Shown piece after piece: positions 1 to 64,000 of a stretch of DNA of 64,000 nucleotides; within the stretch, counting starts at the first letter, position 1; every line of letters begins with the position of its first letter. The notes below the pieces were generated by a model that was not told the DNA's origin, ran no database searches, and was given only the letters and a program-made list of their open reading frames with translations. The translations under genes and the position numbers were made by a program. This stretch comes from a virus. Where the stretch lies: positions 1 to 64,000 of the IMG/VR virus record IMGVR_UViG_3300028840_004170; one strand, 5' to 3'.

Positions 1-11
1 CACGAGGGGTC

Positions 12-434
12 TTGATCAATCGATTTAACAGGGGCAAAAAGTTCCAAGATGAACGCTCGTTAGATCAGATGATTGAGGATGTGCCACGGACTCTATATAG
101 AAGTGAGCAGGCACAAATCAATCCTCAACGATTTTTCCAGATGTCCCACCAACTAAATCAATTTGAAACATGGCTCTCAGAAAATGACCCTGAACTTATG
201 CCATACTATGAGATGTTGAAGGAAGGATATAGCTACAATCAGATATGTAAGAAGCACAAAGTTCCTTCGTACACGATACGAGATCGGATCAAGAAAGCTA
301 TAAAAGACTTTCAGATGGTGATCTTCCCCCTTAGTGAGCTGAAAGTTGGTGGTGAAAAGACAAGAGTCAAAATGGTTAGTTTAGAAGAGAGAAGTGACAC
401 ACACTTTGGTAGAAGGTTTATTCTTCTGACTTGA
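12..434 (+). CDS. Small HTH protein, sigma-region-4-like; 5' end uncertain
   Basis: A 140-residue protein read from a TTG at position 12. No in-frame stop lies between it and the window edge, so the real start may be upstream. Residues about 70-98 form a helix-turn-helix: the segment YSYNQICKKHKVPSYTIRDR resembles sigma region 4 and response-regulator HTHs (turn around KHKVPS). The type of domain is shared with the two regulators at 10.3-11.7 kb. It runs rightward and its last 17 bases overlap the end of the leftward chaperonin gene, so the pair is convergent. Probably a DNA-binding regulator; the target is unknown. Confidence 0.5.
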   Translation: MINRFNRGKKFQDERSLDQMIEDVPRTLYRSEQAQINPQRFFQMSHQLNQFETWLSENDPELMPYYEMLKEGYSYNQICKKHKVPSYTIRDRIKKAIKDFQMVIFPLSELKVGGEKTRVKMVSLEERSDTHFGRRFILLT

Positions 435-1986
435 CTATAGCAGCCTCAGTAGTTAGTAAAAGACCCCCTATAGACACAGCATTCCTTAAAGCTTCAATCA
501 CTACATTTGCAGGATCTAACACAGTATCCAGATGTTCAAATTGTCCTGTTTGGGCATTGAAACCCCAGAAATAATCATCATTCTTCATAAGCTCCATAAC
601 AACTTCAGAGCCATCTTTCCCAGCATTCTCAGCTATTTTCCGTAACGGTATTTCAAGAACCTTACGAATAATATTGAACCCTGGTTCTTCACCTTCAAGA
701 CATAGCTTTGTATCGAGCATAGAACCTGATCTGAATAGAGCTACCCCACCACCAGGCAACACACCACTATCTACAGCAGCCTGAGTAGCATTCAAGGCAT
801 CTTCAACACGAGCTTTCTTTTCTTTGAGTTCAATTTCTGTAGCAGCACCTACATAAATGACCCCCACACCACCCACTAACCTACCTAACCGGTCTTGGAA
901 CCTTTCAATGTCGAACTCACTCCATGCTGACCTGATCTGACCTTTGATTTCATGCATCCTTTGCTCAATCTGATCCATATCCCCCTTAGCACCAATGATT
1001 AGAGTGTCTTTCCTGGTGATTACAACTTTATCTGCTTGTCCCAGGTCAGAAATAGTTAGGTTGGGAAGAGCTATTCCGAGGTCCTTGGTGGCAAATGTAG
1101 CCCCCGTCATGATTGCTATGTCACTGATCACATCTCTTTTCTTATCTCCCACACCTGGACCTTTAATAGCACAACTGACAAGAATTTCTTTACGGTGATT
1201 AAGAATTAAGGTTTGGAGAGCTTCCTTGACTACATCATCTGCTACGATTAGTAATGGTCTGTCAGTTTCAGCTACCTCATTGAGCACATTAGCCATAGTA
1301 TGGAGACTTGATATTTTCTGGTCCGTAACCAGAATATAAGGTTTCTCCAACTCTACCTTGACATCATCTTTCAGGAAATCAGAGGAAAGATACCCTTGAT
1401 CTATCTTGATCCCTTCGATGATCTTCAGTGAAGAGTCAATAGATTGGGATTCCTCCACTGTAATCACCCCATCTTGCCCTATCTTGTCCAACGCTTCAGC
1501 AATCATACCTCCAATTTCTTCATCACCATTGGAAGAAATAAGAGCTACTTGATATATATCTTTGGGGTCTTTGACTTGCTTTGTTTTCTCTCTAAGATCC
1601 TTTACAACTAGATCTACAGCTCGTCTCATTCCAGCACGGATCATATTTGGGTCATGACCTGCTACAACTAATTTAATACCTTCTTTGACAATGAACTGAG
1701 CTAGTATTGTAGCAGTGGTAGTACCATCTCCAGTAGTATCAGAACTTTTAGATGCCACTTCACGAATCAACCTACATCCCAAGTCTTGGAACTTGTCTTC
1801 CAGTTCTATCTCCTTAGCAACAGTCACACCATCCTTAGTGACCGTTGGGGTAGCAAAACTCTTGTCATATATAACATGTCTCCCCTTTGGGCCAAGAGTG
1901 ACTCCCACAGTCTTAGCAAATAAGTCAATTCCTTCAGATATCTGTGATAGAGCGTCTTGAGAGAATTTGATTTCTTTAGCGGACAT
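418..1986 (-). CDS. groEL: GroEL-family chaperonin (Cpn60)
   Basis: A 522-residue ATP-dependent protein-folding chaperonin, full length for the family except for the C-terminal tail. The nucleotide-site motifs are intact: TLGPKGR near residue 30, TKDG near 50, GDGTTTA near 87, and EKKARVEDALNAT with its catalytic Asp near 390, followed by GVLPGGG. Apical-domain sequence GYLSSDF matches the region that binds substrate and GroES. The GGM-repeat tail is absent; the protein ends AAIVKSEE. The start is an ATG with GGAGG six bases upstream. No GroES-like gene is visible in the window. It probably folds a phage protein such as the capsid protein, either alone or with host GroES. Divergent from the HU-like gene. 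Confidence 0.95.
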   Translation of the reverse strand: MSAKEIKFSQDALSQISEGIDLFAKTVGVTLGPKGRHVIYDKSFATPTVTKDGVTVAKEIELEDKFQDLGCRLIREVASKSSDTTGDGTTTATILAQFIVKEGIKLVVAGHDPNMIRAGMRRAVDLVVKDLREKTKQVKDPKDIYQVALISSNGDEEIGGMIAEALDKIGQDGVITVEESQSIDSSLKIIEGIKIDQGYLSSDFLKDDVKVELEKPYILVTDQKISSLHTMANVLNEVAETDRPLLIVADDVVKEALQTLILNHRKEILVSCAIKGPGVGDKKRDVISDIAIMTGATFATKDLGIALPNLTISDLGQADKVVITRKDTLIIGAKGDMDQIEQRMHEIKGQIRSAWSEFDIERFQDRLGRLVGGVGVIYVGAATEIELKEKKARVEDALNATQAAVDSGVLPGGGVALFRSGSMLDTKLCLEGEEPGFNIIRKVLEIPLRKIAENAGKDGSEVVMELMKNDDYFWGFNAQTGQFEHLDTVLDPANVVIEALRNAVSIGGLLLTTEAAIVKSEE

Positions 1987-2006
1987 CTATAACCTCCATT
2001 AAAAAT

Positions 2007-2035
2007 TTGACCTGGTATTATTATACTGCTATCTA
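2007..2035 (+). promoter_or_regulatory. Candidate sigma70-type promoter for the HU-like gene
   Basis: TTGACC at 2007-2012, a 17-base spacer, then TATCTA at 2030-2035, about 30 bases before the HU-like ATG. The same 80-base gap must also drive the divergent chaperonin gene. On the minus strand a TATAAT lies at 2025-2020, but it has no good -35. Confidence 0.45.
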
Positions 2036-2066
2036 TTTATTATAGATTCCCCCAAGGAGGTTAGGC

Positions 2067-2351
2067 ATGAAATCATTCCGTTGTCAAGTCATAGAGAAAG
2101 CAGAAGCATTTGGGTTGAAGAAATCAGAAGCTACAGCATTGTACCAAGCAATTATGTTGATAATGCAAGATACACTTAGAATAAAAGGGGTTCTCACCCT
2201 GAGGAACTTTGGAACTTTCAGAGTCAAGAAAGTAAAATCTAGAATTATACAATCAAGAATTATCAATGATGGGAAACCTACCAAAACAAAATCACAGAAA
2301 AATGTGAAATTCAAAGCTTCAGATAATCTAAAAAGATTCCTAAACAGATAA
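2067..2351 (+). CDS. HU/IHF-family DNA-bending protein
   Basis: A 94-residue nucleoid-type protein. An N-terminal helical dimerisation half (residues 1-40) is followed by LTLRNFGTFRVKK (HU consensus GFGTF) and a DNA-binding arm region. It ends FKASDNLKRFLNR, matching the HU C-terminus (FKpGkxLKexvN). The arm lacks the usual RNP tip but keeps basic residues. AAGGAGG lies 7 bases before the ATG. Members bend or wrap DNA and often act at origins or in packaging. It is one of only two rightward genes in the left arm, and its last 12 bases overlap the convergent gene downstream of the portal. Confidence 0.85.
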   Translation: MKSFRCQVIEKAEAFGLKKSEATALYQAIMLIMQDTLRIKGVLTLRNFGTFRVKKVKSRIIQSRIINDGKPTKTKSQKNVKFKASDNLKRFLNR

Positions 2352-2876
2352 AGGTATAGCTACGTCTCGTTCTTCTCCAGACACATCACCAATTTTCTTG
2401 AGCTGAGACACCATACTCTTCACAACCTTATCATTACCTACCAAAAAGACTTTACCCATATTTCCATTCTTCGAGGGGTCTCTTTGAGCATAGATAGAAA
2501 GGTTATCCGAATCCCATAACAACAAACCACCTTGTCTCTGATATTTGGTATCTATACCTTGAGACTGTAAGAGATTTTGAAAAGCCTCAGCATCTACAAT
2601 GACCTTGTTTAATGACCATGCTTCTATTGAGGGGAAATCATCAAGGAGGTCTTCACTTTTGCTTTTCAAGGCAAGTATCTTAGCTTGCACTTCATCCAAT
2701 AGACTATAGTACCTATGAAGAGCACCTTTTAGTTTTGGAGGAAAATTCTTGACTTCAGCATCGAGCATCATTTTGATTTCACGGATATTATCGACATAAT
2801 TATCCATCTGTTTCTTCAAAGTATCCTGCAATGCCTCGACTAGTATCTTAGTCTCATACTGAGACAATTTTTTCAT
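2340..2876 (-). CDS. Hypothetical protein downstream of portal, coiled-coil N-terminal half
   Basis: 178 residues from the ATG at 2876, which follows the portal stop by one base (TAAGATG) and has GAGGAG seven bases upstream. An earlier in-frame codon at 2936 would sit inside the portal gene without a ribosome site. Residues 1-80 are helical and charged (YVDNIREIKMMLDAEVKN...). The C-terminal half looks globular, with a GGLLLWDSDNLSIYAQRD segment. No family recognised. As the last gene of the packaging operon it is probably a head-assembly or portal-associated factor, but this is inferred from position only. Confidence 0.7.
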   Translation of the reverse strand: MKKLSQYETKILVEALQDTLKKQMDNYVDNIREIKMMLDAEVKNFPPKLKGALHRYYSLLDEVQAKILALKSKSEDLLDDFPSIEAWSLNKVIVDAEAFQNLLQSQGIDTKYQRQGGLLLWDSDNLSIYAQRDPSKNGNMGKVFLVGNDKVVKSMVSQLKKIGDVSGEERDVAIPLSV

Positions 2877-2877
2877 C

Positions 2878-4548
2878 TTAGAACTCCTCACTTGGCCAGG
2901 GTTCTTCATCAGCAGGAGCTTCCTCTTCTGCTTCATCTTTCTTCTTCAAGTTCATGTTCTTGATAAGGAGTTCAGCCAAATTAGTTTCTTCTGCAATCTG
3001 ATCAGATACTCGATCATAAAGAGCCCGAATTAGCTCATTAAATACAGCATCATTCACCGTAAACATGTCTTTTTCAAGCTGAGCACGAGTATCTTCAGGA
3101 TCAATATTGAGTAGCTCAAGAATAACACCAATCGAAATTGACCCTTTCTGGTACAAGTTGAACATCTGATCGTATGTGTCTTGATTGTCACGTAACGCTA
3201 GTCTAGTGAACTGTAGCTTGGGATAGATGGTTCTGATATTCCCCCACTTATCATGCTCCAGAAAGCCCTTCTTGCGAGCTACAGGCTCAAATATATACTC
3301 TTCCACAAAGGTCTGGATAATTTCTCTAAACAGAAGATATCGAGTATTAATGACCTCAATCCTTAAACGGTCTCCCCCATAACTTGTCTCCCCCACCAGA
3401 AGAGACTCTGTGACACCAAGACCAATGTATAGATGCTTATCTGTGATGTCATACTCTGTTGCAAGGTCCAGTAGCCTATCACGGGCTCCTATCTCTTCCC
3501 AATGCACCTCATAGTTTGTGATGATACTGAAATCAGGATCAAGAAGAGCAGTGTCTACTTGAATTCTCAGGTCCTCTACATCATCTTCACTGAGGTCTTC
3601 TCCCCAGATAAGACGTTTGGGAGTCATAGCCCTATCAGCTATTTGAGTCTGTGCTTGACGTAGCTTCTCACGATATAGAAGGATACGCAGACAACGCTCA
3701 ATCAAAGATACTCCATGTTCTTCATAGGCTATCTTTTTACGAGCCATGTGATAGACAAAGGACCCCTGCATAGGATCTGTGCCCAATGGGATATTCTCCC
3801 CCATTTTCACATACTCTTTGATTTCTTCTGGTATTTTCTCTACACGTCTAGCAGCTTCCTCATCGAAGTCAGCTTCTTCAATCAACTTTTTTGTTTTGGA
3901 GTCTGGTACTAGCTCGATTTCTTCTTCATCAGCAAACTGGATAGATTCAACTTTGACAAGATCAGGAGGTAAAACAAACAGTTTCTCCCATCCATTGTAA
4001 TGTTTCTGAGTCAATTCACGAGTATTATCTCGAAGAGTACCTTCTGGAGTGAGTTCTCGTTCCAACTGTTCTTCTGGGAGGTCAACATCACTATCTTCAA
4101 CAAATATATAGACATCCCCATCCAGATACCATTGATGAGCTATTTCTAGAAGTTTGCTAAATAACTTAACCTTTTTGGTCATTCTCAGATAAAAATCTAA
4201 GATGTATTCAGCTCTGTCATTAGCATCTTCGAAGCCAAATGCCTTAGCTTCCTTCTCGTTGAAAACTTTTGGTTTGGCTAACCTCACCTTAGATAGTGGT
4301 AGTTCACTGTGTAAATCAATGCTCTGACCAACAATGGGGTCTGTTTTGTAGAAGTGATTGATAAGGATTCTTTTCTCTTGAGGTGTCTGAGGGAGCTGTA
4401 GAAAATCAGTGCTCAAAAATGGAGAAAAGAATGTGGTCTGACCAGATAGCATCACATCTGCGGCTGCATTCTTGTTCATCAAAGCCTGGACAGAAGAGTT
4501 GCTAACCACTCTTGTCACAGCTTTGTGTTTTCTGGAGCCTTTCGGCAT
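2878..4548 (-). CDS. Portal protein
   Basis: 556 residues. It forms the dodecameric vertex ring through which DNA is packaged and to which the neck attaches. The N-terminal part has the typical portal segment (INHFYKTDPIVGQSIDLHSE, about residues 65-84). A wing/stem region follows with IAYEEHGVSLIERCLRILLY, then LIWGEDLSEDDVEDLR and the phage-portal segment YIGLGVTESLLVGETSYGG, which precedes the long crown helices. The tail is very acidic (DEAEEEAPADEEPWPSEEF). It lies directly downstream of the large terminase, the classic order. It is transcribed opposite to the capsid gene, which is 36 kb away and rightward. Confidence 0.9.
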   Translation of the reverse strand: MPKGSRKHKAVTRVVSNSSVQALMNKNAAADVMLSGQTTFFSPFLSTDFLQLPQTPQEKRILINHFYKTDPIVGQSIDLHSELPLSKVRLAKPKVFNEKEAKAFGFEDANDRAEYILDFYLRMTKKVKLFSKLLEIAHQWYLDGDVYIFVEDSDVDLPEEQLERELTPEGTLRDNTRELTQKHYNGWEKLFVLPPDLVKVESIQFADEEEIELVPDSKTKKLIEEADFDEEAARRVEKIPEEIKEYVKMGENIPLGTDPMQGSFVYHMARKKIAYEEHGVSLIERCLRILLYREKLRQAQTQIADRAMTPKRLIWGEDLSEDDVEDLRIQVDTALLDPDFSIITNYEVHWEEIGARDRLLDLATEYDITDKHLYIGLGVTESLLVGETSYGGDRLRIEVINTRYLLFREIIQTFVEEYIFEPVARKKGFLEHDKWGNIRTIYPKLQFTRLALRDNQDTYDQMFNLYQKGSISIGVILELLNIDPEDTRAQLEKDMFTVNDAVFNELIRALYDRVSDQIAEETNLAELLIKNMNLKKKDEAEEEAPADEEPWPSEEF

Positions 4549-4551
4549 TTT

Positions 4552-4875
4552 TTATTTCTCCTTAGCAGCTTTTCTAGCTGCTCTTTCTTCATCTCTTCTC
4601 TTCCTTCTCTCAACTCTTTCCTTTTCTTCTTCTTCCTGTTCTATAATAGCTGATAAAAGGGTTCTCAATTTCTTCTTTCGATCTATAACATTACAAAGCC
4701 CAATTAATGTGCGTAACTTTGCTCCAGCAAATGTTGATACGGGTCTTAGATTTGATTCAAATTTACATTTCTTGTGTATAGAGTTATTTATTTCTATGAG
4801 TTCCCTTACTTTACCAGCAATCTCATCCGAAAGAGCTTCTTCATCAGAGATGAGTTGTTCCAATTCATTATCCAT
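4552..4875 (-). CDS. Hypothetical small charged coiled-coil protein
   Basis: 107 residues between terminase and portal. Its ATG overlaps the terminase stop (TAATG). It is almost wholly helical and charged: an acidic N-terminus (ISDEEALSDEIAGKVRELIE), a central segment with two Cys residues, and a strongly basic/acidic C-terminal helix (EEEEKERVERRKRRDEERAARK). No family recognised. Position suggests a packaging or portal-assembly accessory. Confidence 0.7.
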   Translation of the reverse strand: MDNELEQLISDEEALSDEIAGKVRELIEINNSIHKKCKFESNLRPVSTFAGAKLRTLIGLCNVIDRKKKLRTLLSAIIEQEEEEKERVERRKRRDEERAARKAAKEK

Positions 4876-6728
4876 TATCTTCCCCTATTTACCCCTGCTC
4901 GTGCAGTTCGTGGTGAAGGTCCGTGTAAAGATTCCCTTCGTCGATGATGACTCCTATATAATGCCTGTACTGATCCCCTATTGGCAACAACTTTCCCAGG
5001 TTTTTTCGACTTTTTCCCACTGCTTTTTCTAGATCCTTCTCTCATGCTAGCAGAAGAAAGCCATATGGATCTAACTAACGAATCAGAGGCATCATCATGC
5101 TTACCAACTATTTTAGGGGCTTCCACTTCGATTATGTTTTTACTTCTCCTAGTTTTATTTAAATCAAAAAGTTCCTTAATCAAAGGACTATGAGGGATAG
5201 CTTCCTCATCTTTTGGTAAAGGATAATCAAACAAAACTAACCTACCTGTATACATCAAAGTCAAGAAATTGGAATACATTTTTGACCCCAATTCTTTACC
5301 AATATGAACACTGTGAAATTGCCTTAACCCTTTCTTGAACAGACTTTGTTCTATACCTATACCATGCCACTGGTCAAAAATTCCATCAATAATGTAGAAT
5401 CTATTACACAAATCTTCAATCCAAGCAACTATATGATCATCTATATCAAGACGTTCAACATATTTCAAATCTCCTACTCCAGCATATTTGACATTATGGT
5501 AATCCAAAATGATATGATTATCTTCTTCATGGCTTATTGAAATTGCAGTACCATCATCCACTAACCCAACGTCAATACCCATATAGTAAGGTTTACGAGG
5601 TACACCTTGATGTTTAGGTTTCAACAGAGGATCAATACATTGTATCAAGTCATCTTTACGGTCGATGAATTTTGTGGTTCGACCAGAGAACATTGCTCCG
5701 TACTCCACCATAAACCCTTCTGGGTCTTTGAAGTACATTTGACGCAATGTCTGTGAGGGTAAGAGAATGTTAGTTTCCCAACAAGGAGCTTGGATAGCTA
5801 ACATGCCTTCAGAAGCTGGGCCACCTGCCATAGCTGTTTCAAACAGCTCATAGAATTTACCTGAATCTGATAGGGGAGAGGAAATAGATATGATTCGACC
5901 ATCACTAAGGTTAGACAATGATTTGTGTGGATCATCAGGGTCTTTAGGTGAAAAAGTAGTTGAAGACGGTGTGATGGCTTTATACACATCTTCAGCACTG
6001 GATTGACCCTGGTTAGTGAAGTGAGCCATCTCATCCAAGATGATTACGATGTTACCGGGACCACGTAAACCTTTAGCCACACAAGCCTTGAAAGTGACAT
6101 AGAGCTTTGGTTTAGGACCTTCATACTTTGAGAGATGCTGAGGTGACCACAGACGAATCATACTCTGTGTCTCACCTTCTTTATAGGGTGAGAACAAATC
6201 ACAAGTACCAAGATGCCCTGACACTTCAGAAAACAGAAGGCCAGCTTGTTCCTTATCCGTAGCTACACTGATAATGCCTATCTTGTTGTGCTCAGGTAGG
6301 CCATAATACTTGTGGGGGTCTCCTAACATCAACAGCTTATACAGCTCATAACTAGCAATGAAACTAGACATTGCTGTTTTAGTACCACGACGACCAATTG
6401 CCAGAACCAACTCATGTCTAGGGTTAGTATCTAGTTCTTTGATATTGATACGACCTTCATTCCAAAGATAGCTCAGATATTCTTGTTCAGTGAATGAGAA
6501 AAGGACTTCTTCTCTGAATTTATCTGTAACTTCAATAGTCTTTACTTTATCCTCAAGCTCTATGTTGTAGTAACATTTCAGAATGAATTTTTGAACAGGG
6601 AACAAACGTATACTGAGTCCCCAGTTAGATTCTATGTATTCAATTATGTTTGGAAGGTCTTTTCGATCTGATTTAGAAACAGTATCTCTTGTGAAATCCA
6701 ATACAAGGTCTGAGAATCGTCCACTCAT
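4875..6728 (-). CDS. terL: Terminase large subunit (packaging ATPase-nuclease)
   Basis: 617 residues. It pumps DNA into the prohead and cuts concatemers. The ATPase half has a Walker A-type GRRGTKT near residues 112-118, Walker B IVIILDE at about 227-233, and a coupling motif SISSP near 281-285. The nuclease half has an RNase H-like fold with YYMGIDVGLVDDG (acidic residue near 386), IIDGIFDQW, and a late KHDDASDSL acidic cluster. The Lys/Arg-rich tail is probably disordered. It is preceded by a possible small-terminase gene and followed by the portal. Confidence 0.95.
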   Translation of the reverse strand: MSGRFSDLVLDFTRDTVSKSDRKDLPNIIEYIESNWGLSIRLFPVQKFILKCYYNIELEDKVKTIEVTDKFREEVLFSFTEQEYLSYLWNEGRINIKELDTNPRHELVLAIGRRGTKTAMSSFIASYELYKLLMLGDPHKYYGLPEHNKIGIISVATDKEQAGLLFSEVSGHLGTCDLFSPYKEGETQSMIRLWSPQHLSKYEGPKPKLYVTFKACVAKGLRGPGNIVIILDEMAHFTNQGQSSAEDVYKAITPSSTTFSPKDPDDPHKSLSNLSDGRIISISSPLSDSGKFYELFETAMAGGPASEGMLAIQAPCWETNILLPSQTLRQMYFKDPEGFMVEYGAMFSGRTTKFIDRKDDLIQCIDPLLKPKHQGVPRKPYYMGIDVGLVDDGTAISISHEEDNHIILDYHNVKYAGVGDLKYVERLDIDDHIVAWIEDLCNRFYIIDGIFDQWHGIGIEQSLFKKGLRQFHSVHIGKELGSKMYSNFLTLMYTGRLVLFDYPLPKDEEAIPHSPLIKELFDLNKTRRSKNIIEVEAPKIVGKHDDASDSLVRSIWLSSASMREGSRKSSGKKSKKPGKVVANRGSVQALYRSHHRRRESLHGPSPRTARAGVNRGR

Positions 6729-6736
6729 ACATATCC

Positions 6737-7321
6737 CTACTCATCTTCAGCTTCAGTGTTCTTTTTGGAAGTTATTTTCACAAGTTCTTCTTCCCAAGTC
6801 TTCAGATTAGAAGACAGCTTCATGAAAAAAACTTGTTTCATTTCTTTACTGAATCCAGATTCATCTAAGGTGTGATTTATCTTATCCAACAAAGAAGTGA
6901 GAATAGTCTGGAACTCAGCAGACCTGACATCAATGGAAGTCTTCTTAGTTACTTCTTTCTTTTTGAGCCAAATATCACCAATCTTTTTCAGTGCATCAAC
7001 ACGTCGAGCTGATATTTGAGTTGTAGACATGTTAGAATCTTTACGTGAAATTCTCAACTTTTTCAGCTCATGCACTTCAAGAGCAAGTTCCTGTAGTATG
7101 AAATCTAATACTCGTGGAGATTCAGGGGTGTCCATAAGGACATCAAACAAAAGATCCTCTTCTTGTTCTTCAACCTCATCCTCGTCCTCATCTTCACCAT
7201 CAGCTTCACGTACATCAATATCAGGGACTATATGCATAAGAGGGATATCCTTGGCAGGATCTCCCAAAACAAGATCTGGTACTTTCTTATCTGTAGTTAC
7301 TGGTTTAGCTACTATACTCAT
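6737..7321 (-). CDS. Hypothetical acidic protein; possible small terminase subunit
   Basis: 194 residues, ending 8 bases before the large terminase. Residues about 40-60 form an uninterrupted Asp/Glu run (EDEDEDEVEEQEED). The rest is helical (RVDALKKIGDIWLKKKEV, then LLDKINHTLDESGFSKEMKQ). Immediate upstream placement, size and helical content fit a small terminase subunit, but no recognisable DNA-binding motif supports it. It could equally be a packaging accessory. Confidence 0.55.
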   Translation of the reverse strand: MSIVAKPVTTDKKVPDLVLGDPAKDIPLMHIVPDIDVREADGEDEDEDEVEEQEEDLLFDVLMDTPESPRVLDFILQELALEVHELKKLRISRKDSNMSTTQISARRVDALKKIGDIWLKKKEVTKKTSIDVRSAEFQTILTSLLDKINHTLDESGFSKEMKQVFFMKLSSNLKTWEEELVKITSKKNTEAEDE

Positions 7322-7330
7322 GACACACTC

Positions 7331-9196
7331 TCAATCAAAATCGAGAATCATCCCACCTGATTGGATTTCCAAGTCAGACTCTTTTTGAGGTACTTCATCA
7401 ATAGAGAAGTTTTCCAACCCCATGTTTTGAATCTCAAACTGATCCAATACAGACTGGTATGACATCACATCGATAGGCTCCAAAGATTCAGTGCTATTTC
7501 TCGATAACACTTCATCCTGCTGTGCTTTCTTATCAATATATGGCACAGAAGCTACCACTTGCTTGTTATATTTCTGGCAGAACCCATCTGAATTAGCTGT
7601 GCATGTTTGACAGGCTTTCATAGCCTGGACATATTTTGTACCACGAGTACGATGGATTTTTGACCCTTCATCACAAGAGGCATATACTGAAGGTTCTACA
7701 TAGTAGACACCCATGAGACCTTGTTCAGAAAGAACTTCCTTCAAGTCTTCTTTCACCTTTGCCAGACTATCCATACCAAATTTGAACCTCAGTAATTCAT
7801 AAAGGTCGTCACCATAGAAACCTTCATTCATCTTAGCTATTGTGTATGCTCTCACTTTTTTCCTCAATACGGTGTGTTTCTCAGCCGTGATAGGGTTATT
7901 AGCATACTCTTCAAAGTTAATCCCTTCCAAGACATTGCTTGAGATTTCAAATTCACCAAGGTCTGTGATAGCTTCTGTAGAAATAGCACCTTCTTCTTGA
8001 AGCTGTGGAAGGGAGCTAAGTTTGGACAATGTTTGACGCACACCATCAGAGTCCATTGATTCGATGCGAGATAGAATTTCTCCCACATGAACATTTGTAA
8101 TTTGACCCTTATTCAAAGCTACTTTAAGAGCTTCTTTGACTACAAGGTCGTCACTGTAGTCCATCTCTTTCACTATGTAACGACCCAAGACTTTGCACTT
8201 ACCTGCCTTTTGATCATAATGATCACAAGCCTTGGTAGAGACAACAAATGGAGCTGTATTACCTACTGAGTCAAGGAAGGTCTTTGCTTTTTTGCAATCA
8301 CCCTTCCAAAGATCCAGATTGACATAAAGATGTCCAAATAGTCCCTTTTCATCTACTGCATATTTCTGGTAAGACACAGTGCCTTTGTAATCTTCAAGGT
8401 CAGGCTCTACTTCAGCCAAAACTTTATGGGCAATCTTGGCTGATAAGATCAAGTCTTCTCTTGATACAAATTTGTCAGCTTTACGATATGTCTTTGGCAG
8501 TACATTTGCCCCCCGAGCAACTCTTTTCTTTTCAGTAGGAGATGTTCTGAAAGCTGTCTTAAGAGCTTCTTTGACTGTCTTGCCAGACTCTACTAATTGA
8601 ACAGGATCTACACCTTTTTCACGGGCCAGGTAGGAACGATAATGTTCCAATGTCTTTGCATTATAAGGAACCTTATCTACCAGTTTCTTCTCATAGGATA
8701 AGCAGATACCCTCACTGTTTTTCACACATCCAGCACATTTCTTTTTTGACCTAAGATATAGAGCCTTAGAGCAATGCTTCTTAATGAGGTCTTGACCCTC
8801 ACCATTCTGACATTGAGGGAACAATTTTGAATCTATATAGACTCGACCAAAAACGCCCTTCTCTGCAAGAACTCTCTTGATCACATCTACACTAGCTTCT
8901 ACAACTTGCTTGGAATAAGATGACTTGATAGTATCCATCAATTTAGTATCAGGGTCATCACGCAAGAGTCCGTAAAGAAGGAGACGTTTTAACTCCTTTT
9001 GCTGACCTTCAATGTCTTCTACAATCTCTTTACCAGTCTCAATCATCTCTTGATTAGGAAGAAGTCGGAAACCTGGAGAAGTCTGTAACTCCATCAAACT
9101 ATGGTTCTCACTAGGTACTGCTGAGCTGGAACCTCTCTCTAACCACTGATGATCAACAGGCCCCTTTACAGGTGTATCCTTGTCATAAACTTTCAT
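7331..9196 (-). CDS. Protein with three copies of a Cys-containing domain
   Basis: 621 residues from the ATG at 9196 (AGGAG nine bases upstream). A GTG six bases earlier is in frame but too close to that site. Three related units lie at roughly residues 114-178, 284-347 and 493-553. Each opens G(V/L)(F/M)G-x-x-Y and closes near V-x-x-V-P-Y or a variant. Units 1 and 3 carry five or six Cys with a C-x-x-C pair (KKCAGC, KACQTC) and a later GxC. Unit 2 keeps fewer Cys and the late GKC. The linkers are helical. Probably metal-binding modules, or possibly disulphide knots. No family is named with confidence. It lies just upstream of the terminase genes, so a packaging or virion role is plausible. 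Confidence 0.7.
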   Translation of the reverse strand: MKVYDKDTPVKGPVDHQWLERGSSSAVPSENHSLMELQTSPGFRLLPNQEMIETGKEIVEDIEGQQKELKRLLLYGLLRDDPDTKLMDTIKSSYSKQVVEASVDVIKRVLAEKGVFGRVYIDSKLFPQCQNGEGQDLIKKHCSKALYLRSKKKCAGCVKNSEGICLSYEKKLVDKVPYNAKTLEHYRSYLAREKGVDPVQLVESGKTVKEALKTAFRTSPTEKKRVARGANVLPKTYRKADKFVSREDLILSAKIAHKVLAEVEPDLEDYKGTVSYQKYAVDEKGLFGHLYVNLDLWKGDCKKAKTFLDSVGNTAPFVVSTKACDHYDQKAGKCKVLGRYIVKEMDYSDDLVVKEALKVALNKGQITNVHVGEILSRIESMDSDGVRQTLSKLSSLPQLQEEGAISTEAITDLGEFEISSNVLEGINFEEYANNPITAEKHTVLRKKVRAYTIAKMNEGFYGDDLYELLRFKFGMDSLAKVKEDLKEVLSEQGLMGVYYVEPSVYASCDEGSKIHRTRGTKYVQAMKACQTCTANSDGFCQKYNKQVVASVPYIDKKAQQDEVLSRNSTESLEPIDVMSYQSVLDQFEIQNMGLENFSIDEVPQKESDLEIQSGGMILDFD

Positions 9197-9413
9197 CTTC
9201 ACCCTCTCCTACTATTCTTTCAATGGTGTATGAACCATCATCGTTTTCATTAATAGACCAGAAAGCATCATCAGCTTCACGAACTAAGAGATTCTTACCT
9301 ATTCTGGTAAATCCTTTCAGCTTGTCTACTGAGGCAACTTTCATTGTCTCTTTTTTTGTCAAGAAACTGGTTAGGTCATCACTTCCAGACCATGATATTT
9401 GATCGAGATCCAT
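9183..9413 (-). CDS. Hypothetical small acidic protein
   Basis: 76 residues; its 3' end overlaps the next gene. The centre reads KLKGFTRIGKNLLVREADDAFWSINEND, a beta-rich segment, and the C-terminus is acidic. No family recognised. It is cotranscribed with the Ig-like gene upstream and the Cys-domain gene downstream. Confidence 0.6.
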   Translation of the reverse strand: MDLDQISWSGSDDLTSFLTKKETMKVASVDKLKGFTRIGKNLLVREADDAFWSINENDDGSYTIERIVGEGEDESL

Positions 9414-9421
9414 TATCTACC

Positions 9422-10309
9422 TCACAGTGATATTGTAAGATTCACATTGATATCAATTGGTGAGTTGGAAGCCACAGGATCAGAAATCCTGATCAAACCG
9501 ACATAAGAACCAACTGCCATACCACTGATATCTACTATGACAGACATAGCTATTGCTGGGTCTGTATCAGACATTGGCCCACCACTGGTGGGATTTACAG
9601 AAAGCCAACTAGAACCAGTCACTACTTGCGCTGTCCAATTTAAGATAGACGTAGCAGGACCAGAGTTGGAAACACTCAAAATTTGTACTGGTGGGTTAGC
9701 TCCATTAACAATACCAGCAAAGTTAAGGTCTGTAGCTGGTAATATCTCTATTTCAGGTCTTGGGAGAACCGTGAAATTGATATCAATAGTTTGAGGTGTG
9801 TTTGAAGCTCTATCATCAGCAACTTCAATAGTACCTACATATGACCCAGCACTCAAACCTTCAACATCAACTGATATTGATACAGTCTCTTCTTCATCTT
9901 TAGCTATATTACCAACACTATCGGGGGTACTCGAAATCCAGGTTTCGTCTGGAGTAAGCCCCACACTCAATAAAGAGCCAAAGGAACCTATATTAGATAT
10001 CACAACATCTTGAGCATCGGGGTTATCACCTGTCTCAGTAGCCTCAAAATTAAAGGTTGTGTTATCAAGAGAAATCGTTGGTACATTCTCACCAAGGATT
10101 GAATCCATAGAAGACACAATATCTCTAACAACTTCTTCTGGTAGAGGGATGTCTTCAAGAAAAGCACCTTGAGGTGTTTCAATACTCATGACATATAGGT
10201 CATTTGTAAGATAGAGATTATCTACCTTAATCGTATATGAATACGTACCCTGTGATGTCACAGTCTCAAAATGAAATTTTTGAGTTTGTAGTCGTTCACT
10301 GACACTCAT
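9422..10309 (-). CDS. Protein with two Ig-like (BACON/ASH-type) repeats
   Basis: 295 residues. After an N-terminal beta-rich domain of about 85 residues come two repeats of about 100 residues. Each ends with the same signature (LSAGSYVGTIEVADDRASN..., MAVGSYVGLIRISDPVASN...). Each also carries a BACON-like core (WISSTPDSVG, SSWLSVNPTSGG). Such domains bind glycans or decorate virions. The unusual point is location: it sits on the leftward strand between HTH regulators and the packaging genes, not in the rightward virion operon. Its ATG overlaps the stop of the upstream regulator (TAATG). No signal peptide. Confidence 0.7.
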   Translation of the reverse strand: MSVSERLQTQKFHFETVTSQGTYSYTIKVDNLYLTNDLYVMSIETPQGAFLEDIPLPEEVVRDIVSSMDSILGENVPTISLDNTTFNFEATETGDNPDAQDVVISNIGSFGSLLSVGLTPDETWISSTPDSVGNIAKDEEETVSISVDVEGLSAGSYVGTIEVADDRASNTPQTIDINFTVLPRPEIEILPATDLNFAGIVNGANPPVQILSVSNSGPATSILNWTAQVVTGSSWLSVNPTSGGPMSDTDPAIAMSVIVDISGMAVGSYVGLIRISDPVASNSPIDINVNLTISL

Positions 10310-10911
10310 TAATTGGCCTCTGCCGACATGAGGACATATCCCTTATTATGATTCCATTGAGGTAATATGACCTCTTTCAAAATGTTAAAATTTTTACTTA
10401 TCTCATCGAATATATAGAAGTAAGGATCTTTATGGCTTGGTTTTTTCTTGAGCAAATTGAGATTCTTAAAAAATCTATGACGAACTAATCCTTGAGAGAG
10501 CCCTAATTGCTCAGCAACCCATGATTGACATGTTGTTTGGTACATACCCACCAATATGTCTACATCTAAGTCACTCATAATCTTACTTAGATCTTGTTGC
10601 ATTTGTTTTTCTGATATAGCTGGGAGGGAAAGGAGGAATTGAATTCTCTTGACAGCTTTCTTCAATCGATAACTAACTGCTGCCTGGGTACACCCAAAGA
10701 TTTCAGCAATGTCTGATTGCTTTTTATTCACGTCAAAATATAGAAAAACAAAATCAGCCTCTAGATCAGGCAATTTATCCATCAGAGGTTTCACAGTATC
10801 CATAGATAAATTATGAAAAAAAGATGCAGTCCTGGTCTGTAATGCATCCTCAGTAGAAAAGCGGCTTTCTATTTCCGCTGGATCTAAAGATATTACCTGT
10901 GAAGATCTCAT
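10309..10911 (-). CDS. Sigma-region-4-like HTH regulator, copy B
   Basis: 200 residues with two helix-turn-helix segments. The first spans about residues 65-95 (KKQSDIAEIFGCTQAAVSYR, like sigma region 4/LuxR-type HTH). The second is near 125-150 (WVAEQLGLSQGLVRHRFFK). A conserved C-terminal block follows (DPYFYIF, SKNFNILKEV, LPQW). Paralogous to the gene at 10993-11739. It lacks sigma region 2, so it is not a complete sigma factor; more likely a transcription regulator or a region-4-only specificity factor. AGGAGG lies 6-7 bases before the ATG. It is the first gene after the internal promoter and heads the packaging operon. Confidence 0.8.
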   Translation of the reverse strand: MRSSQVISLDPAEIESRFSTEDALQTRTASFFHNLSMDTVKPLMDKLPDLEADFVFLYFDVNKKQSDIAEIFGCTQAAVSYRLKKAVKRIQFLLSLPAISEKQMQQDLSKIMSDLDVDILVGMYQTTCQSWVAEQLGLSQGLVRHRFFKNLNLLKKKPSHKDPYFYIFDEISKNFNILKEVILPQWNHNKGYVLMSAEAN

Positions 10912-10951
10912 CCTCTGCCTCCTCGTATAGCTCTTTCAAAAAAAGTTCTAT

Positions 10952-10984
10952 ACTTATATAAGTAGAAAACAAATAAAAAATCAA
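10952..10984 (-). promoter_or_regulatory. Candidate leftward promoter with a 12-bp palindromic operator
   Basis: On the minus strand TTGATT (10984-10979), an 18-base spacer and TATATA (10960-10955) form a sigma70-like promoter ahead of regulator copy B. The -10 lies inside a perfect palindrome, ACTTATATAAGT, at 10952-10963, where a dimeric regulator could block it. It lies in the 81-base gap between the two paralogous regulators, one of the few real gaps in the left arm. Confidence 0.4.
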
Positions 10985-10992
10985 GCTATATT

Positions 10993-11739
10993 TCAGGAGA
11001 CGTGGAAACTTGAGAAAGACATATAGAATAATATAGATATTGATCGAAGTTTCATCATGAGAGATACTGAATCATGCTCTTCTACCGACAAAATACTGAC
11101 CGGCAAGCCAACATAACTAGCATCGTTCCCATCCTCCAATATCACCATCTGGTCTTCCACCTCCTTGATATTAAATATTTTACCAGAAGGTACGTTTACC
11201 AGCAAGTGGTTCTTACGAGTCCATTGAGGTAGGGAAACTTCTTTCAATATATTGAAGTTTTTACTTAGAGAATTGAAGATGTAAAGATATGGGTCCCTCA
11301 GATTCTTTTCAGTATCCAAGGTACGAAGACCTTTAAAGAACCTATGCCGTACCAAACCTTGGGATATATATAGACTATCAGCTACAGAGGTCTGGCATGT
11401 GGTTTGGTAAAGCCGTACAAATATCTCTACATCCAAAGGGTCCAAAACAGAAGCTAGGACCTCTCTCATTTGTGGCTCTGGTACATCAGGTATACTCAAA
11501 AGAAACTCAATACGTTTCAAAGACTTTTTGATGCGGTAACTAATCGCTGCTTGAGTACATCCAAATATATGTGCTATGTCTTTTTGTTTTTTGTTTTTAA
11601 CGAAGTACAAATAAAGAATATCAGCTTCAAAATCTGGTAATCTAGTAAGACATTTATTTAGGAAATCATCTGACAATTTATCACAATCCAAATTCAATTG
11701 GCTTATTATTATGTTCTGTAGATCTGATTCATCTATCAT
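10993..11739 (-). CDS. Sigma-region-4-like HTH regulator, copy A
   Basis: 248 residues from the ATG at 11739 (AAGG eight bases upstream; a GTG at 11748 is also in frame). It shares the double-HTH architecture of copy B: KKQKDIAHIFGCTQAAISYR, SVADSLYISQGLVRHRFFKG, and the same DPYLYIF/SKNFNILKEV/LPQW block. It then adds about 70 residues with a small beta-rich domain (LLVNVPSGKIFNIKEVEDQ) and a hydrophobic end. Evidently a tandem duplication with divergence. It follows the NusG-like gene, pointing to a transcription-control cluster. Confidence 0.8.
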   Translation of the reverse strand: MIDESDLQNIIISQLNLDCDKLSDDFLNKCLTRLPDFEADILYLYFVKNKKQKDIAHIFGCTQAAISYRIKKSLKRIEFLLSIPDVPEPQMREVLASVLDPLDVEIFVRLYQTTCQTSVADSLYISQGLVRHRFFKGLRTLDTEKNLRDPYLYIFNSLSKNFNILKEVSLPQWTRKNHLLVNVPSGKIFNIKEVEDQMVILEDGNDASYVGLPVSILSVEEHDSVSLMMKLRSISILFYMSFSSFHVS

Positions 11740-11744
11740 CACAT

Positions 11745-12245
11745 TCACCTTTTTGATAAATTAAAGGTCGGGATGTCAATCAGTATCTTCAGAGACTTCA
11801 ATTCAATTAACACTGAAGCTATAGATTTATCTATGTCAATAATAGTCCCAGGAAGGTCTTTATACAAACCACTTCGTATTGTCACCCTATCCTTTTTCTT
11901 GAAATTTGAAGTTAAAACAGACCTAAATTGTGTCTTCAGATCCTTCACGTAAGAGTCGTCCACTGGAGACACTCTTCTTTGGGTATTACCCTTTATCTGC
12001 TGGTCTTCAGTCAGCAACCGCTTGATGTACTTTGTGCCTTCTAATTGAAACAACTTATGAGGTGGGGTGTTGCTAATATCTATAAATATGTAGCCCTTAA
12101 CTAATGATAAGTCTAGACCTTTTTCATTTTTTAGAAATGGAATGAAGATATCTACTTCACCAAGGGAAGATTGGATTTCTTTTTTCAGGCGGTCTGTATC
12201 CTCCTTTTCACCCCAACTTGTTAATTCAAATACAGCCCATGCCAT
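11745..12245 (-). CDS. NusG-like transcription elongation/antitermination factor
   Basis: 166 residues from the ATG at 12245 (GGGGAAGA upstream, just after the DnaX stop). Residues 1-85 fit the NGN domain: a start MAWAVFELTSWGEKED like NusG's MxWYvv, then DIFIPFLKNEKG, LVKGYIFIDI matching the family's fPGYvfv, and KYIKRLLT. Residues about 115-166 form a KOW domain: RVTIRSGLYKDLPGTIIDID. NusG paralogues such as RfaH bind RNA polymerase and suppress pausing or termination. Next to two sigma-like regulators, a role in reading through the long phage operons is a reasonable inference. Confidence 0.75.
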   Translation of the reverse strand: MAWAVFELTSWGEKEDTDRLKKEIQSSLGEVDIFIPFLKNEKGLDLSLVKGYIFIDISNTPPHKLFQLEGTKYIKRLLTEDQQIKGNTQRRVSPVDDSYVKDLKTQFRSVLTSNFKKKDRVTIRSGLYKDLPGTIIDIDKSIASVLIELKSLKILIDIPTFNLSKR

Positions 12246-12249
12246 GTTT

Positions 12250-13563
12250 TTATCTTCCCCATGTACTAGCAAATCTCTTCTTGAAGGCTGAAGCACTCAT
12301 ATTTACGGCTGTAGTGCTAACTTCAATCTTCTTTGGAGTGTTCTTACGTGTCGGTTTATAACCATCGTTTCGTTTTTCAGGATTTATCCCAGCATGATCC
12401 ACAGGGGTAAGATATTCAGGGTCATTATCCCCCACGTCTTTTGGTAGAGGTTTGGATTTGGCTGTTGATGTAGCTTTAGAGGCTGGACGTATGTCAGTAG
12501 ACATACTCTGAGCTTCTGTAGTGTAACCACGATGTAGCTTCTCTATAGTCAACAGAACCTCACATATTAACATGGAACGATCTAGAAACCTTAAAGATCT
12601 ATTAAATGAAACCATGAATCTCTGAACCAATTCTATATCAAACTGTCCCAAGATTGCAACTCCTTGGTTTAGATCAAAATAGTTGGGTACGATCAATCTT
12701 TGATGGAGATATTGTAGATGAACAAGATTCTCAAGGATGTTAGAGTATATGTCTTGAGGAGATAATTTGAACAACATCTCCTGGATCAAGGTGAGTGTTT
12801 TAGCCTTATCATCAGACAGTATAGATTCAATGAGACCCAATATCTCAGTGGACCACCCAATACCTAGATAGTCCTTTACGTTCTGAGTCGAAATACCACC
12901 TATCTTACTCACTTGCTCCAAAGAACTGATAGCGTCCCTAACATGACCTTTACTATGGCTCACAATCCATTCTAAGGCTTCATGCTCGTACTCAAATTCT
13001 TCCTGCTTACAAATCAACTCCAATCGATCCGTAATGACCTGTGAAGGTATCCTCTCTAACTGTAACAGCTCACATCTGGACCTTATAGCAGGACGCATTT
13101 TTCTGAGTTCTGTAGTACAGAAGATACCAATTAGTTTCCTATCCTCAAGAGGCTTTAGTAGAACATCTTGACTATCTTTACTCATACGGTGAGATTCATC
13201 AAACAGAATGATTTTCTTCCCACCAAAAAGATTGTAGGATAGATTATCGACCGTAGCACGAACCCAATCAATGGTACCATGACCAGCAGCATCTCTTTCT
13301 TCGAAATTGAGGTGGTCTTCATTCATGAAGTTTTTACATGAATCACAGGTATTGCAAGGTTCATTTCCCTGACGGTTCTGACAAAGCATAGCTCTAGCAA
13401 AGATTCGAGCTAATGTTGTCTTACCACTCCCATGTGGTCCAGAAAAGACATATGATGTTTCCTGGTCTGTACCACCTTCCAACCTGGACTGTAGCACATT
13501 ACGGATCTTTTCCTGGCCCAGCACATCACTGAACTGCAACGGACGATATTTTAGGTCAAGCAT
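12250..13563 (-). CDS. dnaX: DNA polymerase III gamma/tau-like clamp-loader ATPase
   Basis: 437 residues. It starts with the family hallmark YRPLQFSDVLGQEKIRNVL. It has Walker A GPHGSGKTT (42-50), zinc Cys at 61, 70, 73 and 76, Walker B LFDESH (120-125), sensor-1 region IFCTTE, and the trans-acting SRC motif (162-164). AAA+ lid and oligomerisation domains follow to about residue 350. A basic, Pro/Ser/Thr-rich linker and short tail end the protein, far shorter than bacterial tau. With the delta and delta' genes at 29.3-31.0 kb it would form a bacterial-type clamp loader. Its ATG overlaps the stop of the upstream gene. Confidence 0.9.
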   Translation of the reverse strand: MLDLKYRPLQFSDVLGQEKIRNVLQSRLEGGTDQETSYVFSGPHGSGKTTLARIFARAMLCQNRQGNEPCNTCDSCKNFMNEDHLNFEERDAAGHGTIDWVRATVDNLSYNLFGGKKIILFDESHRMSKDSQDVLLKPLEDRKLIGIFCTTELRKMRPAIRSRCELLQLERIPSQVITDRLELICKQEEFEYEHEALEWIVSHSKGHVRDAISSLEQVSKIGGISTQNVKDYLGIGWSTEILGLIESILSDDKAKTLTLIQEMLFKLSPQDIYSNILENLVHLQYLHQRLIVPNYFDLNQGVAILGQFDIELVQRFMVSFNRSLRFLDRSMLICEVLLTIEKLHRGYTTEAQSMSTDIRPASKATSTAKSKPLPKDVGDNDPEYLTPVDHAGINPEKRNDGYKPTRKNTPKKIEVSTTAVNMSASAFKKRFASTWGR

Positions 13564-14081
13564 TATGCACTAGCCTCTACTAACTGAGGGGATGTGTTAT
13601 TCCCTTTCTCTTTCTTGATATCAACACTTTGGTCTCCATCAACCTCATCAAGATCAAGAACTTTGACATTACGACCAAACTTCTTCAAGTCTTCATGCCA
13701 GAATCCATAGGTGCTGATCACCTCTGAGAATTCTTGGATGTCAGGATCTCTCATTTTGTAGATATACTCATTGGTTTCTTCATCAACATCTACAAAACAA
13801 TAGCAAAGATAGTGATACAATGCTGCTTCTCTTTGACGTGGATTCAGCTCTTGCCAACCATCAGCACCTAACTCAATGATGTAATGACAACCATCCAAAA
13901 AGAAATTCTGCATAGGAGAAGCTTTCTTTGTCTTACCAAGAACCAACTTCCCTGCCTTCTTAGAGCATTTCTCTTTCATGACGTAGACAATCTTGGCATC
14001 AACTAACTCAGGGGCTCTCTTGGCAATGATCCCCTCTGCCATTTCCTTCACTTCCTCTGAGTACCAATACTCTGTAGCCAT
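13563..14081 (-). CDS. Metallopeptidase-like protein with altered metal site
   Basis: 172 residues. The layout matches the phage putative metallopeptidase family: a helical start, an IVYVMKEKCSKKAGKLVLG strand region, HYIIEL, then a QREAALYH helix. In the family that helix carries an H-E-x-x-H-type site (as I recall it, roughly DHELCHC). Here it reads YHYLCYC (residues 89-95), so the catalytic Glu and second His are both Tyr. This suggests a non-catalytic, binding-only protein. The acidic tail is probably disordered. It lies between the primase and DnaX genes. SD AAAGGAG before the ATG. Confidence 0.6.
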   Translation of the reverse strand: MATEYWYSEEVKEMAEGIIAKRAPELVDAKIVYVMKEKCSKKAGKLVLGKTKKASPMQNFFLDGCHYIIELGADGWQELNPRQREAALYHYLCYCFVDVDEETNEYIYKMRDPDIQEFSEVISTYGFWHEDLKKFGRNVKVLDLDEVDGDQSVDIKKEKGNNTSPQLVEASA

Positions 14082-14120
14082 AACTTATCTCCTTTGGTAA
14101 AAGGGTTTCCAGTCCCTCCA

Positions 14121-14807
14121 TTAAATATCATGGTATGCTACCTGGTCAAGGATATAATTCTTCAGTTTTGTATCACCCCACTCATACCATGCCTCACCAA
14201 TATCCTTGAACTTCGAGCTTAAAACTATACATTTGAAAGGTGATGACTTTGTACTAAAGTAGTTCCATGCTTTTTTCCTTATACTATCTGAAGATTTTTG
14301 TCCAGTTTTATCAGAATCAAAATATAGAAATACTTTATCAACAAACCTCTCTAAAAATCTATATTGTTGTGATGATAGATTTGCTGTGCTGACACACAAA
14401 GTATTAGCATAAATCCTTTGAAGAGGGAAAAAGTCAAAAGCTCCTTCAACTAAGAAGACACTTTTGGTTCTCCAAATCTCCTCAAGGCATCCTCTGGTTG
14501 TCCCAAAAAACCAAGGTCCTGGTGACTTAGCAACCCATTTGTAGTATTCTTTCTCTGCTACAGCTCTGGTGATAAATCCTGTTGGTGATTGGTCGAGACG
14601 TGTTAAAGGAAATAGCACATATCCAGTATTGACTCGTGGACCATCATAAAACACATTCCCATCTTTGGATATCTTCACAACCCTGGAACTCCAACCGACA
14701 CGGAACTGTCTTATCTGCTCTTCAGACACTCCACGAGAAAGTAGAAAATCCACAGCCTCTGGATGCCTTTGCAGATTGGCTTGCCATATCTTTATAAATT
14801 TCTCCAT
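14121..14807 (-). CDS. Minimal DnaG-type primase (Toprim domain)
   Basis: 228 residues. The N-terminal part resembles the DnaG RNA-polymerase basic domain (FLLSRGVSEEQIRQFRVGW, GYVLFPLTRLD). The Toprim motifs are clear: FLVEGAFDF with the catalytic Glu at 121, and LYFDSDKTGQ with acidic residues at 164-166. Neither the zinc-ribbon domain of DnaG nor the C-terminal helicase-binding domain is present, and no separate zinc-ribbon gene lies beside it. It may use the host primase zinc domain or work unconventionally. It lies in the replication operon. Confidence 0.8.
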   Translation of the reverse strand: MEKFIKIWQANLQRHPEAVDFLLSRGVSEEQIRQFRVGWSSRVVKISKDGNVFYDGPRVNTGYVLFPLTRLDQSPTGFITRAVAEKEYYKWVAKSPGPWFFGTTRGCLEEIWRTKSVFLVEGAFDFFPLQRIYANTLCVSTANLSSQQYRFLERFVDKVFLYFDSDKTGQKSSDSIRKKAWNYFSTKSSPFKCIVLSSKFKDIGEAWYEWGDTKLKNYILDQVAYHDI

Positions 14808-15325
14808 TTCACAAGCCTTATCTGTTCCAATGGGTTTCGAAGCATATATGTAGCATATGCTTTATCCAGGTCCTTTCGAGAAATAATAGTGAAAAAACCT
14901 AACTCTACCGTTCCAGGCACGATCATTATACAATCATTCAATTTATAATTGATTATCCCCACTCCTTCTAGAGCTAATTCTTCAAAGATTTGGTTTTTTC
15001 TGCTAAAGAACTGACCTATTATCCATCGAGGTTGTATACCTATTTCAACATAATATTCCAATACATCTTCTAGATCATTATGGATTTCTAGAGTATCTAT
15101 AAGGGAATCACTCACACGACTGAAAATATCTTCATTAGGTTCTACTGGAAAAATACCGGTACGAAACTTATAAGGAGGTTCATTTGAAATTTTAGGTACA
15201 CCAGTGCTTTTTGAGACAGCTATTGAAGATAAATCGAACCCTTCCCATTCCATCATTAATGGGACATGATCAGCAGCTCCCAATTCATAGTAGCTATCAA
15301 CAAGGATTTTACTTAGAATTTTCAT
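14792..15325 (-). CDS. Hypothetical protein in replication operon
   Basis: 177 residues from the ATG at 15325. Mixed alpha/beta composition with segments DSYYELGAADHVPLMMEWEG, EYYVEIGIQPRWIIGQFF and LNDCIMIVPGTVELGFF. No family recognised. It overlaps the primase start by 16 bases and the upstream gene's end by 17, so it is translationally coupled to both. Confidence 0.65.
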   Translation of the reverse strand: MKILSKILVDSYYELGAADHVPLMMEWEGFDLSSIAVSKSTGVPKISNEPPYKFRTGIFPVEPNEDIFSRVSDSLIDTLEIHNDLEDVLEYYVEIGIQPRWIIGQFFSRKNQIFEELALEGVGIINYKLNDCIMIVPGTVELGFFTIISRKDLDKAYATYMLRNPLEQIRLVKWRNL

Positions 15326-15938
15326 TCTTAGATCTCTTCTTAAACGAGAAAAATGCCTTGACTCGACCCCAAAACGGCAGTTTTCCTTTTTCATTAAGAA
15401 TAGACCTTAAAAGAGATAGGTCATGATGATGTTTTTCAACATGTTTCCAAAACTGGTCTTCTATCTCTCCTTTAGAATACTTATTGAGAAAGGCAGGGCA
15501 ATGGTCAGCATCACTGCTAATATCACAGATAGTGATTTCATTCTTCTCAAATGATAACTTACAAAGCCCTGTGTATTTGATGAACCCATGTAAATCATAC
15601 TTCTCTGCATGAGACAGGACTAGGTAAAATATATTGGAATCACTTTCTTCAAAATCAATGAGATGCTTTTTCCGTATCCAAATCCTACTATCATTGATCA
15701 GGAATTGAACCCTATCTTTATCTTCGTCTACCACACATTGGTATTCAATTCTGACTCGATTGATTCTATTGTAGTTTGGATTAGGCTCACCATCAATGAT
15801 GGGTTCAATATCAAGTGGATGCTGTAGATTGAACCTACAATTCCAAGGTTCTTGAGTAGATTTCTCCTTGATATAAGCATAGAAGTACCTTTTTAAAAGA
15901 TTCTGATACATCTCATATATTTCTTCTTTTGTTTTCAC
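15309..15938 (-). CDS. Hypothetical protein in replication operon
   Basis: 209 residues. It contains aromatic/charged segments (RINRVRIEYQCVV, FLINDSRIWIRKKHLIDF), a His cluster (KHVEKHHHDLSLL), and a basic C-terminus rich in Phe, Lys and Arg (WGRVKAFFSFKKRSKNE). No catalytic motif or family recognised. It begins one base after the Rad50-like C-half gene ends. Confidence 0.65.
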   Translation of the reverse strand: MKTKEEIYEMYQNLLKRYFYAYIKEKSTQEPWNCRFNLQHPLDIEPIIDGEPNPNYNRINRVRIEYQCVVDEDKDRVQFLINDSRIWIRKKHLIDFEESDSNIFYLVLSHAEKYDLHGFIKYTGLCKLSFEKNEITICDISSDADHCPAFLNKYSKGEIEDQFWKHVEKHHHDLSLLRSILNEKGKLPFWGRVKAFFSFKKRSKNENSK

Positions 15939-15939
15939 A

Positions 15940-16560
15940 TCATGGTCCTTTTATCTCTTTCAAAACTAGTTTTGAGCCATCCAAATCTCCAGCATAAGCT
16001 GTGTCTGCAAAGCTCAGGAACTTTGGTTGATGAGTTACAAGCAATACATCAAATTGAGTCTTTTTACATAATGACTTCAGGAAAGATCCTGCATTATCAA
16101 TGTATTCTTCCGAAACATTCCCTAAAGATTCATCGAGAGCTAGGAAGGGATATAGCTTCAGCTTCATTGAAGCTATGAACCGGAAAAGAAGAGACACTAT
16201 ATTGGCTACACCACCCCCAAAAGAATCAAGGACATCTCCTTCGATCCCCTTCATCCCATCAGTAAGTAAAAAATCGATGTTGACCTTCCCACGTTTGATG
16301 CTTGAATCAATTTTTAAGGAAAGGTCTTGGTCCTCGAAAATGGCCTGTAAGCCCTCTGTGATGATAGCCCTGATACTTTCCTTGTCTTCGTGGATTAAAG
16401 CTTGCAGAATGGTTTTTATGGCCTCTGAAGCCTGTTCTAGGACAGACATCTGGTGCTCTATCTTCTTAATCTCATCTTCCAATGAAGATTCGTCTCGAAG
16501 ATACTTGGATCGCACCCCTTCTAGTCGGGATATTTTGTCTCCAAGATCACCTAACATCAT
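15940..16560 (-). CDS. SbcC/Rad50-like ATPase, C-terminal half
   Basis: 206 residues. A short coiled coil (10-60) leads into an ABC-ATPase C-lobe with signature DSFGGGVANIVSLLF (112-126), Walker B LALDESLGN with its catalytic Glu (140-148), and switch His in LLVTHQPKF (173-181). There is no Walker A. It complements the gene at 19844-21010, which has Walker A and the zinc hook but no signature or Walker B. Together they form one Rad50-type head from two polypeptides. They are separated by the Mre11-like, nuclease, coiled-coil and clamp genes. It opens with overlapping ATGATG codons on the clamp's stop. Confidence 0.85.
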   Translation of the reverse strand: MMLGDLGDKISRLEGVRSKYLRDESSLEDEIKKIEHQMSVLEQASEAIKTILQALIHEDKESIRAIITEGLQAIFEDQDLSLKIDSSIKRGKVNIDFLLTDGMKGIEGDVLDSFGGGVANIVSLLFRFIASMKLKLYPFLALDESLGNVSEEYIDNAGSFLKSLCKKTQFDVLLVTHQPKFLSFADTAYAGDLDGSKLVLKEIKGP

Positions 16561-17720
16561 TCATTCCAATAGGACAGTATATTCATGACTCGACAGGAAA
16601 CCTTTTCCTCTTCTTCTCCCTCTTCTGGTTCCCCAAGGGAGATGTCCAAAGATCCAATGATCTTAAACTTCTTATCCTCAGGGTTGATGCCCATTAGGAT
16701 TGTATCTTTAGGGAAAGCTCTCAACACACTGATGAGGTTTGAAAACTGAACCTTGACTGTCAATGCTTCTTCAGGCATGTCTTGGGGAGAAACAGACAAA
16801 CGAGACTGGAAATTTGGAGGTCGAACCATCTCCAAAAATCCTTCAGGATGGATGGTGATATCCATCTCGTCAAACAGTTGTGAACCTTTTGTCTTCAGTA
16901 GCTGTAGGATATTTGAAAACTTCTTGTTCTCGATGTTGAATGTGATGGGAGGTTCATCTTCAAGTGAAAGCTCTTCTTCCAATTCCTTTTGAGCCTTCAC
17001 ATTGAAAGCATAGACAAGCACAGATCCGTTTTCACTCTCCAGGGCATAACCATTGCCAAATTGAAGAGCCTTGATCTTCTGACCCTTGTATTGGGTCAGG
17101 AAAGAAAGGATAGGAGCCATATCATCCATACCAAAACTAAGAGCTGGAAATCCCTGAGATGATTCAAAGACCCCAATCTTGATCTCATCCATATAAATGA
17201 GCTTATCTCCTGAAACAAGAACTCTAGGAGAGAAAATTTCCTTGTTAGAAAAACTCTTGATGTACTTAACCCCTTCAACAAGGACATCAGCATGAATCTC
17301 TCCGAGGTCTTGAGTGTCCTTCAAGAGTTTTTCAATTGCTGGGACTTTGACTGTCAAGAATGGGTATTTCTGGTCTGTGAAATTCTCTTTCCCAGAATCA
17401 AGCCACATACCTCTGATTCGAAGGTTCTTTTCAAGGTACTGAATCTTGAGTTCCTCAGAAGGAAGAGTGCTGACAAAGTTCTCAACACCTGTCCCAAGTA
17501 TAATGACAGCATTCTCTTCTGGTATTTCACCATCTGTGGATTTTATGCTGAAATATGCTCTGGTAGCAAAACGTCCTGAACAAGAGTACAGAACACCTTT
17601 AGTAGGGTTGAGCACTTCTAACCTAATAGACTGTGATGCTGTATTGTAGCTGGAAAATTCCAGTGTCGAAAGAGCACGTAGAAATTCTTGCCTGTCTACT
17701 GTAAGTTCCATTGAAGCCAT
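16557..17720 (-). CDS. Candidate DNA sliding clamp (beta-clamp-like)
   Basis: 387 residues, close to the bacterial DnaN length (about 366). The pattern is clamp-like: an opening segment LTVDRQEFLRALSTLEF, then strand-rich repeats (SIRLEVLNPTKGVLYSCSGR; ALQFGNGYALESENGSVLVY), and an acidic loop near the C-terminus before VSCRVMNILSYW. No catalytic motifs, as expected for a clamp. The case rests on size, fold-like pattern and company: DnaX, delta and delta' homologues in the same operon. Alternatively it is another beta-rich replication factor. SD GGAG lies six bases before the ATG. Confidence 0.55.
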   Translation of the reverse strand: MASMELTVDRQEFLRALSTLEFSSYNTASQSIRLEVLNPTKGVLYSCSGRFATRAYFSIKSTDGEIPEENAVIILGTGVENFVSTLPSEELKIQYLEKNLRIRGMWLDSGKENFTDQKYPFLTVKVPAIEKLLKDTQDLGEIHADVLVEGVKYIKSFSNKEIFSPRVLVSGDKLIYMDEIKIGVFESSQGFPALSFGMDDMAPILSFLTQYKGQKIKALQFGNGYALESENGSVLVYAFNVKAQKELEEELSLEDEPPITFNIENKKFSNILQLLKTKGSQLFDEMDITIHPEGFLEMVRPPNFQSRLSVSPQDMPEEALTVKVQFSNLISVLRAFPKDTILMGINPEDKKFKIIGSLDISLGEPEEGEEEEKVSCRVMNILSYWNE

Positions 17721-17732
17721 TTGTATCTCCTT

Positions 17733-18026
17733 TTATAGACCTAGATCATCAAACTGATCATCGAATTGAGATAAGCTCTCTTCAAGAGCTTTCATTTTCT
17801 CTTCAAAAGCATTGACCTGATCTTCTAGCTCTTGTTTCTTTTCATCCAGAGTAGAGCTTAGCTTTTTAGGGTCAAGACCTTTAGCTTTTATCTCTTCAAC
17901 AATTTCTTTTAACTGTTGTTTCTCTGCATCTAAACGACCCTTAATCTTGTCCCGTTTTGAGACAAGTTCGGCTCGTTTCTCTTTCAATTTTGACCATCTT
18001 CGGGCCAACGCTTCTACATCGGACAT
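17733..18026 (-). CDS. Hypothetical coiled-coil protein
   Basis: 97 residues, nearly all a charged coiled coil (SKLKEKRAELVSKRDKIKGR, DEKKQELEDQVNAFEEKMKA) broken by KGLDPKKL in the middle, which suggests a helical hairpin. An acidic tail ends DDQFDDLGL. It lies directly upstream of the clamp gene. Its acidic/hydrophobic end could be a clamp- or SSB-type peptide, but that is a guess. No family recognised. Confidence 0.65.
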   Translation of the reverse strand: MSDVEALARRWSKLKEKRAELVSKRDKIKGRLDAEKQQLKEIVEEIKAKGLDPKKLSSTLDEKKQELEDQVNAFEEKMKALEESLSQFDDQFDDLGL

Positions 18027-18061
18027 GATTTCCTCCAGGTCATATTACCAAGAGTGTATTT

Positions 18062-18901
18062 TTATTCGTCATCATCAAGACCTAACTCCACAAATCCTGA
18101 AGTACCTTCTGGAAGGATAGATTTGTTCTTGTTGGTCTTATCTGCTTTAAATTTGCATTCCCCAACATAAGGGCAAAACTTACAAGCCTTACTACTTGGG
18201 GTTGCCTTGAATTGACGCTTCTTTATCTTCTGCATTACATCGATAATTTCTGCTTTCAATTCCTTCAGAGTATCGATAGTGAATTCTACTTCCAATAGAG
18301 GATCTTCTGGAAATCTATAGAACCAATACCATAAAGAGTTTGGCATTTTTCTATGCAAGAGGTAATAAGACAAAGCATACCAAAAGAGCTGTCTATGATC
18401 TAGATACCTGTCTTTATACTTGCTCCCTTTACCATCAAATATCCTGATCTCACCATCACCTTTAAACACGAAATCAATTCGACCACCAATTTGATCAGCT
18501 TTGGTAATGTATGCATAGGTATTGACTTCAGATTTTGCATATGGAGCTAACAGTTTATAGTCTCTTACCGTATCGATACCATGATCTACAGCTACAATAC
18601 ATTCATCTATAATTAGCTGTTTCCCACCCTCATGTTCACCCCAAAAGATGTTCTTTTTAGCTACGATTTCGGCAAATACTTTGGGGACTTTATCTTTCAG
18701 GATAGTTCTGGCTTCTTTCCCTTTCCTCCAAATCTGGTCATTGTAAAACATTTCAAACATCTTCTGAACTACTGTACCATAAACAGTATTATACTCATCT
18801 TGCATGGTAATAGGTTTGTCCCTATTTATATTCTGTCTCAGATGCTTCAAAGGGCATTCAACATAATTTTTGAATGCATAAAATGTAAGGGCTCTAGGCA
18901 T
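18062..18901 (-). CDS. PD-(D/E)XK nuclease, Cas4/RecB-type
   Basis: 279 residues. It begins with the family's Fx-x-Y-x-x-CP motif (AFKNYVECPLKHLR, Cys16) and has a helical region with GTVVQKMFEMFYN. The catalytic core is GGRIDFVF and IRIFDGKGS (D-x-K). A QLFWYALSY helix follows, then a late Cys cluster CKFCPYVGEC. With Cys16 this makes the four-Cys iron-sulphur set typical of Cas4/AddB-like exonucleases. It probably resects DNA ends. It overlaps the Mre11-like gene by 8 bases, in a recombination cluster. Confidence 0.85.
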   Translation of the reverse strand: MPRALTFYAFKNYVECPLKHLRQNINRDKPITMQDEYNTVYGTVVQKMFEMFYNDQIWRKGKEARTILKDKVPKVFAEIVAKKNIFWGEHEGGKQLIIDECIVAVDHGIDTVRDYKLLAPYAKSEVNTYAYITKADQIGGRIDFVFKGDGEIRIFDGKGSKYKDRYLDHRQLFWYALSYYLLHRKMPNSLWYWFYRFPEDPLLEVEFTIDTLKELKAEIIDVMQKIKKRQFKATPSSKACKFCPYVGECKFKADKTNKNKSILPEGTSGFVELGLDDDE

Positions 18902-19847
18902 TTTCAGCAGCCTCCAAGTAATGGTATATAGTGTCTTTCACCTCTTGAGCCAGCCCTAAAGATGAAATACTCTGTGTCAGTTTATCTTTTGGGTCCTCTG
19001 TAGATACTTTGATGAGATTCTCAATGAAATCTTCAATCTTACGAGTCTCTTGTTGGACCTTTTCTTTACGTTCAAAATCAAAAATTTCTTTTGCTTCTCT
19101 CACCAATAAATCAATAGGAGTAACTTGGACATTCACATCACCATCATCCACAGTGATCTCTATGAAACCTACACGAGGGGTGCGAGTAATGTCATCATAT
19201 GTCAAAGCCCCCCTAGAGATAGCCCCAAGATTTATGAAATGCTTACCTTCAACTTCTTGGATACCCTGGTCTTTATGTATATGACCGAGAACCCAAATGT
19301 CAGGGTCTAGTTCAGCAAGTTTCTTATAACTATAGAACTTCTCTCCTGGATATAATGGGAGATCCGCAACTGAACCATGGAACACTGCGATGAGTATCTT
19401 CTCATCACCTTTCTTGCATCTACTGAGCAATTCTTCATCCACATCTACACGATAATCAATACCAATTATACGAACATCACCAATTGTGATATCTTGCAGC
19501 CTATTGAATGTCTTGGTCTTGAACAAAACCCCTAGTGGTTGCTTATCAATAGTATCAACATTGCTATACATCACATCATGATTGCCAATAATAGCATACA
19601 CTGGAACCTTGTACTGATTATGTAAAAGAGCCACATCACCAGTCAGTTCATGACTGTTCTTTGTAGGTGCTTTCACATGATAGAAATCACCAGCATCAAG
19701 AATAGCATCACATTCATGGTCTACTGCTAATTTGTAAATCTGATCTAACTTATTAAGTATTGCTTCTTTGTAGTCATCGATCCTAGAGACAGGAGGTCTG
19801 TCAGAAAGATGGCAATCAGATCTAGTGATGAACCGATATTTCTTCAT
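18894..19847 (-). CDS. SbcD/Mre11-like metallophosphoesterase nuclease
   Basis: 317 residues with all phosphoesterase motifs in order: ITRSDCHLSD (7-16), AILDAGDFYH, AIIGNHDVMY, IAVFHGS, VLGHIHKDQ and FINLGAISRG. The C-terminal 100 residues are helical and probably bind the Rad50-like partner. Mre11/Rad50 complexes process broken ends and cleave hairpins; the T4 pair is gp47/gp46. The start overlaps the end of the Rad50 N-half gene by 4 bases, so the two are coupled. Confidence 0.93.
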   Translation of the reverse strand: MKKYRFITRSDCHLSDRPPVSRIDDYKEAILNKLDQIYKLAVDHECDAILDAGDFYHVKAPTKNSHELTGDVALLHNQYKVPVYAIIGNHDVMYSNVDTIDKQPLGVLFKTKTFNRLQDITIGDVRIIGIDYRVDVDEELLSRCKKGDEKILIAVFHGSVADLPLYPGEKFYSYKKLAELDPDIWVLGHIHKDQGIQEVEGKHFINLGAISRGALTYDDITRTPRVGFIEITVDDGDVNVQVTPIDLLVREAKEIFDFERKEKVQQETRKIEDFIENLIKVSTEDPKDKLTQSISSLGLAQEVKDTIYHYLEAAENA

Positions 19848-21010
19848 GCTAACGAAGTCTCACACAAGGGGCAGACCTTAAGCTGAGCTTTCACGTCTGC
19901 TATTTCATTATCTAACTCTCTCAATTCAGATTCTATCTCTGAAGACTCCTTCTCCAAAGCCACAAATTGACGTTTGATAGTCTTTAAAGACTCAATCTTG
20001 CCCTGCATCCAAACCACAGAGTCAAAATCTAGTTCTAAGACTTTGGGTATTTGGATAGACTCTACTCCTTCAAGTCTCGACACTGAATCCAAAGCTGGAA
20101 TTAGTTGTCGAGACAGGCTTTCAAGTTCACGAGCTTCTTCCAAATCAGCATCTAAGTTTTCAGTTGGTATCTCGATTTGTGCTAAGTCACTCTCCATCAT
20201 TGATCTGATTTCAGGTTGAAATTTCTTACACCTATCATGAAAATCCTGTATTTCATAGATTTCCACAATGAGTGAATTCAAATCTTCTTCTGGGACAACT
20301 ATGGTATCAATTTTGGTCAGAGACTTCACCCTAATACCACATCTTTTTAGCTTACTTTCGAGTCCCAAAATCCTTGTCAGTTCTACCTTCAATTCCTCTA
20401 GATCAGCTCCCTCAGATCTCAACACATCATATCGAGCCCTTATGTCAGGGACTTCTTTGAGAGTCTCAATACCTTCTTGGACCCTTTGGAGGTCAGCTTT
20501 CCGAGTCTTAAGGGTACTCTTCAGATTACGTTGATCTTTTTCGATCAATCTTTGAGCACCATTCAAAATATTAATCCGAGAGATATCAAATAGGATATCA
20601 GCACAGGCTCCACCCGTTTCATTCACCAGAAACAATGGGTTGAATTGATCAGCTATTTGTGGGGAGAGATCTTTGTTACCTGTAGTGATGACTCGGAATC
20701 CAGCATCTGCCAATTCAGATGGCACTTCAAATCCAACATTATTGTAGGATTCATTACCTATGGTATATTGGTTCCCTTTCCCTTTTTCCCAGGAAAGAAA
20801 GAAACCATTGGGATCTTGAAGAGTGACAGTACAAGTTTTTTCACCCTCTCGAATATAGTAGCTTCCCTTTGAGTTCCTCAACGCACCTTTGATAGCACGT
20901 ATTATAGCACTCTTACCAATATTTGTTTTCCCAACAATTACTGTGAATCCTTTAATCCTAAAGGATACATCTTTAATTGATTGGAAATTCTTGATCCCAA
21001 TATCTATCAT
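19844..21010 (-). CDS. SbcC/Rad50-like ATPase, N-terminal half ending at the zinc hook
   Basis: 388 residues. It begins IGIKNFQSIKDVSFRIKG and has Walker A GKTNIGKS (27-34), an N-lobe with a Q-loop-like region, and then a long coiled coil (about 155-375). The polypeptide stops right after CPLCETSLA, a Rad50-type C-x-x-C zinc hook at residues 380-383. The returning coiled coil, signature and Walker B are missing here; a separate gene at 15940-16560 supplies the signature and Walker B. The stop overlaps the Mre11-like start, and the start overlaps the recA stop (ATGA). Confidence 0.88.
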   Translation of the reverse strand: MIDIGIKNFQSIKDVSFRIKGFTVIVGKTNIGKSAIIRAIKGALRNSKGSYYIREGEKTCTVTLQDPNGFFLSWEKGKGNQYTIGNESYNNVGFEVPSELADAGFRVITTGNKDLSPQIADQFNPLFLVNETGGACADILFDISRINILNGAQRLIEKDQRNLKSTLKTRKADLQRVQEGIETLKEVPDIRARYDVLRSEGADLEELKVELTRILGLESKLKRCGIRVKSLTKIDTIVVPEEDLNSLIVEIYEIQDFHDRCKKFQPEIRSMMESDLAQIEIPTENLDADLEEARELESLSRQLIPALDSVSRLEGVESIQIPKVLELDFDSVVWMQGKIESLKTIKRQFVALEKESSEIESELRELDNEIADVKAQLKVCPLCETSLA

Positions 21011-22248
21011 AGAGTCTCTTCTTTCACCTCACCATCTTCATCAACAACAATTTCTTCAGTATCAACATTTTCCACTTGCTCTTCTTCTTCAAGAATTATA
21101 TCCCCTTCGTCACTCTCTACGGCACCCTCAGTTTCAACATTACTCTCAAAGGATATTTTTTCAAGCACATCACTCTTAATAGCTTCATACACCACAGGAT
21201 TTTCTCTGAACAGAGTTTGTACCTTCTCTTTTCCCTGTACCTTGAACCCAACCTTTTTATCATCTTCTTTATATGACAACCAGGAACTATTTTTTGTGAT
21301 GACTTTACGGAAAATGGCAATATCCAAAATAGTCCTGATATTGTCAATACCCTTGCCAAACCTGATGAAGATTTCACCAGTATCCCCTTGTTTACTATCC
21401 AATTTATTTTTGACACAGGTAACTTTGGTATATGTACCAATAGGTTTTTTCTTTTTCTGGCCTGTCAATGAATCTTTGATTTCCAAAACTTCCTGTGCCC
21501 GTTTCTGTAGTTTTAACCTGATAGTAGAATAGAACTTCAAAGCATTTCCACCACTGGTTGTTTCATCAGGTCTAGTATCATATTTGGAGGTTTTGATCAC
21601 AGATCGTATCTGATTCACAAAGATCACAGATGTATCTTTCCCTCGTAACCAATTAACCAGTTTACCAAGGAACTGAGACATCTTTATGGCACGAAGACCA
21701 ATTTGCTCATCCTTGCTAGCCTCTCCCTCCAGCACCTTTCTAGGCACCATAGCAGAAACAGAGTCTATGATTATGGCATCAAGATTATGCTCTACCCATG
21801 TATTGATAATTTCAAAACCCTCTTCCATACAGAATGGTACCCAGATATCAATCAGATCATTATCATAATCAACACCAAGGGCTTGAGCATAACCATCATG
21901 TAAAGCATTCTCAAAATCAAGGAACCCTACTACACCACCAGCCTGTTGTGCTTGTGCTGCAACAGCTAATGCCAATGTTGTCTTACCACTTGATTCAGGA
22001 CCGTATACCTCAATGATACGACCACGAGGAACACCAGGGCATATGGATAGTCCAGATGAAGGAATGATCGTACCTCCAATCAGATGGTTGACTATGATGG
22101 ACCCTGTTGATACATGGGGGAATTGTTCAGTTGGATTAGGGTCTTTTCTATTCTTGAAATCCACCTCTTTATGTTTTCTCAATGCTTTTCTAGCTTCTAT
22201 CAGAGCATTAGTTTTTTCACTTTTTGTTTTTGCTTTTGCTTTTGGCAT
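21007..22248 (-). CDS. recA: RecA recombinase
   Basis: 413 residues. Walker A is GPESSGKTT (83-91). FLDFENALH stands in place of the usual DAEhALD. Walker B is AIIIDSVSAM, the L1/L2 region includes VIFVNQIRSVI and a TSGGNALKFYS motif, and the C-terminal extension is strongly acidic (EGDIILEEEEQVENVDTEE). The N-terminal 40 residues are basic. It forms strand-exchange filaments in recombination-dependent replication and repair. It is coupled to the Rad50 N-half and preceded directly by the RuvC-like resolvase. Confidence 0.97.
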   Translation of the reverse strand: MPKAKAKTKSEKTNALIEARKALRKHKEVDFKNRKDPNPTEQFPHVSTGSIIVNHLIGGTIIPSSGLSICPGVPRGRIIEVYGPESSGKTTLALAVAAQAQQAGGVVGFLDFENALHDGYAQALGVDYDNDLIDIWVPFCMEEGFEIINTWVEHNLDAIIIDSVSAMVPRKVLEGEASKDEQIGLRAIKMSQFLGKLVNWLRGKDTSVIFVNQIRSVIKTSKYDTRPDETTSGGNALKFYSTIRLKLQKRAQEVLEIKDSLTGQKKKKPIGTYTKVTCVKNKLDSKQGDTGEIFIRFGKGIDNIRTILDIAIFRKVITKNSSWLSYKEDDKKVGFKVQGKEKVQTLFRENPVVYEAIKSDVLEKISFESNVETEGAVESDEGDIILEEEEQVENVDTEEIVVDEDGEVKEETL

Positions 22249-22869
22249 TCAATTTTCTCCAAACAGAAAAAATCTGTCATTCTCACGGTAAGCCATCCCA
22301 CGTTTTTTCAACTTCCCTTTTACCTTCTTCACACCAAGAAATATCCACTTTTCCTTTGGGGTAAGTTCTTCCTCAGGGGTGGTCCCATTAAAATAAAGAA
22401 TGAATCTATAGGTAAGATAGGCTACATTAAAAGCATCAGCAGTGTCAGAGTTCCAACCCCCTTTTACATCAGAAGCTTTTTTTGCAGCATCTATCATATC
22501 TACTTTGAACATCTTGCCCTTCTCTCTACCCAATATTTCTTTGGCTCTACTTTTCACTGTCAACGGGTCCCAAAAGTATACGTTCTTTTTTGCTTTGTGA
22601 AGGGCTTCCATAGCAAATAAAAACAATCCATATAGACCTTCTGACCAAAGCTCTCCAAATGGAGGACTTTCAATACCTACTGCGGTTAGATCTTCAGTAT
22701 TGATGCAGAGATCATAGATTGACTCACGAAGATAGACGTAGCGATCTATGAACAACATCTTCGAGTCGGTCTGGAATTTTCCTCGATTCACAACTATAGG
22801 TGATGCCTGGTCATCTATCAAACACCACCCATAGTTGGTCATCGAGGGGTCAAGACCAAGGACCCTCAT
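22249..22869 (-). CDS. RuvC-like Holliday junction resolvase
   Basis: 206 residues with the RNase H-type RuvC pattern: VLGLDPSMTNYGW with catalytic Asp 7, VGIESPPFGE with catalytic Glu near 66, and a C-terminal NSDTADAFNVAYL acidic motif. A Lys-rich tail (VKKVKGKLKKRG) probably binds DNA. It would cut branched DNA before packaging and after RecA strand exchange. It ends immediately before the recA start. Confidence 0.88.
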   Translation of the reverse strand: MRVLGLDPSMTNYGWCLIDDQASPIVVNRGKFQTDSKMLFIDRYVYLRESIYDLCINTEDLTAVGIESPPFGELWSEGLYGLFLFAMEALHKAKKNVYFWDPLTVKSRAKEILGREKGKMFKVDMIDAAKKASDVKGGWNSDTADAFNVAYLTYRFILYFNGTTPEEELTPKEKWIFLGVKKVKGKLKKRGMAYRENDRFFLFGEN

Positions 22870-22873
22870 GTCA

Positions 22874-23554
22874 TTAAAGGTCCGCTAGAAGATCAGAATA
22901 GTCCGAAGAATCGGCACCACCTTCTTCAACCCCATCAACGTCGTCACCCAAAGCCTCTTTGAGTTCTTCTGTGGTCATCTTCCGACCCAAAAGATTTGGC
23001 AGGGACTCTTCCAGCTTCTTAACCTTAGCAAGTATGTCATCTCTGATCTCATCCTTCTTCATCCACAGAGCTTCACCTGCTGGTACAATATCCAACTTCT
23101 GATACTGTGTGTCCTTACAAGTCACTTCCAGATCCGTTTGATGGAGAGGGTTGGACTTATTACGACGCTTCAGGTCGTTATACTTGTCCCCATTGATGAC
23201 CCAGGGCCATACCTGATACTTACGGAAATTGGTCTTGTCGATATTACCATCTCGATCAGTAATATACTGAACAATGATAGTAGCAATTCGACTTTTTGGT
23301 GCTCCCATACGTTCGCAGCAGAACCCATTAGTACAGATCACGTAGCCTACCGAGGGATGGTAGTGAGCATTCACGACAAGAAAGGAAATCTTGTCCATCA
23401 AATACTTCCCTTCCTCGTCTTTTCTACGCAGAGCAATTGCAATGCGATCTGTAGCATTTTTGATCGTACCTTTATAGGTATCGATACGACTGGTCTTGAC
23501 AACATCATCACCGTCATCAAAACTAACTTCATTGATCCAACTTGGCTGTGACAT
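22874..23554 (-). CDS. Candidate single-stranded DNA-binding protein
   Basis: 226 residues. The body carries HYHPSVGYVICTNGFCCERMG, a possible zinc site (His plus three Cys), and then KYQVWPWVINGDKYNDLKRR and DTQYQKLDIVPAGEALW, aromatic and basic like a DNA-binding surface. The C-terminus is acidic and ends SDYSDLLADL, as in SSB and T4 gp32 tails that recruit partners. Placed next to RuvC, RecA and helicase genes. Function is inferred from architecture and context, not from a firm family match. Confidence 0.5.
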   Translation of the reverse strand: MSQPSWINEVSFDDGDDVVKTSRIDTYKGTIKNATDRIAIALRRKDEEGKYLMDKISFLVVNAHYHPSVGYVICTNGFCCERMGAPKSRIATIIVQYITDRDGNIDKTNFRKYQVWPWVINGDKYNDLKRRNKSNPLHQTDLEVTCKDTQYQKLDIVPAGEALWMKKDEIRDDILAKVKKLEESLPNLLGRKMTTEELKEALGDDVDGVEEGGADSSDYSDLLADL

Positions 23555-23566
23555 GGCTTACCTCCA

Positions 23567-24364
23567 TTATAGGTCTTTTAAAATGTCCATCAAATCTTGG
23601 TCTTCACCTTTGACTTCTGGCTCTTTTGTTTCTGGTTCTTCTACTTCAATGGTCTTCAAGTCATTTTCTTTCTTCCCTTCTTCCTCAGAGTTTTCTCCCG
23701 TGTCAGGAGAAGAGTTATCAGACTCTGCATCAAAGTCATCTAAAAAACTGATGTCCTCAGATGCTGACTTTTCCTCATCGTCATCGGTCTCTATAGAAGG
23801 TGGATCGTCAGGTATACCATCTAATAAAATTGAAGGGTCTTTGTTGACATCTTCTTTTTCTTTTTTTTCTTTCCCACCTTCTGAACCAAGATACCCTTCC
23901 AAAGAAATCTCTGTAGTCATTAACTGCTTAGCAGTGCGGATATCGGCATTGGCATCTTTCAGATCCCGAATCTTGACCTTTACAACTTCTTCCAAGGCTT
24001 TAAGGTCTCTTTCTTGTTCTTCAAGGTCTGCAATTTCTTTGAGATTGTCTATTAACTGTTGGTTAGCTGAAGCTACTCTATCTTTGTACGAAGTACCTCT
24101 ACGTACAACTTCATCAGTAGCTATGAGCTGATCAAGATCAATTTTATATTCAGCACGAGAGGCTTCTAATTTCCTGGTCACTTCCCAAAGTGACCGCTTT
24201 ATAGACTGAAGATAACCACTGACTTCATTCAAGTAGGTACGACACTCGACAAGCTTCTCACGAAGATAAACAGGACCAAGAACAGTGATATCACCATCCT
24301 CTAAAGTAATGACCATCTTAGGTATACGGTCAAATACTTGTTTTATCCAAGCCTCATTTATCAT
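23567..24364 (-). CDS. Hypothetical coiled-coil protein with long acidic tail
   Basis: 265 residues from the ATG at 24364; an in-frame TTG 24 bases earlier has no good ribosome site. Residues 40-150 are coiled coil (LIDNLKEIADLEEQERDLKA). Residues 155-265 are disordered, rich in Asp, Glu and Ser, and end DQDLMDILKDL, very like the end of the downstream SSB candidate (SDLLADL). A shared terminal peptide may mean both bind the same partner. No family recognised. Confidence 0.65.
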   Translation of the reverse strand: MINEAWIKQVFDRIPKMVITLEDGDITVLGPVYLREKLVECRTYLNEVSGYLQSIKRSLWEVTRKLEASRAEYKIDLDQLIATDEVVRRGTSYKDRVASANQQLIDNLKEIADLEEQERDLKALEEVVKVKIRDLKDANADIRTAKQLMTTEISLEGYLGSEGGKEKKEKEDVNKDPSILLDGIPDDPPSIETDDDEEKSASEDISFLDDFDAESDNSSPDTGENSEEEGKKENDLKTIEVEEPETKEPEVKGEDQDLMDILKDL

Positions 24365-24671
24365 CTTCCCTCTTGTCCTCCTCTTCAAGTTTCTTACTCA
24401 ACTGTTCAATCAACATGTCGAACACACCTGAAGTACGATCTTTCTTGAGAGTGTAAGAATCACTTGTGATCATGTTACGGGAAAGTAAGGTAGCAAAGCT
24501 CATAACAGAGAGCCTCTTGCACAACTTCATGTACTCAACTTCAGCTTCTTCAAGCGACCAGTCTTGACCTTCAGGCACAGCGGTAAAAGATAAAAAGATA
24601 TCTTTACCCCAGGATCTTTTCTCTTGGTCCCCAAATGAGGTCATAGCTGCTGTTATTGACTTTATCTTCAT
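24354..24671 (-). CDS. Hypothetical protein
   Basis: 105 residues from the ATG at 24671, preceded by GAGAGG; a GTG six bases upstream is also possible. Segments SWGKDIFLSFTAVPEGQDW and EEAEVEYMKLCKRLSVMS suggest a small alpha/beta fold, followed by a charged C-terminal helix. It overlaps the next gene by 11 bases. No family recognised. Confidence 0.6.
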   Translation of the reverse strand: MKIKSITAAMTSFGDQEKRSWGKDIFLSFTAVPEGQDWSLEEAEVEYMKLCKRLSVMSFATLLSRNMITSDSYTLKKDRTSGVFDMLIEQLSKKLEEEDKREDDK

Positions 24672-24702
24672 TTTCACCTCTCAACAAAACCACTATACGA
24701 AC

Positions 24703-26643
24703 TCAATTATTTTTTTGTATCTCACCATTTTGGTATAGAATTTCTATAATTCTCTTACCTAATAATGAATTTCTTTGAATAGGTTTATTGTTCTGAATGG
24801 CTTTCCCGATAGCTTTTTTCTCCCCTAACAGAATAAGTTTTTTCCTAGCTCTCGTGATCCCTGTATATAGAAGATTTCGTTGTAACAATGGGAAGAAACT
24901 CATCACCAATGGAAGGATGATATAGTCAAATTCAAGACCTTGTATTTTGTGTACCGTAATAGCATAGGCCAGTTTCATACCCATTGTGTGGAGAGCATCG
25001 TCATTTGTTTTCAAATGAAGATATCTGAATGGCTTGAAAATCTTGATTACAATTTCTTTTGTCTTGAAATCTATAGACCTTATCTTACCAATATCTCCAT
25101 TGTAGACCTGTAACTTATACATATTTTTAGTGATAATTATACGATCCCCCACTCGAAATCGAATACCACCAATAGTCATTTCCTTTTTGTCTTTTGAAGC
25201 TGGATTTAGAGAATCTCTCAGATGTTCATTTAGAGAGTCTACACCAACATCACCACGATACATTGGAGCTATGACTTGAAAATCTTTTTCATCTTTAAAT
25301 AGCTTTTGAGAAGCTTTTATGATGAAATCTCTAAGCTCAACCTGATCTGATCCACTGATATACATGAAATCAGCAGGCTTCTTATCTGTGATAGTGATGC
25401 TCTGACCTTTATTGATTCTATGAGCATTCAAAACAATATCAGAAGCCTCTTCTTGACGGAAAATCTCAGTTAAAGATACTGTGGGGATTTGTTTGGACCC
25501 TATTAATTCTCTCAACACGTTTCCTGGGCCAACACTAGGTAGCTGAGCTGTATCCCCAATCAATATAAGACGGGTGTTGGTATCAATAGCTGCTAATAAG
25601 TGGTAGAACACAACTTGATCTACCATTGACACCTCGTCAACAATGACAACTTTTGTACTATACTTTCGGTGCTCATTATACTCCCAATGACCACCTCGGT
25701 ATTCCAAAGCTCTATGTATAGTGAACGCATCTAATTGAGTCATTTCCTGGAGATTTTTTGCAGCCACTCCAGTAGGAGTAAGTAGTAAAGGGTCCTCACC
25801 AAGAATATTTTTGAACATGCTACACAAGCATTTAGTGAGGGTTGTCTTTCCAGTACCAGGTAGTCCAGTAAGAATAAATGAATTGTTTTCTAAAGCCATA
25901 TGCACAGCTTGATTTTGATTCTCAGAAAATTGAATACCCTCTCTTTTTTGGAAATTATCTATAAATTGTGTGATGTCTAGATCTTCAGTTCTTTTATAGA
26001 TCAAATCACACATCATCTCTGAGGATCGCTTTTCAACATTGTAAGCCCATCCGCTGTAAACCATATTATGGTCTAGCACCACAGTTTCTAGAGAATCATT
26101 TTTGATCATCTTCATTAGGTCATCTAGAGAGAATTTGAGATTCAAATTATCACAGACTTTTGACAACACACTTTCTTGAGATAAATATAGATGCCCTGAT
26201 GATGAGGCTTGAGACAAGATATGTTTGACATATCCAAGAATACGAACCGGAGAATCTTCTTTCAGACCAATTTCATTTAAAGCAATATGGTCAATCTTTT
26301 TGAATTGCACCCTACCAAACCCAATCAAAATATATGGGTTCTCGAACAGGTTATTGAGAGAGGGAAGTTTCTGATGCTTGTCATGAAAAGCATAGAGAGC
26401 ATTCTTAGCTACTTTGTAGGAGAACCCCCATCCCATGATAAGGAAAATCTCAGGACTAAATGATTCAATGTAACTCCAATATTGGAGTACACTTCTTGGT
26501 CCTCTAAGAGTTTTATGGTTCTGAGTGATAAGTTCGTAAGGACCTCGATACTTACCAAAATTGATTTGATTGAAAGATGATGGAGGTATCTTTACGATCT
26601 CCTCCATCCAGGTCTTCAGACCATTTGCTATCTCAAGTTCCAT
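24703..26643 (-). CDS. RecD-like SF1 DNA helicase
   Basis: 646 residues from the ATG at 26643, overlapping the reductase stop (TAATG) with AGGA eight bases upstream. The N-terminal 230 residues are helical, as in RecD2. Helicase motifs are clear: Q-like FSENQNQAVH, motif I LTGLPGTGKTT, Ia LLLTPTGVAAKNL, II VVIVDEVSMVD, III LILIGDTAQLPSVGPG, IV LTEIFRQ, V-VI AYAITVHKIQGLEFDYIILP and LLYTGITRARKKLILLG. A 5'-3' helicase probably used in replication restart or recombination. No replicative DnaB-type helicase is visible in the window. Confidence 0.93.
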   Translation of the reverse strand: MELEIANGLKTWMEEIVKIPPSSFNQINFGKYRGPYELITQNHKTLRGPRSVLQYWSYIESFSPEIFLIMGWGFSYKVAKNALYAFHDKHQKLPSLNNLFENPYILIGFGRVQFKKIDHIALNEIGLKEDSPVRILGYVKHILSQASSSGHLYLSQESVLSKVCDNLNLKFSLDDLMKMIKNDSLETVVLDHNMVYSGWAYNVEKRSSEMMCDLIYKRTEDLDITQFIDNFQKREGIQFSENQNQAVHMALENNSFILTGLPGTGKTTLTKCLCSMFKNILGEDPLLLTPTGVAAKNLQEMTQLDAFTIHRALEYRGGHWEYNEHRKYSTKVVIVDEVSMVDQVVFYHLLAAIDTNTRLILIGDTAQLPSVGPGNVLRELIGSKQIPTVSLTEIFRQEEASDIVLNAHRINKGQSITITDKKPADFMYISGSDQVELRDFIIKASQKLFKDEKDFQVIAPMYRGDVGVDSLNEHLRDSLNPASKDKKEMTIGGIRFRVGDRIIITKNMYKLQVYNGDIGKIRSIDFKTKEIVIKIFKPFRYLHLKTNDDALHTMGMKLAYAITVHKIQGLEFDYIILPLVMSFFPLLQRNLLYTGITRARKKLILLGEKKAIGKAIQNNKPIQRNSLLGKRIIEILYQNGEIQKNN

Positions 26644-29273
26644 TATGAACATCCTAATGAGTTACCACAATTTGGACACCGATAACAAGTTCCGTTTGGA
26701 GTAGTGAGGAACCCACAATTAGGACAAGGAGGCCCATCAGAAATGGTACTTGTCTGCAAGGCTGGTAATTCCTCTACTGGCTCATCCTTCAGTTCTGCTT
26801 CAACATGAGTATGGTCATCAGAATAGAAGTATGACTTCAACCATCTGAAAATGTAATCAAGAATGGATTTTGCAAACTGTATATCTGAGTTTTTGGTCCA
26901 ACCTTGAGGCTCAAATCTGGTGTTCTCAAACTTGGTTATAAATGCATCTAAGGGGACTCCATACTGAAGACCAAGACTCACGGCAATCCCAAAATTGTCC
27001 ATGAGACCATTTATAGTAGACCCTGCCTTTGCCATACGGATAAATAACTCCCCTGGTGATCCATCTTCAAAAAGACCTACGTGAATATACCCTTTGTGTC
27101 CGATTATATCGAATTTGTGTCGAATAGTTTTGATCTCATCTGGCAAGTTTCGTCTAAGGGGCTTCAAGGCAGCTCTTTTCTTACCTTTTGTCTTGGACAT
27201 CAAGGGCTGGAAAATTTTGGAACCTTGTCTATAAACAGCTATAGATTTCAGACCCATTTTCCAAGCGTCTAGATATATATCCTTGATCTCTTCTATTGTG
27301 ACGTTTTCAGGCAAGTTGACAGTCTTGCTGATAGCACCACTAAGGAATGGTTGGACGGCTGCCATCATCCTGATATGACCCATAGGCTCTATGCATCTAT
27401 TATTGAGAGGGATAGCACAATCAAATATTGGCAGGTGTTTCTCAAGAAGCCCAGGTGCTCCTTCTATGTATCCATTCTCAAGAACGTAGTCTTGGATTTT
27501 CTTGATCTCATCATTTTTATAATGGAGAGTCTTCAGAGCTAATGGAATAACAGGATTCACTAATTGCATAGCCCCACCACCAACAAGAACCTTACTTTTC
27601 ACCAAAGCAATGTCAGGTTCTACTCCTGTGGTTGCCACATCCATCATGAATCCAATAGTTCCTGTAGGAGCAAGCAGAGTGACTTGACTGTTACGAATCC
27701 CATGCTTGTTACACTTTGACACTACCGAATTCCAAGTATCAAGACTGATCTCTAACAAGTCTTCAATAGGATCTTCTCCTATGATTTTCTTATGGGCTCT
27801 TATGTGCTTGTTCATCACTTTGATGAAAGGTTGTTTGTTGAGTTCCCATTCCTGAAATGGTTCTTTTAGAACGGCAATATCAGCACTGAAATCATATGCC
27901 GTTGAAGTCATGAGACTAGTAATTGCAGCAGCAATGCTTCGAGAAAAATCTGAGTCATAAGGATGACCCAAAGCCATAAGAGCACCACCAAGATTGGCAT
28001 ACCCCAAACCCAATTGACGATATTTCCTGGCTCCCTCAGTTATTTTTGGTGTGGGATAAGAAGCCCGGTCAATTAAAATCTCTTGAGCTAGAATAGTCAC
28101 CTGTACTGCATGTCGGAAAGCTTCAATGTCAAAAAATTTCTCTTTATCCAAAGAGACAAACTTCATAAGATTCAATGAAGCAAGATTACAAGCACTATCA
28201 TTAAGAGACATAAATTCACTACAAGGATTGGAAGCTACAATCTCACCAGAATTGGCTAGTGTATTCCAATCATTGATAGTGGTATGGTACTGAACACCAG
28301 GGTCACCACAAATATGTGCTGCTTTCGCTATGTCCCCTAGAATCTCAGAAGCTTTGTACTTAGGACCTTTCTTCCCACTGACTACCTCTTTTGTATACCA
28401 ATTACCATCATTCTTGACAGCTCGGAAAAACTCATTTGGGATACGTACTGAGTTGTTACCATTCTGGAAGTAAGTATGATTATAGACGTGTTCAAAATTG
28501 GCTTCACCATCTCGGATCAATTCTTGGAGACGTTTTTCTTCAAGAGCTTTGCACCAAATGAATTCCTCAACATCTGGATGCCCTACATCCAAAATGATCA
28601 TCTTGGCAGCACGACGTAATCTCCCACCACTTTTGATGACACCAGCAAAAGCATCAAAACCTTTCATGAAAGATACAGGACCAGAAGCTATACCTCCTTT
28701 TGATAGAGGCTCCGTTGAAGACCTGAGGACAGAAAAATTGGTCCCTGTCCCACCCCCGTTTTGAAAGATACGAGCCTCGTTGGAGACAAGTTCCATAATA
28801 GAACCCATTGAATCTTCCAAACCTTGAATGAAGCAAGCAGAGATCATAGGCTCTTCATCTAGCCCTATGTTGAAGAACACTGGGCTATTAAAAGCCATGA
28901 CTTGATTGTAGATCATATACATAAGTTCATTACAAAATACATCTGCCTCATCTTCATCTAGATATTCACCTTCAATAGCCCATTTACGAATCGTACCACA
29001 AACTCGTTCAGCTAGTTCTTTTAGGCTTTTCTCTTCATTTTTAGCTCTGCTTGTTTTTGCAAAGTATTTCTCAGAAACTATGTTGATAGCTTGCTGACTC
29101 CAAAACTGAGGATAGGAAACCCCTTTCTGTTGGAATATTGCATTGCCATCTTTGTCTTTTACTTCTGCATTTTTCTTTTCCCATTTTATGCCTGCATCTG
29201 GTTTCCCACCTTTACAGAAAAAAGACTCCACTTTCATTTTCGTAGTATCACCAGATACCTCTAAACTTATCAT
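26643..29273 (-). CDS. nrdJ: Adenosylcobalamin-dependent (class II) ribonucleotide reductase
   Basis: 876 residues from the ATG at 29273 (GGAGG seven bases upstream). A longer frame into the delta gene lacks a ribosome site. It makes deoxyribonucleotides from ribonucleotides. Visible features are FNSPVFFNIGL, the redox Cys in MISACFIQG, QNGGGTGTNFS, GGRLRRAAKM, and the finger loop NPCSEFMSLNDSACNLASLNL with its thiyl-radical Cys and the second redox Cys. APTGTIGFMMD follows. The C-terminal Cys-rich module (CPNCG... CYRCPNCG) is typical of NrdJ. No NrdB or NrdG partner is present, as expected for class II. The cofactor must come from the host. Confidence 0.93.
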   Translation of the reverse strand: MISLEVSGDTTKMKVESFFCKGGKPDAGIKWEKKNAEVKDKDGNAIFQQKGVSYPQFWSQQAINIVSEKYFAKTSRAKNEEKSLKELAERVCGTIRKWAIEGEYLDEDEADVFCNELMYMIYNQVMAFNSPVFFNIGLDEEPMISACFIQGLEDSMGSIMELVSNEARIFQNGGGTGTNFSVLRSSTEPLSKGGIASGPVSFMKGFDAFAGVIKSGGRLRRAAKMIILDVGHPDVEEFIWCKALEEKRLQELIRDGEANFEHVYNHTYFQNGNNSVRIPNEFFRAVKNDGNWYTKEVVSGKKGPKYKASEILGDIAKAAHICGDPGVQYHTTINDWNTLANSGEIVASNPCSEFMSLNDSACNLASLNLMKFVSLDKEKFFDIEAFRHAVQVTILAQEILIDRASYPTPKITEGARKYRQLGLGYANLGGALMALGHPYDSDFSRSIAAAITSLMTSTAYDFSADIAVLKEPFQEWELNKQPFIKVMNKHIRAHKKIIGEDPIEDLLEISLDTWNSVVSKCNKHGIRNSQVTLLAPTGTIGFMMDVATTGVEPDIALVKSKVLVGGGAMQLVNPVIPLALKTLHYKNDEIKKIQDYVLENGYIEGAPGLLEKHLPIFDCAIPLNNRCIEPMGHIRMMAAVQPFLSGAISKTVNLPENVTIEEIKDIYLDAWKMGLKSIAVYRQGSKIFQPLMSKTKGKKRAALKPLRRNLPDEIKTIRHKFDIIGHKGYIHVGLFEDGSPGELFIRMAKAGSTINGLMDNFGIAVSLGLQYGVPLDAFITKFENTRFEPQGWTKNSDIQFAKSILDYIFRWLKSYFYSDDHTHVEAELKDEPVEELPALQTSTISDGPPCPNCGFLTTPNGTCYRCPNCGNSLGCS

Positions 29274-30151
29274 GCTAGTTCCTCCAATAAAAACGACCGT
29301 AATAATATATAGCCATCTAATCCTGTATATTTCATACCTATATCTAATTGGCACAACCTTTTATGCCAACTCAGTAACTTAGGCAAGGTTATTTTTGAAG
29401 ATAGCTCTTGTAGTTTTGTTAGGAAATACGGATGGGCATTTAACTGACCTGCAAGTTCTTTGATTTCCCCTCCACGAGCCATGAATGATTTTATATATAT
29501 AACTTTCTCAACAGCTTCCAAAAAGAAAGCCAAGATTTGCAATGGAGGTATTTCTTGATGTTCTAGATTAAGAAAAGTCTTGAGTGTGGTTTCTCTTTTT
29601 CTGAGGAAATCATTAAATAAATCTAGAGTTGTCTTTTTCTTTGGGTTGCCAATCCACTTGAGATCCTTTTGTAGAATCTTACCAGCAGTTTTGAAATGAT
29701 TCCCCAACTTGACTAATTCAGAGTGTGTTTGATAGAGATCTCCCCTATCCAGACGTTCTGCTAAATACATATATTCATCTTCAGATAACGAGATACCAAA
29801 TTCCTTCAAGACACCTCTAATGAATACTACAAATCTTTCTTCATTGAGGTCATTGCATTTGAATGTATTTTCTTGAGGTACTTTTTCTGGTATGTGTTCG
29901 AGATACCCCCTGTTAGTCACAGCCCAAACAATGTGATGATTTTCCAACTTTATTTTCTTGAGCACGTCGTAACTTATCTTACGGACATCACAAAAAATTA
30001 TGATCTTCTTGAGAGGACTGCTTTTGATTAGGAAATAGATCTCATTAGGGTCCTCTTTTTGGATAACTGTGTCAATACCGGTACGATCTTGGATCATCTC
30101 CAAGATTTTCATTCTCAAGAATTCGTTTGTACCTATCAGACACCAATGCAT
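29270..30151 (-). CDS. holA: DNA polymerase III delta-like clamp-loader subunit
   Basis: 293 residues from the ATG at 30151 (TAATG on the delta' stop). The N-terminal Rossmann-like part has WCLIGTNEF, KKIIIFCDVR and VWAVTN but no Walker A, as in HolA. The C-terminal third fits the family: QILAFFLEAVEKVIYIKSFM, LAGQLNAHPYFLTKL, then KRLCQLDIGMKYTGLDGYIL (family: aDxxiKtG). In bacteria delta opens the sliding clamp. Its partner delta' is the adjacent upstream gene. The stop overlaps the reductase start (ATGA). Confidence 0.75.
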   Translation of the reverse strand: MHWCLIGTNEFLRMKILEMIQDRTGIDTVIQKEDPNEIYFLIKSSPLKKIIIFCDVRKISYDVLKKIKLENHHIVWAVTNRGYLEHIPEKVPQENTFKCNDLNEERFVVFIRGVLKEFGISLSEDEYMYLAERLDRGDLYQTHSELVKLGNHFKTAGKILQKDLKWIGNPKKKTTLDLFNDFLRKRETTLKTFLNLEHQEIPPLQILAFFLEAVEKVIYIKSFMARGGEIKELAGQLNAHPYFLTKLQELSSKITLPKLLSWHKRLCQLDIGMKYTGLDGYILLRSFLLEELA

Positions 30152-31005
30152 TATTTTCTCAGCTCTATCTTTGCATCTACCACAGCTTGAAAGAAATGAT
30201 GCCAAGCTCTAACACTAGGGTATCTCTTCATAGTCTGGTAGAATTGATTTAAATGGTTATAGATAACGAGTAGGTCTTGACTACCTCTTTTCTCTTCTAT
30301 CAATGAAAGTCTTTCTTGGACATATGGAGAGGATTCTGTGAAATGAAGATGCAGTACAAACAACACCCAATGGATTAAATCTCCAAGATCTGTCTCTCGT
30401 ACTTTAAGAAGATTCAGTAACGTCTCTTTTTCAAAAAAACTCTCTATGAACAATATAGCTCTTTCCTGTTCCACACGACTTTTGTTAAGTTGGAACAGTG
30501 GTATTCCACCATACTCTGCTTCTGATGTTGGTGGTATATAAATTTCCCAGCATCGAGATCGAAGAGTGGGGATAACTTCTGTGTGGTAAGGAGTGAGGAA
30601 AAGAAACAGATTGTAAGGCTTTACATCCTCTACTATTTTCAAAAAAACATCGCTTCCCTCAGGGGTGATTTTATCAGCTTGGTCTATGACAATAGCTCTG
30701 ACTTTAGAGGCTAGTGGTGGCTTACTGACAGCAGCAGAAATCTCTCGAATATCATTTACACCCCAAGACTTCTTTTCTAATTCATAGAGAATGTAATCTT
30801 CTCTAGGTATTGATATGCAAGAAGCACATTCACATTTTGAACTTTGATTACCTTCACAATTGGCATATTTGAATATGAGCCTGGAGAAAAGTTGCTTCCC
30901 CATGCCTTCTTCACCAGTGAGAATAAGAGGATGAAAGGTGCCTTCTCTGACATAACTTGTCAGAAATGCTCGGACACCATCTCTTTCCCAAATCTCACCA
31001 AACAT
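30151..31005 (-). CDS. holB: DNA polymerase III delta'-like clamp-loader subunit
   Basis: 284 residues. AAA+ features: LILTGEEGMGKQLFSR (P-loop 31-37), a four-Cys zinc module (50, 58, 60, 63; KCECASC), VRAIVIDQADKIT as a degenerate Walker B, and RSRCWEI as the SRC motif. A helical collar domain follows. The modified P-loop end (GKQ) suggests weak or no ATP use, as in delta'. It is coupled to the delta-like gene downstream. A DnaX homologue lies in the same operon at 12.2-13.6 kb. Confidence 0.82.
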   Translation of the reverse strand: MFGEIWERDGVRAFLTSYVREGTFHPLILTGEEGMGKQLFSRLIFKYANCEGNQSSKCECASCISIPREDYILYELEKKSWGVNDIREISAAVSKPPLASKVRAIVIDQADKITPEGSDVFLKIVEDVKPYNLFLFLTPYHTEVIPTLRSRCWEIYIPPTSEAEYGGIPLFQLNKSRVEQERAILFIESFFEKETLLNLLKVRETDLGDLIHWVLFVLHLHFTESSPYVQERLSLIEEKRGSQDLLVIYNHLNQFYQTMKRYPSVRAWHHFFQAVVDAKIELRK

Positions 31006-31048
31006 ATATACCTCCTCTTCACTGTATGAAGAGACTCTACCAATGAGC

Positions 31049-31633
31049 TTAAATTATTTCTAAACGCTCAGCTAAATTCTTTGTCTTTGGAGCAAAATAG
31101 TTGAAGAATCGTTTCTTTTCGGCAGGATTCCTCAAGACATAGGAAGGATGATACATAATGAAGACATGAAATCTCCCAGCTCTATAAATTTTGCCAGCTA
31201 TATGTGTAATTTTTTGTTTCTCTTTAAATTGCATCAAAGTCTGGACTACATCTGATCCCATAAGGATCAGAATCTTTGCCTTGTCAAAAAATTCCAGTTC
31301 TTTTCGGAGATGTACTTTACAGGACTCAATCTCTGTCTGAGTAGGAGGTCGATTTCCAGGAGTGAAACATTTTACCATATTCACTATCCCAACTTGGTTT
31401 CTTTTGTAACCAACCTTCCCCATCCACTCATTCAGAAGCTGCCCAGAACGTCCCACAAAGGGCCTGGTGAAACGATCTTCATCGTTACCAGGGTTACGAC
31501 CCACAAAAATGATTTTGGCATCCTGAGGGCCTTCTCCTCGAACAGGACTAACCACGTCTTGATAAAGTGGACAGAGCTGACAAGAAGCTATCTCTGTGGC
31601 AATAGAACTATCTTGGATCAGAGGTGTGTCCAT
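31049..31633 (-). CDS. Family-4 uracil-DNA glycosylase (iron-sulphur)
   Basis: 194 residues from the ATG at 31633 (GGGAG five bases upstream); an earlier ATG at 31645 is only poorly served. It removes uracil from DNA. The iron-sulphur Cys are at 18, 21, 89 and 105 (SCQLC and KCFTPGNRPPTQTEIESC). The active-site segments are IIFVGRNPGNDEDRFTRPFVGRSG, given here by its key parts VGRNPG and RPFVG, and the HPSYVLRNP motif near the end. The usual family motif 1 is GEAPG-E; here GRNPGNDED. Probably protects a phage genome made of ordinary T-DNA. Confidence 0.88.
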   Translation of the reverse strand: MDTPLIQDSSIATEIASCQLCPLYQDVVSPVRGEGPQDAKIIFVGRNPGNDEDRFTRPFVGRSGQLLNEWMGKVGYKRNQVGIVNMVKCFTPGNRPPTQTEIESCKVHLRKELEFFDKAKILILMGSDVVQTLMQFKEKQKITHIAGKIYRAGRFHVFIMYHPSYVLRNPAEKKRFFNYFAPKTKNLAERLEII

Positions 31634-31890
31634 GCACACTCCCATCCTTTAGGTTTCAGAGTAGCTCTCTGCACGAATCCTTTTTGACTGATTTCATTTG
31701 AAATCTTCTCAACATAGAATGGACCTTTAACTTCTGCTATTCGATGTCTAGGTGGGGAACCATCATCTGGCTGATATTGTGATTTGAAAGAAAACCCATC
31801 TTCAAAATGAATCAACCATTTGGGTCTAAGAGAATCTGTCTTTGTTTCTACTTCTAAATTCAGGTCAGGTATCACATAAATTGTCTTCAA
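31618..31890 (-). CDS. Hypothetical protein, first leftward gene of the replication arm
   Basis: 90 residues from a TTG at 31890 with AGGGAGAG about eight bases upstream; an ATG between them is in another frame and reaches a stop quickly. The sequence is beta-rich (IYVIPDLNLEV, PKWLIHFEDGFSFKSQY, IAEVKGPFYVEK) with a basic end. No family recognised. It overlaps the glycosylase by 16 bases. It is the first gene after the structured non-coding region, so it may be expressed through that leader. Confidence 0.6.
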   Translation of the reverse strand: MKTIYVIPDLNLEVETKTDSLRPKWLIHFEDGFSFKSQYQPDDGSPPRHRIAEVKGPFYVEKISNEISQKGFVQRATLKPKGWECAWTHL

Positions 31891-31910
31891 GATACATCTC
31901 TCCCTTTAGG

Positions 31911-32457
31911 AACGGGAGGAATTCTTGAAGAATTTGAGAGATCTCGTTCCCCTCAACCCCTTCCTAAATGTCATGCTAGCTGAAGTTATCCAGCTAGACG
32001 AACACTCATAAGTGTTCGGGTTTCATATTGTTTTTTATACCATCGTCGTTATATATGCTCTCTTTTCTGTTCCTTCCAGTGGTGTTTTTGTTTTCAAGGC
32101 TTCTGTTGTTGTTGGCTGCCCAAATTTCTGCTCGGATGTGCCTCTCATGAACTTATAAGAGGGAAGAGACATACTTGGCCCGACTCCAACCAGCGAAATG
32201 CTGGGGCTAGTAAGGGCTGAGAGCCCACCGGTAGGCCGGTGGCAGCAAACAGCAGGGCATCTCCCAGACCATCGGGACGTAAATCTAACCTTCCCTGGTA
32301 CTAGTAGGCCAGTAGTCAGGGCATTTTTACGTTGATGGCAGATAAACTGGAAGTTTGGACATGAAACTCTTGACTTGCTAGAAGACTGTTTACCCTCAGC
32401 GGTAAGATTCAAACGACCTTTTTTCACTTTTTGAATCCCCTCCTAATCAAGCCAATT
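31911..32457 (-). ncRNA. Candidate large structured RNA or long structured leader
   Basis: About 550 bases, visibly richer in GC than both flanks, downstream of a strong leftward promoter. Inverted repeats crowd it: GATTCAAA (32407-32414) with its complement ending at 32436; ACGTAAA/TTTACGT (32277-32331) enclosing a CCCTG-ACTA/TAGT-CAGGG stem; CCACCGG-loop-CCGGTGG (32225-32242); CCAGC/GCTGG (32190-32204); CTAGCTG/CAGCTAG (31976-31997); GAACACT/AGTGTTC (32000-32017); GGAACG/CGTTCC near 31911-31950. It may be an independent phage RNA of the GOLLD/ROOL kind, or a cis-acting leader for the first gene. No Rfam class could be assigned by eye. Confidence 0.5.
32035..32427 (-). CDS. Doubtful 130-residue reading frame inside the structured RNA
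   Basis: A GTG at 32427 is preceded by a perfect AGGAGGGG at a 9-base spacing and sits about 30 bases after the predicted transcript start, so gene-like signals exist. The product, however, is Ser/Thr/Pro/Cys-rich (CPAVCCHRPTGG, SMSLPSYK) with none of the charged-helix character of the other proteins here. The DNA is dominated by stem-loops. More likely an RNA with an incidental frame, or a short translated upstream frame. Confidence 0.22.
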   Translation of the reverse strand: MKKGRLNLTAEGKQSSSKSRVSCPNFQFICHQRKNALTTGLLVPGKVRFTSRWSGRCPAVCCHRPTGGLSALTSPSISLVGVGPSMSLPSYKFMRGTSEQKFGQPTTTEALKTKTPLEGTEKRAYITTMV

Positions 32458-32463
32458 AAGGGC

Positions 32464-32491
32464 ATTATACGGATTCAAACTCCTTTGTCTA
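32464..32491 (-). promoter_or_regulatory. Strong leftward sigma70-type promoter
   Basis: On the minus strand TAGACA (32491-32486; 5 of 6 to consensus), a 16-base spacer and a perfect TATAAT (32469-32464). Predicted start near 32457. It would transcribe the structured region and then the whole leftward replication arm, including the first gene at 31890. Confidence 0.6.
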
Positions 32492-32579
32492 CAAAAAAGA
32501 TCTCATACAATTCCAGTAACTTACAACACTGGGTCTCATAACTCCCTGAACATACAACTAAAAAATTTCCCGCTTCCTA

Positions 32580-32871
32580 CCCATTTTTTTTCATTTCTTC
32601 TCCTCACCATATGTTGCCATACAGATCTTTTCGTGTACTCCCCCTTCTTCATTTATATATACTCTCTTTTCTTTTCCTCTTGTAGGTAGAAGTTAAGATC
32701 AGATCTATTTATATATATTATTATGGAGATCCAAAAATTGGAGGTAAGGAAAGTTACCTGTGTTGCAGGTAGGGAGATTTTGGGATCTGAAAAGTTACCA
32801 TACATGTATTGTAAGTGTAGAGATGAGATCCAAAAAATTGAGACCTGGATTTGTGGGTGGGGGGATGTTGA
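32580..32871. repeat. Direct-repeat, AT-rich region between the divergent arms
   Basis: Non-coding. GAGATCCAAAAATTG occurs at 32726-32740 and again, with one extra A, at 32825-32840. GAAAGTTACC occurs at 32749-32758 and as GAAAAGTTACC at 32789-32799. An AT-rich run (TTTATATATATTATTATGG) lies at 32708-32725, and a pyrimidine-rich stretch on the plus strand at 32582-32690. These could be regulator-binding sites for the divergent promoters or iterons of a replication origin. Nothing decides between them. Confidence 0.45.
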
Positions 32872-32900
32872 TTGATCTGTTTGTATTGTTAGTGTATATA
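32872..32900 (+). promoter_or_regulatory. Candidate rightward promoter of the virion arm
   Basis: TTGATC (32872-32877), a 17-base spacer, TATATA (32895-32900). A start near 32907 leaves a short leader that still contains the GAGGAGG site of the first gene. The same -35 hexamer, TTGATC, occurs in the candidate promoter at 40018. Confidence 0.45.
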
Positions 32901-32920
32901 TGAGTGAAGAGGAGGATGAT

Positions 32921-33274
32921 ATGTCGCTTAGTGGTAATTTCCCGGAAAATGGTACCAGTGTCTCAACTGAAGAGGTGGAGATTTGGAGGGAGGATATCCC
33001 TGAAGGCAATTATTGGATTCAGGAGGGGAGGAATTATCTGAGGACTCTGACCAAGGATGATGTTATATGGATGTTGCAGAGGATTCCAAAAGCTAGGAAA
33101 GATTATTTGGAAGCTGTGAATCCAGAAAGGGAGGATTATGTACGTCTTGCTAATGTGCCTCTGGTCAACCACTATGATCCTGACAAAATGAATAAGGGTC
33201 TTAACAGGACTCCACAGTCTATTGAATTCCTCTGGAAGGAGTGCAAAGGTGTATGGCCCAGACACAGACATTGA
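32921..33274 (+). CDS. Hypothetical protein, first gene of the rightward arm
   Basis: 117 residues from the ATG at 32921, chosen because GAGGAGG ends five bases upstream; an in-frame ATG at 32900 has no ribosome site and would lie in the promoter. The sequence is Trp- and charge-rich (EEVEIWREDIPEGNYWIQEG, LTKDDVIWMLQRIPKARKDY) and ends with a basic GVWPRHRH. No family recognised. It overlaps the next gene by 22 bases. Confidence 0.65.
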   Translation: MSLSGNFPENGTSVSTEEVEIWREDIPEGNYWIQEGRNYLRTLTKDDVIWMLQRIPKARKDYLEAVNPEREDYVRLANVPLVNHYDPDKMNKGLNRTPQSIEFLWKECKGVWPRHRH

Positions 33275-33639
33275 TTCTTATATGTGTGGGTGGGATTTTG
33301 TTTTTTTGTCTTGCCTGTATAGTTGTATTCGTATATGGGTTTAAGAGAGGATTTCGATATTTTTATCGGTGTGTGAATGAAGAGAAGGACATAAAGATAT
33401 ATCTCTCGTTGTCAGAGATACTTGGAGATGTTATGAGGATAAAAAACCGTAAAGAGCCAGATAAGGTGAAGCAACAAAGGTTTTGGAAGGATTTGTGGGG
33501 GAAAGCATGTGACCGTGCTAGAACAGTAGAAGATTCAAGATTAGCTGTGTTGGAACGTTATAGTAAGGAGCCAGAGAAAATCCTACGGAAATTTAATATC
33601 ATCTCTCAGGCCGATATAGATAGGGAATTTGGTCAATGA
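33253..33639 (+). CDS. Small membrane-anchored protein
   Basis: 128 residues from the ATG at 33253; a GTG at 33241 is also in frame. Residues 5-27 form one transmembrane helix (LILICVGGILFFCLACIVVF). Basic and helical cytoplasmic-type sequence follows (YGFKRGFRYFYRC; KVKQQRFWKDLWGKACDRAR). No lipobox. Possibly a membrane-bound accessory. Nothing shows whether it acts in lysis, entry or host takeover. Overlaps its neighbours on both sides. Confidence 0.6.
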   Translation: MAQTQTLILICVGGILFFCLACIVVFVYGFKRGFRYFYRCVNEEKDIKIYLSLSEILGDVMRIKNRKEPDKVKQQRFWKDLWGKACDRARTVEDSRLAVLERYSKEPEKILRKFNIISQADIDREFGQ

Positions 33640-34115
33640 AAATTGTACGTTATTACCAGCGTCGAATGTCTTTTGATGTCTCTCCCATTGAAGTTGAAGA
33701 CCCTCTCCAGGTCACTTGGCTCACAGCTCCAGGCATTCTCGATTCTGAAATTAAAAATCTTGTAGAGGCAATTGATTTGGAAGGAAAGGTATGGGCTCAT
33801 ACCAGTGACATCGATTTTGTGGCTATGGAGAATGGTGATTTGTTCTATATGGTGCAGGTCCCAGGTCTTTATGGGTCTGTGAATGTAGAGTCTCTGAAAA
33901 TACCTTTTTTCCTTTTCCCAATACGATCTCAAGAGAGTTCTTTTTTCATTCATGTTTACACTGAACAAGACATGGCTTCATTGGAGCCATTTTTTAACGA
34001 TGGGTTCTTTATCACTTCCAGAAAAGGTCTTCAGGTCTGTTATCTAGAACCAGTCCCTGAATCGTTGAAGGAATTGACTTTGAAACATTATTGTGGCCCA
34101 TCACAGGAGGAGTAA
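33636..34115 (+). CDS. Hypothetical protein
   Basis: 159 residues, starting ATGA on the previous stop. Mixed alpha/beta: VTWLTAPGILDSEIKNLVEA, VWAHTSDIDFVAMENGDLFY, KIPFFLFPIRSQESSFFI. No motif or family recognised. The stop overlaps the next start (TAATG). Confidence 0.65.
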   Translation: MKIVRYYQRRMSFDVSPIEVEDPLQVTWLTAPGILDSEIKNLVEAIDLEGKVWAHTSDIDFVAMENGDLFYMVQVPGLYGSVNVESLKIPFFLFPIRSQESSFFIHVYTEQDMASLEPFFNDGFFITSRKGLQVCYLEPVPESLKELTLKHYCGPSQEE

Positions 34116-34408
34116 TGCGTCCAGCACCTACTAATCTAAGGCTATACCCTAAAGTGAAGGATGTGAACATAGCTCTACATGCTTATTGTACCGGATGTGA
34201 AGTGGGTGTGGCATATCAGGATAGAGAAAATCAATTAAAGGACATGAAGCACCCAACAGGTGCAGTTCTTCTTGGTGAAGATGGAGACAATATCTTAAAT
34301 GATCCTACCTTGAACGAATTGAAAATGGTTTGCGACCGTTGTCTTAAATCACATTACCCTGAATTGCTGATTGCTATCCAAAACCAAATCAGTCCTTGGG
34401 AACGATGA
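34115..34408 (+). CDS. Small zinc-finger-like protein
   Basis: 97 residues from the ATG at 34115, with GGAGGAG just upstream. Two C-x-x-C pairs (YCTGC near residue 27 and VCDRC near 78) are set about 50 residues apart, the spacing of a zinc ribbon or treble clef with an insert. Otherwise acidic and unremarkable. Probably a small DNA- or protein-binding factor. ATGA overlap with the next gene. Confidence 0.62.
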   Translation: MRPAPTNLRLYPKVKDVNIALHAYCTGCEVGVAYQDRENQLKDMKHPTGAVLLGEDGDNILNDPTLNELKMVCDRCLKSHYPELLIAIQNQISPWER

Positions 34409-34584
34409 AGATCTTTGAAGTCAAAATTAATGAAGATTCCTTCCAGGTCAAGGCTAAGGAAATTTTCACAGCCACCAAAAGAGCTGTTGATCTCTATCAT
34501 GACCAAAGGAAGAAGTTGGGTCGTAGGAAAAGAATACCCAAACATATAGAACTATTCATTTCAGTCAGACATACTATCTCATAG
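34405..34584 (+). CDS. Hypothetical small basic protein
   Basis: 59 residues from the ATG at 34405. A beta start (MKIFEVKINEDSFQVKAKEI) then a helix and a Lys/Arg patch (DQRKKLGRRKRIPKHIE), suggesting nucleic-acid binding. No family recognised. Confidence 0.55.
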   Translation: MKIFEVKINEDSFQVKAKEIFTATKRAVDLYHDQRKKLGRRKRIPKHIELFISVRHTIS

Positions 34585-34646
34585 TCTCACTAAACTATTT
34601 ATTAAAATCTAAAAGTGGATATTGTTGTTTGTTCACGGAGACACTT

Positions 34647-35138
34647 ATGCCTAGAACTAAGGATAGATACAAATCTGAAGAGAAAGAGACAGAGAGGTTG
34701 GTACGGAAGGCTCCTAAGAAGCGTCCTCCTCGTAAAGATCGTAGACGAGAGCGTGTGAATGAGTCAGATCCCGATTTGAGTAGTTCTGATCCTGACATGT
34801 CAATGAATTACAAGCAAATTGGTGGTTCTCTTCACAAGCTATCAGAAGATATGAGTCATTTATCTAGAAAAATCTCCAGCCTTTTCCCAGAATTTTCAGA
34901 TGATTTGTCTGAGATTACTTACCGTATCGAGAGACTAGCAAAAGAAGATTGTTCTCTGGTGCAGGCTGGGATGTTTAGAGGACTTCCCAAACAAGAGGCT
35001 CGTAAAGTTGCAAGCAACATGTTGGGTAGGCTGAGTGCTATCTCACATTATGCTGAAGTGAAAAGAGAAGCTATTGATTTGAAAAAAACTATAGAGAGGG
35101 ACCTTGAGTTTGCTTCTCCCTCAACCAGAGAACTTTAA
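34647..35138 (+). CDS. Hypothetical protein with basic N-terminus and coiled coil
   Basis: 163 residues from the ATG at 34647 (CGGAG upstream). Residues 1-45 are highly basic (RKAPKKRPPRKDRRRERV), then a Ser/Asp-rich linker, then helical heptad-like sequence (IGGSLHKLSEDMSHLSRKIS). It lies just before the head genes. Possibly a DNA-interacting internal or assembly protein. Stop-start overlap (TAATG) with the next gene. Confidence 0.62.
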   Translation: MPRTKDRYKSEEKETERLVRKAPKKRPPRKDRRRERVNESDPDLSSSDPDMSMNYKQIGGSLHKLSEDMSHLSRKISSLFPEFSDDLSEITYRIERLAKEDCSLVQAGMFRGLPKQEARKVASNMLGRLSAISHYAEVKREAIDLKKTIERDLEFASPSTREL

Positions 35139-35728
35139 TGACTTCTATCTCGACAATAGTCTATACCTGCTTGTGTGAAGGTTGTGGTGTGGATGACATC
35201 CAGGGAGAACTGTATGATAAGATAGGTCATCTCTATCATAGAGATGATGTGATCAAGATTTCGAAACGAATTCTTGGCTTAGATAATGAATCTAGACTTA
35301 TAGAGTTCAGAGATGAGCTTATTTCTGAGGGTGTTACATTTTTTGATGTTGTGTTTTCTGGTCTTGCTCGTATCGAGAACATAAAGAAATTTGATCCTGA
35401 AGTGACACCTGATGCAACAGGTTTTGTAGACCGTTTAATTCAAGGCCCAAGACTAGATGCTTTACACCATATCTTAGATGTTCTGAAACGCTATAAGTAT
35501 GACCTATACTTGAAATACACCAAAGATTCAGTCAATGCTATGGTGTCCATTGTGGAGTCATATATATCTTGGCTTACAGACATTCATGTACTGATACAGC
35601 ATCTCTTCATCCAGTATTTGGATGAGGAAATTGATCTAGATAACCTTGAGGAAGATTTGAATGGCTTTTTCAAAACATTAGAGGAAAAGTGGTTCGATAG
35701 TCTCGGTTCAAGTTTTAACCTCATATAG
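35138..35728 (+). CDS. Hypothetical helical protein
   Basis: 196 residues, mostly helical and hydrophobic-rich without a transmembrane span. Cys-rich opening (YTCLCEGCGVDD). Segments KISKRILGLDNESRLIEFRD and GPRLDALHHILDVLKRYKYD. Acidic C-terminus. No family recognised. It lies immediately upstream of the protease-like head gene, so an assembly role is plausible. Confidence 0.62.
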   Translation: MTSISTIVYTCLCEGCGVDDIQGELYDKIGHLYHRDDVIKISKRILGLDNESRLIEFRDELISEGVTFFDVVFSGLARIENIKKFDPEVTPDATGFVDRLIQGPRLDALHHILDVLKRYKYDLYLKYTKDSVNAMVSIVESYISWLTDIHVLIQHLFIQYLDEEIDLDNLEEDLNGFFKTLEEKWFDSLGSSFNLI

Positions 35729-35737
35729 GATAGGAAG

Positions 35738-37243
35738 ATGGGTTTTTTAAAATATGCTGATGCTACAGTTTTAGTCCCTTCCATTGATATCGAGGACTGG
35801 TTTAGGGCAAAGAATCCTAAGTTCTCAGCTCGTACAGCTAATAAAGCAGAGAGTATCCTGGAAGAGTTTGATCCCAAAGAATACTTATTGTCTCATTGCA
35901 CAATTATTGCTTCTGTAGATACTGAGGCACCTGCCAATAGCAAGCTAGGTAAAATCAAGGTTGATGGTTTTGTTGTGGATCGTCAATATCCAGATTTCTA
36001 TGTCACTGCTGATACATCAGTCTATATAAATGGTAATGCCGATTGTTGGGAACGTAATCTGCTTGTAGCTTCTTACCCTACTTTTGTTGGTGGTGAGAAT
36101 TATGTAGAACATGTTCAGATCCCAAGTTTGAGCAAAGGGAAGGTTATTGATGCTGTAGCTCGTGACCTTGGTGATACCATATATATAGACATCTTGGTTG
36201 CTACTCATAAGAAACATAAAGACTTGATCCAGGATATTCTCCGTAAAAAGATTACAACATTATCTATGGGCTGTGAGGTAGTCTTTACTATATGTACCAA
36301 ATGTGGGAATGTGGCATTTGATGAAACGCAGCTTTGCCCTCATATTAAATACGAGAAGGGTTCTACATTTATAGATCCTGATGGAAGAGAGCGTATCGTA
36401 GCAGAACTGTGTGGGCATAAAGATGTGCCTGATTCAGTTATATTTATAGAAGCTAGTTGGGTGAAAGATCCTGCATTTACGGGAGCAGTGCTTCATTCTA
36501 TATTGAACCCTAATATCATAGATCTAGAGAAAATCTCAGGTCTACTCAAGAATGCTTATGAGTCAAGACGTGAATCTGTTGAAAATGATAATCTTCGACG
36601 GGTAGCTTCTAGGATTGTTTTAGCCCAACCCCCAGAAGATGAAGAACCTGCTGAAGATGAAGCTGAGGATGCTCCTGAGGAGGGTGGAGAAGAAGGAGGA
36701 GAGGGAGACTGGCCAGATGATAGTGAGGGTTGGGATGTTGAGATGGACCCTGTTGATGAAGGTCTGGAAATCCCTGGTGAGGGTGAATTAACAAGTTATA
36801 CTGACCTCATGGAAGAGGTCAGGTTGAAGCTACTTCAAGATGTTTGGGATACTGTTCTTGAAGAAGCTCTAGAAGAGCCAGAACCCGAGATCACTCAATT
36901 TACAGAATTTGAAGATGATACTCTTCTAGAATCAAGAAAAAAGAGACTCTCTAAGAATGTCAACTCAGGTCTAGAAAACTATAGAAAATTTGGATGGCAA
37001 TCTTTGAAAGATAAATTTTCTAGACTAGAACTTCTTTTGGTGGCTAAGAAGGCTGGAATTGATTTCTCATTTGATGAAGTAAAAACCTTGTTAAAAGTGG
37101 GTTCTATATCATCATATGGTGACGATCCTAAAGTTTTCCTGAAAAAATGCCAATATATTTTTAATAAATCTATCTCTAATAGAGAGATCAAGAGATTTAT
37201 CCTTGGTGGATATATTTTGAGTCTGGCAAAATCTCGTAGTTAA
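35738..37243 (+). CDS. Candidate prohead (capsid maturation) protease with zinc insert
   Basis: 501 residues. The N-terminal 260 residues fit a prohead-protease layout: VEHVQIPSLSKGKVIDAVAR with a candidate catalytic His near 125, DTIYIDILVATHKKHKDLI, and KITTLSMGCEVVF with a candidate nucleophile Ser near 176. A zinc-like C-x-x-C (186/189) with C-x-H (200/202) follows, and then IFIEASWVKDPAFTGA. Residues 300-360 are very acidic; the C-terminal 120 are helical. Position before the scaffold-like, decoration and capsid genes supports the call. It could instead be an uncleaving core protein. Confidence 0.6.
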   Translation: MGFLKYADATVLVPSIDIEDWFRAKNPKFSARTANKAESILEEFDPKEYLLSHCTIIASVDTEAPANSKLGKIKVDGFVVDRQYPDFYVTADTSVYINGNADCWERNLLVASYPTFVGGENYVEHVQIPSLSKGKVIDAVARDLGDTIYIDILVATHKKHKDLIQDILRKKITTLSMGCEVVFTICTKCGNVAFDETQLCPHIKYEKGSTFIDPDGRERIVAELCGHKDVPDSVIFIEASWVKDPAFTGAVLHSILNPNIIDLEKISGLLKNAYESRRESVENDNLRRVASRIVLAQPPEDEEPAEDEAEDAPEEGGEEGGEGDWPDDSEGWDVEMDPVDEGLEIPGEGELTSYTDLMEEVRLKLLQDVWDTVLEEALEEPEPEITQFTEFEDDTLLESRKKRLSKNVNSGLENYRKFGWQSLKDKFSRLELLLVAKKAGIDFSFDEVKTLLKVGSISSYGDDPKVFLKKCQYIFNKSISNREIKRFILGGYILSLAKSRS

Positions 37244-37253
37244 GGAGGCTATT

Positions 37254-38351
37254 ATGGCTAGAAGAAACAATATGAATCGTAGACCTACGTCACGTCGTCG
37301 TCGTAGGGCGGATGCGTATGAGATGAATTCGGATCATAGGCAGCCTCCCTATGATGCATACGCTAAGGGTGACCCTGAAGCTTGGGCAGAGGGAAAACAC
37401 CCTTCAGACCTTTGGTTAGGTGAAGAGCCCAGAGATGAAATCGGTATGGGTCAACCCAAGCCTGATTGGGGACATCATTCTGACGAGAGATGGAATGAGG
37501 GTACCTATGACAATCAGAAAAGTGAGCCTGCTATGGAACCCATGATGATGGCAAGAAGGAATAGGAAGTCAAAGGCTGATATCCGAAAGAAGGCTTTCCG
37601 TTGTGTGAAGATTGCTAAGCATATGCTTGCTGGTGCTTCTGAGGAAGCAATTGAGGATCAGGCTGTTGAGCTGATGACTCTAAGCAGCAAGGCTATCCTT
37701 GCTACTCTTTCCAGGATTCGTAAGAGTTCTGTAGACACTAAGGTTGAGGATACCAAAGAAGCCAAGACCGAGGAATCTAAGGAAAAGAAGGTCAAAGCTG
37801 CTCTGACTCCTGATGAAGTCACTACTCTGAAAAGTCTTATGGCTAAGTTAGAGGCATGTGACACCGTGAAGGGTGAGGAAGGTTTGGAGAAAGAAGGTCA
37901 GGAAGAGGAAGGTGAAGAAGAGGAAGGTGGGGAAGAAATGGAGATGGGGGAAGTGGGAGAAGAGGGAGAAGAGCTTCTAGATGAAGGTGAAGCTGCTCCA
38001 GCTCCTATGCCTGAAGGTGAAGCTGCTCCAGCTCCTATGCCTGAAGGTGAAGCTGCTCCAGCTCTTGAAGATGAAATGCTAGAGGACCTCATGGGTGAGC
38101 CTGGTCTTGACGTAGAAATGATGGCTCCTCCAATGATGGAAGAAGAAGTCCTCCCAGAAAAACAGTATGACCAAGTGTTGCAAGGACTCTTTGATGAAGA
38201 GACCGGTGAAGTCAAAGCCAAAAAGTCTTCTCGTAAACCAGTCAAGAAGTTGGGTGGTTCTGTGAAGGTGGCTTCTAAGGATAAAGGTGGATCTGATCTA
38301 TCGACTCTTTGGCACTCTGATCCTGATGTATCAGATGTTTTCAAAGATTAA
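37254..38351 (+). CDS. Scaffold/prohead core-like protein with tandem repeats
   Basis: 365 residues. A basic start (RRPTSRRRRRAD), a helical segment (SKADIRKKAFRCVKIAKHML), then a long Glu-rich stretch. This is followed by nearly three copies of a ten-residue repeat, EGEAAPAPMP (about residues 244-270). The C-terminus is basic and Ser-rich. Low complexity, extreme charge segregation and position between the protease and the capsid suggest a scaffold or core protein processed during maturation. Alternatively a virion internal protein. AAGGAGG precedes the ATG. Confidence 0.6.
   Translation: MARRNNMNRRPTSRRRRRADAYEMNSDHRQPPYDAYAKGDPEAWAEGKHPSDLWLGEEPRDEIGMGQPKPDWGHHSDERWNEGTYDNQKSEPAMEPMMMARRNRKSKADIRKKAFRCVKIAKHMLAGASEEAIEDQAVELMTLSSKAILATLSRIRKSSVDTKVEDTKEAKTEESKEKKVKAALTPDEVTTLKSLMAKLEACDTVKGEEGLEKEGQEEEGEEEEGGEEMEMGEVGEEGEELLDEGEAAPAPMPEGEAAPAPMPEGEAAPALEDEMLEDLMGEPGLDVEMMAPPMMEEEVLPEKQYDQVLQGLFDEETGEVKAKKSSRKPVKKLGGSVKVASKDKGGSDLSTLWHSDPDVSDVFKD
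37983..38064 (+). repeat. In-frame 30-bp tandem repeat, about 2.7 copies
   Basis: A 30-base unit (opening GAAGGTGAAGCTGCTCCAGC) starts at 37983, 38013 and 38043. The first two copies are identical, and the third diverges after about 22 bases. It encodes the EGEAAPAPMP repeats of the scaffold-like protein. Copy number may vary between related phages. Confidence 0.9.
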
Positions 38352-38407
38352 TGTGATGTAATTGACGAAGAAGATGAAGAAACGTCAACCCTAAAGGAGG
38401 TATGAAC

Positions 38408-39022
38408 ATGCCAGCAGGATTGCAGGGACAAAGCTCCCAGGATTTCGTGGCAGGCCCCTCAGCTCTGAGGATCTTGCATCTCGGAATCCGAAACAATGTT
38501 GGTGAGCTATGTGCAGATGCCTTCACTCAAAACAACCCGTCTGTGGAAACCGGAGATCCGTCAACGACTCTGACCGGTAACACTAAACGGGGTGTCCTGG
38601 GTGGGAGTGTGTGTGTAGCTCGTGGTGATGCCGGTAATGGCCAAGTTGGTGGACCCCCGGCTGTCCCAGATGCTGATAACAAGCCACTGGGTATTTTCAT
38701 TAACGATGCAGAAGGCAATGCTTTCGAGAATGCCCCTGCACCGGCTAGTGGAAAGGGTCCATATGTAAGTGGCCAGGGTAGTTATGGGGTTCGTATTTAC
38801 GAAACTTCCCAGCAAACTACTACTGGTGGCGGGGCCGTTGGTGATGCATTGACAGCCTACAAGACAGGTCAATCCCTGTATTGTGGTATCAATGGATTGC
38901 TGACCAACCGTGCTAACGACTCGATTGAAGTTGCAGCTTCTGGAACGGCTAAGGAAGTGGGTACTGTTATTGTAGCACCCGATTCCTCCTTCCCGGAACT
39001 CGTCTTCAATCTGTTACTGTGA
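38408..39022 (+). CDS. Candidate capsid decoration (cement) protein
   Basis: 204 residues from the ATG at 38408 (GGAGGT six bases upstream; the ATG at 38402 is too close). Gly/Ala/Thr-rich, beta-type sequence (RGVLGGSVCVARGDAGNG, GQGSYGVRIYETSQQTT, ASGTAKEVGTVIVA) typical of small head decoration proteins. These commonly sit directly before the major capsid gene, as here. Codon choice (CGT, CTG, GGT) resembles the capsid gene and differs from neighbours, suggesting high expression. Confidence 0.65.
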   Translation: MPAGLQGQSSQDFVAGPSALRILHLGIRNNVGELCADAFTQNNPSVETGDPSTTLTGNTKRGVLGGSVCVARGDAGNGQVGGPPAVPDADNKPLGIFINDAEGNAFENAPAPASGKGPYVSGQGSYGVRIYETSQQTTTGGGAVGDALTAYKTGQSLYCGINGLLTNRANDSIEVAASGTAKEVGTVIVAPDSSFPELVFNLLL

Positions 39023-39035
39023 TGGAGGTGCTGAG

Positions 39036-39911
39036 ATGGCTCAAGTATCAAATGCTATGAAGCAAAAAATCATCTCTGAGTTCATCCGCACCGCTGCTGG
39101 TAGGCAAAAGCTGGCTGCTTCCATGATTCAGCCACTGCGTACACGCAGAGATTACAGTGCGGTAGGACGTAAGACTTTCCTCGTTGAATATTTGCCGGAT
39201 GGAGCTTTGGCTGTATATGATAAAGACCCAGACGTACCGGCTTATGTCGTTGGTGAGGAAGGTGAGAACATTTTGGCTATTGTCAAGACCAGAAGGGTAC
39301 AGTTCCCTCTGTTTGAAGTAGCCAGTAACCCCGAAATTCCGTTGACCCAGGTCAAGGAGAGACGTTTCGATCTGATCGAACGTGCTCAGGATCTTGCCAA
39401 GGCTCAGATTCAGGCTGCTGAAGATGAGCGTGTCTTTGCCATTCTTGATAGCATTGCTGTCAATGGCTATGACAACATTCCTGGTCAGACCAATCCTGAT
39501 CTGTTGGTGATCGCTCCCATCAACCCAGGCATTCTTGCCGATGCTTTTGGACAGGTTGAAGAGCATGATCTCCGTGTTGCTCGTATCTATATGAACGCTC
39601 GTGACTATGCGGATATCCGTAAGTTCGGTCGTGACATCTTGGATATCGAGTCTCAGGGAACTCTGCTCAAAACCGGTATGATGGCTACGTTGTGGGGAGC
39701 CAAGATCATCGTCTCCAGGCTTGTTCCTCGTGGTTTCGTGTATATCTGTTGTGAACCCGAACAATTTGGACGTATCCCTGTCCGTACAGAACTGACTGTT
39801 CTGTCTGCTGATGATCCAAAGGCTAGGACCATTGGATTCTCAGTATTCGAGAATCTCGGTATCGGTGCGTACAATCCTTGGGGTCTCCAGAGGCTCGTGG
39901 TCCAGCGGTAA
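39036..39911 (+). CDS. Major capsid protein (HK97-like)
   Basis: 291 residues. Features of compact HK97-fold capsid proteins: a helical N-terminus (MKQKIISEFIRTAAGRQKL), ALAVYDKDPDVPAYVVGEEG, and a spine helix near FDLIERAQDLAKAQIQAAED. P- and A-domain segments follow (VARIYMNARDYADIRKFG, MATLWGAKIIVSRLVPRG), and the end is beta-rich (GFSVFENLGIGAYNPWGLQRL). The strongly biased, relatively GC-rich codon use marks it as the most highly expressed gene here. Followed by a very strong hairpin. Confidence 0.9.
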   Translation: MAQVSNAMKQKIISEFIRTAAGRQKLAASMIQPLRTRRDYSAVGRKTFLVEYLPDGALAVYDKDPDVPAYVVGEEGENILAIVKTRRVQFPLFEVASNPEIPLTQVKERRFDLIERAQDLAKAQIQAAEDERVFAILDSIAVNGYDNIPGQTNPDLLVIAPINPGILADAFGQVEEHDLRVARIYMNARDYADIRKFGRDILDIESQGTLLKTGMMATLWGAKIIVSRLVPRGFVYICCEPEQFGRIPVRTELTVLSADDPKARTIGFSVFENLGIGAYNPWGLQRLVVQR

Positions 39912-39920
39912 CGGTTTACC

Positions 39921-39984
39921 CCTAAGAATCCCTTCCTAATTCTTGGGTGAAGAGATGGGTGGGGGGTCGAAAGATCCCCCACCC
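39921..39984 (+). terminator. Double hairpin after the capsid gene; candidate terminator or mRNA 3' stabiliser
   Basis: Two stem-loops in tandem. The first pairs 39921-39929 with 39939-39947 (nine pairs, one G-T). The second pairs 39957-39968 with 39973-39984: twelve pairs with one G-T, closed by a GAAA tetraloop, with a nearly all-G arm. The nearest T-run (40010-40016) is about 26 bases beyond, so the pair may act as a transcript-end protector as much as an intrinsic terminator. Confidence 0.75.
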
Positions 39985-40017
39985 AGATCTGCTACTCTAT
40001 ATCTATATATTTTTTTC

Positions 40018-40045
40018 TTGATCTAATACAAATTTTCTGTAATAT
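40018..40045 (+). promoter_or_regulatory. Candidate promoter for genes after the capsid
   Basis: TTGATC (40018-40023), a 16-base spacer, TAATAT (40040-40045), just beyond the post-capsid hairpins and 40 bases before the next gene. It shares its -35 with the candidate at 32872. Confidence 0.35.
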
Positions 40046-40085
40046 TGTCTGAGAGTGCTTAATACTTCCATGGAGGATCTAGAAA

Positions 40086-41057
40086 ATGTCAAGAGAAGCG
40101 AAATGTTATGTAGCTAAGGTGGGTTTCACTATTGGTGATACTGAACAGAAAATTGAAGCTGGGACTCGAATTGTTTTTGATGGTTATAGAGCTGAGATTG
40201 AAGGGGAACCTGCTGTAGTTCTTCCTAGACTCAAGACTGTCATTAAAGCAGGATGGTTAGCTCCAGAAGGTGGTTCAGAACCTAGTTATCATCCACAGTC
40301 TGCTGATATGCAAGTTTCAGCAGCCACCCCTAATAAAAAAGATTCTAAGTTTCAAACTGTAGTTTCTGCGGTTGATGAACAAATTGTTGGTTCATTTAGA
40401 AACCGACAAGCATTACATGACAGAGCTAAAGAGCAAGCTACTGGTAGAGATCCTGTTGGTATAGAAGTTGATGAAGAAATGGGTGAGATTGCTCAGGTAC
40501 GTACTATTGGCAAGAGAAATGTGGGTCGTGAAGGAGAGGTAACAGGTCGTACCTTGGTAGCTAAAGAGACTTTATCTGCTGTCAATAGAGAGATCAAGGA
40601 CATTGAAGATGTTCAAGGTGAAGCCAAGACAACTTCAGTGATGCAGGAAGGGATCGTTTTTAAGCAAGAAAACATATCACCAAAAGCTGCTGGGGCACGA
40701 GAGACTGATGGTAAACAGAGTCAAATGATTGCCACTTCTGAAGATGCTATTGAGGTAGGTAGTGTTCATGACCGTAACCGTGAAGTCAATGTTGAAGTAG
40801 AAGTTGATTCAGATGATTCTGATGATACCCCTCGTCGAGGGAGAAAGCCCAAGATAGATGATATGCTTGTGGCCACAGTCAAAAAGATGTGTCCTGAATT
40901 CCCAGAATCTTGGGATTTTTATGCATCTACAAAAGATAAGACCGAAAGTATCAAAGAATTCTCAGAGAAACCTGATATCATCAGGGCTATCTTTTTGGCT
41001 GAGACTGATACTTTCAAGCGTGTAATTCGACAGTCTTATCCAGAAGCACTCAGTTGA
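40086..41057 (+). CDS. Hypothetical protein, disordered middle, AT-hook-like motif
   Basis: 323 residues. Residues 1-60 form a small folded domain (CYVAKVGFTIGDTEQKIEAG, VFDGYRAEIEG). The middle is charged and probably disordered. A Asp/Ser run leads into TPRRGRKPKIDD, an AT-hook-like patch near residue 255. The C-terminus is helical (PDIIRAIFLAETDTFKRVIR). Position and composition suggest a virion or assembly protein. TGGAGG precedes the ATG. No family recognised. Confidence 0.62.
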   Translation: MSREAKCYVAKVGFTIGDTEQKIEAGTRIVFDGYRAEIEGEPAVVLPRLKTVIKAGWLAPEGGSEPSYHPQSADMQVSAATPNKKDSKFQTVVSAVDEQIVGSFRNRQALHDRAKEQATGRDPVGIEVDEEMGEIAQVRTIGKRNVGREGEVTGRTLVAKETLSAVNREIKDIEDVQGEAKTTSVMQEGIVFKQENISPKAAGARETDGKQSQMIATSEDAIEVGSVHDRNREVNVEVEVDSDDSDDTPRRGRKPKIDDMLVATVKKMCPEFPESWDFYASTKDKTESIKEFSEKPDIIRAIFLAETDTFKRVIRQSYPEALS

Positions 41058-41113
41058 TCCTCTCCTTGTTTTCCTTTTATTTTATTCTATAACAGAACTG
41101 TGATGAGGTTTCC

Positions 41114-41845
41114 ATGTGGGAATATGATTACGAGTATCCTTCTGGTTATAGAACATTAGTAGCCCCTCCTGATTCTGACAGATCTAATGGGGGTGAAGGT
41201 GATATACTAGACATAGAGGATATGTATCGTAAACCAAAGCATTTTGATACTGTTGTGGAAAAAGATATGAGAGGTGAATTAAGTTTTTACCCAGGGCAAG
41301 GAGCGTATGAAGACCCTGTTATTATAGAACTTGATTCAGAGGAATATCGTGATCATCTCATAGCAAATGCTGTAGTATCTAGATTTTTGTGTGAGACCTC
41401 TCCTTTAATATTGAGTCCTAAATATCATTCAAGTAGAATTGCTGTGACCATGAAAGATATTGAGGGGCGGTTGTCTAGGGATGTGAAAAACAAGGCTAGG
41501 AGTTGTCGTACCAGATTACGCAGATCTATGCCTAAAAACAATAGATATACTTTTGAGGTACAATCAAGAGGTGGTCAGGGTACTCATGTAGTGACTGTGA
41601 AGGCTGAAGCAAAAGATAGAAGGATCAAAAATCTAGATAAAGCTGACCTTAAATTGTCTTGTTCTTGTCCATTTTGGATCTATTATGGGCCAGAGTACCA
41701 TGCTCGAAGAGGTGGTTATTTAGATGGCAATTCAAAAGGAACTGCAACACCTCCTCGTATCAGAGATCCAAAGGGTAACAATTTGGTGTGTAAGCATGTT
41801 TATGCTGTGTTTGACTTAGTGAAAAATTATTCATATAGGTGGTGA
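41114..41845 (+). CDS. SWIM zinc-finger-like protein
   Basis: 243 residues. A basic, Arg-rich middle (KNKARSCRTRLRRSMPKNN) and then a SWIM-type zinc motif. C-x-C lies at 183/185 (KLSCSCPFW) and, after an insert of about 40 residues, C-x-H at 226/228 (VCKHVYAVF). SWIM fingers bind DNA or proteins. In a virion gene cluster the function is unknown. No other domain recognised. Confidence 0.7.
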   Translation: MWEYDYEYPSGYRTLVAPPDSDRSNGGEGDILDIEDMYRKPKHFDTVVEKDMRGELSFYPGQGAYEDPVIIELDSEEYRDHLIANAVVSRFLCETSPLILSPKYHSSRIAVTMKDIEGRLSRDVKNKARSCRTRLRRSMPKNNRYTFEVQSRGGQGTHVVTVKAEAKDRRIKNLDKADLKLSCSCPFWIYYGPEYHARRGGYLDGNSKGTATPPRIRDPKGNNLVCKHVYAVFDLVKNYSYRW

Positions 41846-41848
41846 CCT

Positions 41849-42277
41849 ATGATCTATACTTTTGAATGTGAATGTGGGGAAATGACAAAGAAGAATCTTT
41901 CCGTTGAAGAAAGAGATTCTGAAATATTATGTAGCTGTGGGAATCAGATGGATCGAGTCTTTAACCCTGGCTCAGTGAATTTTTCGTTGAAAGGTTGGGG
42001 TTGGACCGGCAGGGATTGGAAAGAGAAAAGGGCACGGGAGCAACGATCTGTGGATATGGCTCTCAAACAAAATGAGAGGTATGGAGAAGGGGCAAAGTTG
42101 GTTCCTAATTATAAAGGGCAAAAGGCTGATTCTTGGGAACAGGTGAGAGATCAAGCAGTCATGGAGAAGGGTTCTCAGGTTGCAGCTCAGTATCAACCTT
42201 TGATTGAAAAAGAACGGTCTGGTCCAAGATCAAAAAATGAGGTTATTGACAAGACCGTTAAAGACATGAGGAGTTAG
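41849..42277 (+). CDS. FmdB-like zinc-ribbon protein, copy 1
   Basis: 142 residues. The N-terminal ribbon has CEC near 8-10 and CSC near 33-35 (TFECECGEMTKK, EILCSCGNQMDRVF), then charged helical sequence. The layout resembles the protein at 60114-60530: ribbon, then an NFS... segment, then a charged helical region ending in a basic tail. Two such ribbon proteins in one virion operon suggest diverged paralogues, perhaps small structural or assembly factors. Confidence 0.65.
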   Translation: MIYTFECECGEMTKKNLSVEERDSEILCSCGNQMDRVFNPGSVNFSLKGWGWTGRDWKEKRAREQRSVDMALKQNERYGEGAKLVPNYKGQKADSWEQVRDQAVMEKGSQVAAQYQPLIEKERSGPRSKNEVIDKTVKDMRS

Positions 42278-42279
42278 AA

Positions 42280-42918
42280 ATGCCATTCCGACATATGATT
42301 AGCATAAGGAAAAGAGCGAAAGACCTTGTTGATATATTGATTGATAATCAAGAAGGGAATCCTTCTTTTACTTTAGAATTTTGTCAAGAGCTTCAAGGAT
42401 CGTATGGGGATACTATCCAAATACCACAGTTTACTGGTGGAAAGTCAGATTCAATTACTCATGCAGTGGCTTATACTGGTCATGGTCTTCCAAAAAATGT
42501 AACACGTTTTATTTTCAATCCTGCTGATGTTTCAATGGATGATGAATCAGTATTTTGGATTGAGTTGACTGTAGATGGTGGTCCTGCCGCTGGTACTCAG
42601 CTTCCATTTCCAATCATTTCCCCTATTTATAGAGATCGGTCAAATTTCATTGTGGAAGGTACCGCTCCTACTGGTGGTATAGAAGTTTTATTGCCATGTG
42701 TTTCTGATGAGATCTTCATCCAAAACACAGGTCTCACACCACAAATGTTTGTGAAATATGAAGAAAATGGTGGTGAATTTGTTGTTCCAGCTCTAGGTGC
42801 AAATGAGCCCCCAGCTTATCCTGAGAAAAATATTTCTAGAGTTTTCATGCGTGGTGATGGTGCTACAGCTAGTTTTACATTAAAAGCTAATCTGAATCAC
42901 GCTCCTTCATATTGGTAA
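42280..42918 (+). CDS. Hypothetical virion-type protein
   Basis: 212 residues, beta-rich, with many Gly/Thr/Pro turns (VDGGPAAGTQLPFPIISPIY; FIVEGTAPTGGIEVLLPCV). It ends SFTLKANLNHAPSYW. Composition and position fit a structural head or tail component. No family recognised. Confidence 0.6.
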   Translation: MPFRHMISIRKRAKDLVDILIDNQEGNPSFTLEFCQELQGSYGDTIQIPQFTGGKSDSITHAVAYTGHGLPKNVTRFIFNPADVSMDDESVFWIELTVDGGPAAGTQLPFPIISPIYRDRSNFIVEGTAPTGGIEVLLPCVSDEIFIQNTGLTPQMFVKYEENGGEFVVPALGANEPPAYPEKNISRVFMRGDGATASFTLKANLNHAPSYW

Positions 42919-42956
42919 TCTACTTTTTCCATTATGCTTTTATAACATCCCTATTT

Positions 42957-42980
42957 AGAGTGGATTTGTGTGTCCACTCT
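42957..42980 (+). other. Perfect 8-bp stem-loop before a ribosome site
   Basis: AGAGTGGA (42957-42964) pairs perfectly with TCCACTCT (42973-42980) around an 8-base loop, ending directly at the AGGAGG of the next gene. No T-run follows, so this is more likely a translation or RNA-stability element than a terminator. Confidence 0.5.
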
Positions 42981-42997
42981 AGGAGGAAAGAAATGTT

Positions 42998-43285
42998 ATG
43001 CCTCTTTGTCGAGTCGGATCTGCCCTTAATACGGATAGGTTCAAATATGGCATTCCATTAATTGGTGATGTGAATGGAGTTAATGTGATGTATCTAACAC
43101 CAGATGTATTTGAGCCAACTTCATTAAGGGTACACTATAATGGTCAAAAACTTCATGAAGGAGCTGTTGAAGATTACACTATCTCTGAAAGTGGTGGGGT
43201 AGGTACAGGTTATGATACTGTGACTTTGAACTTTGCTCCTTTTGGAGATGACAGAGTAACTGCAAATTATATAACTGCTATTTAG
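42998..43285 (+). CDS. Small beta-rich virion-type protein
   Basis: 95 residues. Pattern: GVNVMYLTPDVFEPTSLRVHYNGQKL (key parts: NGQKL, a loop-strand motif), then YTISESGGVGTGYDTVTLNF. This resembles short phage structural domains that carry one adhesin-like beta unit. The ATG at 42998 gives the only long frame, although AGGAGG lies 11 bases away. No function assigned. Confidence 0.58.
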   Translation: MPLCRVGSALNTDRFKYGIPLIGDVNGVNVMYLTPDVFEPTSLRVHYNGQKLHEGAVEDYTISESGGVGTGYDTVTLNFAPFGDDRVTANYITAI

Positions 43286-43319
43286 CGTTGGTTAAAAAAC
43301 TTTTTTTGGAGGTTTAGAA

Positions 43320-45257
43320 ATGGGTAGAACATATATCAGGCAAGTCACTCAGATCAATCCATCTGATACCTATGATGATACTATTGCTCCAGGATCAACT
43401 TTGGAGACAAACCCAAGTAACATTGAGGATGATCTGAATGGTCTTCGTTCTATGCTCAAGAGAGTCTTGTATTACACAGAGAGTGGTAATTGGTATGATG
43501 AAGTGCCAACAATAAATACCAAGACCAGAGGTATATACCAAATTGCCACACATCTTGATGCTTTAGAGGAACACAAGTTCCTCTTTAGAGCACAGGTGCT
43601 TACTGACATTACTGTCCCTGCAAGTGTTGTTCCTACAGGTTCTATTACTACAGTAGCAAAAGCTAATCTTTCTGATGGTGAAACTTTTGTTATTAGTGAT
43701 GGTACTAATCCTGCTGTGACATTCTACTTTGATGTTACTGGCACATACACTCCAGGAAGTGGTTATGATGCAACTAACATTCGAGTAAATGTAAGTGGTG
43801 ACACTACAGCAGATGATGTTCGAGATACTTGCATTGCAGCTATTGATGGTGTTGGTGCTGGACTCTTGGTAGATGCTTCAAATGGTGGTGCTGCTACTGT
43901 AACCCTTACACATGATCAGGGTGGTAGTGCTGGTAACCAGACAGTTACTGAAACAGTTTCAGATGCTGGTTTTGCAGTTTCAGGGCTTACTGGTGGTGCT
44001 GGTGATCATGTTACTTTGAGCCAGGCTAGTAGTGAAACACCTACTGAGACAGCGGCTGTCAATGCAGGAACTGCAAATGGTTGTGTTGTTGCTACATTAT
44101 CTGGTGATGTTGGAAGCCATGACCTTGCTGAAGTCTCTGGTGTTAATACTATCAACCCCAAAAACTTAGTAGTTATCAGGGACGCTACTACTGGAGACCC
44201 AATTCTTTCTAATCAAAAAGAAATTCTTGGGTTGTTGCAAACTGAAACTGGGGTTACAGATGGTACTGCCTTTAATGACAGTACAGCACAGGTACAGATT
44301 TCATTTGTAGTTGAGAATGGTACTGCTGATGATCTTATCCCTTGTGATGCTGCTGATATTGGTGGTAAATCTGTTAATTACAGTTATGTACGTCGATTGA
44401 ATCTTGATTCTTTGCCAGAACAAGCATTCTTAACAGGTGTGTTTACAGATGTAAGTGCCTCTGTTGATGTTACTCTTGATAATGCTATTGACAATCAAGC
44501 TGGACCAGCAACACAGATTCAGAATATTGATTGGCGTATCTCTGATACTTATACTCTTGATTTCCAAACCAGTGACGGTGGTGTAGACCTTTTGAGTATT
44601 AAGCCTAATGCTGCTGGTGATGAAATTGAGTTAAATGTAGATGACCTTGATATAAACAATGTCAACACAGCCGACTTTGCACAAGGAGCTGCATTTGACA
44701 CTGGTGGCACCACTATCAATGTAGGTGATACCGCTGGTCAGATTGATTCTGCTGCTGGTCTGACTCTGGCTTCAGGTGGTGCTGGAGATGTCAAACTTGA
44801 TTCTGTGAATGAGATCCTTTTTGATGATGGGTATCGTTCAGGATCTACATTCAGTGTGGATCTTAAATTGGCTGCAAATTCTACTGAATGGGATAATTAC
44901 GAAACAGCTTTTGGTGAAGTGTCATTGCTGAATGCTATTGTTCAAGCTTCTACAGCAGCAGATACTGAGAAGACTGTTGCAGTAGTTACAGCAGCTACGA
45001 TTGCTGCTAATACAAATGTGACAGGAGCTGGTGGATCACCAAATATTGATGCTCAACTTTCTGATTATTCAACCTATACATTTGTAACCGATGTTGATAT
45101 ATATTTGAATGGTGTGCTGATGCGTAATGGTGCTGATGCAGCAGCAAATCATGATGTATACCCAGGTGATGCACCAGCTAATGGGGATCTGAAATTTGAG
45201 TTTGCATTGACAGGTTCTCCTGGTAATCCTGATGTTATCACAATGATTATCAGGTAG
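43320..45257 (+). CDS. Large virion surface protein, probably tail or head fibre-like
   Basis: 645 residues. The N-terminal 100 residues are helical and may anchor it (LNGLRSMLKRVLYYTESG). The rest is Asp/Thr/Ala/Gly-rich beta sequence with repeated strand-turn units (GETFVISDGTNPAVTFYF, VSGDTTADDVRDTCIAAIDG, TVTLTHDQGGSAGNQT). The unit with TFYFD...IRVNVSGDTTADDVR resembles the Flagellin-IN-type units in the tail sheath at the right edge. Probably an exposed virion protein. No enzymatic motif. Confidence 0.62.
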   Translation: MGRTYIRQVTQINPSDTYDDTIAPGSTLETNPSNIEDDLNGLRSMLKRVLYYTESGNWYDEVPTINTKTRGIYQIATHLDALEEHKFLFRAQVLTDITVPASVVPTGSITTVAKANLSDGETFVISDGTNPAVTFYFDVTGTYTPGSGYDATNIRVNVSGDTTADDVRDTCIAAIDGVGAGLLVDASNGGAATVTLTHDQGGSAGNQTVTETVSDAGFAVSGLTGGAGDHVTLSQASSETPTETAAVNAGTANGCVVATLSGDVGSHDLAEVSGVNTINPKNLVVIRDATTGDPILSNQKEILGLLQTETGVTDGTAFNDSTAQVQISFVVENGTADDLIPCDAADIGGKSVNYSYVRRLNLDSLPEQAFLTGVFTDVSASVDVTLDNAIDNQAGPATQIQNIDWRISDTYTLDFQTSDGGVDLLSIKPNAAGDEIELNVDDLDINNVNTADFAQGAAFDTGGTTINVGDTAGQIDSAAGLTLASGGAGDVKLDSVNEILFDDGYRSGSTFSVDLKLAANSTEWDNYETAFGEVSLLNAIVQASTAADTEKTVAVVTAATIAANTNVTGAGGSPNIDAQLSDYSTYTFVTDVDIYLNGVLMRNGADAAANHDVYPGDAPANGDLKFEFALTGSPGNPDVITMIIR

Positions 45258-45303
45258 TATCAACTAATATATATGTAGCTAAAAACAACTAGAGGAGATG
45301 TAG

Positions 45304-45906
45304 ATGAATGTAGAAAAGTCAGAACTGAAGATGTTGATTACCAAAGAGGTTGGTAAGAGACTAAGTGCTCAGGAGGAAGCTGCAAAACAAGAGCTGTATC
45401 GTAATGACGGTGCTATTGGTGCTTTGAAGCAAGGTATAGAAAAGTTAGAAAATCATAAGGGATACTATAAGAAGAAGTTAATGGGTGAAGAAATGTCACC
45501 TGAAGAGCATACTATGGTGGTGACAGCTATAGATCAGTGTAAAGGTATCCTTACCAATTTGTCAGATGCAGCTTTTATCAATAAACAGATTAAACAGGGA
45601 GAAGTGTTAGCCTTTGGTAAAAGTGAGAATATTCTTTCTTCAATGCATGAAGAAGAACGGGCAAAATTAGAAACTCTCTATAAAGCCATCGAAGATGGTA
45701 CTATAACTCCAGATAGTGATGGTTCTGTGCGTCCTTCTTTACAAGCTGCACGAGGGAAATCAGTGGTGGCTGACCTCAATGAGCGTAGAGCCAAAGCAGC
45801 AAAAGAAAAAGCTGAAAAGAAAGAAGGTGCTGCCAAGAAAGCAACTAAAGCAGCTACTAAGAAAACCGAGGCTTCAAAGAAGCGAGGGAGACCTAAAAAG
45901 TCTTAG
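45304..45906 (+). CDS. Helical protein with Lys/Ala-rich, AT-hook-like tail
   Basis: 200 residues. Residues 1-130 are helical, with a coiled-coil-like core (GALKQGIEKLENHKGYYKKK). From about 155 the tail turns histone-H1-like (AKEKAEKKEGAAKKATKAAT) and ends KKRGRPKKS, an AT-hook. It may bind packaged or host DNA. Its position among virion genes suggests a capsid-internal or DNA-associated protein. GAGGAG precedes the ATG. Confidence 0.62.
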   Translation: MNVEKSELKMLITKEVGKRLSAQEEAAKQELYRNDGAIGALKQGIEKLENHKGYYKKKLMGEEMSPEEHTMVVTAIDQCKGILTNLSDAAFINKQIKQGEVLAFGKSENILSSMHEEERAKLETLYKAIEDGTITPDSDGSVRPSLQAARGKSVVADLNERRAKAAKEKAEKKEGAAKKATKAATKKTEASKKRGRPKKS

Positions 45907-45926
45907 ATAGAATAGGATGAAGGGAT

Positions 45927-46415
45927 ATGCCTCGAACTCCAGATAGAGTGTACGGACCTTCACTGGAGGAAGAGACTCGATACGATGAGCAAACTGAAGA
46001 TCCTACAGAAGAAGGTGCTGTACGATATGTAAGTGGAGCCTTTAAGCTCAAAGACAGCCTGGGTATATACAATCCTCGTACTGGTGGGAGTGGTATAACT
46101 GAGGCAGAACATAAAGTTCTAAGGCAGTTAATCCACTTTATAGACAATGGTCCTGCTGAGGGTTTTGTGTCAGGGGCATATAGAGAAATCCTTCCCTCTG
46201 CCGATCCTTTTCCCACCTCAGAGATATGGTGGGAATCCTCCTCAAAAACTAAGAAGATAGTTGAACTTACCATTACTCGAAATGCTAATAAAATACCAAC
46301 TGCTGAGGAGTGGAAAGTATATGATACTGATGGTTCTACAGTATTGGCTACTGTAACAGATACTATATCGTATACTGGTATTTTTGAGACTTCCAGAACG
46401 AGGGCAATAACATGA
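45927..46415 (+). CDS. Hypothetical virion-type protein
   Basis: 162 residues. An acidic N-terminus, then beta-type sequence (SGAYREILPSADPFPTSEIW, KKIVELTITRNANKIPTAEE, EWKVYDTDGSTVLATVTDT). The IVELTITRN...W.VYD pattern recalls phage surface proteins that link to fibre modules. ATGA overlap with the next gene. No family recognised. Confidence 0.58.
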   Translation: MPRTPDRVYGPSLEEETRYDEQTEDPTEEGAVRYVSGAFKLKDSLGIYNPRTGGSGITEAEHKVLRQLIHFIDNGPAEGFVSGAYREILPSADPFPTSEIWWESSSKTKKIVELTITRNANKIPTAEEWKVYDTDGSTVLATVTDTISYTGIFETSRTRAIT

Positions 46416-47401
46416 GTCGTAGCCCTGCTGTGATATTATATGATAGTGCTGCTCATCCAGTAGGGGTTGAGTTGGATGGTTCAATTTATCGCCTTCAGAC
46501 CCAAACCAAATTAGCTACAGGTCATGGTTTAGCGACAGAAGCTAAACAAGATGTTTTGGAAGCCTCTCTCACGTCAATTGAAGGGGATACCGATAATCTT
46601 GACGTAGCTCTTTCATCTCGTGCCTCAGAATCAACTGCTGACCTGATTCGAGCAAAGACAGATAATCTTGATGTAGCATTATCTACACGTACAAAGCCGA
46701 GTGACCTCCAAAAAACAGTGTTGCATGATGGGTCCGGTAATCCTGTCGGTATCATTCTTGATGGTGCTGTATATCGTTTGCAATCAGAATCAAAAATAGC
46801 AAAAGGATCTTCTGATTTAGTGTCTCTAGATGCCATTGACACAATCAGTGGGCAGGGTAGGCTGAAAGCAACATTGTATTCACTCGGAGGTGAGCCCATA
46901 GCGTTCACTTCTGCACCACCAGACCCATCCTCAATCAGAAATTCATATGTGCTTAACGGAAGCAATGATTCGTTGCTAGTGGATGGGAGTGTTACACCTG
47001 TTGAATTTACATATGAAGCAGATTCAACATATGATATTTCTCTGCAAGAGATGAAACTCACCATAGCATCAAATTCTATTACCTTCGGCAATGGTTACTT
47101 TGGTGCTGTATCAGGACCATTGACCAATGGTGTATTGGTTCAAATAACAGCAGGTGGTAATACTGGGACAGTGATCAATATACAGCAGAATGAGGGTTTT
47201 GTGAATTTTGCATCCCCCGGTGGTTTTCAATGGGTCGTGAGCAGTAAAGATTTGCTGTCTACAACCTGGTTAATTGGTGGGGGGTTGAGGTTATATGCAG
47301 GAACATCGGATAGAGTTTCTGTTACGGTAAGAGATGATATTGATTCTGCTGGGGTGTATTTTAGATGTTTTGTTAAGGGTAATTTACTTCCATCAGTGTG
47401 A
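46412..47401 (+). CDS. Virion surface protein with internal duplications
   Basis: 329 residues. Two related units: VILYDSAAHPVGVELDGSIYRLQ near residue 7 and VLHDGSGNPVGIILDGAVYRLQ near 102. Between them TDNLDVALSSR and TDNLDVALSTR repeat. The C-terminal 170 residues are beta-rich (NGVLVQITAGGNTGTVINI, VSVTVRDDIDSAGVYFRCFV), similar in pattern to the ends of the next two genes. Probably part of a fibre or baseplate-edge assembly. Confidence 0.58.
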   Translation: MSRSPAVILYDSAAHPVGVELDGSIYRLQTQTKLATGHGLATEAKQDVLEASLTSIEGDTDNLDVALSSRASESTADLIRAKTDNLDVALSTRTKPSDLQKTVLHDGSGNPVGIILDGAVYRLQSESKIAKGSSDLVSLDAIDTISGQGRLKATLYSLGGEPIAFTSAPPDPSSIRNSYVLNGSNDSLLVDGSVTPVEFTYEADSTYDISLQEMKLTIASNSITFGNGYFGAVSGPLTNGVLVQITAGGNTGTVINIQQNEGFVNFASPGGFQWVVSSKDLLSTTWLIGGGLRLYAGTSDRVSVTVRDDIDSAGVYFRCFVKGNLLPSV

Positions 47402-47408
47402 GATAGTA

Positions 47409-48395
47409 ATGCCGATTAATACTGTTGTGATTAACAATTTGAATCTTGAGCGTTCTAAGTTCAAACGTCTCGATAATGGCTCCGAAGAGATGGCTATTAA
47501 TGGTGCTGCTCAAGGTACACCTACAGTAATTTGGAATGGAACTGGTGCTGGAGATACTGGTGGTGATTGGGATCACGAGGCACAAGGAACAGAAACAGCA
47601 GAGTCAAAATATTCTGGGACAAATGGTCTTGATAGTGGTGAAAGGTCAGCCGGACAAGAGACAAGATTTGATTATGGGGAGAATCAAGACATAGCTGGGA
47701 CATATGATACCTTGACTTTCTGGATGCAGCCCAAAGCCTATCCTGTAGGTTCAAATTTCAAGATTCTATTTAGAACCAGTGGGGGTTCTAATCCTGGTAA
47801 TGTCCTTTATGTTGCTGATTATATTGATAACTTTGATCTGGATATTTGGCAGCAAGTTAATATTCCAATAGCAGATTTTGATCTCGTAAATGATGTTGCT
47901 AAGTTAGTTTTCATTTATGCCTCTCAAGGTGGTCAGCATTTCTGGTTTGATGATATTGAGCTGAATAGTAGTGGTGGGGGAGGTCCTTATACGTTCAGAA
48001 TCTCAGCACCTAGCACAGAAATATATCATGTAGATTCAATGAAACTTATCGTGGTTTCTGGTACTTCTGGCTGGAATTCAAATTCTTTTGCAGATATTAC
48101 AAGTGGTTTAGCAAATGGTGTTTTGATTCGACATCTAGATACTGAACCAGAAGAAGACCAAACTTTGTGGTCTTTCACTATGAAGACGAATGTAGACCTT
48201 TTTGGGTATCTACGTCCAGTAGATGATATGGTATTTTCGGATAATACTCAGATGTTTGTTTTTCTGCTAAAACCCGAGATAGCTACAGTGCATATAACTG
48301 ATAAAAAAGTTCTTGATATTGTGATTCGAGACAATCTTTCAAGTTTAACTAAGATGAGAGCTTTTCTTCATTATGGTGTGGAGGTGATTGAATGA
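47409..48395 (+). CDS. Virion protein with carbohydrate-binding-module-like domain
   Basis: 328 residues from the ATG at 47409. A longer frame beginning at 47334 would add a hydrophobic stretch lying inside the previous gene. Residues about 60-210 look like a jelly-roll CBM: TLTFWMQPKAYPVGSNFKIL and IWQQVNIPIADFD, ending WFDDIELNSSGGGG. A second beta domain follows (FSFTMKTNVDLFGYLRP type, here LWSFTMKTNVDLFGY). Suggests glycan binding at the host surface. ATGA overlap downstream. Confidence 0.6.
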   Translation: MPINTVVINNLNLERSKFKRLDNGSEEMAINGAAQGTPTVIWNGTGAGDTGGDWDHEAQGTETAESKYSGTNGLDSGERSAGQETRFDYGENQDIAGTYDTLTFWMQPKAYPVGSNFKILFRTSGGSNPGNVLYVADYIDNFDLDIWQQVNIPIADFDLVNDVAKLVFIYASQGGQHFWFDDIELNSSGGGGPYTFRISAPSTEIYHVDSMKLIVVSGTSGWNSNSFADITSGLANGVLIRHLDTEPEEDQTLWSFTMKTNVDLFGYLRPVDDMVFSDNTQMFVFLLKPEIATVHITDKKVLDIVIRDNLSSLTKMRAFLHYGVEVIE

Positions 48396-49123
48396 TAGAT
48401 CTCAGAAATCCTCCACGGTTTTCAGATGGGAAACCACATTACGTCCCAGATATCTTTCCGTCTGGGATGGTAAGTAATTATACTGGTGTAAGTGATGATG
48501 TGTCTAATGGAGTGAAATTTGCTGGTACTGAATTCTCAAAAGCATATGTTATGGGTGGTAGTGACAGCATTGAGTTTCAATTCATTGAATGGTCTTACCT
48601 AGCTGGTGGTATGGTTTTCTATGATGGTGGTAAGCCAGGTGATAAGGTCTCATTTAGTATTTATGCTCCAGCTACTGTAGGGACTTCTAATCCAGGAGCC
48701 GGTAATTATTTGAAATATGAGATAGCTCCAAATACACATGTTTATATACCATATCCCAATGGTGGTTGGGATTTGGATCTGTCTGAAAAATTAAATGGTA
48801 ATGTAACTTTTACTAAAGTGGTTCCAGTACCAGCTCCTGGTAATAATACAGGATGGTTTGATTGGGACCCAGATACAGAAACAGTATCAATTAATGTAAC
48901 TGGAAAAGGAGGGTATAATCTGATTGATCAGCCTATATCATTAGCTACTTTTGTATCAAAAATACCTTTAATTGGAAATGGTGAAGTGCCTCTTGTTATT
49001 CCGGCTGTTAAGCCTATGCGGGTACTTGCTCATTGGATACATAAAGTTGTGATAGTCAATAATTCAGATAAGGCTCTTGATGTAGGTTGGATTTTGTATC
49101 TGGGTAAGAAAAATGCCGTATAG
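48392..49123 (+). CDS. Hypothetical virion-type protein
   Basis: 243 residues, beta-rich and aromatic (IEFQFIEWSYLAGGMVFYDG, KVSFSIYAPATVG, HVYIPYPNGGWDLDLSE). The end reads ALDVGWILYLGKKNAV. Composition matches neighbouring surface proteins. No signal peptide or catalytic motif. No family recognised. Confidence 0.58.
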   Translation: MIDLRNPPRFSDGKPHYVPDIFPSGMVSNYTGVSDDVSNGVKFAGTEFSKAYVMGGSDSIEFQFIEWSYLAGGMVFYDGGKPGDKVSFSIYAPATVGTSNPGAGNYLKYEIAPNTHVYIPYPNGGWDLDLSEKLNGNVTFTKVVPVPAPGNNTGWFDWDPDTETVSINVTGKGGYNLIDQPISLATFVSKIPLIGNGEVPLVIPAVKPMRVLAHWIHKVVIVNNSDKALDVGWILYLGKKNAV

Positions 49124-49132
49124 GAGTTTGGT

Positions 49133-49660
49133 ATGGAACAACATGTTGATATCTTTTTTACGTGTAGTAGTGCCTGGTATAGTCGTCTTTTAAGATGGGC
49201 TGAAAAGAGTAAGGTAAGTCACACCGGGTTGGAGTATAACAATCTTTCATTTGAAGGTGATAGCTGGACCTTAGAGTCAAGTGCTGGTGGTGTTGAGACG
49301 TTTCCTACAAAGAAAAGACCCCAAAATGTAACTCACCGTTTTCGATGTCAATCATCTAACATTTCATCAGCTTTGAAGGAGATTTCTGAACTTGTTACAT
49401 CTCCTTATGATTGGAAAAGTGCCTTTTTCATTGGGCTGGTGTTCATTGTTTGGAAGTTGTTAAAAGTGAAAATCAAACGACCTTTCAATAATTCTAGAGG
49501 TCAGGTTTGTTCAGAAATGGTCTCTAGATTTCTGAAAGTTTTGGGAAGTCCTGGTATTGATAATTTCGATTTTGAATCTGTGACACCTCAAATGCTTCTT
49601 AGTTATTGTCGAAATCGACCAGAGCTTTTTGTTGAAGTCGATATAGGAGGTGCATTATGA
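49133..49660 (+). CDS. Permuted NlpC/P60 (YiiX-like) papain-fold hydrolase candidate
   Basis: 175 residues. VDIFFTCSSAWYSRLLRWAE opens the domain; SHTGLEY places a candidate catalytic His at 30. The later QVCSEMVSRFLK places the nucleophile Cys at 126. His-before-Cys order and spacing fit the circularly permuted NlpC/P60/LRAT-type group. A hydrophobic stretch (SAFFIGLVFIVWKLL, 97-111) could touch membrane. Possible role: peptidoglycan or acyl-group hydrolysis in lysis or entry. It is followed with overlap by a multi-span membrane protein, which supports a lysis cassette. Confidence 0.62.
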   Translation: MEQHVDIFFTCSSAWYSRLLRWAEKSKVSHTGLEYNNLSFEGDSWTLESSAGGVETFPTKKRPQNVTHRFRCQSSNISSALKEISELVTSPYDWKSAFFIGLVFIVWKLLKVKIKRPFNNSRGQVCSEMVSRFLKVLGSPGIDNFDFESVTPQMLLSYCRNRPELFVEVDIGGAL

Positions 49661-50037
49661 GTATAATACAATGGTGGGTGTCTAGATTTAAGTGGGAGCC
49701 AGATAATTGGTGGTGGGAACAGATCAATATGAAAGAGGCTTGGGGTTGGGTAGGTCTTGAAGATAAGTTACCAGCTTGGACTTTTGTTATACCTGACAAA
49801 TTGTCCCATTTTTTAACATGTTTTCTATTGACATGGCTATTTTTTAGGTTAGGATTAAATAGACATTGGGCAGCCTTTTTGGGTTGGTTCATAATGATGG
49901 GACCATGGGAAATTCTTCTTGATGGTTGTTTTAGGCATGGTGCTTCTTGGAAAGATATGATAGCTAATACGTTAGGTACAATTTTGTGCTGGTGGTGGTT
50001 AGCTAGTTATGGTAATGTAGGTCAGTCCCAGTTGTGA
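49657..50037 (+). CDS. VanZ-like small membrane protein
   Basis: 126 residues, very Trp-rich. Membrane spans lie at about 50-65 (LSHFLTCFLLTWLFFRLG), 70-88 (WAAFLGWFIMMGPWEILLD) and 102-116 (MIANTLGTILCWWWLASY). The motif DKLSHF...WEILLDG...SWKDMIANTLG matches the conserved DK-H/E-D/D-x-x-A-N pattern of VanZ-like proteins. In a phage, next to a papain-fold hydrolase, it might be a holin or envelope modifier. Starts ATGA on the previous stop. Confidence 0.62.
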   Translation: MSIIQWWVSRFKWEPDNWWWEQINMKEAWGWVGLEDKLPAWTFVIPDKLSHFLTCFLLTWLFFRLGLNRHWAAFLGWFIMMGPWEILLDGCFRHGASWKDMIANTLGTILCWWWLASYGNVGQSQL

Positions 50038-50063
50038 TTTTATGTAACTAATAGGAGGAAGAT

Positions 50064-50576
50064 ATGAAAGTTGAGATGACAAGAAAGGAGTTGATTTCTT
50101 TCAATGATACTCTGAAGGCTTTAGCTAGGATCAGAGAAACTAGATTTGCTTATGTCATTGCAAAGAATAAACGTACCATCAAGGATGAACTTGACGCTCT
50201 AGAAGAAGCAAGACAAGCTCCAGATGGCTATGAAGAATACGAAAAGCAACGAGTTAGATTGGTCACAAAACATGCAGTGAAAGATCCAGATGGTAATCCA
50301 ATCTTCCTTCCTAATGGTGCTACTAGAATCAGAAATGAAATTGAGTTCGAAGCTGAATTCAATAAGCTCCGAGAAGAACATCGTGAGGCAGTTGAGTTAG
50401 GTGAAGCTAAAGAAAAGGAACTTCAAGAATTTCTGAAAGAGAAGATTTCATTCGATTTACATGCTGTTGATGTTAAGTATCTTCCAAAAGATCTAAGTTC
50501 TGATGAGATGGAAACATTGATGCCCATCATTGATGGGAATCTAGATGATTTGTTTTTAGACCCTGACCCATCTTAA
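50064..50576 (+). CDS. Hypothetical protein, DUF1617-like pattern
   Basis: 170 residues, mostly helical. The start MTRKELISFNDTLKALARI, then FAYVIAKNKRTIKDELDALE and a KDPDGNPIFLPNG turn resemble a phage family with a conserved Tx-x-EL...Y-x-I-x-KN pattern (DUF1617-like, from memory). Acidic end (DLFLDPDPS). Such proteins occur in tail or lysis regions without a known function. AGGAGG precedes the ATG. Confidence 0.58.
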   Translation: MKVEMTRKELISFNDTLKALARIRETRFAYVIAKNKRTIKDELDALEEARQAPDGYEEYEKQRVRLVTKHAVKDPDGNPIFLPNGATRIRNEIEFEAEFNKLREEHREAVELGEAKEKELQEFLKEKISFDLHAVDVKYLPKDLSSDEMETLMPIIDGNLDDLFLDPDPS

Positions 50577-50626
50577 ACATAGATATCTCTATAAATAAAT
50601 CTTCAAATTATATATTTATTTTTCCT

Positions 50627-50655
50627 GTCTATTGATGGTCATGTTGCGCTATAAT
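50627..50655 (+). promoter_or_regulatory. Possible promoter (-10 only)
   Basis: A perfect TATAAT at 50650-50655 in a 100-base AT-rich gap, 25 bases before the next ATG. No convincing -35 at the usual distance, so it would need an activator or a phage-specific factor. Confidence 0.28.
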
Positions 50656-50679
50656 TGACAGAGGAGGGTTGTATAGTCT

Positions 50680-51063
50680 ATGCCCGTTGAAACAATTAAA
50701 CAATTTGCTCAATACGGTGGTTATATTGGTTTATTGACTGCTGTGATGGTCGTAGGTCTTGGTTTTGCTGTGATGTATCTTTGGAGGTATATACAAAAAT
50801 TGATGGTTCAGATCAATACTACCCAAGAAGAACATCAAAAGACATTAACATCTCTTCAAGAGGAGTATCAGAAAACCATCACATCTATACAAGAGAAATA
50901 CCAGGTAACATTGACTGATCTACAAGATAAGCGTGTAGAAGAATCCAAAGAAGTGAGAGAACTTTTGATGGATTTCTCTAATGAGAATAACACTGTCATC
51001 AGGGGTCTCACTGAAGCTATGAATGCTTGGAAAGAGGCTATGGTAGCCAGGAGAAACACTTGA
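50680..51063 (+). CDS. TM-anchored coiled-coil protein, holin-like candidate
   Basis: 127 residues. One transmembrane helix at about 13-35 (YIGLLTAVMVVGLGFAVMYLW), then a coiled coil with three near-repeats of 11 residues (EEHQKTLTSLQ, EEYQKTITSIQ, EKYQVTLTDLQ), and a helical end. The N-terminal TM plus charged cytoplasmic coil resembles BhlA-type holins and other small phage membrane proteins. Followed by two short coupled genes, the second also with a TM helix. Confidence 0.6.
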   Translation: MPVETIKQFAQYGGYIGLLTAVMVVGLGFAVMYLWRYIQKLMVQINTTQEEHQKTLTSLQEEYQKTITSIQEKYQVTLTDLQDKRVEESKEVRELLMDFSNENNTVIRGLTEAMNAWKEAMVARRNT

Positions 51064-51311
51064 TGTGGCCATTCAAGCCAAAAGAGATTGAAGATGATAC
51101 CAAAGATGGGGAAGTCTCTGTTGAATTTGAATTTGATCTAGAAGAACTTTTTAAAGTTCCAGAAAGCGATGGAGAATCTCATAAGACTGTGACTACATTG
51201 ATAAAATCACAGAGAGACCGATATCAAGACTTGAAATCTCAACTTCAAGATTTTAAAACTCAGGCCATTAACTTAATGGATGTTCCTGTGAAAGGTGGTA
51301 GCAATGAGTGA
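51063..51311 (+). CDS. Hypothetical small acidic protein
   Basis: 82 residues from the ATG at 51063 (TGATG on the previous stop; AGGAG nine bases upstream). Acidic, with DGEVSVEFEFDLEELFKVPE then a helix (IKSQRDRYQDLKSQLQDFKT). Sandwiched between two TM/coiled-coil genes. Perhaps a soluble partner of one of them. Confidence 0.55.
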   Translation: MWPFKPKEIEDDTKDGEVSVEFEFDLEELFKVPESDGESHKTVTTLIKSQRDRYQDLKSQLQDFKTQAINLMDVPVKGGSNE

Positions 51312-51828
51312 ACCCACAATAAAGGATGTAGCAGACAAATTAGATAGAATCCTTGAATTGATTACTAAGTTAATTGACCCAATGACTAAAACTTTGGATG
51401 AAGCTGAGAAAAGTACCAGAGAAATCAATAGATCTACTTTAAGTCGTTACATAGTTCTTGGTGGTATGGCTTTGACAGTCATCGTGATGTGTGGGGCTAT
51501 GGGCTATGTCTTATGGGAAATGCGGGATGTAGTCAAAAAGCTAGAAGAGCAGCATCTGAAAGTGGGAGTCACTGAAGTACAGGTAGATACTCTTGTGGAT
51601 CTTGCAAAGAAAAATGCTTCTACACCTGAAATCAGGAAGAAATTAGAGAAAATAACTAGAATTAAAGATGATCCTAGTCCTGAGCAGGTGAAGATGGTGA
51701 TTAAAGCGGCATCTAGGAAGCCATCTTCTTCTATACAAATAAAAGTGGATAAAGATAAGAATCTTAGTAAGAAACCGTTGGAAAAAGCAGCCTCATCAGA
51801 AAAAGAAGATGAGGATGACACGGATTGA
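51304..51828 (+). CDS. TM protein with helical N-terminus and charged tail
   Basis: 174 residues from the ATG at 51304 (ATGA overlap). A helical N-terminal segment (DKLDRILELITKLIDPMTKT), one transmembrane helix at about 47-70 (YIVLGGMALTVIVMCGAMGYVL), then a helical region and a Lys/Ser/Asp-rich tail ending EKEDEDDTD. It resembles the gene two places upstream in having one TM and coiled-coil character. May belong to a lysis or envelope complex. Confidence 0.58.
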   Translation: MSEPTIKDVADKLDRILELITKLIDPMTKTLDEAEKSTREINRSTLSRYIVLGGMALTVIVMCGAMGYVLWEMRDVVKKLEEQHLKVGVTEVQVDTLVDLAKKNASTPEIRKKLEKITRIKDDPSPEQVKMVIKAASRKPSSSIQIKVDKDKNLSKKPLEKAASSEKEDEDDTD

Positions 51829-51904
51829 TTTTATAGAGGATACAGAATAACGATTATCTTTTTATGATTACCTAGAATAGGTCATGATTTAAGAGGAGAT
51901 GACA

Positions 51905-52474
51905 ATGCTAAGAGTTATTCATAGCCAATCTGAAGAAGGAACCATTATTCTCAGTGATATCGAGGATGGAGTTAGGTTCAATTCTAGACATATCCTTGAT
52001 GCTTCAAAGAGGGCTTTATTGAAGCAACAGGTTCTGGTTCCATACGAGAATCCAGACGATGCAGCTCAACCTGGATTTGTTGACCTTCAAGAGACTGATA
52101 ATGTGCTCTTGTCGGCTGACCATGGTTGCATCAAGGGTCTCCAGGACAATGGTTTAGCTACGGTGCAGATTTTCTCAGCCGCTGATCTGACTGCTCCTGC
52201 TATTACCACAGCCGATTTGGACAACCCTGGGGCTGGAGACCTTACTGTAACAGGTACTGATTTTCTGAGTATCCCACCAGATGTTTCCAAACTGGTTTTA
52301 ACTGGCACTGGAGCCGTAGAATTGACTCAGGCTCAAGTAACTGGTGGTGGTGGTACTTGGTCAGATACTTCTATCGTTGTCCCAGCAGCATTGGTTCCAG
52401 GCGTTGCTACGGGCACTACTTCAGCTACTGTAAGAGCTGATGGTCAGGATTCGAACACGGTGGCTTTATCATAA
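51905..52474 (+). CDS. Virion protein with IPT/TIG-like domain, probably abundant
   Basis: 189 residues from the ATG at 51905 (AGGAG six bases upstream). Residues 1-95 hold FVDLQETDNVLLSADHGCIKGLQDNG. Residues 100-189 form an Ig-like IPT/TIG unit (LTVTGTDFLSIPPDVSKLVL, TSATVRADGQDSNTVALS). Its LLSADHG-I-x-G-x-x-D-x-G motif recurs in the gene at 52830. Codon use is closer to the capsid gene than to its neighbours, suggesting a high-copy virion part. Confidence 0.62.
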   Translation: MLRVIHSQSEEGTIILSDIEDGVRFNSRHILDASKRALLKQQVLVPYENPDDAAQPGFVDLQETDNVLLSADHGCIKGLQDNGLATVQIFSAADLTAPAITTADLDNPGAGDLTVTGTDFLSIPPDVSKLVLTGTGAVELTQAQVTGGGGTWSDTSIVVPAALVPGVATGTTSATVRADGQDSNTVALS

Positions 52475-52485
52475 GATGATTTGGT

Positions 52486-52827
52486 ATGGACAAAGAATCA
52501 ATAGGAGAATTTCTAGACCAACATCTGGTGAACTTTCGTGGCAACCAGTGGAGGCCACATTTTATTTTCCCTCAGAATTACTTGAAGTTTCTTCTGAAGG
52601 AAATGGAAGCTCATTTCAAGACTATAGATGGACTTGATATTGAGGGCATCACTTGGCAAGCTAAGTTTAGGAAGAAGAAACACGAGATGAAGGTATATTT
52701 AGATAAGGCAAAGAGGGCAAGATACTTTGACCATATCGATTTTATGGAAAATATGGACATGTTTTACAGGGAAGCAAGATCATTCATCGAAGCTCTCTGG
52801 AAACTTCGTTTGAAAAAGGAGATATAA
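52486..52827 (+). CDS. Hypothetical protein
   Basis: 113 residues, helical and basic/aromatic (FIFPQNYLKFLLKEMEAHFK, FRKKKHEMKVYLDKAKRARY). It sits between two abundant-virion-protein candidates. The ribosome site is weak, so it may depend on translation of the gene before it. No family recognised. Confidence 0.58.
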   Translation: MDKESIGEFLDQHLVNFRGNQWRPHFIFPQNYLKFLLKEMEAHFKTIDGLDIEGITWQAKFRKKKHEMKVYLDKAKRARYFDHIDFMENMDMFYREARSFIEALWKLRLKKEI

Positions 52828-52829
52828 AG

Positions 52830-53360
52830 ATGGCACGTATTGGAGTTATCAGAACAGATGTGGCACAAGTTCACGTTAGCGATCTTGAGCCAGTTTCCCA
52901 GTGGGCTCCCTCAGTAGAACCTTTGGGTCAGGAAAGAGCCATTGCCAGGCCAGTTCCAGGTACTGCTAGCAATTCTCATCAGAGTGTTGAAGAGATCCTA
53001 GCCGCAGATTCCAATGGGTTGACTGCTGCTGAAATCACTGCTACAGCTCCCCTTATCATTGCTAGGGGTCTTCCCAGTGGTGGCCCTATCAATGTCAGCA
53101 AAACCAATCTTGACTTTGACTATTCAGGCATTGACGCTGCTGCATTCGATTTTGCAGGTGCTAATATGGATGCTGACACAGCAACAGCTTTGGCTGAAGA
53201 GCTTGCTCCATCTTTTGTTGAAACCGGTGTGTTCCTTCTTTCTTTTGACCATGGTGTGATTCATGGTTATAGGGACAGTGGTTTCGAGTATGGTGGTACT
53301 GCTGGTGCAGCCGTTGGTGTCGTTGATGACGATGGATCTACTGCATTTTCATTACCATAA
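52830..53360 (+). CDS. Virion protein related to the product of 51905-52474
   Basis: 176 residues. It shares FVETGVFLLSFDHGVIHGYRDSG (key parts LS-DHG-I-x-G, D-x-G) with the gene at 51905, but lacks the Ig-like end, closing on a Gly/Ala/Asp-rich tail. Otherwise Ala-rich helical segments (NGLTAAEITATAPLIIARGL). Codon use is biased like the capsid gene. Possibly an abundant head or tail surface protein. Confidence 0.6.
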   Translation: MARIGVIRTDVAQVHVSDLEPVSQWAPSVEPLGQERAIARPVPGTASNSHQSVEEILAADSNGLTAAEITATAPLIIARGLPSGGPINVSKTNLDFDYSGIDAAAFDFAGANMDADTATALAEELAPSFVETGVFLLSFDHGVIHGYRDSGFEYGGTAGAAVGVVDDDGSTAFSLP

Positions 53361-53375
53361 TAGGTAATTTGTAGT

Positions 53376-53397
53376 TTGGTGTTGTTTACAGCACCAA
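53376..53397 (+). other. Ten-pair intergenic hairpin
   Basis: TTGGTGTTGT (53376-53385) pairs with ACAGCACCAA (53388-53397), nine Watson-Crick and one G-T pair, with a minimal loop. There is no T-run after it. It follows the abundant-protein candidate, as the larger hairpin follows the capsid gene, so it may protect the upstream mRNA end. Confidence 0.5.
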
Positions 53398-53432
53398 TGT
53401 AATGTAACGATCTGTTAGCTTATGGTAATGTG

Positions 53433-53684
53433 ATGAATCATGACAAATCCTCAAATACCCGTGCGGTAAGTGATATATATTTTGCTGCTTTTCTTAGGAC
53501 ATGTGGGTGTATGTTGGAACGTCATGAGAGAAGGGGTAATAGAACCTTGTTTATTTTTGAGGAATCACCTCGATTAGAGGAACTCAAATTGGCTTACTAC
53601 AATAAGTCAGACGGAACAAAGGTCATTCCATTAGATTTTGCTAACAGCGTAAAGGACCTTAAATCCCTATGTTATATGAGTTGA
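53433..53684 (+). CDS. Small protein with DUF5659-like pattern
   Basis: 83 residues from the ATG at 53433 (a GTG at 53430 is adjacent). The pattern SDIYFAAFLRTCGCMLERHE, then RTLFIFEES, LKLAYYNKSDGTKVIPLDFA and VKDLKSLCY fits a small phage/bacterial domain of about 70 residues (DUF5659-like, from memory). Function unknown. No clear ribosome site. Confidence 0.58.
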   Translation: MNHDKSSNTRAVSDIYFAAFLRTCGCMLERHERRGNRTLFIFEESPRLEELKLAYYNKSDGTKVIPLDFANSVKDLKSLCYMS

Positions 53685-53687
53685 TGA

Positions 53688-54080
53688 ATGTCATATGCTG
53701 TGAGGGGAAAGCGTCGTACCTTCTATGTCCTGTTTCTTAGAGAGGAAACAGGAGATCCTTTTGATCCCACCAATCCAGTTATAGAAATATTCCATTACGA
53801 TGACCTAGATGGAGCTACTGGAACCAATAAGATAGTAGATGTGCCAGCAACTGCTTTGATTTCAGATCCTGAAGTTGGTCATTTTCATTTTGTATGGGCT
53901 GTCCCCTATACCAAACCTTTAAGGCAAGTACATTATGCCCTATCAACAGGGGATGATCCTATTACGGGACGTACCGGACATTGCGAGGAAATTTTCTCTA
54001 TAATTGATGATACAGACCCCTCTTCTACACCATCTCCTTGTGGGGGTGGAGGGATGACTTGTTCTTTCGTCAAAAATTGA
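53688..54080 (+). CDS. Hypothetical beta-rich virion-type protein
   Basis: 130 residues. An Ig-like pattern (RTFYVLFLREETGDPFDPTN, VGHFHFVWAVPYTKPLRQVH) ending in a Ser/Pro/Gly/Cys-rich tail (SPCGGGGMTCSF). The strand pattern matches the N-terminus of the next gene (RGQTLGRDDLNIYLRNSAG, IPFDANIGDFRIRW). Both probably carry the same type of domain, perhaps as subunits of a neck or baseplate. Confidence 0.58.
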   Translation: MSYAVRGKRRTFYVLFLREETGDPFDPTNPVIEIFHYDDLDGATGTNKIVDVPATALISDPEVGHFHFVWAVPYTKPLRQVHYALSTGDDPITGRTGHCEEIFSIIDDTDPSSTPSPCGGGGMTCSFVKN

Positions 54081-54135
54081 TTCCCACTTGTCTTTTTATT
54101 TCTATAAGTAGTAGAATAGTTTTGCGAGGTTCACT

Positions 54136-55026
54136 ATGAGTGTAGCTTTTGTAAGAGGTCAAACTCTTGGTAGAGATGACCTAAATATCTATCTTCGTAA
54201 TTCAGCCGGATTACCAGCTAATGCGGCTGTGATTACGTATGCTATCTATGATTATACGACAGGGGTTGAAGTTCTTATTGGTGATGCCGATAGAGTACCT
54301 GTTAATCCTGCTGTTGGGGAATACTACGCAGCATTTCAAATACCATTTGATGCTAATATTGGTGATTTCCGTATCAGATGGACTTTCAAAGAAACTTTCT
54401 CATCAGCTCCTGTTCAGTGTGTTCAAGAGTTCAATGTTGTAGAAGGGGGCCTAGCAGCACAGACATTAAGCTATGGTGCAGTTATGGATGATCTGATAGA
54501 TCGTCTTAGAATCTATTTGAGAGATAATAATCCTGATCGTAACTATCATTTCCGACCTCCTACAGGTGAAGGTATCATCAATAGTTACAACAGAGTTTTT
54601 GGGTATATTTGGGAAAATCTAGAGTTAAATGAGTATATTGAAGGTAGTGCAAACCTTATTATGATGTATCCTCCCAGGACTGTATATAATAATGTTTCTG
54701 GCATGCTGCAAAGTCGTCCTGAATGGAGAACTTTGACTTTGACTGGGGCTATGATTCTTGCCCTTCAAGCATTGATGATCAACTGGATAGAGGAAGAATT
54801 CGACTACTCGATTGGTGGTATTTCTCTTAGCATTGAGAAATCCAGCAAATATGAAGCTGCTAAGCGAAATGCTGAAGAGCAATTTGATAAATATGTTGAG
54901 GCTGCAAAACGTGGTGTGAAAATTACAAAGGGACTACAACAGCCTAAATATGGTGTTGGTATTCGTAGTTCTTTTGGGCCTCATGTTGGTAGAGGGGTTC
55001 TGACCCCTAGAAAATTTATAGGATGA
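54136..55026 (+). CDS. Virion protein with Ig-like N-domain and helical C-domain
   Basis: 296 residues. Residues 1-105 are Ig-like (YYAAFQIPFDANIGDFRIRW, VQEFNVV). Residues 110-290 are helical (YGAVMDDLIDRLRIYLRDNN, GAMILALQALMINWIEEEFD, KYEAAKRNAEEQFDKYVEAA). The helical half resembles phage connector or baseplate-wedge components in style. Located just before a zinc-motif virion protein and neck-like genes. Confidence 0.6.
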   Translation: MSVAFVRGQTLGRDDLNIYLRNSAGLPANAAVITYAIYDYTTGVEVLIGDADRVPVNPAVGEYYAAFQIPFDANIGDFRIRWTFKETFSSAPVQCVQEFNVVEGGLAAQTLSYGAVMDDLIDRLRIYLRDNNPDRNYHFRPPTGEGIINSYNRVFGYIWENLELNEYIEGSANLIMMYPPRTVYNNVSGMLQSRPEWRTLTLTGAMILALQALMINWIEEEFDYSIGGISLSIEKSSKYEAAKRNAEEQFDKYVEAAKRGVKITKGLQQPKYGVGIRSSFGPHVGRGVLTPRKFIG

Positions 55027-55029
55027 TAC

Positions 55030-56307
55030 ATGGCATTTCCAGAAGCCCCACATAATTTGAATGTGGTATCACCATATATCCCAAATGCATTGGATCTTAG
55101 ATGGGATAATCCTGGTATTCTACCAGGGAATTCTCAGTTCAAGGTGCTTGGAGTCAATATTTATCGAGCCTTTGACAGTGAATTTGGTCCATTTCGTAAA
55201 CTCAATGAAATACCTATTGGAGCTACGTTTTATCGTGATCAGGTACAGTTGAAAGTTGAGATTGATGAAGATGTATCAGATAATTACATCTCTAAAGGTA
55301 CTCGTGAAGATGATAAATGGATATTCAGGGTGAAACGATACCCTATCATGAAACCAGCTACTGATACTAATTTGAAAATAGCTGATCATGCCAAAGATGT
55401 TACAGTAAAGATTGATGGTGTAGAAGTAGTACCATTTAAAGTGAAGGGGGATCTTGGTATTGTAGAGTTGGTGAATGGGCCTATTTTCAATCCGACTACT
55501 CAACGATTAGAACCACCAGTGCTCCCAACAGACAGTTCAGTAACGACTTGTACGTATAGATATCTATCCAATTCTTTATCTACAGCTATGAGTCAGAGGA
55601 TTTTTTATCGTATCACAACGGTAGTAGAGGGCACAGGTTCAGGTGATGATGGGTACATTGAAACTCCAATGGAGAATACGTATCCTGTTTCAGCTCATGA
55701 AATTGAGAAGTTGGATTATATTTGGACAGAAGCTATTAGACGTAATCGATGGATACTAGAGCAGGGTGGGGAAAGAGTTAAAGTGTTCTTAAAACGTCAC
55801 ATAGGAATTCAATGTCCTTGCTGGAGATCGCATAAGAACCAGCCCAAGAGTGATTGTAAGAGATGTTTTGGATCTGGTGTTTTGGGTGGGTATGACGGTC
55901 CTTATGATATGATTATAGCTCCAGATGAATCTTCAAAGAAAAAAGCTCAATCAGATATGGGTCGAAAGTTAGAGCATAGTTGGGAGGCATGGACAGGTCC
56001 TAGCCCTCTCCTTTCTCATCGTGATTTTATTGTACGTCAGAATGGTGACCGATATACTATTGGAGCACCTTCAATCCCTTCAGCAAGAGGTTCTATACTA
56101 CAACAACATTTTACAATGAACTACATTGATTCAGGAGATATTAGGTATTATGTCCCAGTCACTGGTACAGCATCTCTTGTATTCCCAGAGACTCGACTTC
56201 AAAGTGATGGGTCTAATGTGTATCCTCAGATTACTGAGAAATCCACTATTCCAGATGAAAGGGAACAACGAGGTCGTACCGTAGTTTGGGAAAATATTAC
56301 CTACTAG
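55030..56307 (+). CDS. Virion protein with fibronectin-III-like start and DnaJ-type Cys motif
   Basis: 425 residues. The N-terminus follows a fibronectin-III pattern (APHNLNVVSPYIPNALDLRW, NIYRAFDSEFGPFRKLNEI). Near residues 260-282 are C-x-C and C-x-x-C (IQCPCWRSHKNQPKSDCKRC), followed by FGSG, like one CxxCxGxG unit of DnaJ. The C-terminal 130 residues are beta-rich (HRDFIVRQNGDRYTIG). Suggests a neck or baseplate protein with a structural zinc. No single family assigned. Confidence 0.62.
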   Translation: MAFPEAPHNLNVVSPYIPNALDLRWDNPGILPGNSQFKVLGVNIYRAFDSEFGPFRKLNEIPIGATFYRDQVQLKVEIDEDVSDNYISKGTREDDKWIFRVKRYPIMKPATDTNLKIADHAKDVTVKIDGVEVVPFKVKGDLGIVELVNGPIFNPTTQRLEPPVLPTDSSVTTCTYRYLSNSLSTAMSQRIFYRITTVVEGTGSGDDGYIETPMENTYPVSAHEIEKLDYIWTEAIRRNRWILEQGGERVKVFLKRHIGIQCPCWRSHKNQPKSDCKRCFGSGVLGGYDGPYDMIIAPDESSKKKAQSDMGRKLEHSWEAWTGPSPLLSHRDFIVRQNGDRYTIGAPSIPSARGSILQQHFTMNYIDSGDIRYYVPVTGTASLVFPETRLQSDGSNVYPQITEKSTIPDEREQRGRTVVWENITY

Positions 56308-56314
56308 AATGTAA

Positions 56315-56824
56315 ATGAAATTTAGAATTCAACCAAATATTTTCACACCTGATCCGAAAGAACCAAAATTAAACCGTTTCTTTTTGGACCGTTTAGCACG
56401 AGATATGGTGAGGATTCTGAAGACAGAAATCAAAAAAGAATCCTTCAAAGCTCCAGCAACGGATTTAATTCGTTCTTGGAAATACTCTGTTAAGGGGCAA
56501 GACATAGTAATATGGTCTGACCATCCAGCTTTGACAGGGGAGAAAGTTGAAGAAGAGGTAGAAGAAGAAAAGTTGGATCTTGATAATATTGACCTGCCTG
56601 ATGATCCAAGAGAGGCTATGAAAGTATTACGTGCAATACCAAATGTAGCTGTGATACAAGATGATGGTAAGATTGAAGTGAGGAAAGTGACAGCAAAAAA
56701 GATGGGGGATGAATGGGTATTCCCACCTCATAAAAGAACTGCATTTTTGGAACGAGCTAAAAGGTCAATTATGAAAATGATACGTAACAGGATTCAATCT
56801 AAGATACGAGAAGCAATAGGGTGA
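56315..56824 (+). CDS. Candidate head-tail connector/tail-completion protein
   Basis: 169 residues. LARDMVRILKTEIKKESFKA, then DLIRSWKYSVKGQDIVIWSD, a charged insert (EEEVEEEKLDLDNIDLPDDP), and a helical end (AKRSIMKMIRNRIQSKIREA). The L-R-S-W/VWSDHPAL arrangement with a final amphipathic helix recalls HK97 gp10-like completion proteins. Position before neck and sheath genes agrees. Tentative. Confidence 0.5.
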   Translation: MKFRIQPNIFTPDPKEPKLNRFFLDRLARDMVRILKTEIKKESFKAPATDLIRSWKYSVKGQDIVIWSDHPALTGEKVEEEVEEEKLDLDNIDLPDDPREAMKVLRAIPNVAVIQDDGKIEVRKVTAKKMGDEWVFPPHKRTAFLERAKRSIMKMIRNRIQSKIREAIG

Positions 56825-56828
56825 TGTT

Positions 56829-57479
56829 ATGGCAAAGATAGACTTAGACCGTGACCTTGTAGTCATAGGGAACATTGTGGGAGACCATAGAATAGATGAT
56901 TTGGGAGTGACTGTGGGATATGATGAAGCGGTGCGTCTCACAGCAAAACAAGTATCAAAATCAAAAGATTTGTTCAGAGACATTAAAGATAAGAAACTTA
57001 GAGTAGATCGTAGGTTGTATGCTTCTTCAACAAAAGTTCCTGAGAAACCTGTGAAACCAAAAGAAGAATCATTACCATCTTTGCCTAAGCCTGTAGCTAA
57101 GAGAGTAACTCAAAACACAAGCTCTCCAGATCTTGAAGCTGTGAAATTTTTGGCTGCTGGGAATGCTAGGACTTTGGAGAATCTTACCCAGCTCTTAGGT
57201 GAGGTTGTATCAGAACTGAAAGATATGAAGAGTTCAGTAGGGAATGGTGTTGATAAAGATACTCTTCGTGAATTGTTACGAAGCATACAGATCCAATCAG
57301 GATCTGGGCAGGATATAATAGATACAGAAGCACCTCGATATATACCTTCAGACCTTTTAGGTGCTGAAAATGTAGTTTCTACAAAGGTCGATGTCAAATC
57401 AGAGAAGAAGAAGACTGGTAAGCTAGATAGCAATTTGAAGGCTTTGAAGGAACTAAGGGCTAAAAAAGAGAATGGTTAA
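56829..57479 (+). CDS. Hypothetical protein with coiled-coil centre
   Basis: 216 residues. A small N-terminal domain (LVVIGNIVGDHRIDDLGVTV), a Pro/Lys-rich linker, a coiled coil (ARTLENLTQLLGEVVSELKD, TLRELLRSIQIQ) and a basic tail (SEKKKTGKLDSNLKALKELR). No family recognised. It is the last gene before the promoter-bearing gap preceding the actin-like gene. Confidence 0.58.
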   Translation: MAKIDLDRDLVVIGNIVGDHRIDDLGVTVGYDEAVRLTAKQVSKSKDLFRDIKDKKLRVDRRLYASSTKVPEKPVKPKEESLPSLPKPVAKRVTQNTSSPDLEAVKFLAAGNARTLENLTQLLGEVVSELKDMKSSVGNGVDKDTLRELLRSIQIQSGSGQDIIDTEAPRYIPSDLLGAENVVSTKVDVKSEKKKTGKLDSNLKALKELRAKKENG

Positions 57480-57579
57480 TCTTTTTATATATATCTGAAT
57501 GTGATGGGCTTTCAGGGATGATGTTGCTCAAACTCTAGAATCTATAAGATTCTATGTTTATTATGTGGCAAATATTTAC

Positions 57580-57609
57580 TAGACGGAGCCGATCATAAGA
57601 TGTTATATA
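57580..57609 (+). promoter_or_regulatory. Candidate promoter for the actin-like gene
   Basis: TAGACG (57580-57585), an 18-base spacer and TATATA (57604-57609) in a 190-base gap, one of the longest in this arm. Upstream lies a perfect 7-bp inverted repeat TAGAATC/GATTCTA (57536-57554). A leader of about 55 bases precedes the ATG. Confidence 0.38.
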
Positions 57610-57669
57610 TAGACCTTGGGAGAAGGTCGCAATTTATGTTATGTAGCTAACGTCAAAGGAGAACACGAG

Positions 57670-58662
57670 ATGAGTAACTCAGGAGTTGGTCTAGATATAG
57701 GGACCATGAACATCATTTCTGCTCGTAAGAATGACGAGGATGAACTAGTAGTCAAGAGGCTTAGAGATGCTTTTTTGGATCTTGAGCCTGATGCTAAGAA
57801 GATGCTCAAGCTTTCTGGAGTGAGTTATATAGAATACAAGGATAAGATTGTTATTGTTGGGGATACAGCTTTACATACTGCAAATATCTTCAAAAGAGAT
57901 GCTCGTAGACCTCTATCAAAGGGTATCATTTCACCAGAAGAGGTTGATGCTGTTGAAATTTTGTCCATCATCATTAAGCAGGTGCTTGGTAAACCATCTG
58001 TTAAGAATGAGATTTGTTACTTCTCTGTGCCAGCCGAACCAATTGATGATGTTTCAAAAGATGTAATCTACCATACCGATGTATTCAAGAGAATTCTTAA
58101 AGAACTAGGGTATGAGCCTCAAGAATCAAATGAAGCCCTTTCAGTGATTTTGTCTGAATGTGCTCAGGAGAATTTTTCGGGTATTGCCTTGAGTTTTGGT
58201 AGTGGTATGGTCAATGTTGCTATGGCCTATCATAGCATGCTTTCGTTGGCATTTTCTATGTCTCGTGCTGGAGATTGGATTGATACTCAGGCAGGGAAAG
58301 CTCTAGGTCAAACTTCTTCTAGGATGTGTACCATCAAGGAAAAAGGTATTGATCTGAAAAACCCTAAAGATCGTAATGAAGAGGCAATAACCATTTATTA
58401 TAAATCCTTGATTGAGGATGCTGTTAAGTATCTGGTGAAGAAGGTTGGTGAAATGGGAGAGTTGGATTTCCCAGAACCAATCCCTATTGTGTTGGCAGGT
58501 GGTACCTCGAAGATAGGCGGTTTTTTGGACGTGTTCAAAGAGATATTTGAACCCTATAAGGTCAAAATGAAAGTGGAAATCAGTGAAGTCCGAATGGCTG
58601 TGAATGTATTAACAAGTGTTTCAGAAGGGCTTCTATTACAAGCTCTTCAAGAATATGAATAA
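57670..58662 (+). CDS. Actin-like ATPase (MreB/ParM/Hsp70 superfamily)
   Basis: 330 residues from the ATG at 57670 (GGAG eight bases upstream). The longer frame from 57616 lacks a ribosome site. Actin-fold motifs in order: phosphate-1 VGLDIGTMNIISAR (6-19), connect-1 region VDAVEILSIIIKQVLG, YFSVPAEPIDD, phosphate-2 GIALSFGSGMVNVAMAY, and adenosine motif PIVLAGGTSKIGGFLDVF. Size and motifs fit filament-forming ParM/MreB-type proteins better than Hsp70. It has its own promoter candidate and sits inside the virion operon. Roles could include DNA or virion positioning in the infected cell. Confidence 0.82.
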   Translation: MSNSGVGLDIGTMNIISARKNDEDELVVKRLRDAFLDLEPDAKKMLKLSGVSYIEYKDKIVIVGDTALHTANIFKRDARRPLSKGIISPEEVDAVEILSIIIKQVLGKPSVKNEICYFSVPAEPIDDVSKDVIYHTDVFKRILKELGYEPQESNEALSVILSECAQENFSGIALSFGSGMVNVAMAYHSMLSLAFSMSRAGDWIDTQAGKALGQTSSRMCTIKEKGIDLKNPKDRNEEAITIYYKSLIEDAVKYLVKKVGEMGELDFPEPIPIVLAGGTSKIGGFLDVFKEIFEPYKVKMKVEISEVRMAVNVLTSVSEGLLLQALQEYE

Positions 58663-58673
58663 GGAGGATAGAT

Positions 58674-58937
58674 ATGGCACGTCGTTACAAAGGTATACTG
58701 TTTCCTGACACTTCTTTTGAGACTCCAGAGCATGGTATCCCAGGACAAGAAGGTAAGGCAAAGAAGAAGGCAAAGAAGCCTGCGGCAAAGCCTATTGAAG
58801 AAACCGAAACTCTCAGCTCTTCTGATTTGAGCAAGATGAAGAAAGCTCAGGTAGAAGAAGAAGCAGAGAAGTTAGGGATTGACATAACTGATAAGACCAA
58901 AAAAGAATTGGTTGAAGAAATCTTGAATACCCAATAA
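58674..58937 (+). CDS. Small protein with HeH/SAP-like C-terminal domain
   Basis: 87 residues. A basic linker (GKAKKKAKKPAAKP) then LSKMKKAQVEEEAEKLGIDI and KTKKELVEEIL, the helix-extension-helix pattern of HeH/LEM/SAP domains that bind DNA or proteins. AAGGAGG precedes the ATG. It follows the actin-like gene by 11 bases, so it might be its adaptor, a testable guess. TAATG overlap with the next gene. Confidence 0.6.
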   Translation: MARRYKGILFPDTSFETPEHGIPGQEGKAKKKAKKPAAKPIEETETLSSSDLSKMKKAQVEEEAEKLGIDITDKTKKELVEEILNTQ

Positions 58938-60058
58938 TGTACTATTGGCTCACAAATGCAACCAAAAAGTTCCTAATTAGTGAACTTAGAGAGTCGTTCG
59001 CTGATCATCCGTATTTCTCTAAGATTCAGGTCCAAGATCGGTTTTCTTTCAAAGAACGTCCTCAATTTGCTTTGATTATAAAGGGATCTAGTGGTGATAG
59101 GATAGTGTTATCACCACAGAATTTTGTAGGTATGGTGCATAGTTATTGTATGCTTGCATCTATTGATGGACATAAAGGACAGTTCTTAGAATGGATACGA
59201 GAAGATACTCAGGCTCTATATGATAATGATAATGTGTTCCCTACCGAGCCTGGGATATATGTTCTTGAACTTCTTGATGTTGATGATGAGAAAGAAGGTG
59301 GTACTGTAATTGTGGATGTTTTCCGGTCTATATTTGATGAGAATCTCATAACATTTGAGACTGGGTTAGAAACTGAAGCCTATCTTGATAATGAACCTAT
59401 CACAAAAAGTCTTCGTCTTCGAGTAGATAATAATGATTATGTCTATATTTTAGAGGAAGGTGTTGATTATGACCAGGATGGTAATAAAATCACTTTTCTC
59501 AGTCCTTTTGTGGAGAAAACTACTATCCTAGCAGATTACAAAGTTTTGACTGGGAGTAATGGTCCACATACTTTCAATTCTTTTGGTTCGAATAATTCTA
59601 TACTTCCAGGAGTAGTTCTAGCTTTCGGACATAAATTGCTAAAAGGTGACAAGTGTGCTGTAGTTATAACGGATCGTAGAGGGCCAGCATTCAATGAATA
59701 TGGTGGTCATTATACAATGAGCTTTGACATAGATGCCATTGCAGTAAAGGATTCTGAACAAGCAGAGCAAGTAGCTGACGATGCTGTGATGACTTTTCTG
59801 AAGAAAAAATCTCAATTTGAGGATGTTGGCCTGACAATGGTAGATGGTCCTTCTTTGGGTGGTGAGTCTGAAGAAGTCTATGATGAAGAAGGGGATGAAT
59901 ATTATTTCTCAAATAGTTTTTCTATATCTTTCCAAACAGATTGGTCTTATTATGAGCCTCTGCCACTGCAAGTCTCTCAAGTAGTGGTTTCTACGGTCTA
60001 TGAACAGATCGTCACGAGATCTGAAAGACGTGAGTTAGATATAGAAAAGTTTTTTTAA
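58937..60058 (+). CDS. Candidate neck/tail-terminator protein
   Basis: 373 residues. LTNATKKFLISELRESFADHP, then a domain with GPHTFNSFGSNNSILPGVVLAFG and RRGPAFNEYGGHYTMSFDI. It ends SVSFQTDWSYYEPLPLQVSQ-like (here SISFQTDWSYYEP). Beta-rich with one helical start. Its place immediately before zinc-ribbon and sheath genes suits a neck or tail-terminator protein. No sure family. Confidence 0.55.
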   Translation: MYYWLTNATKKFLISELRESFADHPYFSKIQVQDRFSFKERPQFALIIKGSSGDRIVLSPQNFVGMVHSYCMLASIDGHKGQFLEWIREDTQALYDNDNVFPTEPGIYVLELLDVDDEKEGGTVIVDVFRSIFDENLITFETGLETEAYLDNEPITKSLRLRVDNNDYVYILEEGVDYDQDGNKITFLSPFVEKTTILADYKVLTGSNGPHTFNSFGSNNSILPGVVLAFGHKLLKGDKCAVVITDRRGPAFNEYGGHYTMSFDIDAIAVKDSEQAEQVADDAVMTFLKKKSQFEDVGLTMVDGPSLGGESEEVYDEEGDEYYFSNSFSISFQTDWSYYEPLPLQVSQVVVSTVYEQIVTRSERRELDIEKFF

Positions 60059-60113
60059 CCTTTTTATGTCATCTCTATTTGTAGATGATGGATTCGTAGC
60101 AGCGAGGGAAACC

Positions 60114-60530
60114 ATGCCAGTATATAAATATGAATGTAGCGGATGTGGTCTAGAATTTGACCGGCTTGTGTCTAGTTCCGAGGGGAGTGAGAAGACTTCC
60201 TGTGTGAATTGTGAAGAAGAAGCCACTAAAATTGTGGCTAAGGCTAGTTTTAATTTTTCATCTTCTCGTGCCCAAGGTGAAACTGGGGTGCATGATATTG
60301 ACTATCCTGTTGTGGATAAGGCAGTGGGTCGTTCTGCTGAGAAGAGATGGATCAAGTTTGAAGAGCGTCGTAAAGCTGAAGACCATGCTAGGAGCGATTA
60401 TGATAGTCCCTATCTAGGCAAAGTGCCTATTGGGGATCATACTGACGGATATTATCGAGTACCTCAAGAAAGACTTGAGGTACGTCGTGAAGCAGCCAAA
60501 GAATTACATGAGGCTTTGGTTGGAAATTAA
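60114..60530 (+). CDS. FmdB-like zinc-ribbon protein, copy 2
   Basis: 138 residues from the ATG at 60114 (GAGGGA upstream). FmdB-type ribbons begin MP-x-Y-x-Y-x-C, as here, and the frame from 60066 would add 16 unrelated residues. The ribbon is CSGC (8-11) and CVNC (about 31-34), followed by a Ser-rich strand (ASFNFSSSR) and a charged helical part. Counterpart of the gene at 41849-42277. It directly precedes the tail sheath gene. Confidence 0.68.
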   Translation: MPVYKYECSGCGLEFDRLVSSSEGSEKTSCVNCEEEATKIVAKASFNFSSSRAQGETGVHDIDYPVVDKAVGRSAEKRWIKFEERRKAEDHARSDYDSPYLGKVPIGDHTDGYYRVPQERLEVRREAAKELHEALVGN

Positions 60531-60577
60531 TTATCTTTTATTAGAAAAGTTAGTTAGGCTTTTTTTAGGAGGATAAA

Positions 60578-63500
60578 ATGACACCATTAGGTATGGGACC
60601 TTTCGAGTCACACGTTTTCCCTGGGGTCTATACTAGAACTGTCCGTGAACGAGGTGGTGGACCTCCTGCGGGCATCAGACCCTTAGTAATCATAGGTGTA
60701 GGACAGGAATACCTTGAAGTAACCGATTTGGAACTGGTTCGAGGTTCGTCTGCTACTGTAGATCAGCGTATCGTCAATGAGGATGTGAGTGAAAGATTTG
60801 TTTTGGATGAAACAAATCCTGATAATCCTGTCCTTGGTGCTGCTGATGGGGTGCATTCTAAGTTCAAGGTACGTAACCTTCCTATCGTGACTGGAGAAGG
60901 TAGAGGTGAAACCTCTACTAGTCCTACCCATGTGGAGGTTACTGTAGACGGTACTCTAGTAGCAGTAGCTCAAGTGAATGGTACTAAGGGTGAGGTTACT
61001 CTTCAGTCCATTCCAGCAGAAGGATCTACAGTTCTTTGTACCTACTACTATAATCGCACCGATACTCAGGTCACTGAAGATGTGTCTGATCAGGTTAGTG
61101 AAGAATATGCCCTGTTGTATTCTAGCCCAGAGACATTTGAAGTTACTGAAGGTATCAATGACACCTTCAAGTTGTCTGTGAATGGTGGTTCAGAGAAGAC
61201 TGTCACTTTAACGGCAGGGGCTGGTAGAACAGCTCTTCAGATCATTGCTGATATCAATGCAGCTCAAGTAACAGGTCTGACAGTTTCAGTGGATCTTGAT
61301 GAACAAGGTCAAAACAGAATCGAACTGAAAGCTGCTAGTGAGATTGAGATTGGAAATGGTAATGCTAATGCTCTCTTGGGATTTGCAGCAGGTCAGACTT
61401 CTGGGAGGAATAAATCTTTCAGAACATTCCAGAGACCAATCGTAGATGGATCTAATGGTGGTATCACATCAACAGATCCTACCGATGTGACAGTGGCAGT
61501 TAATGGTACAGACCAAACTCCAGTGTCAATTGATGGTACGAATGGTTGGGTGACGTTATCAGTACCACCTCCAGTAGGAGCTACTGTTGCAGTCACATAC
61601 TATTTCAATACATATCAAGATACTTTCGATTATCTACCAAATGATGACATTACTGAAGTGGGTAATTGTGGGTATGCTCCAGGACGTAGGGATTACTTAA
61701 ATCTTTCTGATTTTGTGGTCAGTGATGGGAAGATTTATTGGGGTACTTCTGTATCTGTTACAGGTGGTGACCGTTCTGCTGGAGCAGAGCCATTTGATGA
61801 TACTCAGATTTCAACTCTGTTGATTGATAATCGTATCTACATGGCTGAATGTGAACGATATGTTGATACATCAGTCACTCCTTCAGTGGTTTCTGATAAT
61901 GAGTTTGTTCTTCCAATGCCTCCAACAACGGGCAATGGTAGGAATTCTCCATTAGGTTCAAGTCTATATGAGACTGTTTCAGAAGGTCGTATTGATCTCC
62001 CTACAAATCGTCCCGATCTTGTCATTGCATATCGTGGACGTGATGTTGTAGATGCTCTCAATAATGGTCCTATAGATGTTCTAGAAGTTGACTCTTCTAC
62101 TCGTAGAGTCAAGTTAGGTGGAACGGTACCTCCTGGGGACTTGGTATTCTGTACGTTCTGGTACAATCGTATCACAGATGACACTTTCACTCTTGAATGT
62201 CTGAATGAAGGTGTTTCAGGTACTGGTAAGTATAGTGTCTTGTCATCTTTGACAGGTACTAATCAGTATGCTGTTCTCTTTGCTGGGAAGAGTGGTGGGT
62301 TGGCTGAGACAGTTCAATGGCCTTCAGGTGTTGAGACTGTACCAGATGCAATTCATGTTGGTGGTGACCCTGTTTTAGAGATTGTTACAGTTACGTTCCA
62401 TGATTCTACTGGAACCCCTGCAATTTTCACAAACACTGAACCTGGACCATATTCTTGCTACGATGGTGCTTCCGACTTGTTCTATTATAATGTAGACAAT
62501 ATTGGGATGACCAATGTAGACCTAAGCAATAGTGGTGCAGCTTCAATAGTAAGTGGTGCTTGTGGGACTACTATTGATTGTAGTGGTGGGAATAATCTCG
62601 TTGAATTTACAGTTGATGGTGTGTCGGTACCAGTTACTCTCGGAACATCAGCTACTGAAGCAATTGCTGATATCGTGACAGCTATTAACTTAGCTTCAAA
62701 TGGTACAGCTCTTAGTGCAGATATTGCTGAGACCATTGGTACGGGGGCTCTTACCAGACTTCGGATCTTCTCCCCCACTGCTCCTACTGGTCCAGATGAT
62801 GTTTCTACTGTAGTTGTAGAATCTGGCACCGCAAACACACCTCTTCTTCTCACAGAAGGTGACGAGAGCACTGGTATTGAAGGTGCTGTGGCATTGCCAG
62901 CTACTTTACTCAGCTCTAATGCTGAAAGTTATGCTATCACTGCTGGTGTGAACGATATTTTCCGTCTCACCATTGATGGTGTTCCTTATGAGGTCAGCCT
63001 CACAGCCGGTACTCGTACTGCTGCCCAGATTGCTACAGACATCAATACGGAAACAGGTGCTTCCAATGCTGGATCTGTGACCGTAGGTGCTAGCAATTAT
63101 CTCAGGCTTTATTCCAATATCTCTAGTCCAGATAGTAAGATCATCATTGGTGATGGTACTGCAAATACTACTCTTGGGTTCACTAGTAATCAGACTGGGG
63201 ATCAAAGACTGCCTGGAGCTGAAGAAATTTCAGTGGTCTTGAATGATGATACTACATTTAAGACTCGGGCTAGAGCAAGCACCGTAACTCAAGCTGGTGT
63301 TGGAGTGTTCTTGAGGATTGAGTCTCTGACCATTGGTACTACATCATCTATCGCTTTTGGTACAGGTACTGACAGTGCCTTCAATGATACTGGACTTGGG
63401 ATTGTACCAGGGACATCTGGAGATGTTGGTGAAGGTGCTGGATCTTACTTTGATGTGACTTCTTCACATTCAGAAGGTTCTGGTACTGGTACAAGCAACA

Positions 63501-64000
63501 TTGGTTATCCGGGACAAACCTATACAGATGAGGTCACGGGTCTTAGATTTACAGTTCTAGAATCTACAACAGGATCATATACTGATGGGGAATCTTTCGG
63601 GATGTCTGTAGTTGATGAGATCCCAACTAATGCAAATACTCCTGTCAGGACTATCCCTGGTGTTGAAATGACAGTAGCAAATACTGTAAATGTCAGTGTT
63701 GGTGATACTTCTATTGTCCGTACTTTCGATAAGTCCGGTAATGAACCATCTATCGGTGACTTCTATTACATCAGTTATAGTTATACCAAAGATAGTTGGG
63801 ACACAGAACTGTTCACTTCTGATGAGATGCCTGTCATTAAGTCCCTATATGGTGAAGTCTCAGTCGAAAACAGATTGTCTCTGGCTGCCGACATTGCCTT
63901 CAAGAATGGTATCCCATATCTTGGCTTGAAGCAGGTTCCAAAGGTTGAAGATTCAAGTCAGGCTTCTGTATCTAGTTTCATTGAAGCTATCAAAGAACTT
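60578..64000 (+). CDS. Contractile tail sheath protein, very large (3' end outside the window)
   Basis: At least 1141 residues, open to the right edge, from the ATG at 60578 with AGGAGG upstream. The opening SHVFPGVYTRTVRERGGG and the late GEVSVENRLSLAADIAFKNG followed by PYLGLKQV are sheath-like. Several decoration modules are inserted. Two related Ig-like units lie near 60865-61080 and 61425-61640 (EVTVDGT...CTYYYNRT; TVAVNGT...VTYYFNTY). Flagellin-IN-like units (GINDTFKLSVNGG, GVNDIFRLTIDGV, NNLVEFTVDGVSV) lie near 61130-61400, 62570-62870 and 62925-63210. It establishes a myovirus. Confidence 0.85.
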   Translation, partial: MTPLGMGPFESHVFPGVYTRTVRERGGGPPAGIRPLVIIGVGQEYLEVTDLELVRGSSATVDQRIVNEDVSERFVLDETNPDNPVLGAADGVHSKFKVRNLPIVTGEGRGETSTSPTHVEVTVDGTLVAVAQVNGTKGEVTLQSIPAEGSTVLCTYYYNRTDTQVTEDVSDQVSEEYALLYSSPETFEVTEGINDTFKLSVNGGSEKTVTLTAGAGRTALQIIADINAAQVTGLTVSVDLDEQGQNRIELKAASEIEIGNGNANALLGFAAGQTSGRNKSFRTFQRPIVDGSNGGITSTDPTDVTVAVNGTDQTPVSIDGTNGWVTLSVPPPVGATVAVTYYFNTYQDTFDYLPNDDITEVGNCGYAPGRRDYLNLSDFVVSDGKIYWGTSVSVTGGDRSAGAEPFDDTQISTLLIDNRIYMAECERYVDTSVTPSVVSDNEFVLPMPPTTGNGRNSPLGSSLYETVSEGRIDLPTNRPDLVIAYRGRDVVDALNNGPIDVLEVDSSTRRVKLGGTVPPGDLVFCTFWYNRITDDTFTLECLNEGVSGTGKYSVLSSLTGTNQYAVLFAGKSGGLAETVQWPSGVETVPDAIHVGGDPVLEIVTVTFHDSTGTPAIFTNTEPGPYSCYDGASDLFYYNVDNIGMTNVDLSNSGAASIVSGACGTTIDCSGGNNLVEFTVDGVSVPVTLGTSATEAIADIVTAINLASNGTALSADIAETIGTGALTRLRIFSPTAPTGPDDVSTVVVESGTANTPLLLTEGDESTGIEGAVALPATLLSSNAESYAITAGVNDIFRLTIDGVPYEVSLTAGTRTAAQIATDINTETGASNAGSVTVGASNYLRLYSNISSPDSKIIIGDGTANTTLGFTSNQTGDQRLPGAEEISVVLNDDTTFKTRARASTVTQAGVGVFLRIESLTIGTTSSIAFGTGTDSAFNDTGLGIVPGTSGDVGEGAGSYFDVTSSHSEGSGTGTSNIGYPGQTYTDEVTGLRFTVLESTTGSYTDGESFGMSVVDEIPTNANTPVRTIPGVEMTVANTVNVSVGDTSIVRTFDKSGNEPSIGDFYYISYSYTKDSWDTELFTSDEMPVIKSLYGEVSVENRLSLAADIAFKNGIPYLGLKQVPKVEDSSQASVSSFIEAIKEL

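Follow-up and report, generated by a model that had tools for sequence, protein, structure and literature searches.

A NusG-family protein encoded between clamp-loader and sigma-like genes in huge phages

A 166-residue protein encoded by a huge phage belongs, on the evidence of profiles and a structural model, to the NusG family, and it adds a phage branch to the only transcription factor family that is universally conserved. Because its gene always lies between clamp-loader and sigma-like genes in dozens of giant phages, the protein is probably a core part of the phage takeover of the host transcription machine. Phage proteins labelled as NusG- or RfaH-like were already known from databases, as was PHROG 6386 as an antiterminator; what is new is a monophyletic phage NusG branch in a fixed dnaX - nusG-like - sigma-like cassette. 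Little is known about how genomes of 400-600 kb are run in huge phages that lack an RNA polymerase (RNAP) of their own, and a single-copy, always-linked cassette of NusG-like, sigma-like, and clamp-loader genes provides a concrete, testable answer for their transcription. The nusG-like gene is also a marker for this huge-phage lineage.

The window, i.e. the whole stretch of 64,000 nucleotides analyzed here (positions 1 to 64,000 of IMGVR_UViG_3300028840_004170), is a 99.997% match to the 358,038-bp IMG/VR contig IMGVR_UViG_3300017963_000188, and its source is thus a jumbo phage of at least 358 kb. The features used below are as follows.

1..434 (+), C-terminal end of a protein with sigma-70 region 2 (PF04542, 2.1e-7, over the cut-off)
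7331..9202 (-), 623-aa protein; LR745208.1 has a relative with 29% identity on this side of its cassette
9422..10309 (-), BACON/Ig-like-domain protein (BACON_2, 3.9e-5, just under the cut-off), overlapping the end of sigma-like B
10309..10911 (-), sigma-region-4-like HTH protein B (PF04545, 3.6e-9), a tandem paralogue of A, 53-55% identical
10993..11748 (-), sigma-region-4-like HTH protein A with a duplicated HTH (PF04545, 1.4e-9; family alignment)
11745..12245 (-), NusG-like gene, 166 aa plus stop, ATG at 12245
12250..13563 (-), DnaX-like clamp loader subunit of 437 aa (PF13177, 1.6e-25; phrog_5846, 3e-51), directly upstream of the nusG-like gene
13563..14081 (-), phage metallopeptidase-family protein (PF18894, 8.6e-24), upstream of dnaX
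32464..32491 (-), sigma-70-like promoter match TAGACA-16-TATAAT, the best ahead of the leftward unit and a consensus match only

The nusG-like ATG begins 4 bases past the dnaX-like stop and is preceded by a Shine-Dalgarno-like GGGGAAG, while the nusG-like stop is overlapped by the gene for sigma-like A, whose likely start is the ATG at 11739 (GTG alternatives at 11742 and 11748). The product (MAWAVFELTSWGEKE...LVKGYIFIDI...; ORF 11745-12245, minus strand) consists of an NGN domain (residues ~1-114) and a KOW barrel (~117-166). HTH proteins A and B next to it are genuine. The two HTH units of the sigma-like protein are homologous to each other by hhalign, and a profile search with the first finds SigF and FliA, in their region 4. 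Residues ~175-251 of protein A form a C-terminal tail of ~70 residues that is absent in the other 30 aligned members. The region-2 protein at the left edge, with 224 aa and a gene start ~240 bases ahead of the window, is separate from both A and B. The BACON/Ig-like protein carries repeated Ig-like units, which is unusual within a replication/transcription operon. An Rfam search returned no matches.

Taken alone, the window protein gives weak matches to the KOW profile (E=0.0012, under the cut-off) and to PHROG 6386 "transcription antiterminator" (E=0.0016), and among NCBIfam models it matches LoaP best (5.6e-6) and nusG less well (2.9e-4). Once relatives are included, its assignment as a phage-encoded NusG-family protein becomes unambiguous at the level of profiles and modeled fold. 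Specifically, NCBIfam nusG is matched by all 30 aligned family members (best 5.6e-9), PHROG 6386 by 29 of 30 (best 3.4e-9), Pfam KOW (PF00467) by 23, and Pfam NusG (PF02357) by 19, and the family profile finds NusG in the PDB at 2.1e-8 together with solved Spt5 chains. A single-sequence AF2 model with a pLDDT of 50 was replaced by one built with 30 relatives (pLDDT 89.6, pTM 0.70), in which a beta-alpha-beta NGN domain is followed by a 5-strand KOW barrel with strands across residues 120-165. All 31 Foldseek matches to the PDB at E<=0.001 are NusG, RfaH, or Spt5 chains. Global TM-scores are modest (~0.4), as one would expect of two domains with a flexible link, and the KOW domain alone superposes on that of Mycobacterium tuberculosis NusG with a deviation of 1.1 A across 54 columns. 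These results bear out the preliminary description, which had recognized an NGN and KOW protein beside HTH regulators and proposed structure prediction against NusG and RfaH as a check.

The window protein nevertheless stays far under the cut-offs of the models for known functional classes, i.e. 20.7 bits against 135.7 for the housekeeping NusG equivalog (TIGR00922), 26.6 against 125 for LoaP (NF033641), and 23.7 against 100 for UpxY (NF033644). Identity is 16% to E. coli NusG and 13% to RfaH, and surface chemistry may therefore have changed. The residues predicted to bind the RNAP clamp helices are kept: Y52 and F54 are invariant in the alignment and correspond to RfaH Y54 and F56, a Y-x-F pair on the face thought to contact the beta' clamp helices. 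At the position of the NusG Rho-contact loop, I164-F165-G166 (PMC7593976), the family has L/F-R/K-S instead, so that an absence of Rho recruitment is predicted from the alignment. The HTT antipausing motif of RfaH is not recognizable in the NusG-like protein.

A scan with the single protein yielded only the window's own phage, in two contigs. The first relative was reached via a match to the neighboring dnaX in LR745208.1, a 485-kb phage, where it occupies the same position and where a metallopeptidase-family protein likewise lies upstream of dnaX (PF18894, 2.4e-19). Profiles of three families (NusG-like, sigma-like, and DnaX) were then run against viral contigs, and a few loci were added from genome collections. 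The NusG-like protein is found at 89 loci, which form 51 clusters at 90% identity, on contigs of up to 619 kb, and each of 12 huge-phage records searched carries exactly one copy. The earlier remark that few phages carry such a factor holds for phages at large, with a clear relative in only one of 50,697 phage records in a translated search, but is misleading for the huge-phage lineage, where it occurs in all 12 records. The gene is under purifying selection, with dN/dS values of 0.03-0.16 in most close pairs. In a tree with cellular NusG and RfaH, the phage proteins form a monophyletic branch (support 0.92, few cellular sequences); we give this tree little weight because of the small cellular sample and its poor internal resolution. 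Parts of the cassette also occur on contigs binned into MAGs of Actinomycetota, Altiarchaeales, an uncultured bacterium, and Verrucomicrobiota (L114-L117), probably huge-phage contigs that were mis-binned or co-sampled.

Gene order is fixed. With the NusG probe alone, dnaX lies upstream and the sigma-like gene downstream at all 42 loci, and the same trio is recovered at 25 of 25 loci from the sigma probe and 18 of 20 from the dnaX probe, the 2 exceptions being a contig end and a distant dnaX. The three probe sets share contigs, and the cluster count (51) is therefore the better measure of independence. At eight loci (L052, L053, L054, L070, L071, L085, L095, and L099) the NusG-like domain comes first in frames of 604-667 aa, and a Pfam scan of five of these (L054, L071, L085, L095, and L099) reveals in every case a fusion to a PolA-type 5'-3' exonuclease (PF02739, 1.5e-30, and PF01367). 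The dnaX of LR745208.1 (L024:9995-11881) contains an intein-like insertion directly after the conserved LFDE motif.

We also searched for the polymerase on which such a factor would act. A profile search of 10 huge-phage records finds no RNAP beta' Rpb1_2 domain, and the 358-kb contig contains neither an Rpb2_6 domain nor a DFDGD motif. A phage-encoded RNAP was rejected as the target, with PF00562, PF00623, and the DFDGD motif all without a match in these sequences. Given the absence of these core families, the target is presumably host RNAP, although a divergent phage RNAP could go unrecognized by such profiles and some records may lack parts of the genome. Long polycistrons are plausible, since the longest tightly packed run of the 358-kb contig extends rightward over 57 kb and 27 genes with no intergenic gap of >40 bases; a leftward run of 19 kb, from the nusG-like gene to 31 kb, is equally free of such gaps.

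Sigma-70-like promoter matches overall are not above those in shuffled sequences, and no late-promoter motif upstream of core genes is evident by eye. The 358-kb contig has a strong promoter-like motif, TTTAAAA-N12/13-C[AG]GTATA, with ~28 strict matches that are often followed by a TAGGAGGTG Shine-Dalgarno sequence (loci L004-L021; e.g. L004:2129-2155, L009:1601-1627, and L012:15425-15451). One copy precedes the sigma region-2 gene. This early-type motif has 0 matches in the window and is nearly absent from the replication/structural core.

Our preferred explanation, which we consider reasonably probable, is that the phage NusG paralogue takes the place of host NusG on the host's RNAP and, jointly with the sigma-like protein, helps it to transcribe long phage units processively. 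The NGN domain would dock on the beta' clamp helices of elongating host RNAP, displacing host NusG, and the protein would suppress pausing and termination, while a KOW domain without the Rho-contact loop would fail to pass the polymerase on to Rho. The product of the next gene, the double-HTH protein resembling sigma region 4, would act jointly with it, probably by binding the beta flap and/or phage DNA, and the two together would commit host polymerase to long phage units, i.e. those for replication and the structural core. Our analyses document the protein's fold and family, its single copy in each genome, its fixed operon, the purifying selection on it, and the lack of the two RNAP core families searched; RNAP binding, the sigma-like partnership, processivity, and Rho insensitivity we infer.

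The invariant linkage to the clamp-loader gene would also fit a factor coupled to replication, in which the NusG-like and sigma-like proteins join replisome components to RNAP, either for late activation only on replicating DNA or for the management of conflicts and R-loops. Phage T4 offers a parallel: gp33 and gp55 with the gp45 clamp activate late genes only on replicating DNA, and the late coactivator gene 33 adjoins 59, dsbA, and rnh, which encodes a 5'-3' exonuclease/RNase H. Together with the natural fusions that several lineages show between the NusG-like protein and a PolA-type 5'-3' exonuclease, these links keep replication coupling as the main rival, yet we regard it as unlikely; neighborhood and fusion mean a link, not contact, no clamp-binding motif is established, and a shared operon may merely mirror the timing of expression. 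A broader version, to which we give only tentative credence, is a hitherto undescribed, lineage-defining complex in which host RNAP is refitted with the phage's NusG and its duplicated sigma-region-4 factor and is physically tied to the clamp loader and 5'-3' exonuclease, which would make transcription of the phage core dependent on replication. If true, this complex would stand as an independent parallel to the clamp-activated late system of T4 in which the elongation factor is replaced, not just sigma.

Two further readings concern what the protein does once on the polymerase. It could act as a decoy in host takeover, filling the NusG site on host RNAP and uncoupling host transcription from ribosomes and Rho, so that host genes would be shut off or deregulated with no specific gain for phage elongation; retention of the RNAP-binding tyrosine and loss of the Rho-contact loop (PMC7593976 for the loop) agree with this, but the gene is conserved in a replication operon beside the sigma-like gene, not among early accessory genes, and the early-type promoter motif is missing from its region, which makes a decoy improbable. 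The preliminary description had instead envisaged antitermination of the roughly 30-kb leftward unit, i.e. an operon-specific factor of the RfaH/LoaP type recruited there by a DNA or RNA element. NusG paralogues often adjoin their target operons (PMC7819879), LoaP is the best NCBIfam match, and the RfaH-like Y-x-F pair is present. However, the LoaP score lies far below its cut-off, and the ops-like pause element proposed as a check occurs only once in the window, with one mismatch, where 3.1 matches are expected, and is thus not above chance. Intrinsic terminator-like sites on the leftward strand likewise lack clear enrichment in the window scan (20 matches against 11.6 expected in the first 20 kb, mostly on the plus strand). 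The gene sits mid-unit throughout the lineage, not as a leader, and dozens of phages share this dnaX-nusG-sigma-like order. The longest packed run is the 57-kb rightward block. As such, a role in elongation or antitermination is still favored by the anatomy of the protein alone, while a service specific to the leftward unit is not borne out and seems very improbable.

The family shares with NusG/Spt5 (TIGR00922, matched by all 30 members) the NGN and KOW architecture, the clamp-helix tyrosine, and the beta-barrel KOW. It departs from housekeeping NusG in its low equivalog score and identity to the E. coli protein, its replaced Rho-contact loop, and its place in a phage genome beside sigma-like and clamp-loader genes. 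Like LoaP, UpxY, and RfaH, it would be an additional NusG that serves a particular set of genes, and it has no NusG-type Rho loop; both LoaP and UpxY rank near the top of its NCBIfam matches, with scores far under both cut-offs, and the Y-x-F on the polymerase-binding face recalls RfaH. No ops element stands above chance in the window, and the one AF2 model shows the KOW domain as a beta barrel instead of the alpha-helical hairpin that autoinhibits free RfaH, a result still compatible with a fold switch. A fixed sigma-like gene partner is not described for those paralogues in the literature consulted.

The T4 late system (gp33, gp55, and the gp45 clamp) is similar in belonging to a phage without its own RNAP, in its region-4-like HTH factor, and in transcription genes that adjoin replication and 5'-3' nuclease genes, but nothing in the T4 late set corresponds to the NusG-like protein. 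Lambda N, lambda Q, and Xp10 p7 are phage factors for processive host RNAP, as the NusG-like protein may be; to our knowledge, none of them is an NGN/KOW protein. Lambda N works with host NusG and brings none of its own. PHROG 6386 and the NusG- and RfaH-labeled phage proteins in BFVD have the family or fold in common with the window protein, yet these are database names without operon context or function.

Term searches find no NusG, KOW, or antitermination term in a comparative survey of jumbo phages (PMC7824862), and no NusG or KOW protein in general surveys, which mention sigma factors, gp33, and AsiA. A survey of RfaH evolution mentions no phage (PMC7593976), and no paper joining "jumbo phage" and "NusG" was found, subscription papers being outside the search.

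Two other features of this phage were noted. A phage GroEL (window 418-1986, minus strand; phrog_5725, 2.9e-142) is encoded in a leftward unit shared with the portal and terminase genes, and the 80-160 kb region of the 358-kb contig (L008-L011) holds an array of ~50 tRNA genes along with a tmRNA whose tag is ANDNALPMAA.

Follow-up and report, generated by a model that had tools for sequence, protein, structure and literature searches.

A candidate control region, and likely replication origin, between the divergent gene arms of a huge phage

Results

A probable divergent control region at the head of the replication arm

Within the 64,000-nucleotide stretch of viral DNA analysed here (the window), a gap lies between a run of 32 minus-strand genes on one side and, on the other, 18 successive plus-strand genes, the first starting at 32900 (Table 1). 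We read this gap as a divergent control region that is probably an origin region, its left half being an operator-controlled leader of about 567 nt for the replication-arm transcript with hairpins acting in cis, and we give this reading about an even chance of being right. It would be a familiar sort of locus, a probable origin and divergent control region whose leader is moderately structured. What had been taken for a possible giant RNA would, most probably, be the 5' end of the transcript of the replication genes, folded to a moderate degree. The gap and its divergent arms, the skew minimum, the promoter, the TTTGAATC triple, the AGATC cluster, the replication genes and the minus-strand folding score count in favor of this reading, as do the skew difference at four-fold sites, the skew minimum of LR745208 and the skews reported for other huge phages; the missing DnaA box, the blunt skew fits, the partial dependence of skew on gene direction, the short boundary in the relative LR745208, the post hoc choice of words and the unexceptional fold count against it. 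In the scheme that we propose, the AT-rich right half, with its AGATC cluster, repeats and skew minimum, would be the start point for replication and for both arms; the left half would be transcribed as the 5' leader from the sigma-70-type promoter under the control of TTTGAATC operators; and the leader hairpins would act in cis, either protecting the message or tuning the translation of p90 and the genes that follow. To our knowledge, the start of replication in huge phages with their own clamp loader has received little experimental study. With this locus there is a concrete origin candidate, about 1 kb long, along with the promoter and putative operators of the replication arm. It would matter more if it encoded a giant RNA, a reading that has gathered no positive evidence so far.

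Table 1. Coordinates (window positions) of the gap, its sequence elements and the neighboring genes
Feature	Position	Strand	Remarks
Gap without recognisable protein gene	31891-32899		1,009 bp; divides the replication (minus) from the structural (plus) arm
AT-rich half of gap	32462-32899		GC 0.35-0.36; AGATC x11 (1.45 expected); six RGATCY sites
26-nt direct repeat, copy 2	32653-32678		604 nt from copy 1; adjoins the GC-skew minimum
26-nt direct repeat, copy 1	32049-32074		92% identical to copy 2
Sigma-70-type promoter TAGACA-N16-TATAAT	32464-32491	-	11/12 consensus matches
Three TTTGAATC sites (putative operators)	32406-32479		32472-32479, 32430-32437 (inverted), 32406-32413
Predicted leader ahead of p90, about 567 nt	31891-32457	-	folded as 31885-32461
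130-codon frame	32035-32427	-	GTG at 32427; SD AGGAGG 32444-32439
Nested long hairpin, five stacked helices	32261-32353	-	strongest structure in the 5' half
Tandem hairpins CACCGG-CCUA-CCGGUG and GGCU-CUC-AGCC	32215-32241	-	sequence reading; similar hairpins in span-30 fold
Hairpin CCAGC-AUUUC-GCUGG	32190-32204	-	fold of the minus strand
8-bp hairpin CCUCUUAU-AAGUUC-AUGAGAGG	32141-32162	-	predicted folds
Two adjacent hairpins	31976-32018	-	31999-32018 and 31976-31997; no U-run after them on the minus strand
12-nt inverted repeat	31905-31968	-	92% complementary; lies shortly before the p90 ribosome-binding site
p90, orphan 90-aa gene	31618-31890	-	TTG start; first recognisable replication-arm gene
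Uracil-DNA glycosylase (UDG)	31049-31645	-	
DNA polymerase III delta' and delta clamp-loader subunits	29270-31005	-	
Class II ribonucleotide reductase (RNR)	26643-29354	-	

The strong leftward promoter of the original prediction was indeed present, reading from 32491 to 32464. Seven sites with at least 11/12 matches occur in a 358-kb contig (G001) that also carries the gap; only two of the seven, this one included, lie between genes, and the other is on the plus strand. From the promoter position, transcription would be expected to start near 32457. Downstream on the same strand lies the replication arm, comprising p90, UDG, delta', delta, RNR, RecD2, RecA and a gamma/tau-like clamp loader; promoter, orientation and downstream genes agree with the prediction's other option, an elaborate leader controlling the replication arm. 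Around the promoter, the three TTTGAATC copies within 74 bp form the tightest triple of that word in the 358-kb contig, the word having been chosen after the region was seen. One copy falls in the spacer between the -35 and -10 elements, upstream of the predicted start site and hence outside the RNA, so that the promoter-proximal inverted repeats suit RNA stems no better than DNA operators, and the latter is the preferable reading; the sites may well be operators that control the leftward promoter. On the minus strand, no intrinsic terminator was predicted in the interval from 32457 to the edge of p90 (31890). With the long structured 5' leaders of phage and bacterial operons the region shares a promoter, several hundred untranslated or poorly coding bases and hairpins, followed by an operon; it differs from the known ones in that no riboswitch, attenuator or ribosomal-protein leader matched it and in having no detectable minus-strand terminator inside.

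Folding of the predicted leader

When the 577 nt from 31885 to 32461 were folded, the minus strand reached -178.4 kcal/mol, where dinucleotide shuffles averaged -157.8 (sd 6.3), which gives z -3.28; none of 100 shuffles was as stable, whereas the plus strand was no better than its shuffles (z -0.80). A second folding implementation gave z -3.1 for the minus strand, with 1 of 200 shuffles as good, and just 1 or 2 of 200 shuffles matched it when pairing spans of at least 110 nt were allowed. With the span limited to 60 nt, the leader scored z -1.75, 5% of random contig segments falling below -2.85; its stability for its GC content was likewise ordinary at the 200-nt scale, and its folding was ordinary at spans of 30 and 60 nt. 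The median z of 577-nt segments in this phage is about -1, and 6 of 220 window segments of equal length were relatively more stable than the leader (about 3%, an approximate figure given the few shuffles per segment). With about 3% of such segments doing equally well, the leader does not stand out in this phage by its folding. Gaps of the 358-kb contig with z from -3.4 to -6.6 included tRNA arrays, but also stretches holding protein genes that the simple gene caller used had missed.

Among the elements of the 5' half the nested hairpin was the strongest; it is built from the helices CUUCCAG..CUGGGAG, GCCAUC-GAUGGU, ACGUAAA-UUUACGU, CCCUG-CAGGG and UACUGG-CUAGUA; taken alone it gave z -2.99, with 2 of 200 shuffles as good. 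The strongest short-range folding signal came from the hairpin cluster at 31905-32018. As had been noticed, the region is richer in GC than both flanks (0.485 at 32101-32461 against about 0.36 on either side). In this GC-richer stretch of 570 nt, described earlier as about 550 bases packed with stems, several hairpins of 5-8 bp, one of them nested, were recovered, but the fold was weaker than claimed: "crowded with inverted repeats" is a fair description, and "giant ornate RNA" is unearned from folding alone. At the other extreme, the gap could be ordinary intergenic DNA with hairpins at the chance level for this genome. A rank only in the top 3% or so of same-length segments and the unremarkable 200-nt and span-30/60 scales would suit this, but the fold is asymmetric between strands and is equaled by only 1 or 2 of 200 shuffles at spans of at least 110 nt, and of all the readings we find this one the hardest to credit.

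The 130-codon frame

A frame of 130 codons overlaps the folded region, as originally reported, and its AGGAGG is a perfect Shine-Dalgarno sequence. The frame could be a real, fast-evolving orphan gene that heads the operon, the folding being incidental except for the intercistronic hairpins at 31905-32018. A perfect AGGAGG at usable spacing precedes 10% of the large genes and 1.2% of spurious frames; a frame of at least 130 codons arose in only 3 of 400 mononucleotide shuffles; the frame scores best among the six; and the strongest short-range folding falls 3' of its stop codon. Its codon usage, however, is not that of the phage's other genes. The codon score of -0.07 lies below the first percentile of in-frame pieces (0.057) and within the out-of-frame distribution, and the frame ranks 14th lowest among 113 tiled frames of 100-165 aa; GC content by codon position (0.46/0.55/0.42) differs from every gene listed. 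The product contains no Asp among its 130 residues, where 9 would be expected, found no match in Pfam, PHROG or tblastn searches, and reached a single-sequence AlphaFold pLDDT of 34.8, compared with 56.4 for the neighboring orphan p90. The earlier impression that the product looks like translated structured RNA is therefore borne out by the codon statistics and contradicted by the perfect ribosome-binding site. On balance, we regard a real gene as possible but doubtful.

Known RNA families and relatives

Searches of Rfam at the gathering score, over the window and the 358-kb contig, returned nothing except tRNAs, tmRNA and one DUF3800-VI motif, and at a relaxed threshold the gap gave chance matches only; the covariance search proposed with the original prediction thus produced no relevant match at either setting. 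A tRNA or tmRNA inside the gap was rejected, and so was a known group I intron, which had no Rfam match. Using blastn, nhmmer and tblastn with the gap, the frame and p90 as queries against phages, IMG/VR, GTDB genomes and about 170 phage loci, we recovered identical contigs only, and in the searches run the relatives of the gap or of the frame product were limited to three identical contigs. Profile scans with UDG and the prohead protease found many relatives, none of which had the gap or its left flank. A covariance model of the core hairpin, run against 50 phage records, gave a best E value of 0.28 outside this phage, which was taken as chance, and a stem-pattern scan of IMG/VR returned only the phage's own copies. 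A search via the small protein at 34396-34584 yielded only a 5.6-kb cousin (L011), whose sequence stops short of the gap. Within the 358-kb contig there were no paralogues except the 26-nt repeat.

These results bear on the suggestion that the leader gives rise to a discrete large non-coding RNA, a new family working like GOLLD or ROOL and processed from, or terminated within, the leader. The likeness to these RNAs is that of a phage-borne element of hundreds of nucleotides with many stems and without a clear protein. Stability specific to the minus strand (0 of 100 shuffles), several tidy hairpins including nested helices, non-coding codon statistics and a strong promoter of its own would all suit such an RNA. 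Against it stand a fold only in about the top 3% for the genome, the lack of an intrinsic terminator on the minus strand from 32457 to p90, and the want of any homologue and hence of covariation. GOLLD and ROOL often lie near tRNA islands (PMC12286853). The tRNA island of this phage (G001 92-150 kb) lies about 58 kb from the gap (G001 208 kb), proximity being a tendency of GOLLD and ROOL and not a strict definition. Unlike GOLLD and ROOL, then, the leader has no Rfam match, an unexceptional fold, a place away from the tRNA island and no conserved family that could be found. With neither an Rfam match nor, by three search routes, a homologue in viral contigs, and with a fold unexceptional for the genome, the giant-RNA part of the original prediction found no support, and we consider a discrete RNA of this kind unlikely.

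Composition skew and the candidate origin

Summed along the 358-kb contig, the GC skew is lowest at G001 208444, which is window position 32679, inside the gap; this minimum comes from an open-ended contig, and the fits to the switch point are broad. GC skew follows gene direction in part. At four-fold sites, plus-strand genes had a skew of -0.16 on one side and +0.07 on the other, and minus-strand genes +0.06 and +0.26; since genes on the same strand differ between the two sides, the skew does not come from gene direction alone. A change-point fit to the four-fold GC skew was flat over 206-220 kb, with its best value at 216 kb, and the corresponding A/T fit peaked at 176 kb, so that the gap is not singled out by the skew. 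No DnaA-box-like sites were found in the gap, and a phage initiator need not use them. Lying at a turning point of strand composition, the gap is a likely replication origin.

Skew indicative of bidirectional replication has been reported in about 30% of huge phages (PMC7162821). With the bidirectional-origin regions described there, the gap shares the global skew minimum, an intergenic position and a place between divergent arms; it differs in lying on an unclosed contig, in having no DnaA boxes and in being a candidate origin read from sequence. In LR745208, a 485-kb relative, the skew minimum is at 434,960, next to a divergent boundary and 4 kb upstream of RNR, with the maximum about half a genome away. 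That boundary measures only about 250 nt, so the long leader is not conserved in LR745208. The region around it (about 431-439 kb, L265) suggests that an origin-proximal RNR arm is conserved.

The AT-rich half of the gap is marked by its AGATC copies, an excess with a probability of about 2e-4 once 512 words are allowed for, the word having been picked after the region was inspected. Its six RGATCY sites make it the tied densest 439-bp window of the 358-kb contig. The core of the 26-nt direct repeat, AAAAGAGAGNATATATAA, occurs only twice in 358 kb, both times in the gap. The density of exact 10-mer repeats was unremarkable.

ColE1 RNA II is a folded RNA of about 550 nt made from a promoter near the origin, and it works through primer processing and an antisense partner. 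The region resembles it in having a promoter and then some 550 nt of folded RNA beside a suspected origin. By analogy with RNA II or with the R-loop origins of T4, the leader might be a transcript of the origin that prepares the priming of replication through its fold. Within 800 bp the region does combine a promoter, structured RNA of 500-600 nt and the skew minimum, and the direct repeats are exclusive to the gap in the contig. However, the skew minimum is upstream of the promoter, where a primer of the RNA II type needs it downstream, and nothing is conserved in relatives; we consider priming by this transcript very improbable. A broader proposal sees here a new class of structured RNA linked to the origins of huge phages, made in this case from the origin region of a genome larger than 362 kb and controlling the start of replication or of the entire replication arm; this also seems to us improbable.

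The phage and its contigs

The window belongs to a virus record of 90 kb, DNA of which is also found in the 358-kb and in a 186-kb IMG/VR contig, identical across the 2.5 kb at the gap that were compared, and since the 186-kb contig runs 4 kb past the end of the 358-kb contig, the genome of the parent phage exceeds 362 kb. Its gene content includes about 50 tRNAs, a tmRNA, a chaperonin, RecA, RecD2, clamp-loader subunits and a class II RNR. Its prohead protease is common to a broad clade of huge phages that includes LR745208 (44% on this protein) and the acidobacterial phage Tunturi_5.

Several minor observations were made. The 90-kb and 186-kb contigs both break within 14 bases of one point, G001 175,766-175,779, corresponding to window position 1, where the 358-kb contig is continuous; strain variation or a repeat may be responsible. 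The phage-encoded GroEL-like chaperonin lies at window 418-1986 on the minus strand. Outside the window, the tRNA region (L045-L048) holds about 50 tRNA genes, which together serve all 20 amino acids, and the tmRNA, with the tag ANDNALPMAA, and within it the DUF3800-VI RNA motif (Rfam RF02915; L048:7269-7317, minus strand) scored above the gathering threshold. Finally, several intergenic gaps of the 358-kb contig, from 26 to 40 kb, at 102 kb and at 320 kb, contain a recurrent motif around CAGTATAGAATAATAGG(AGGTG), sometimes directly 5' of a start codon, which looks like a promoter/ribosome-binding cassette repeated in an early region.
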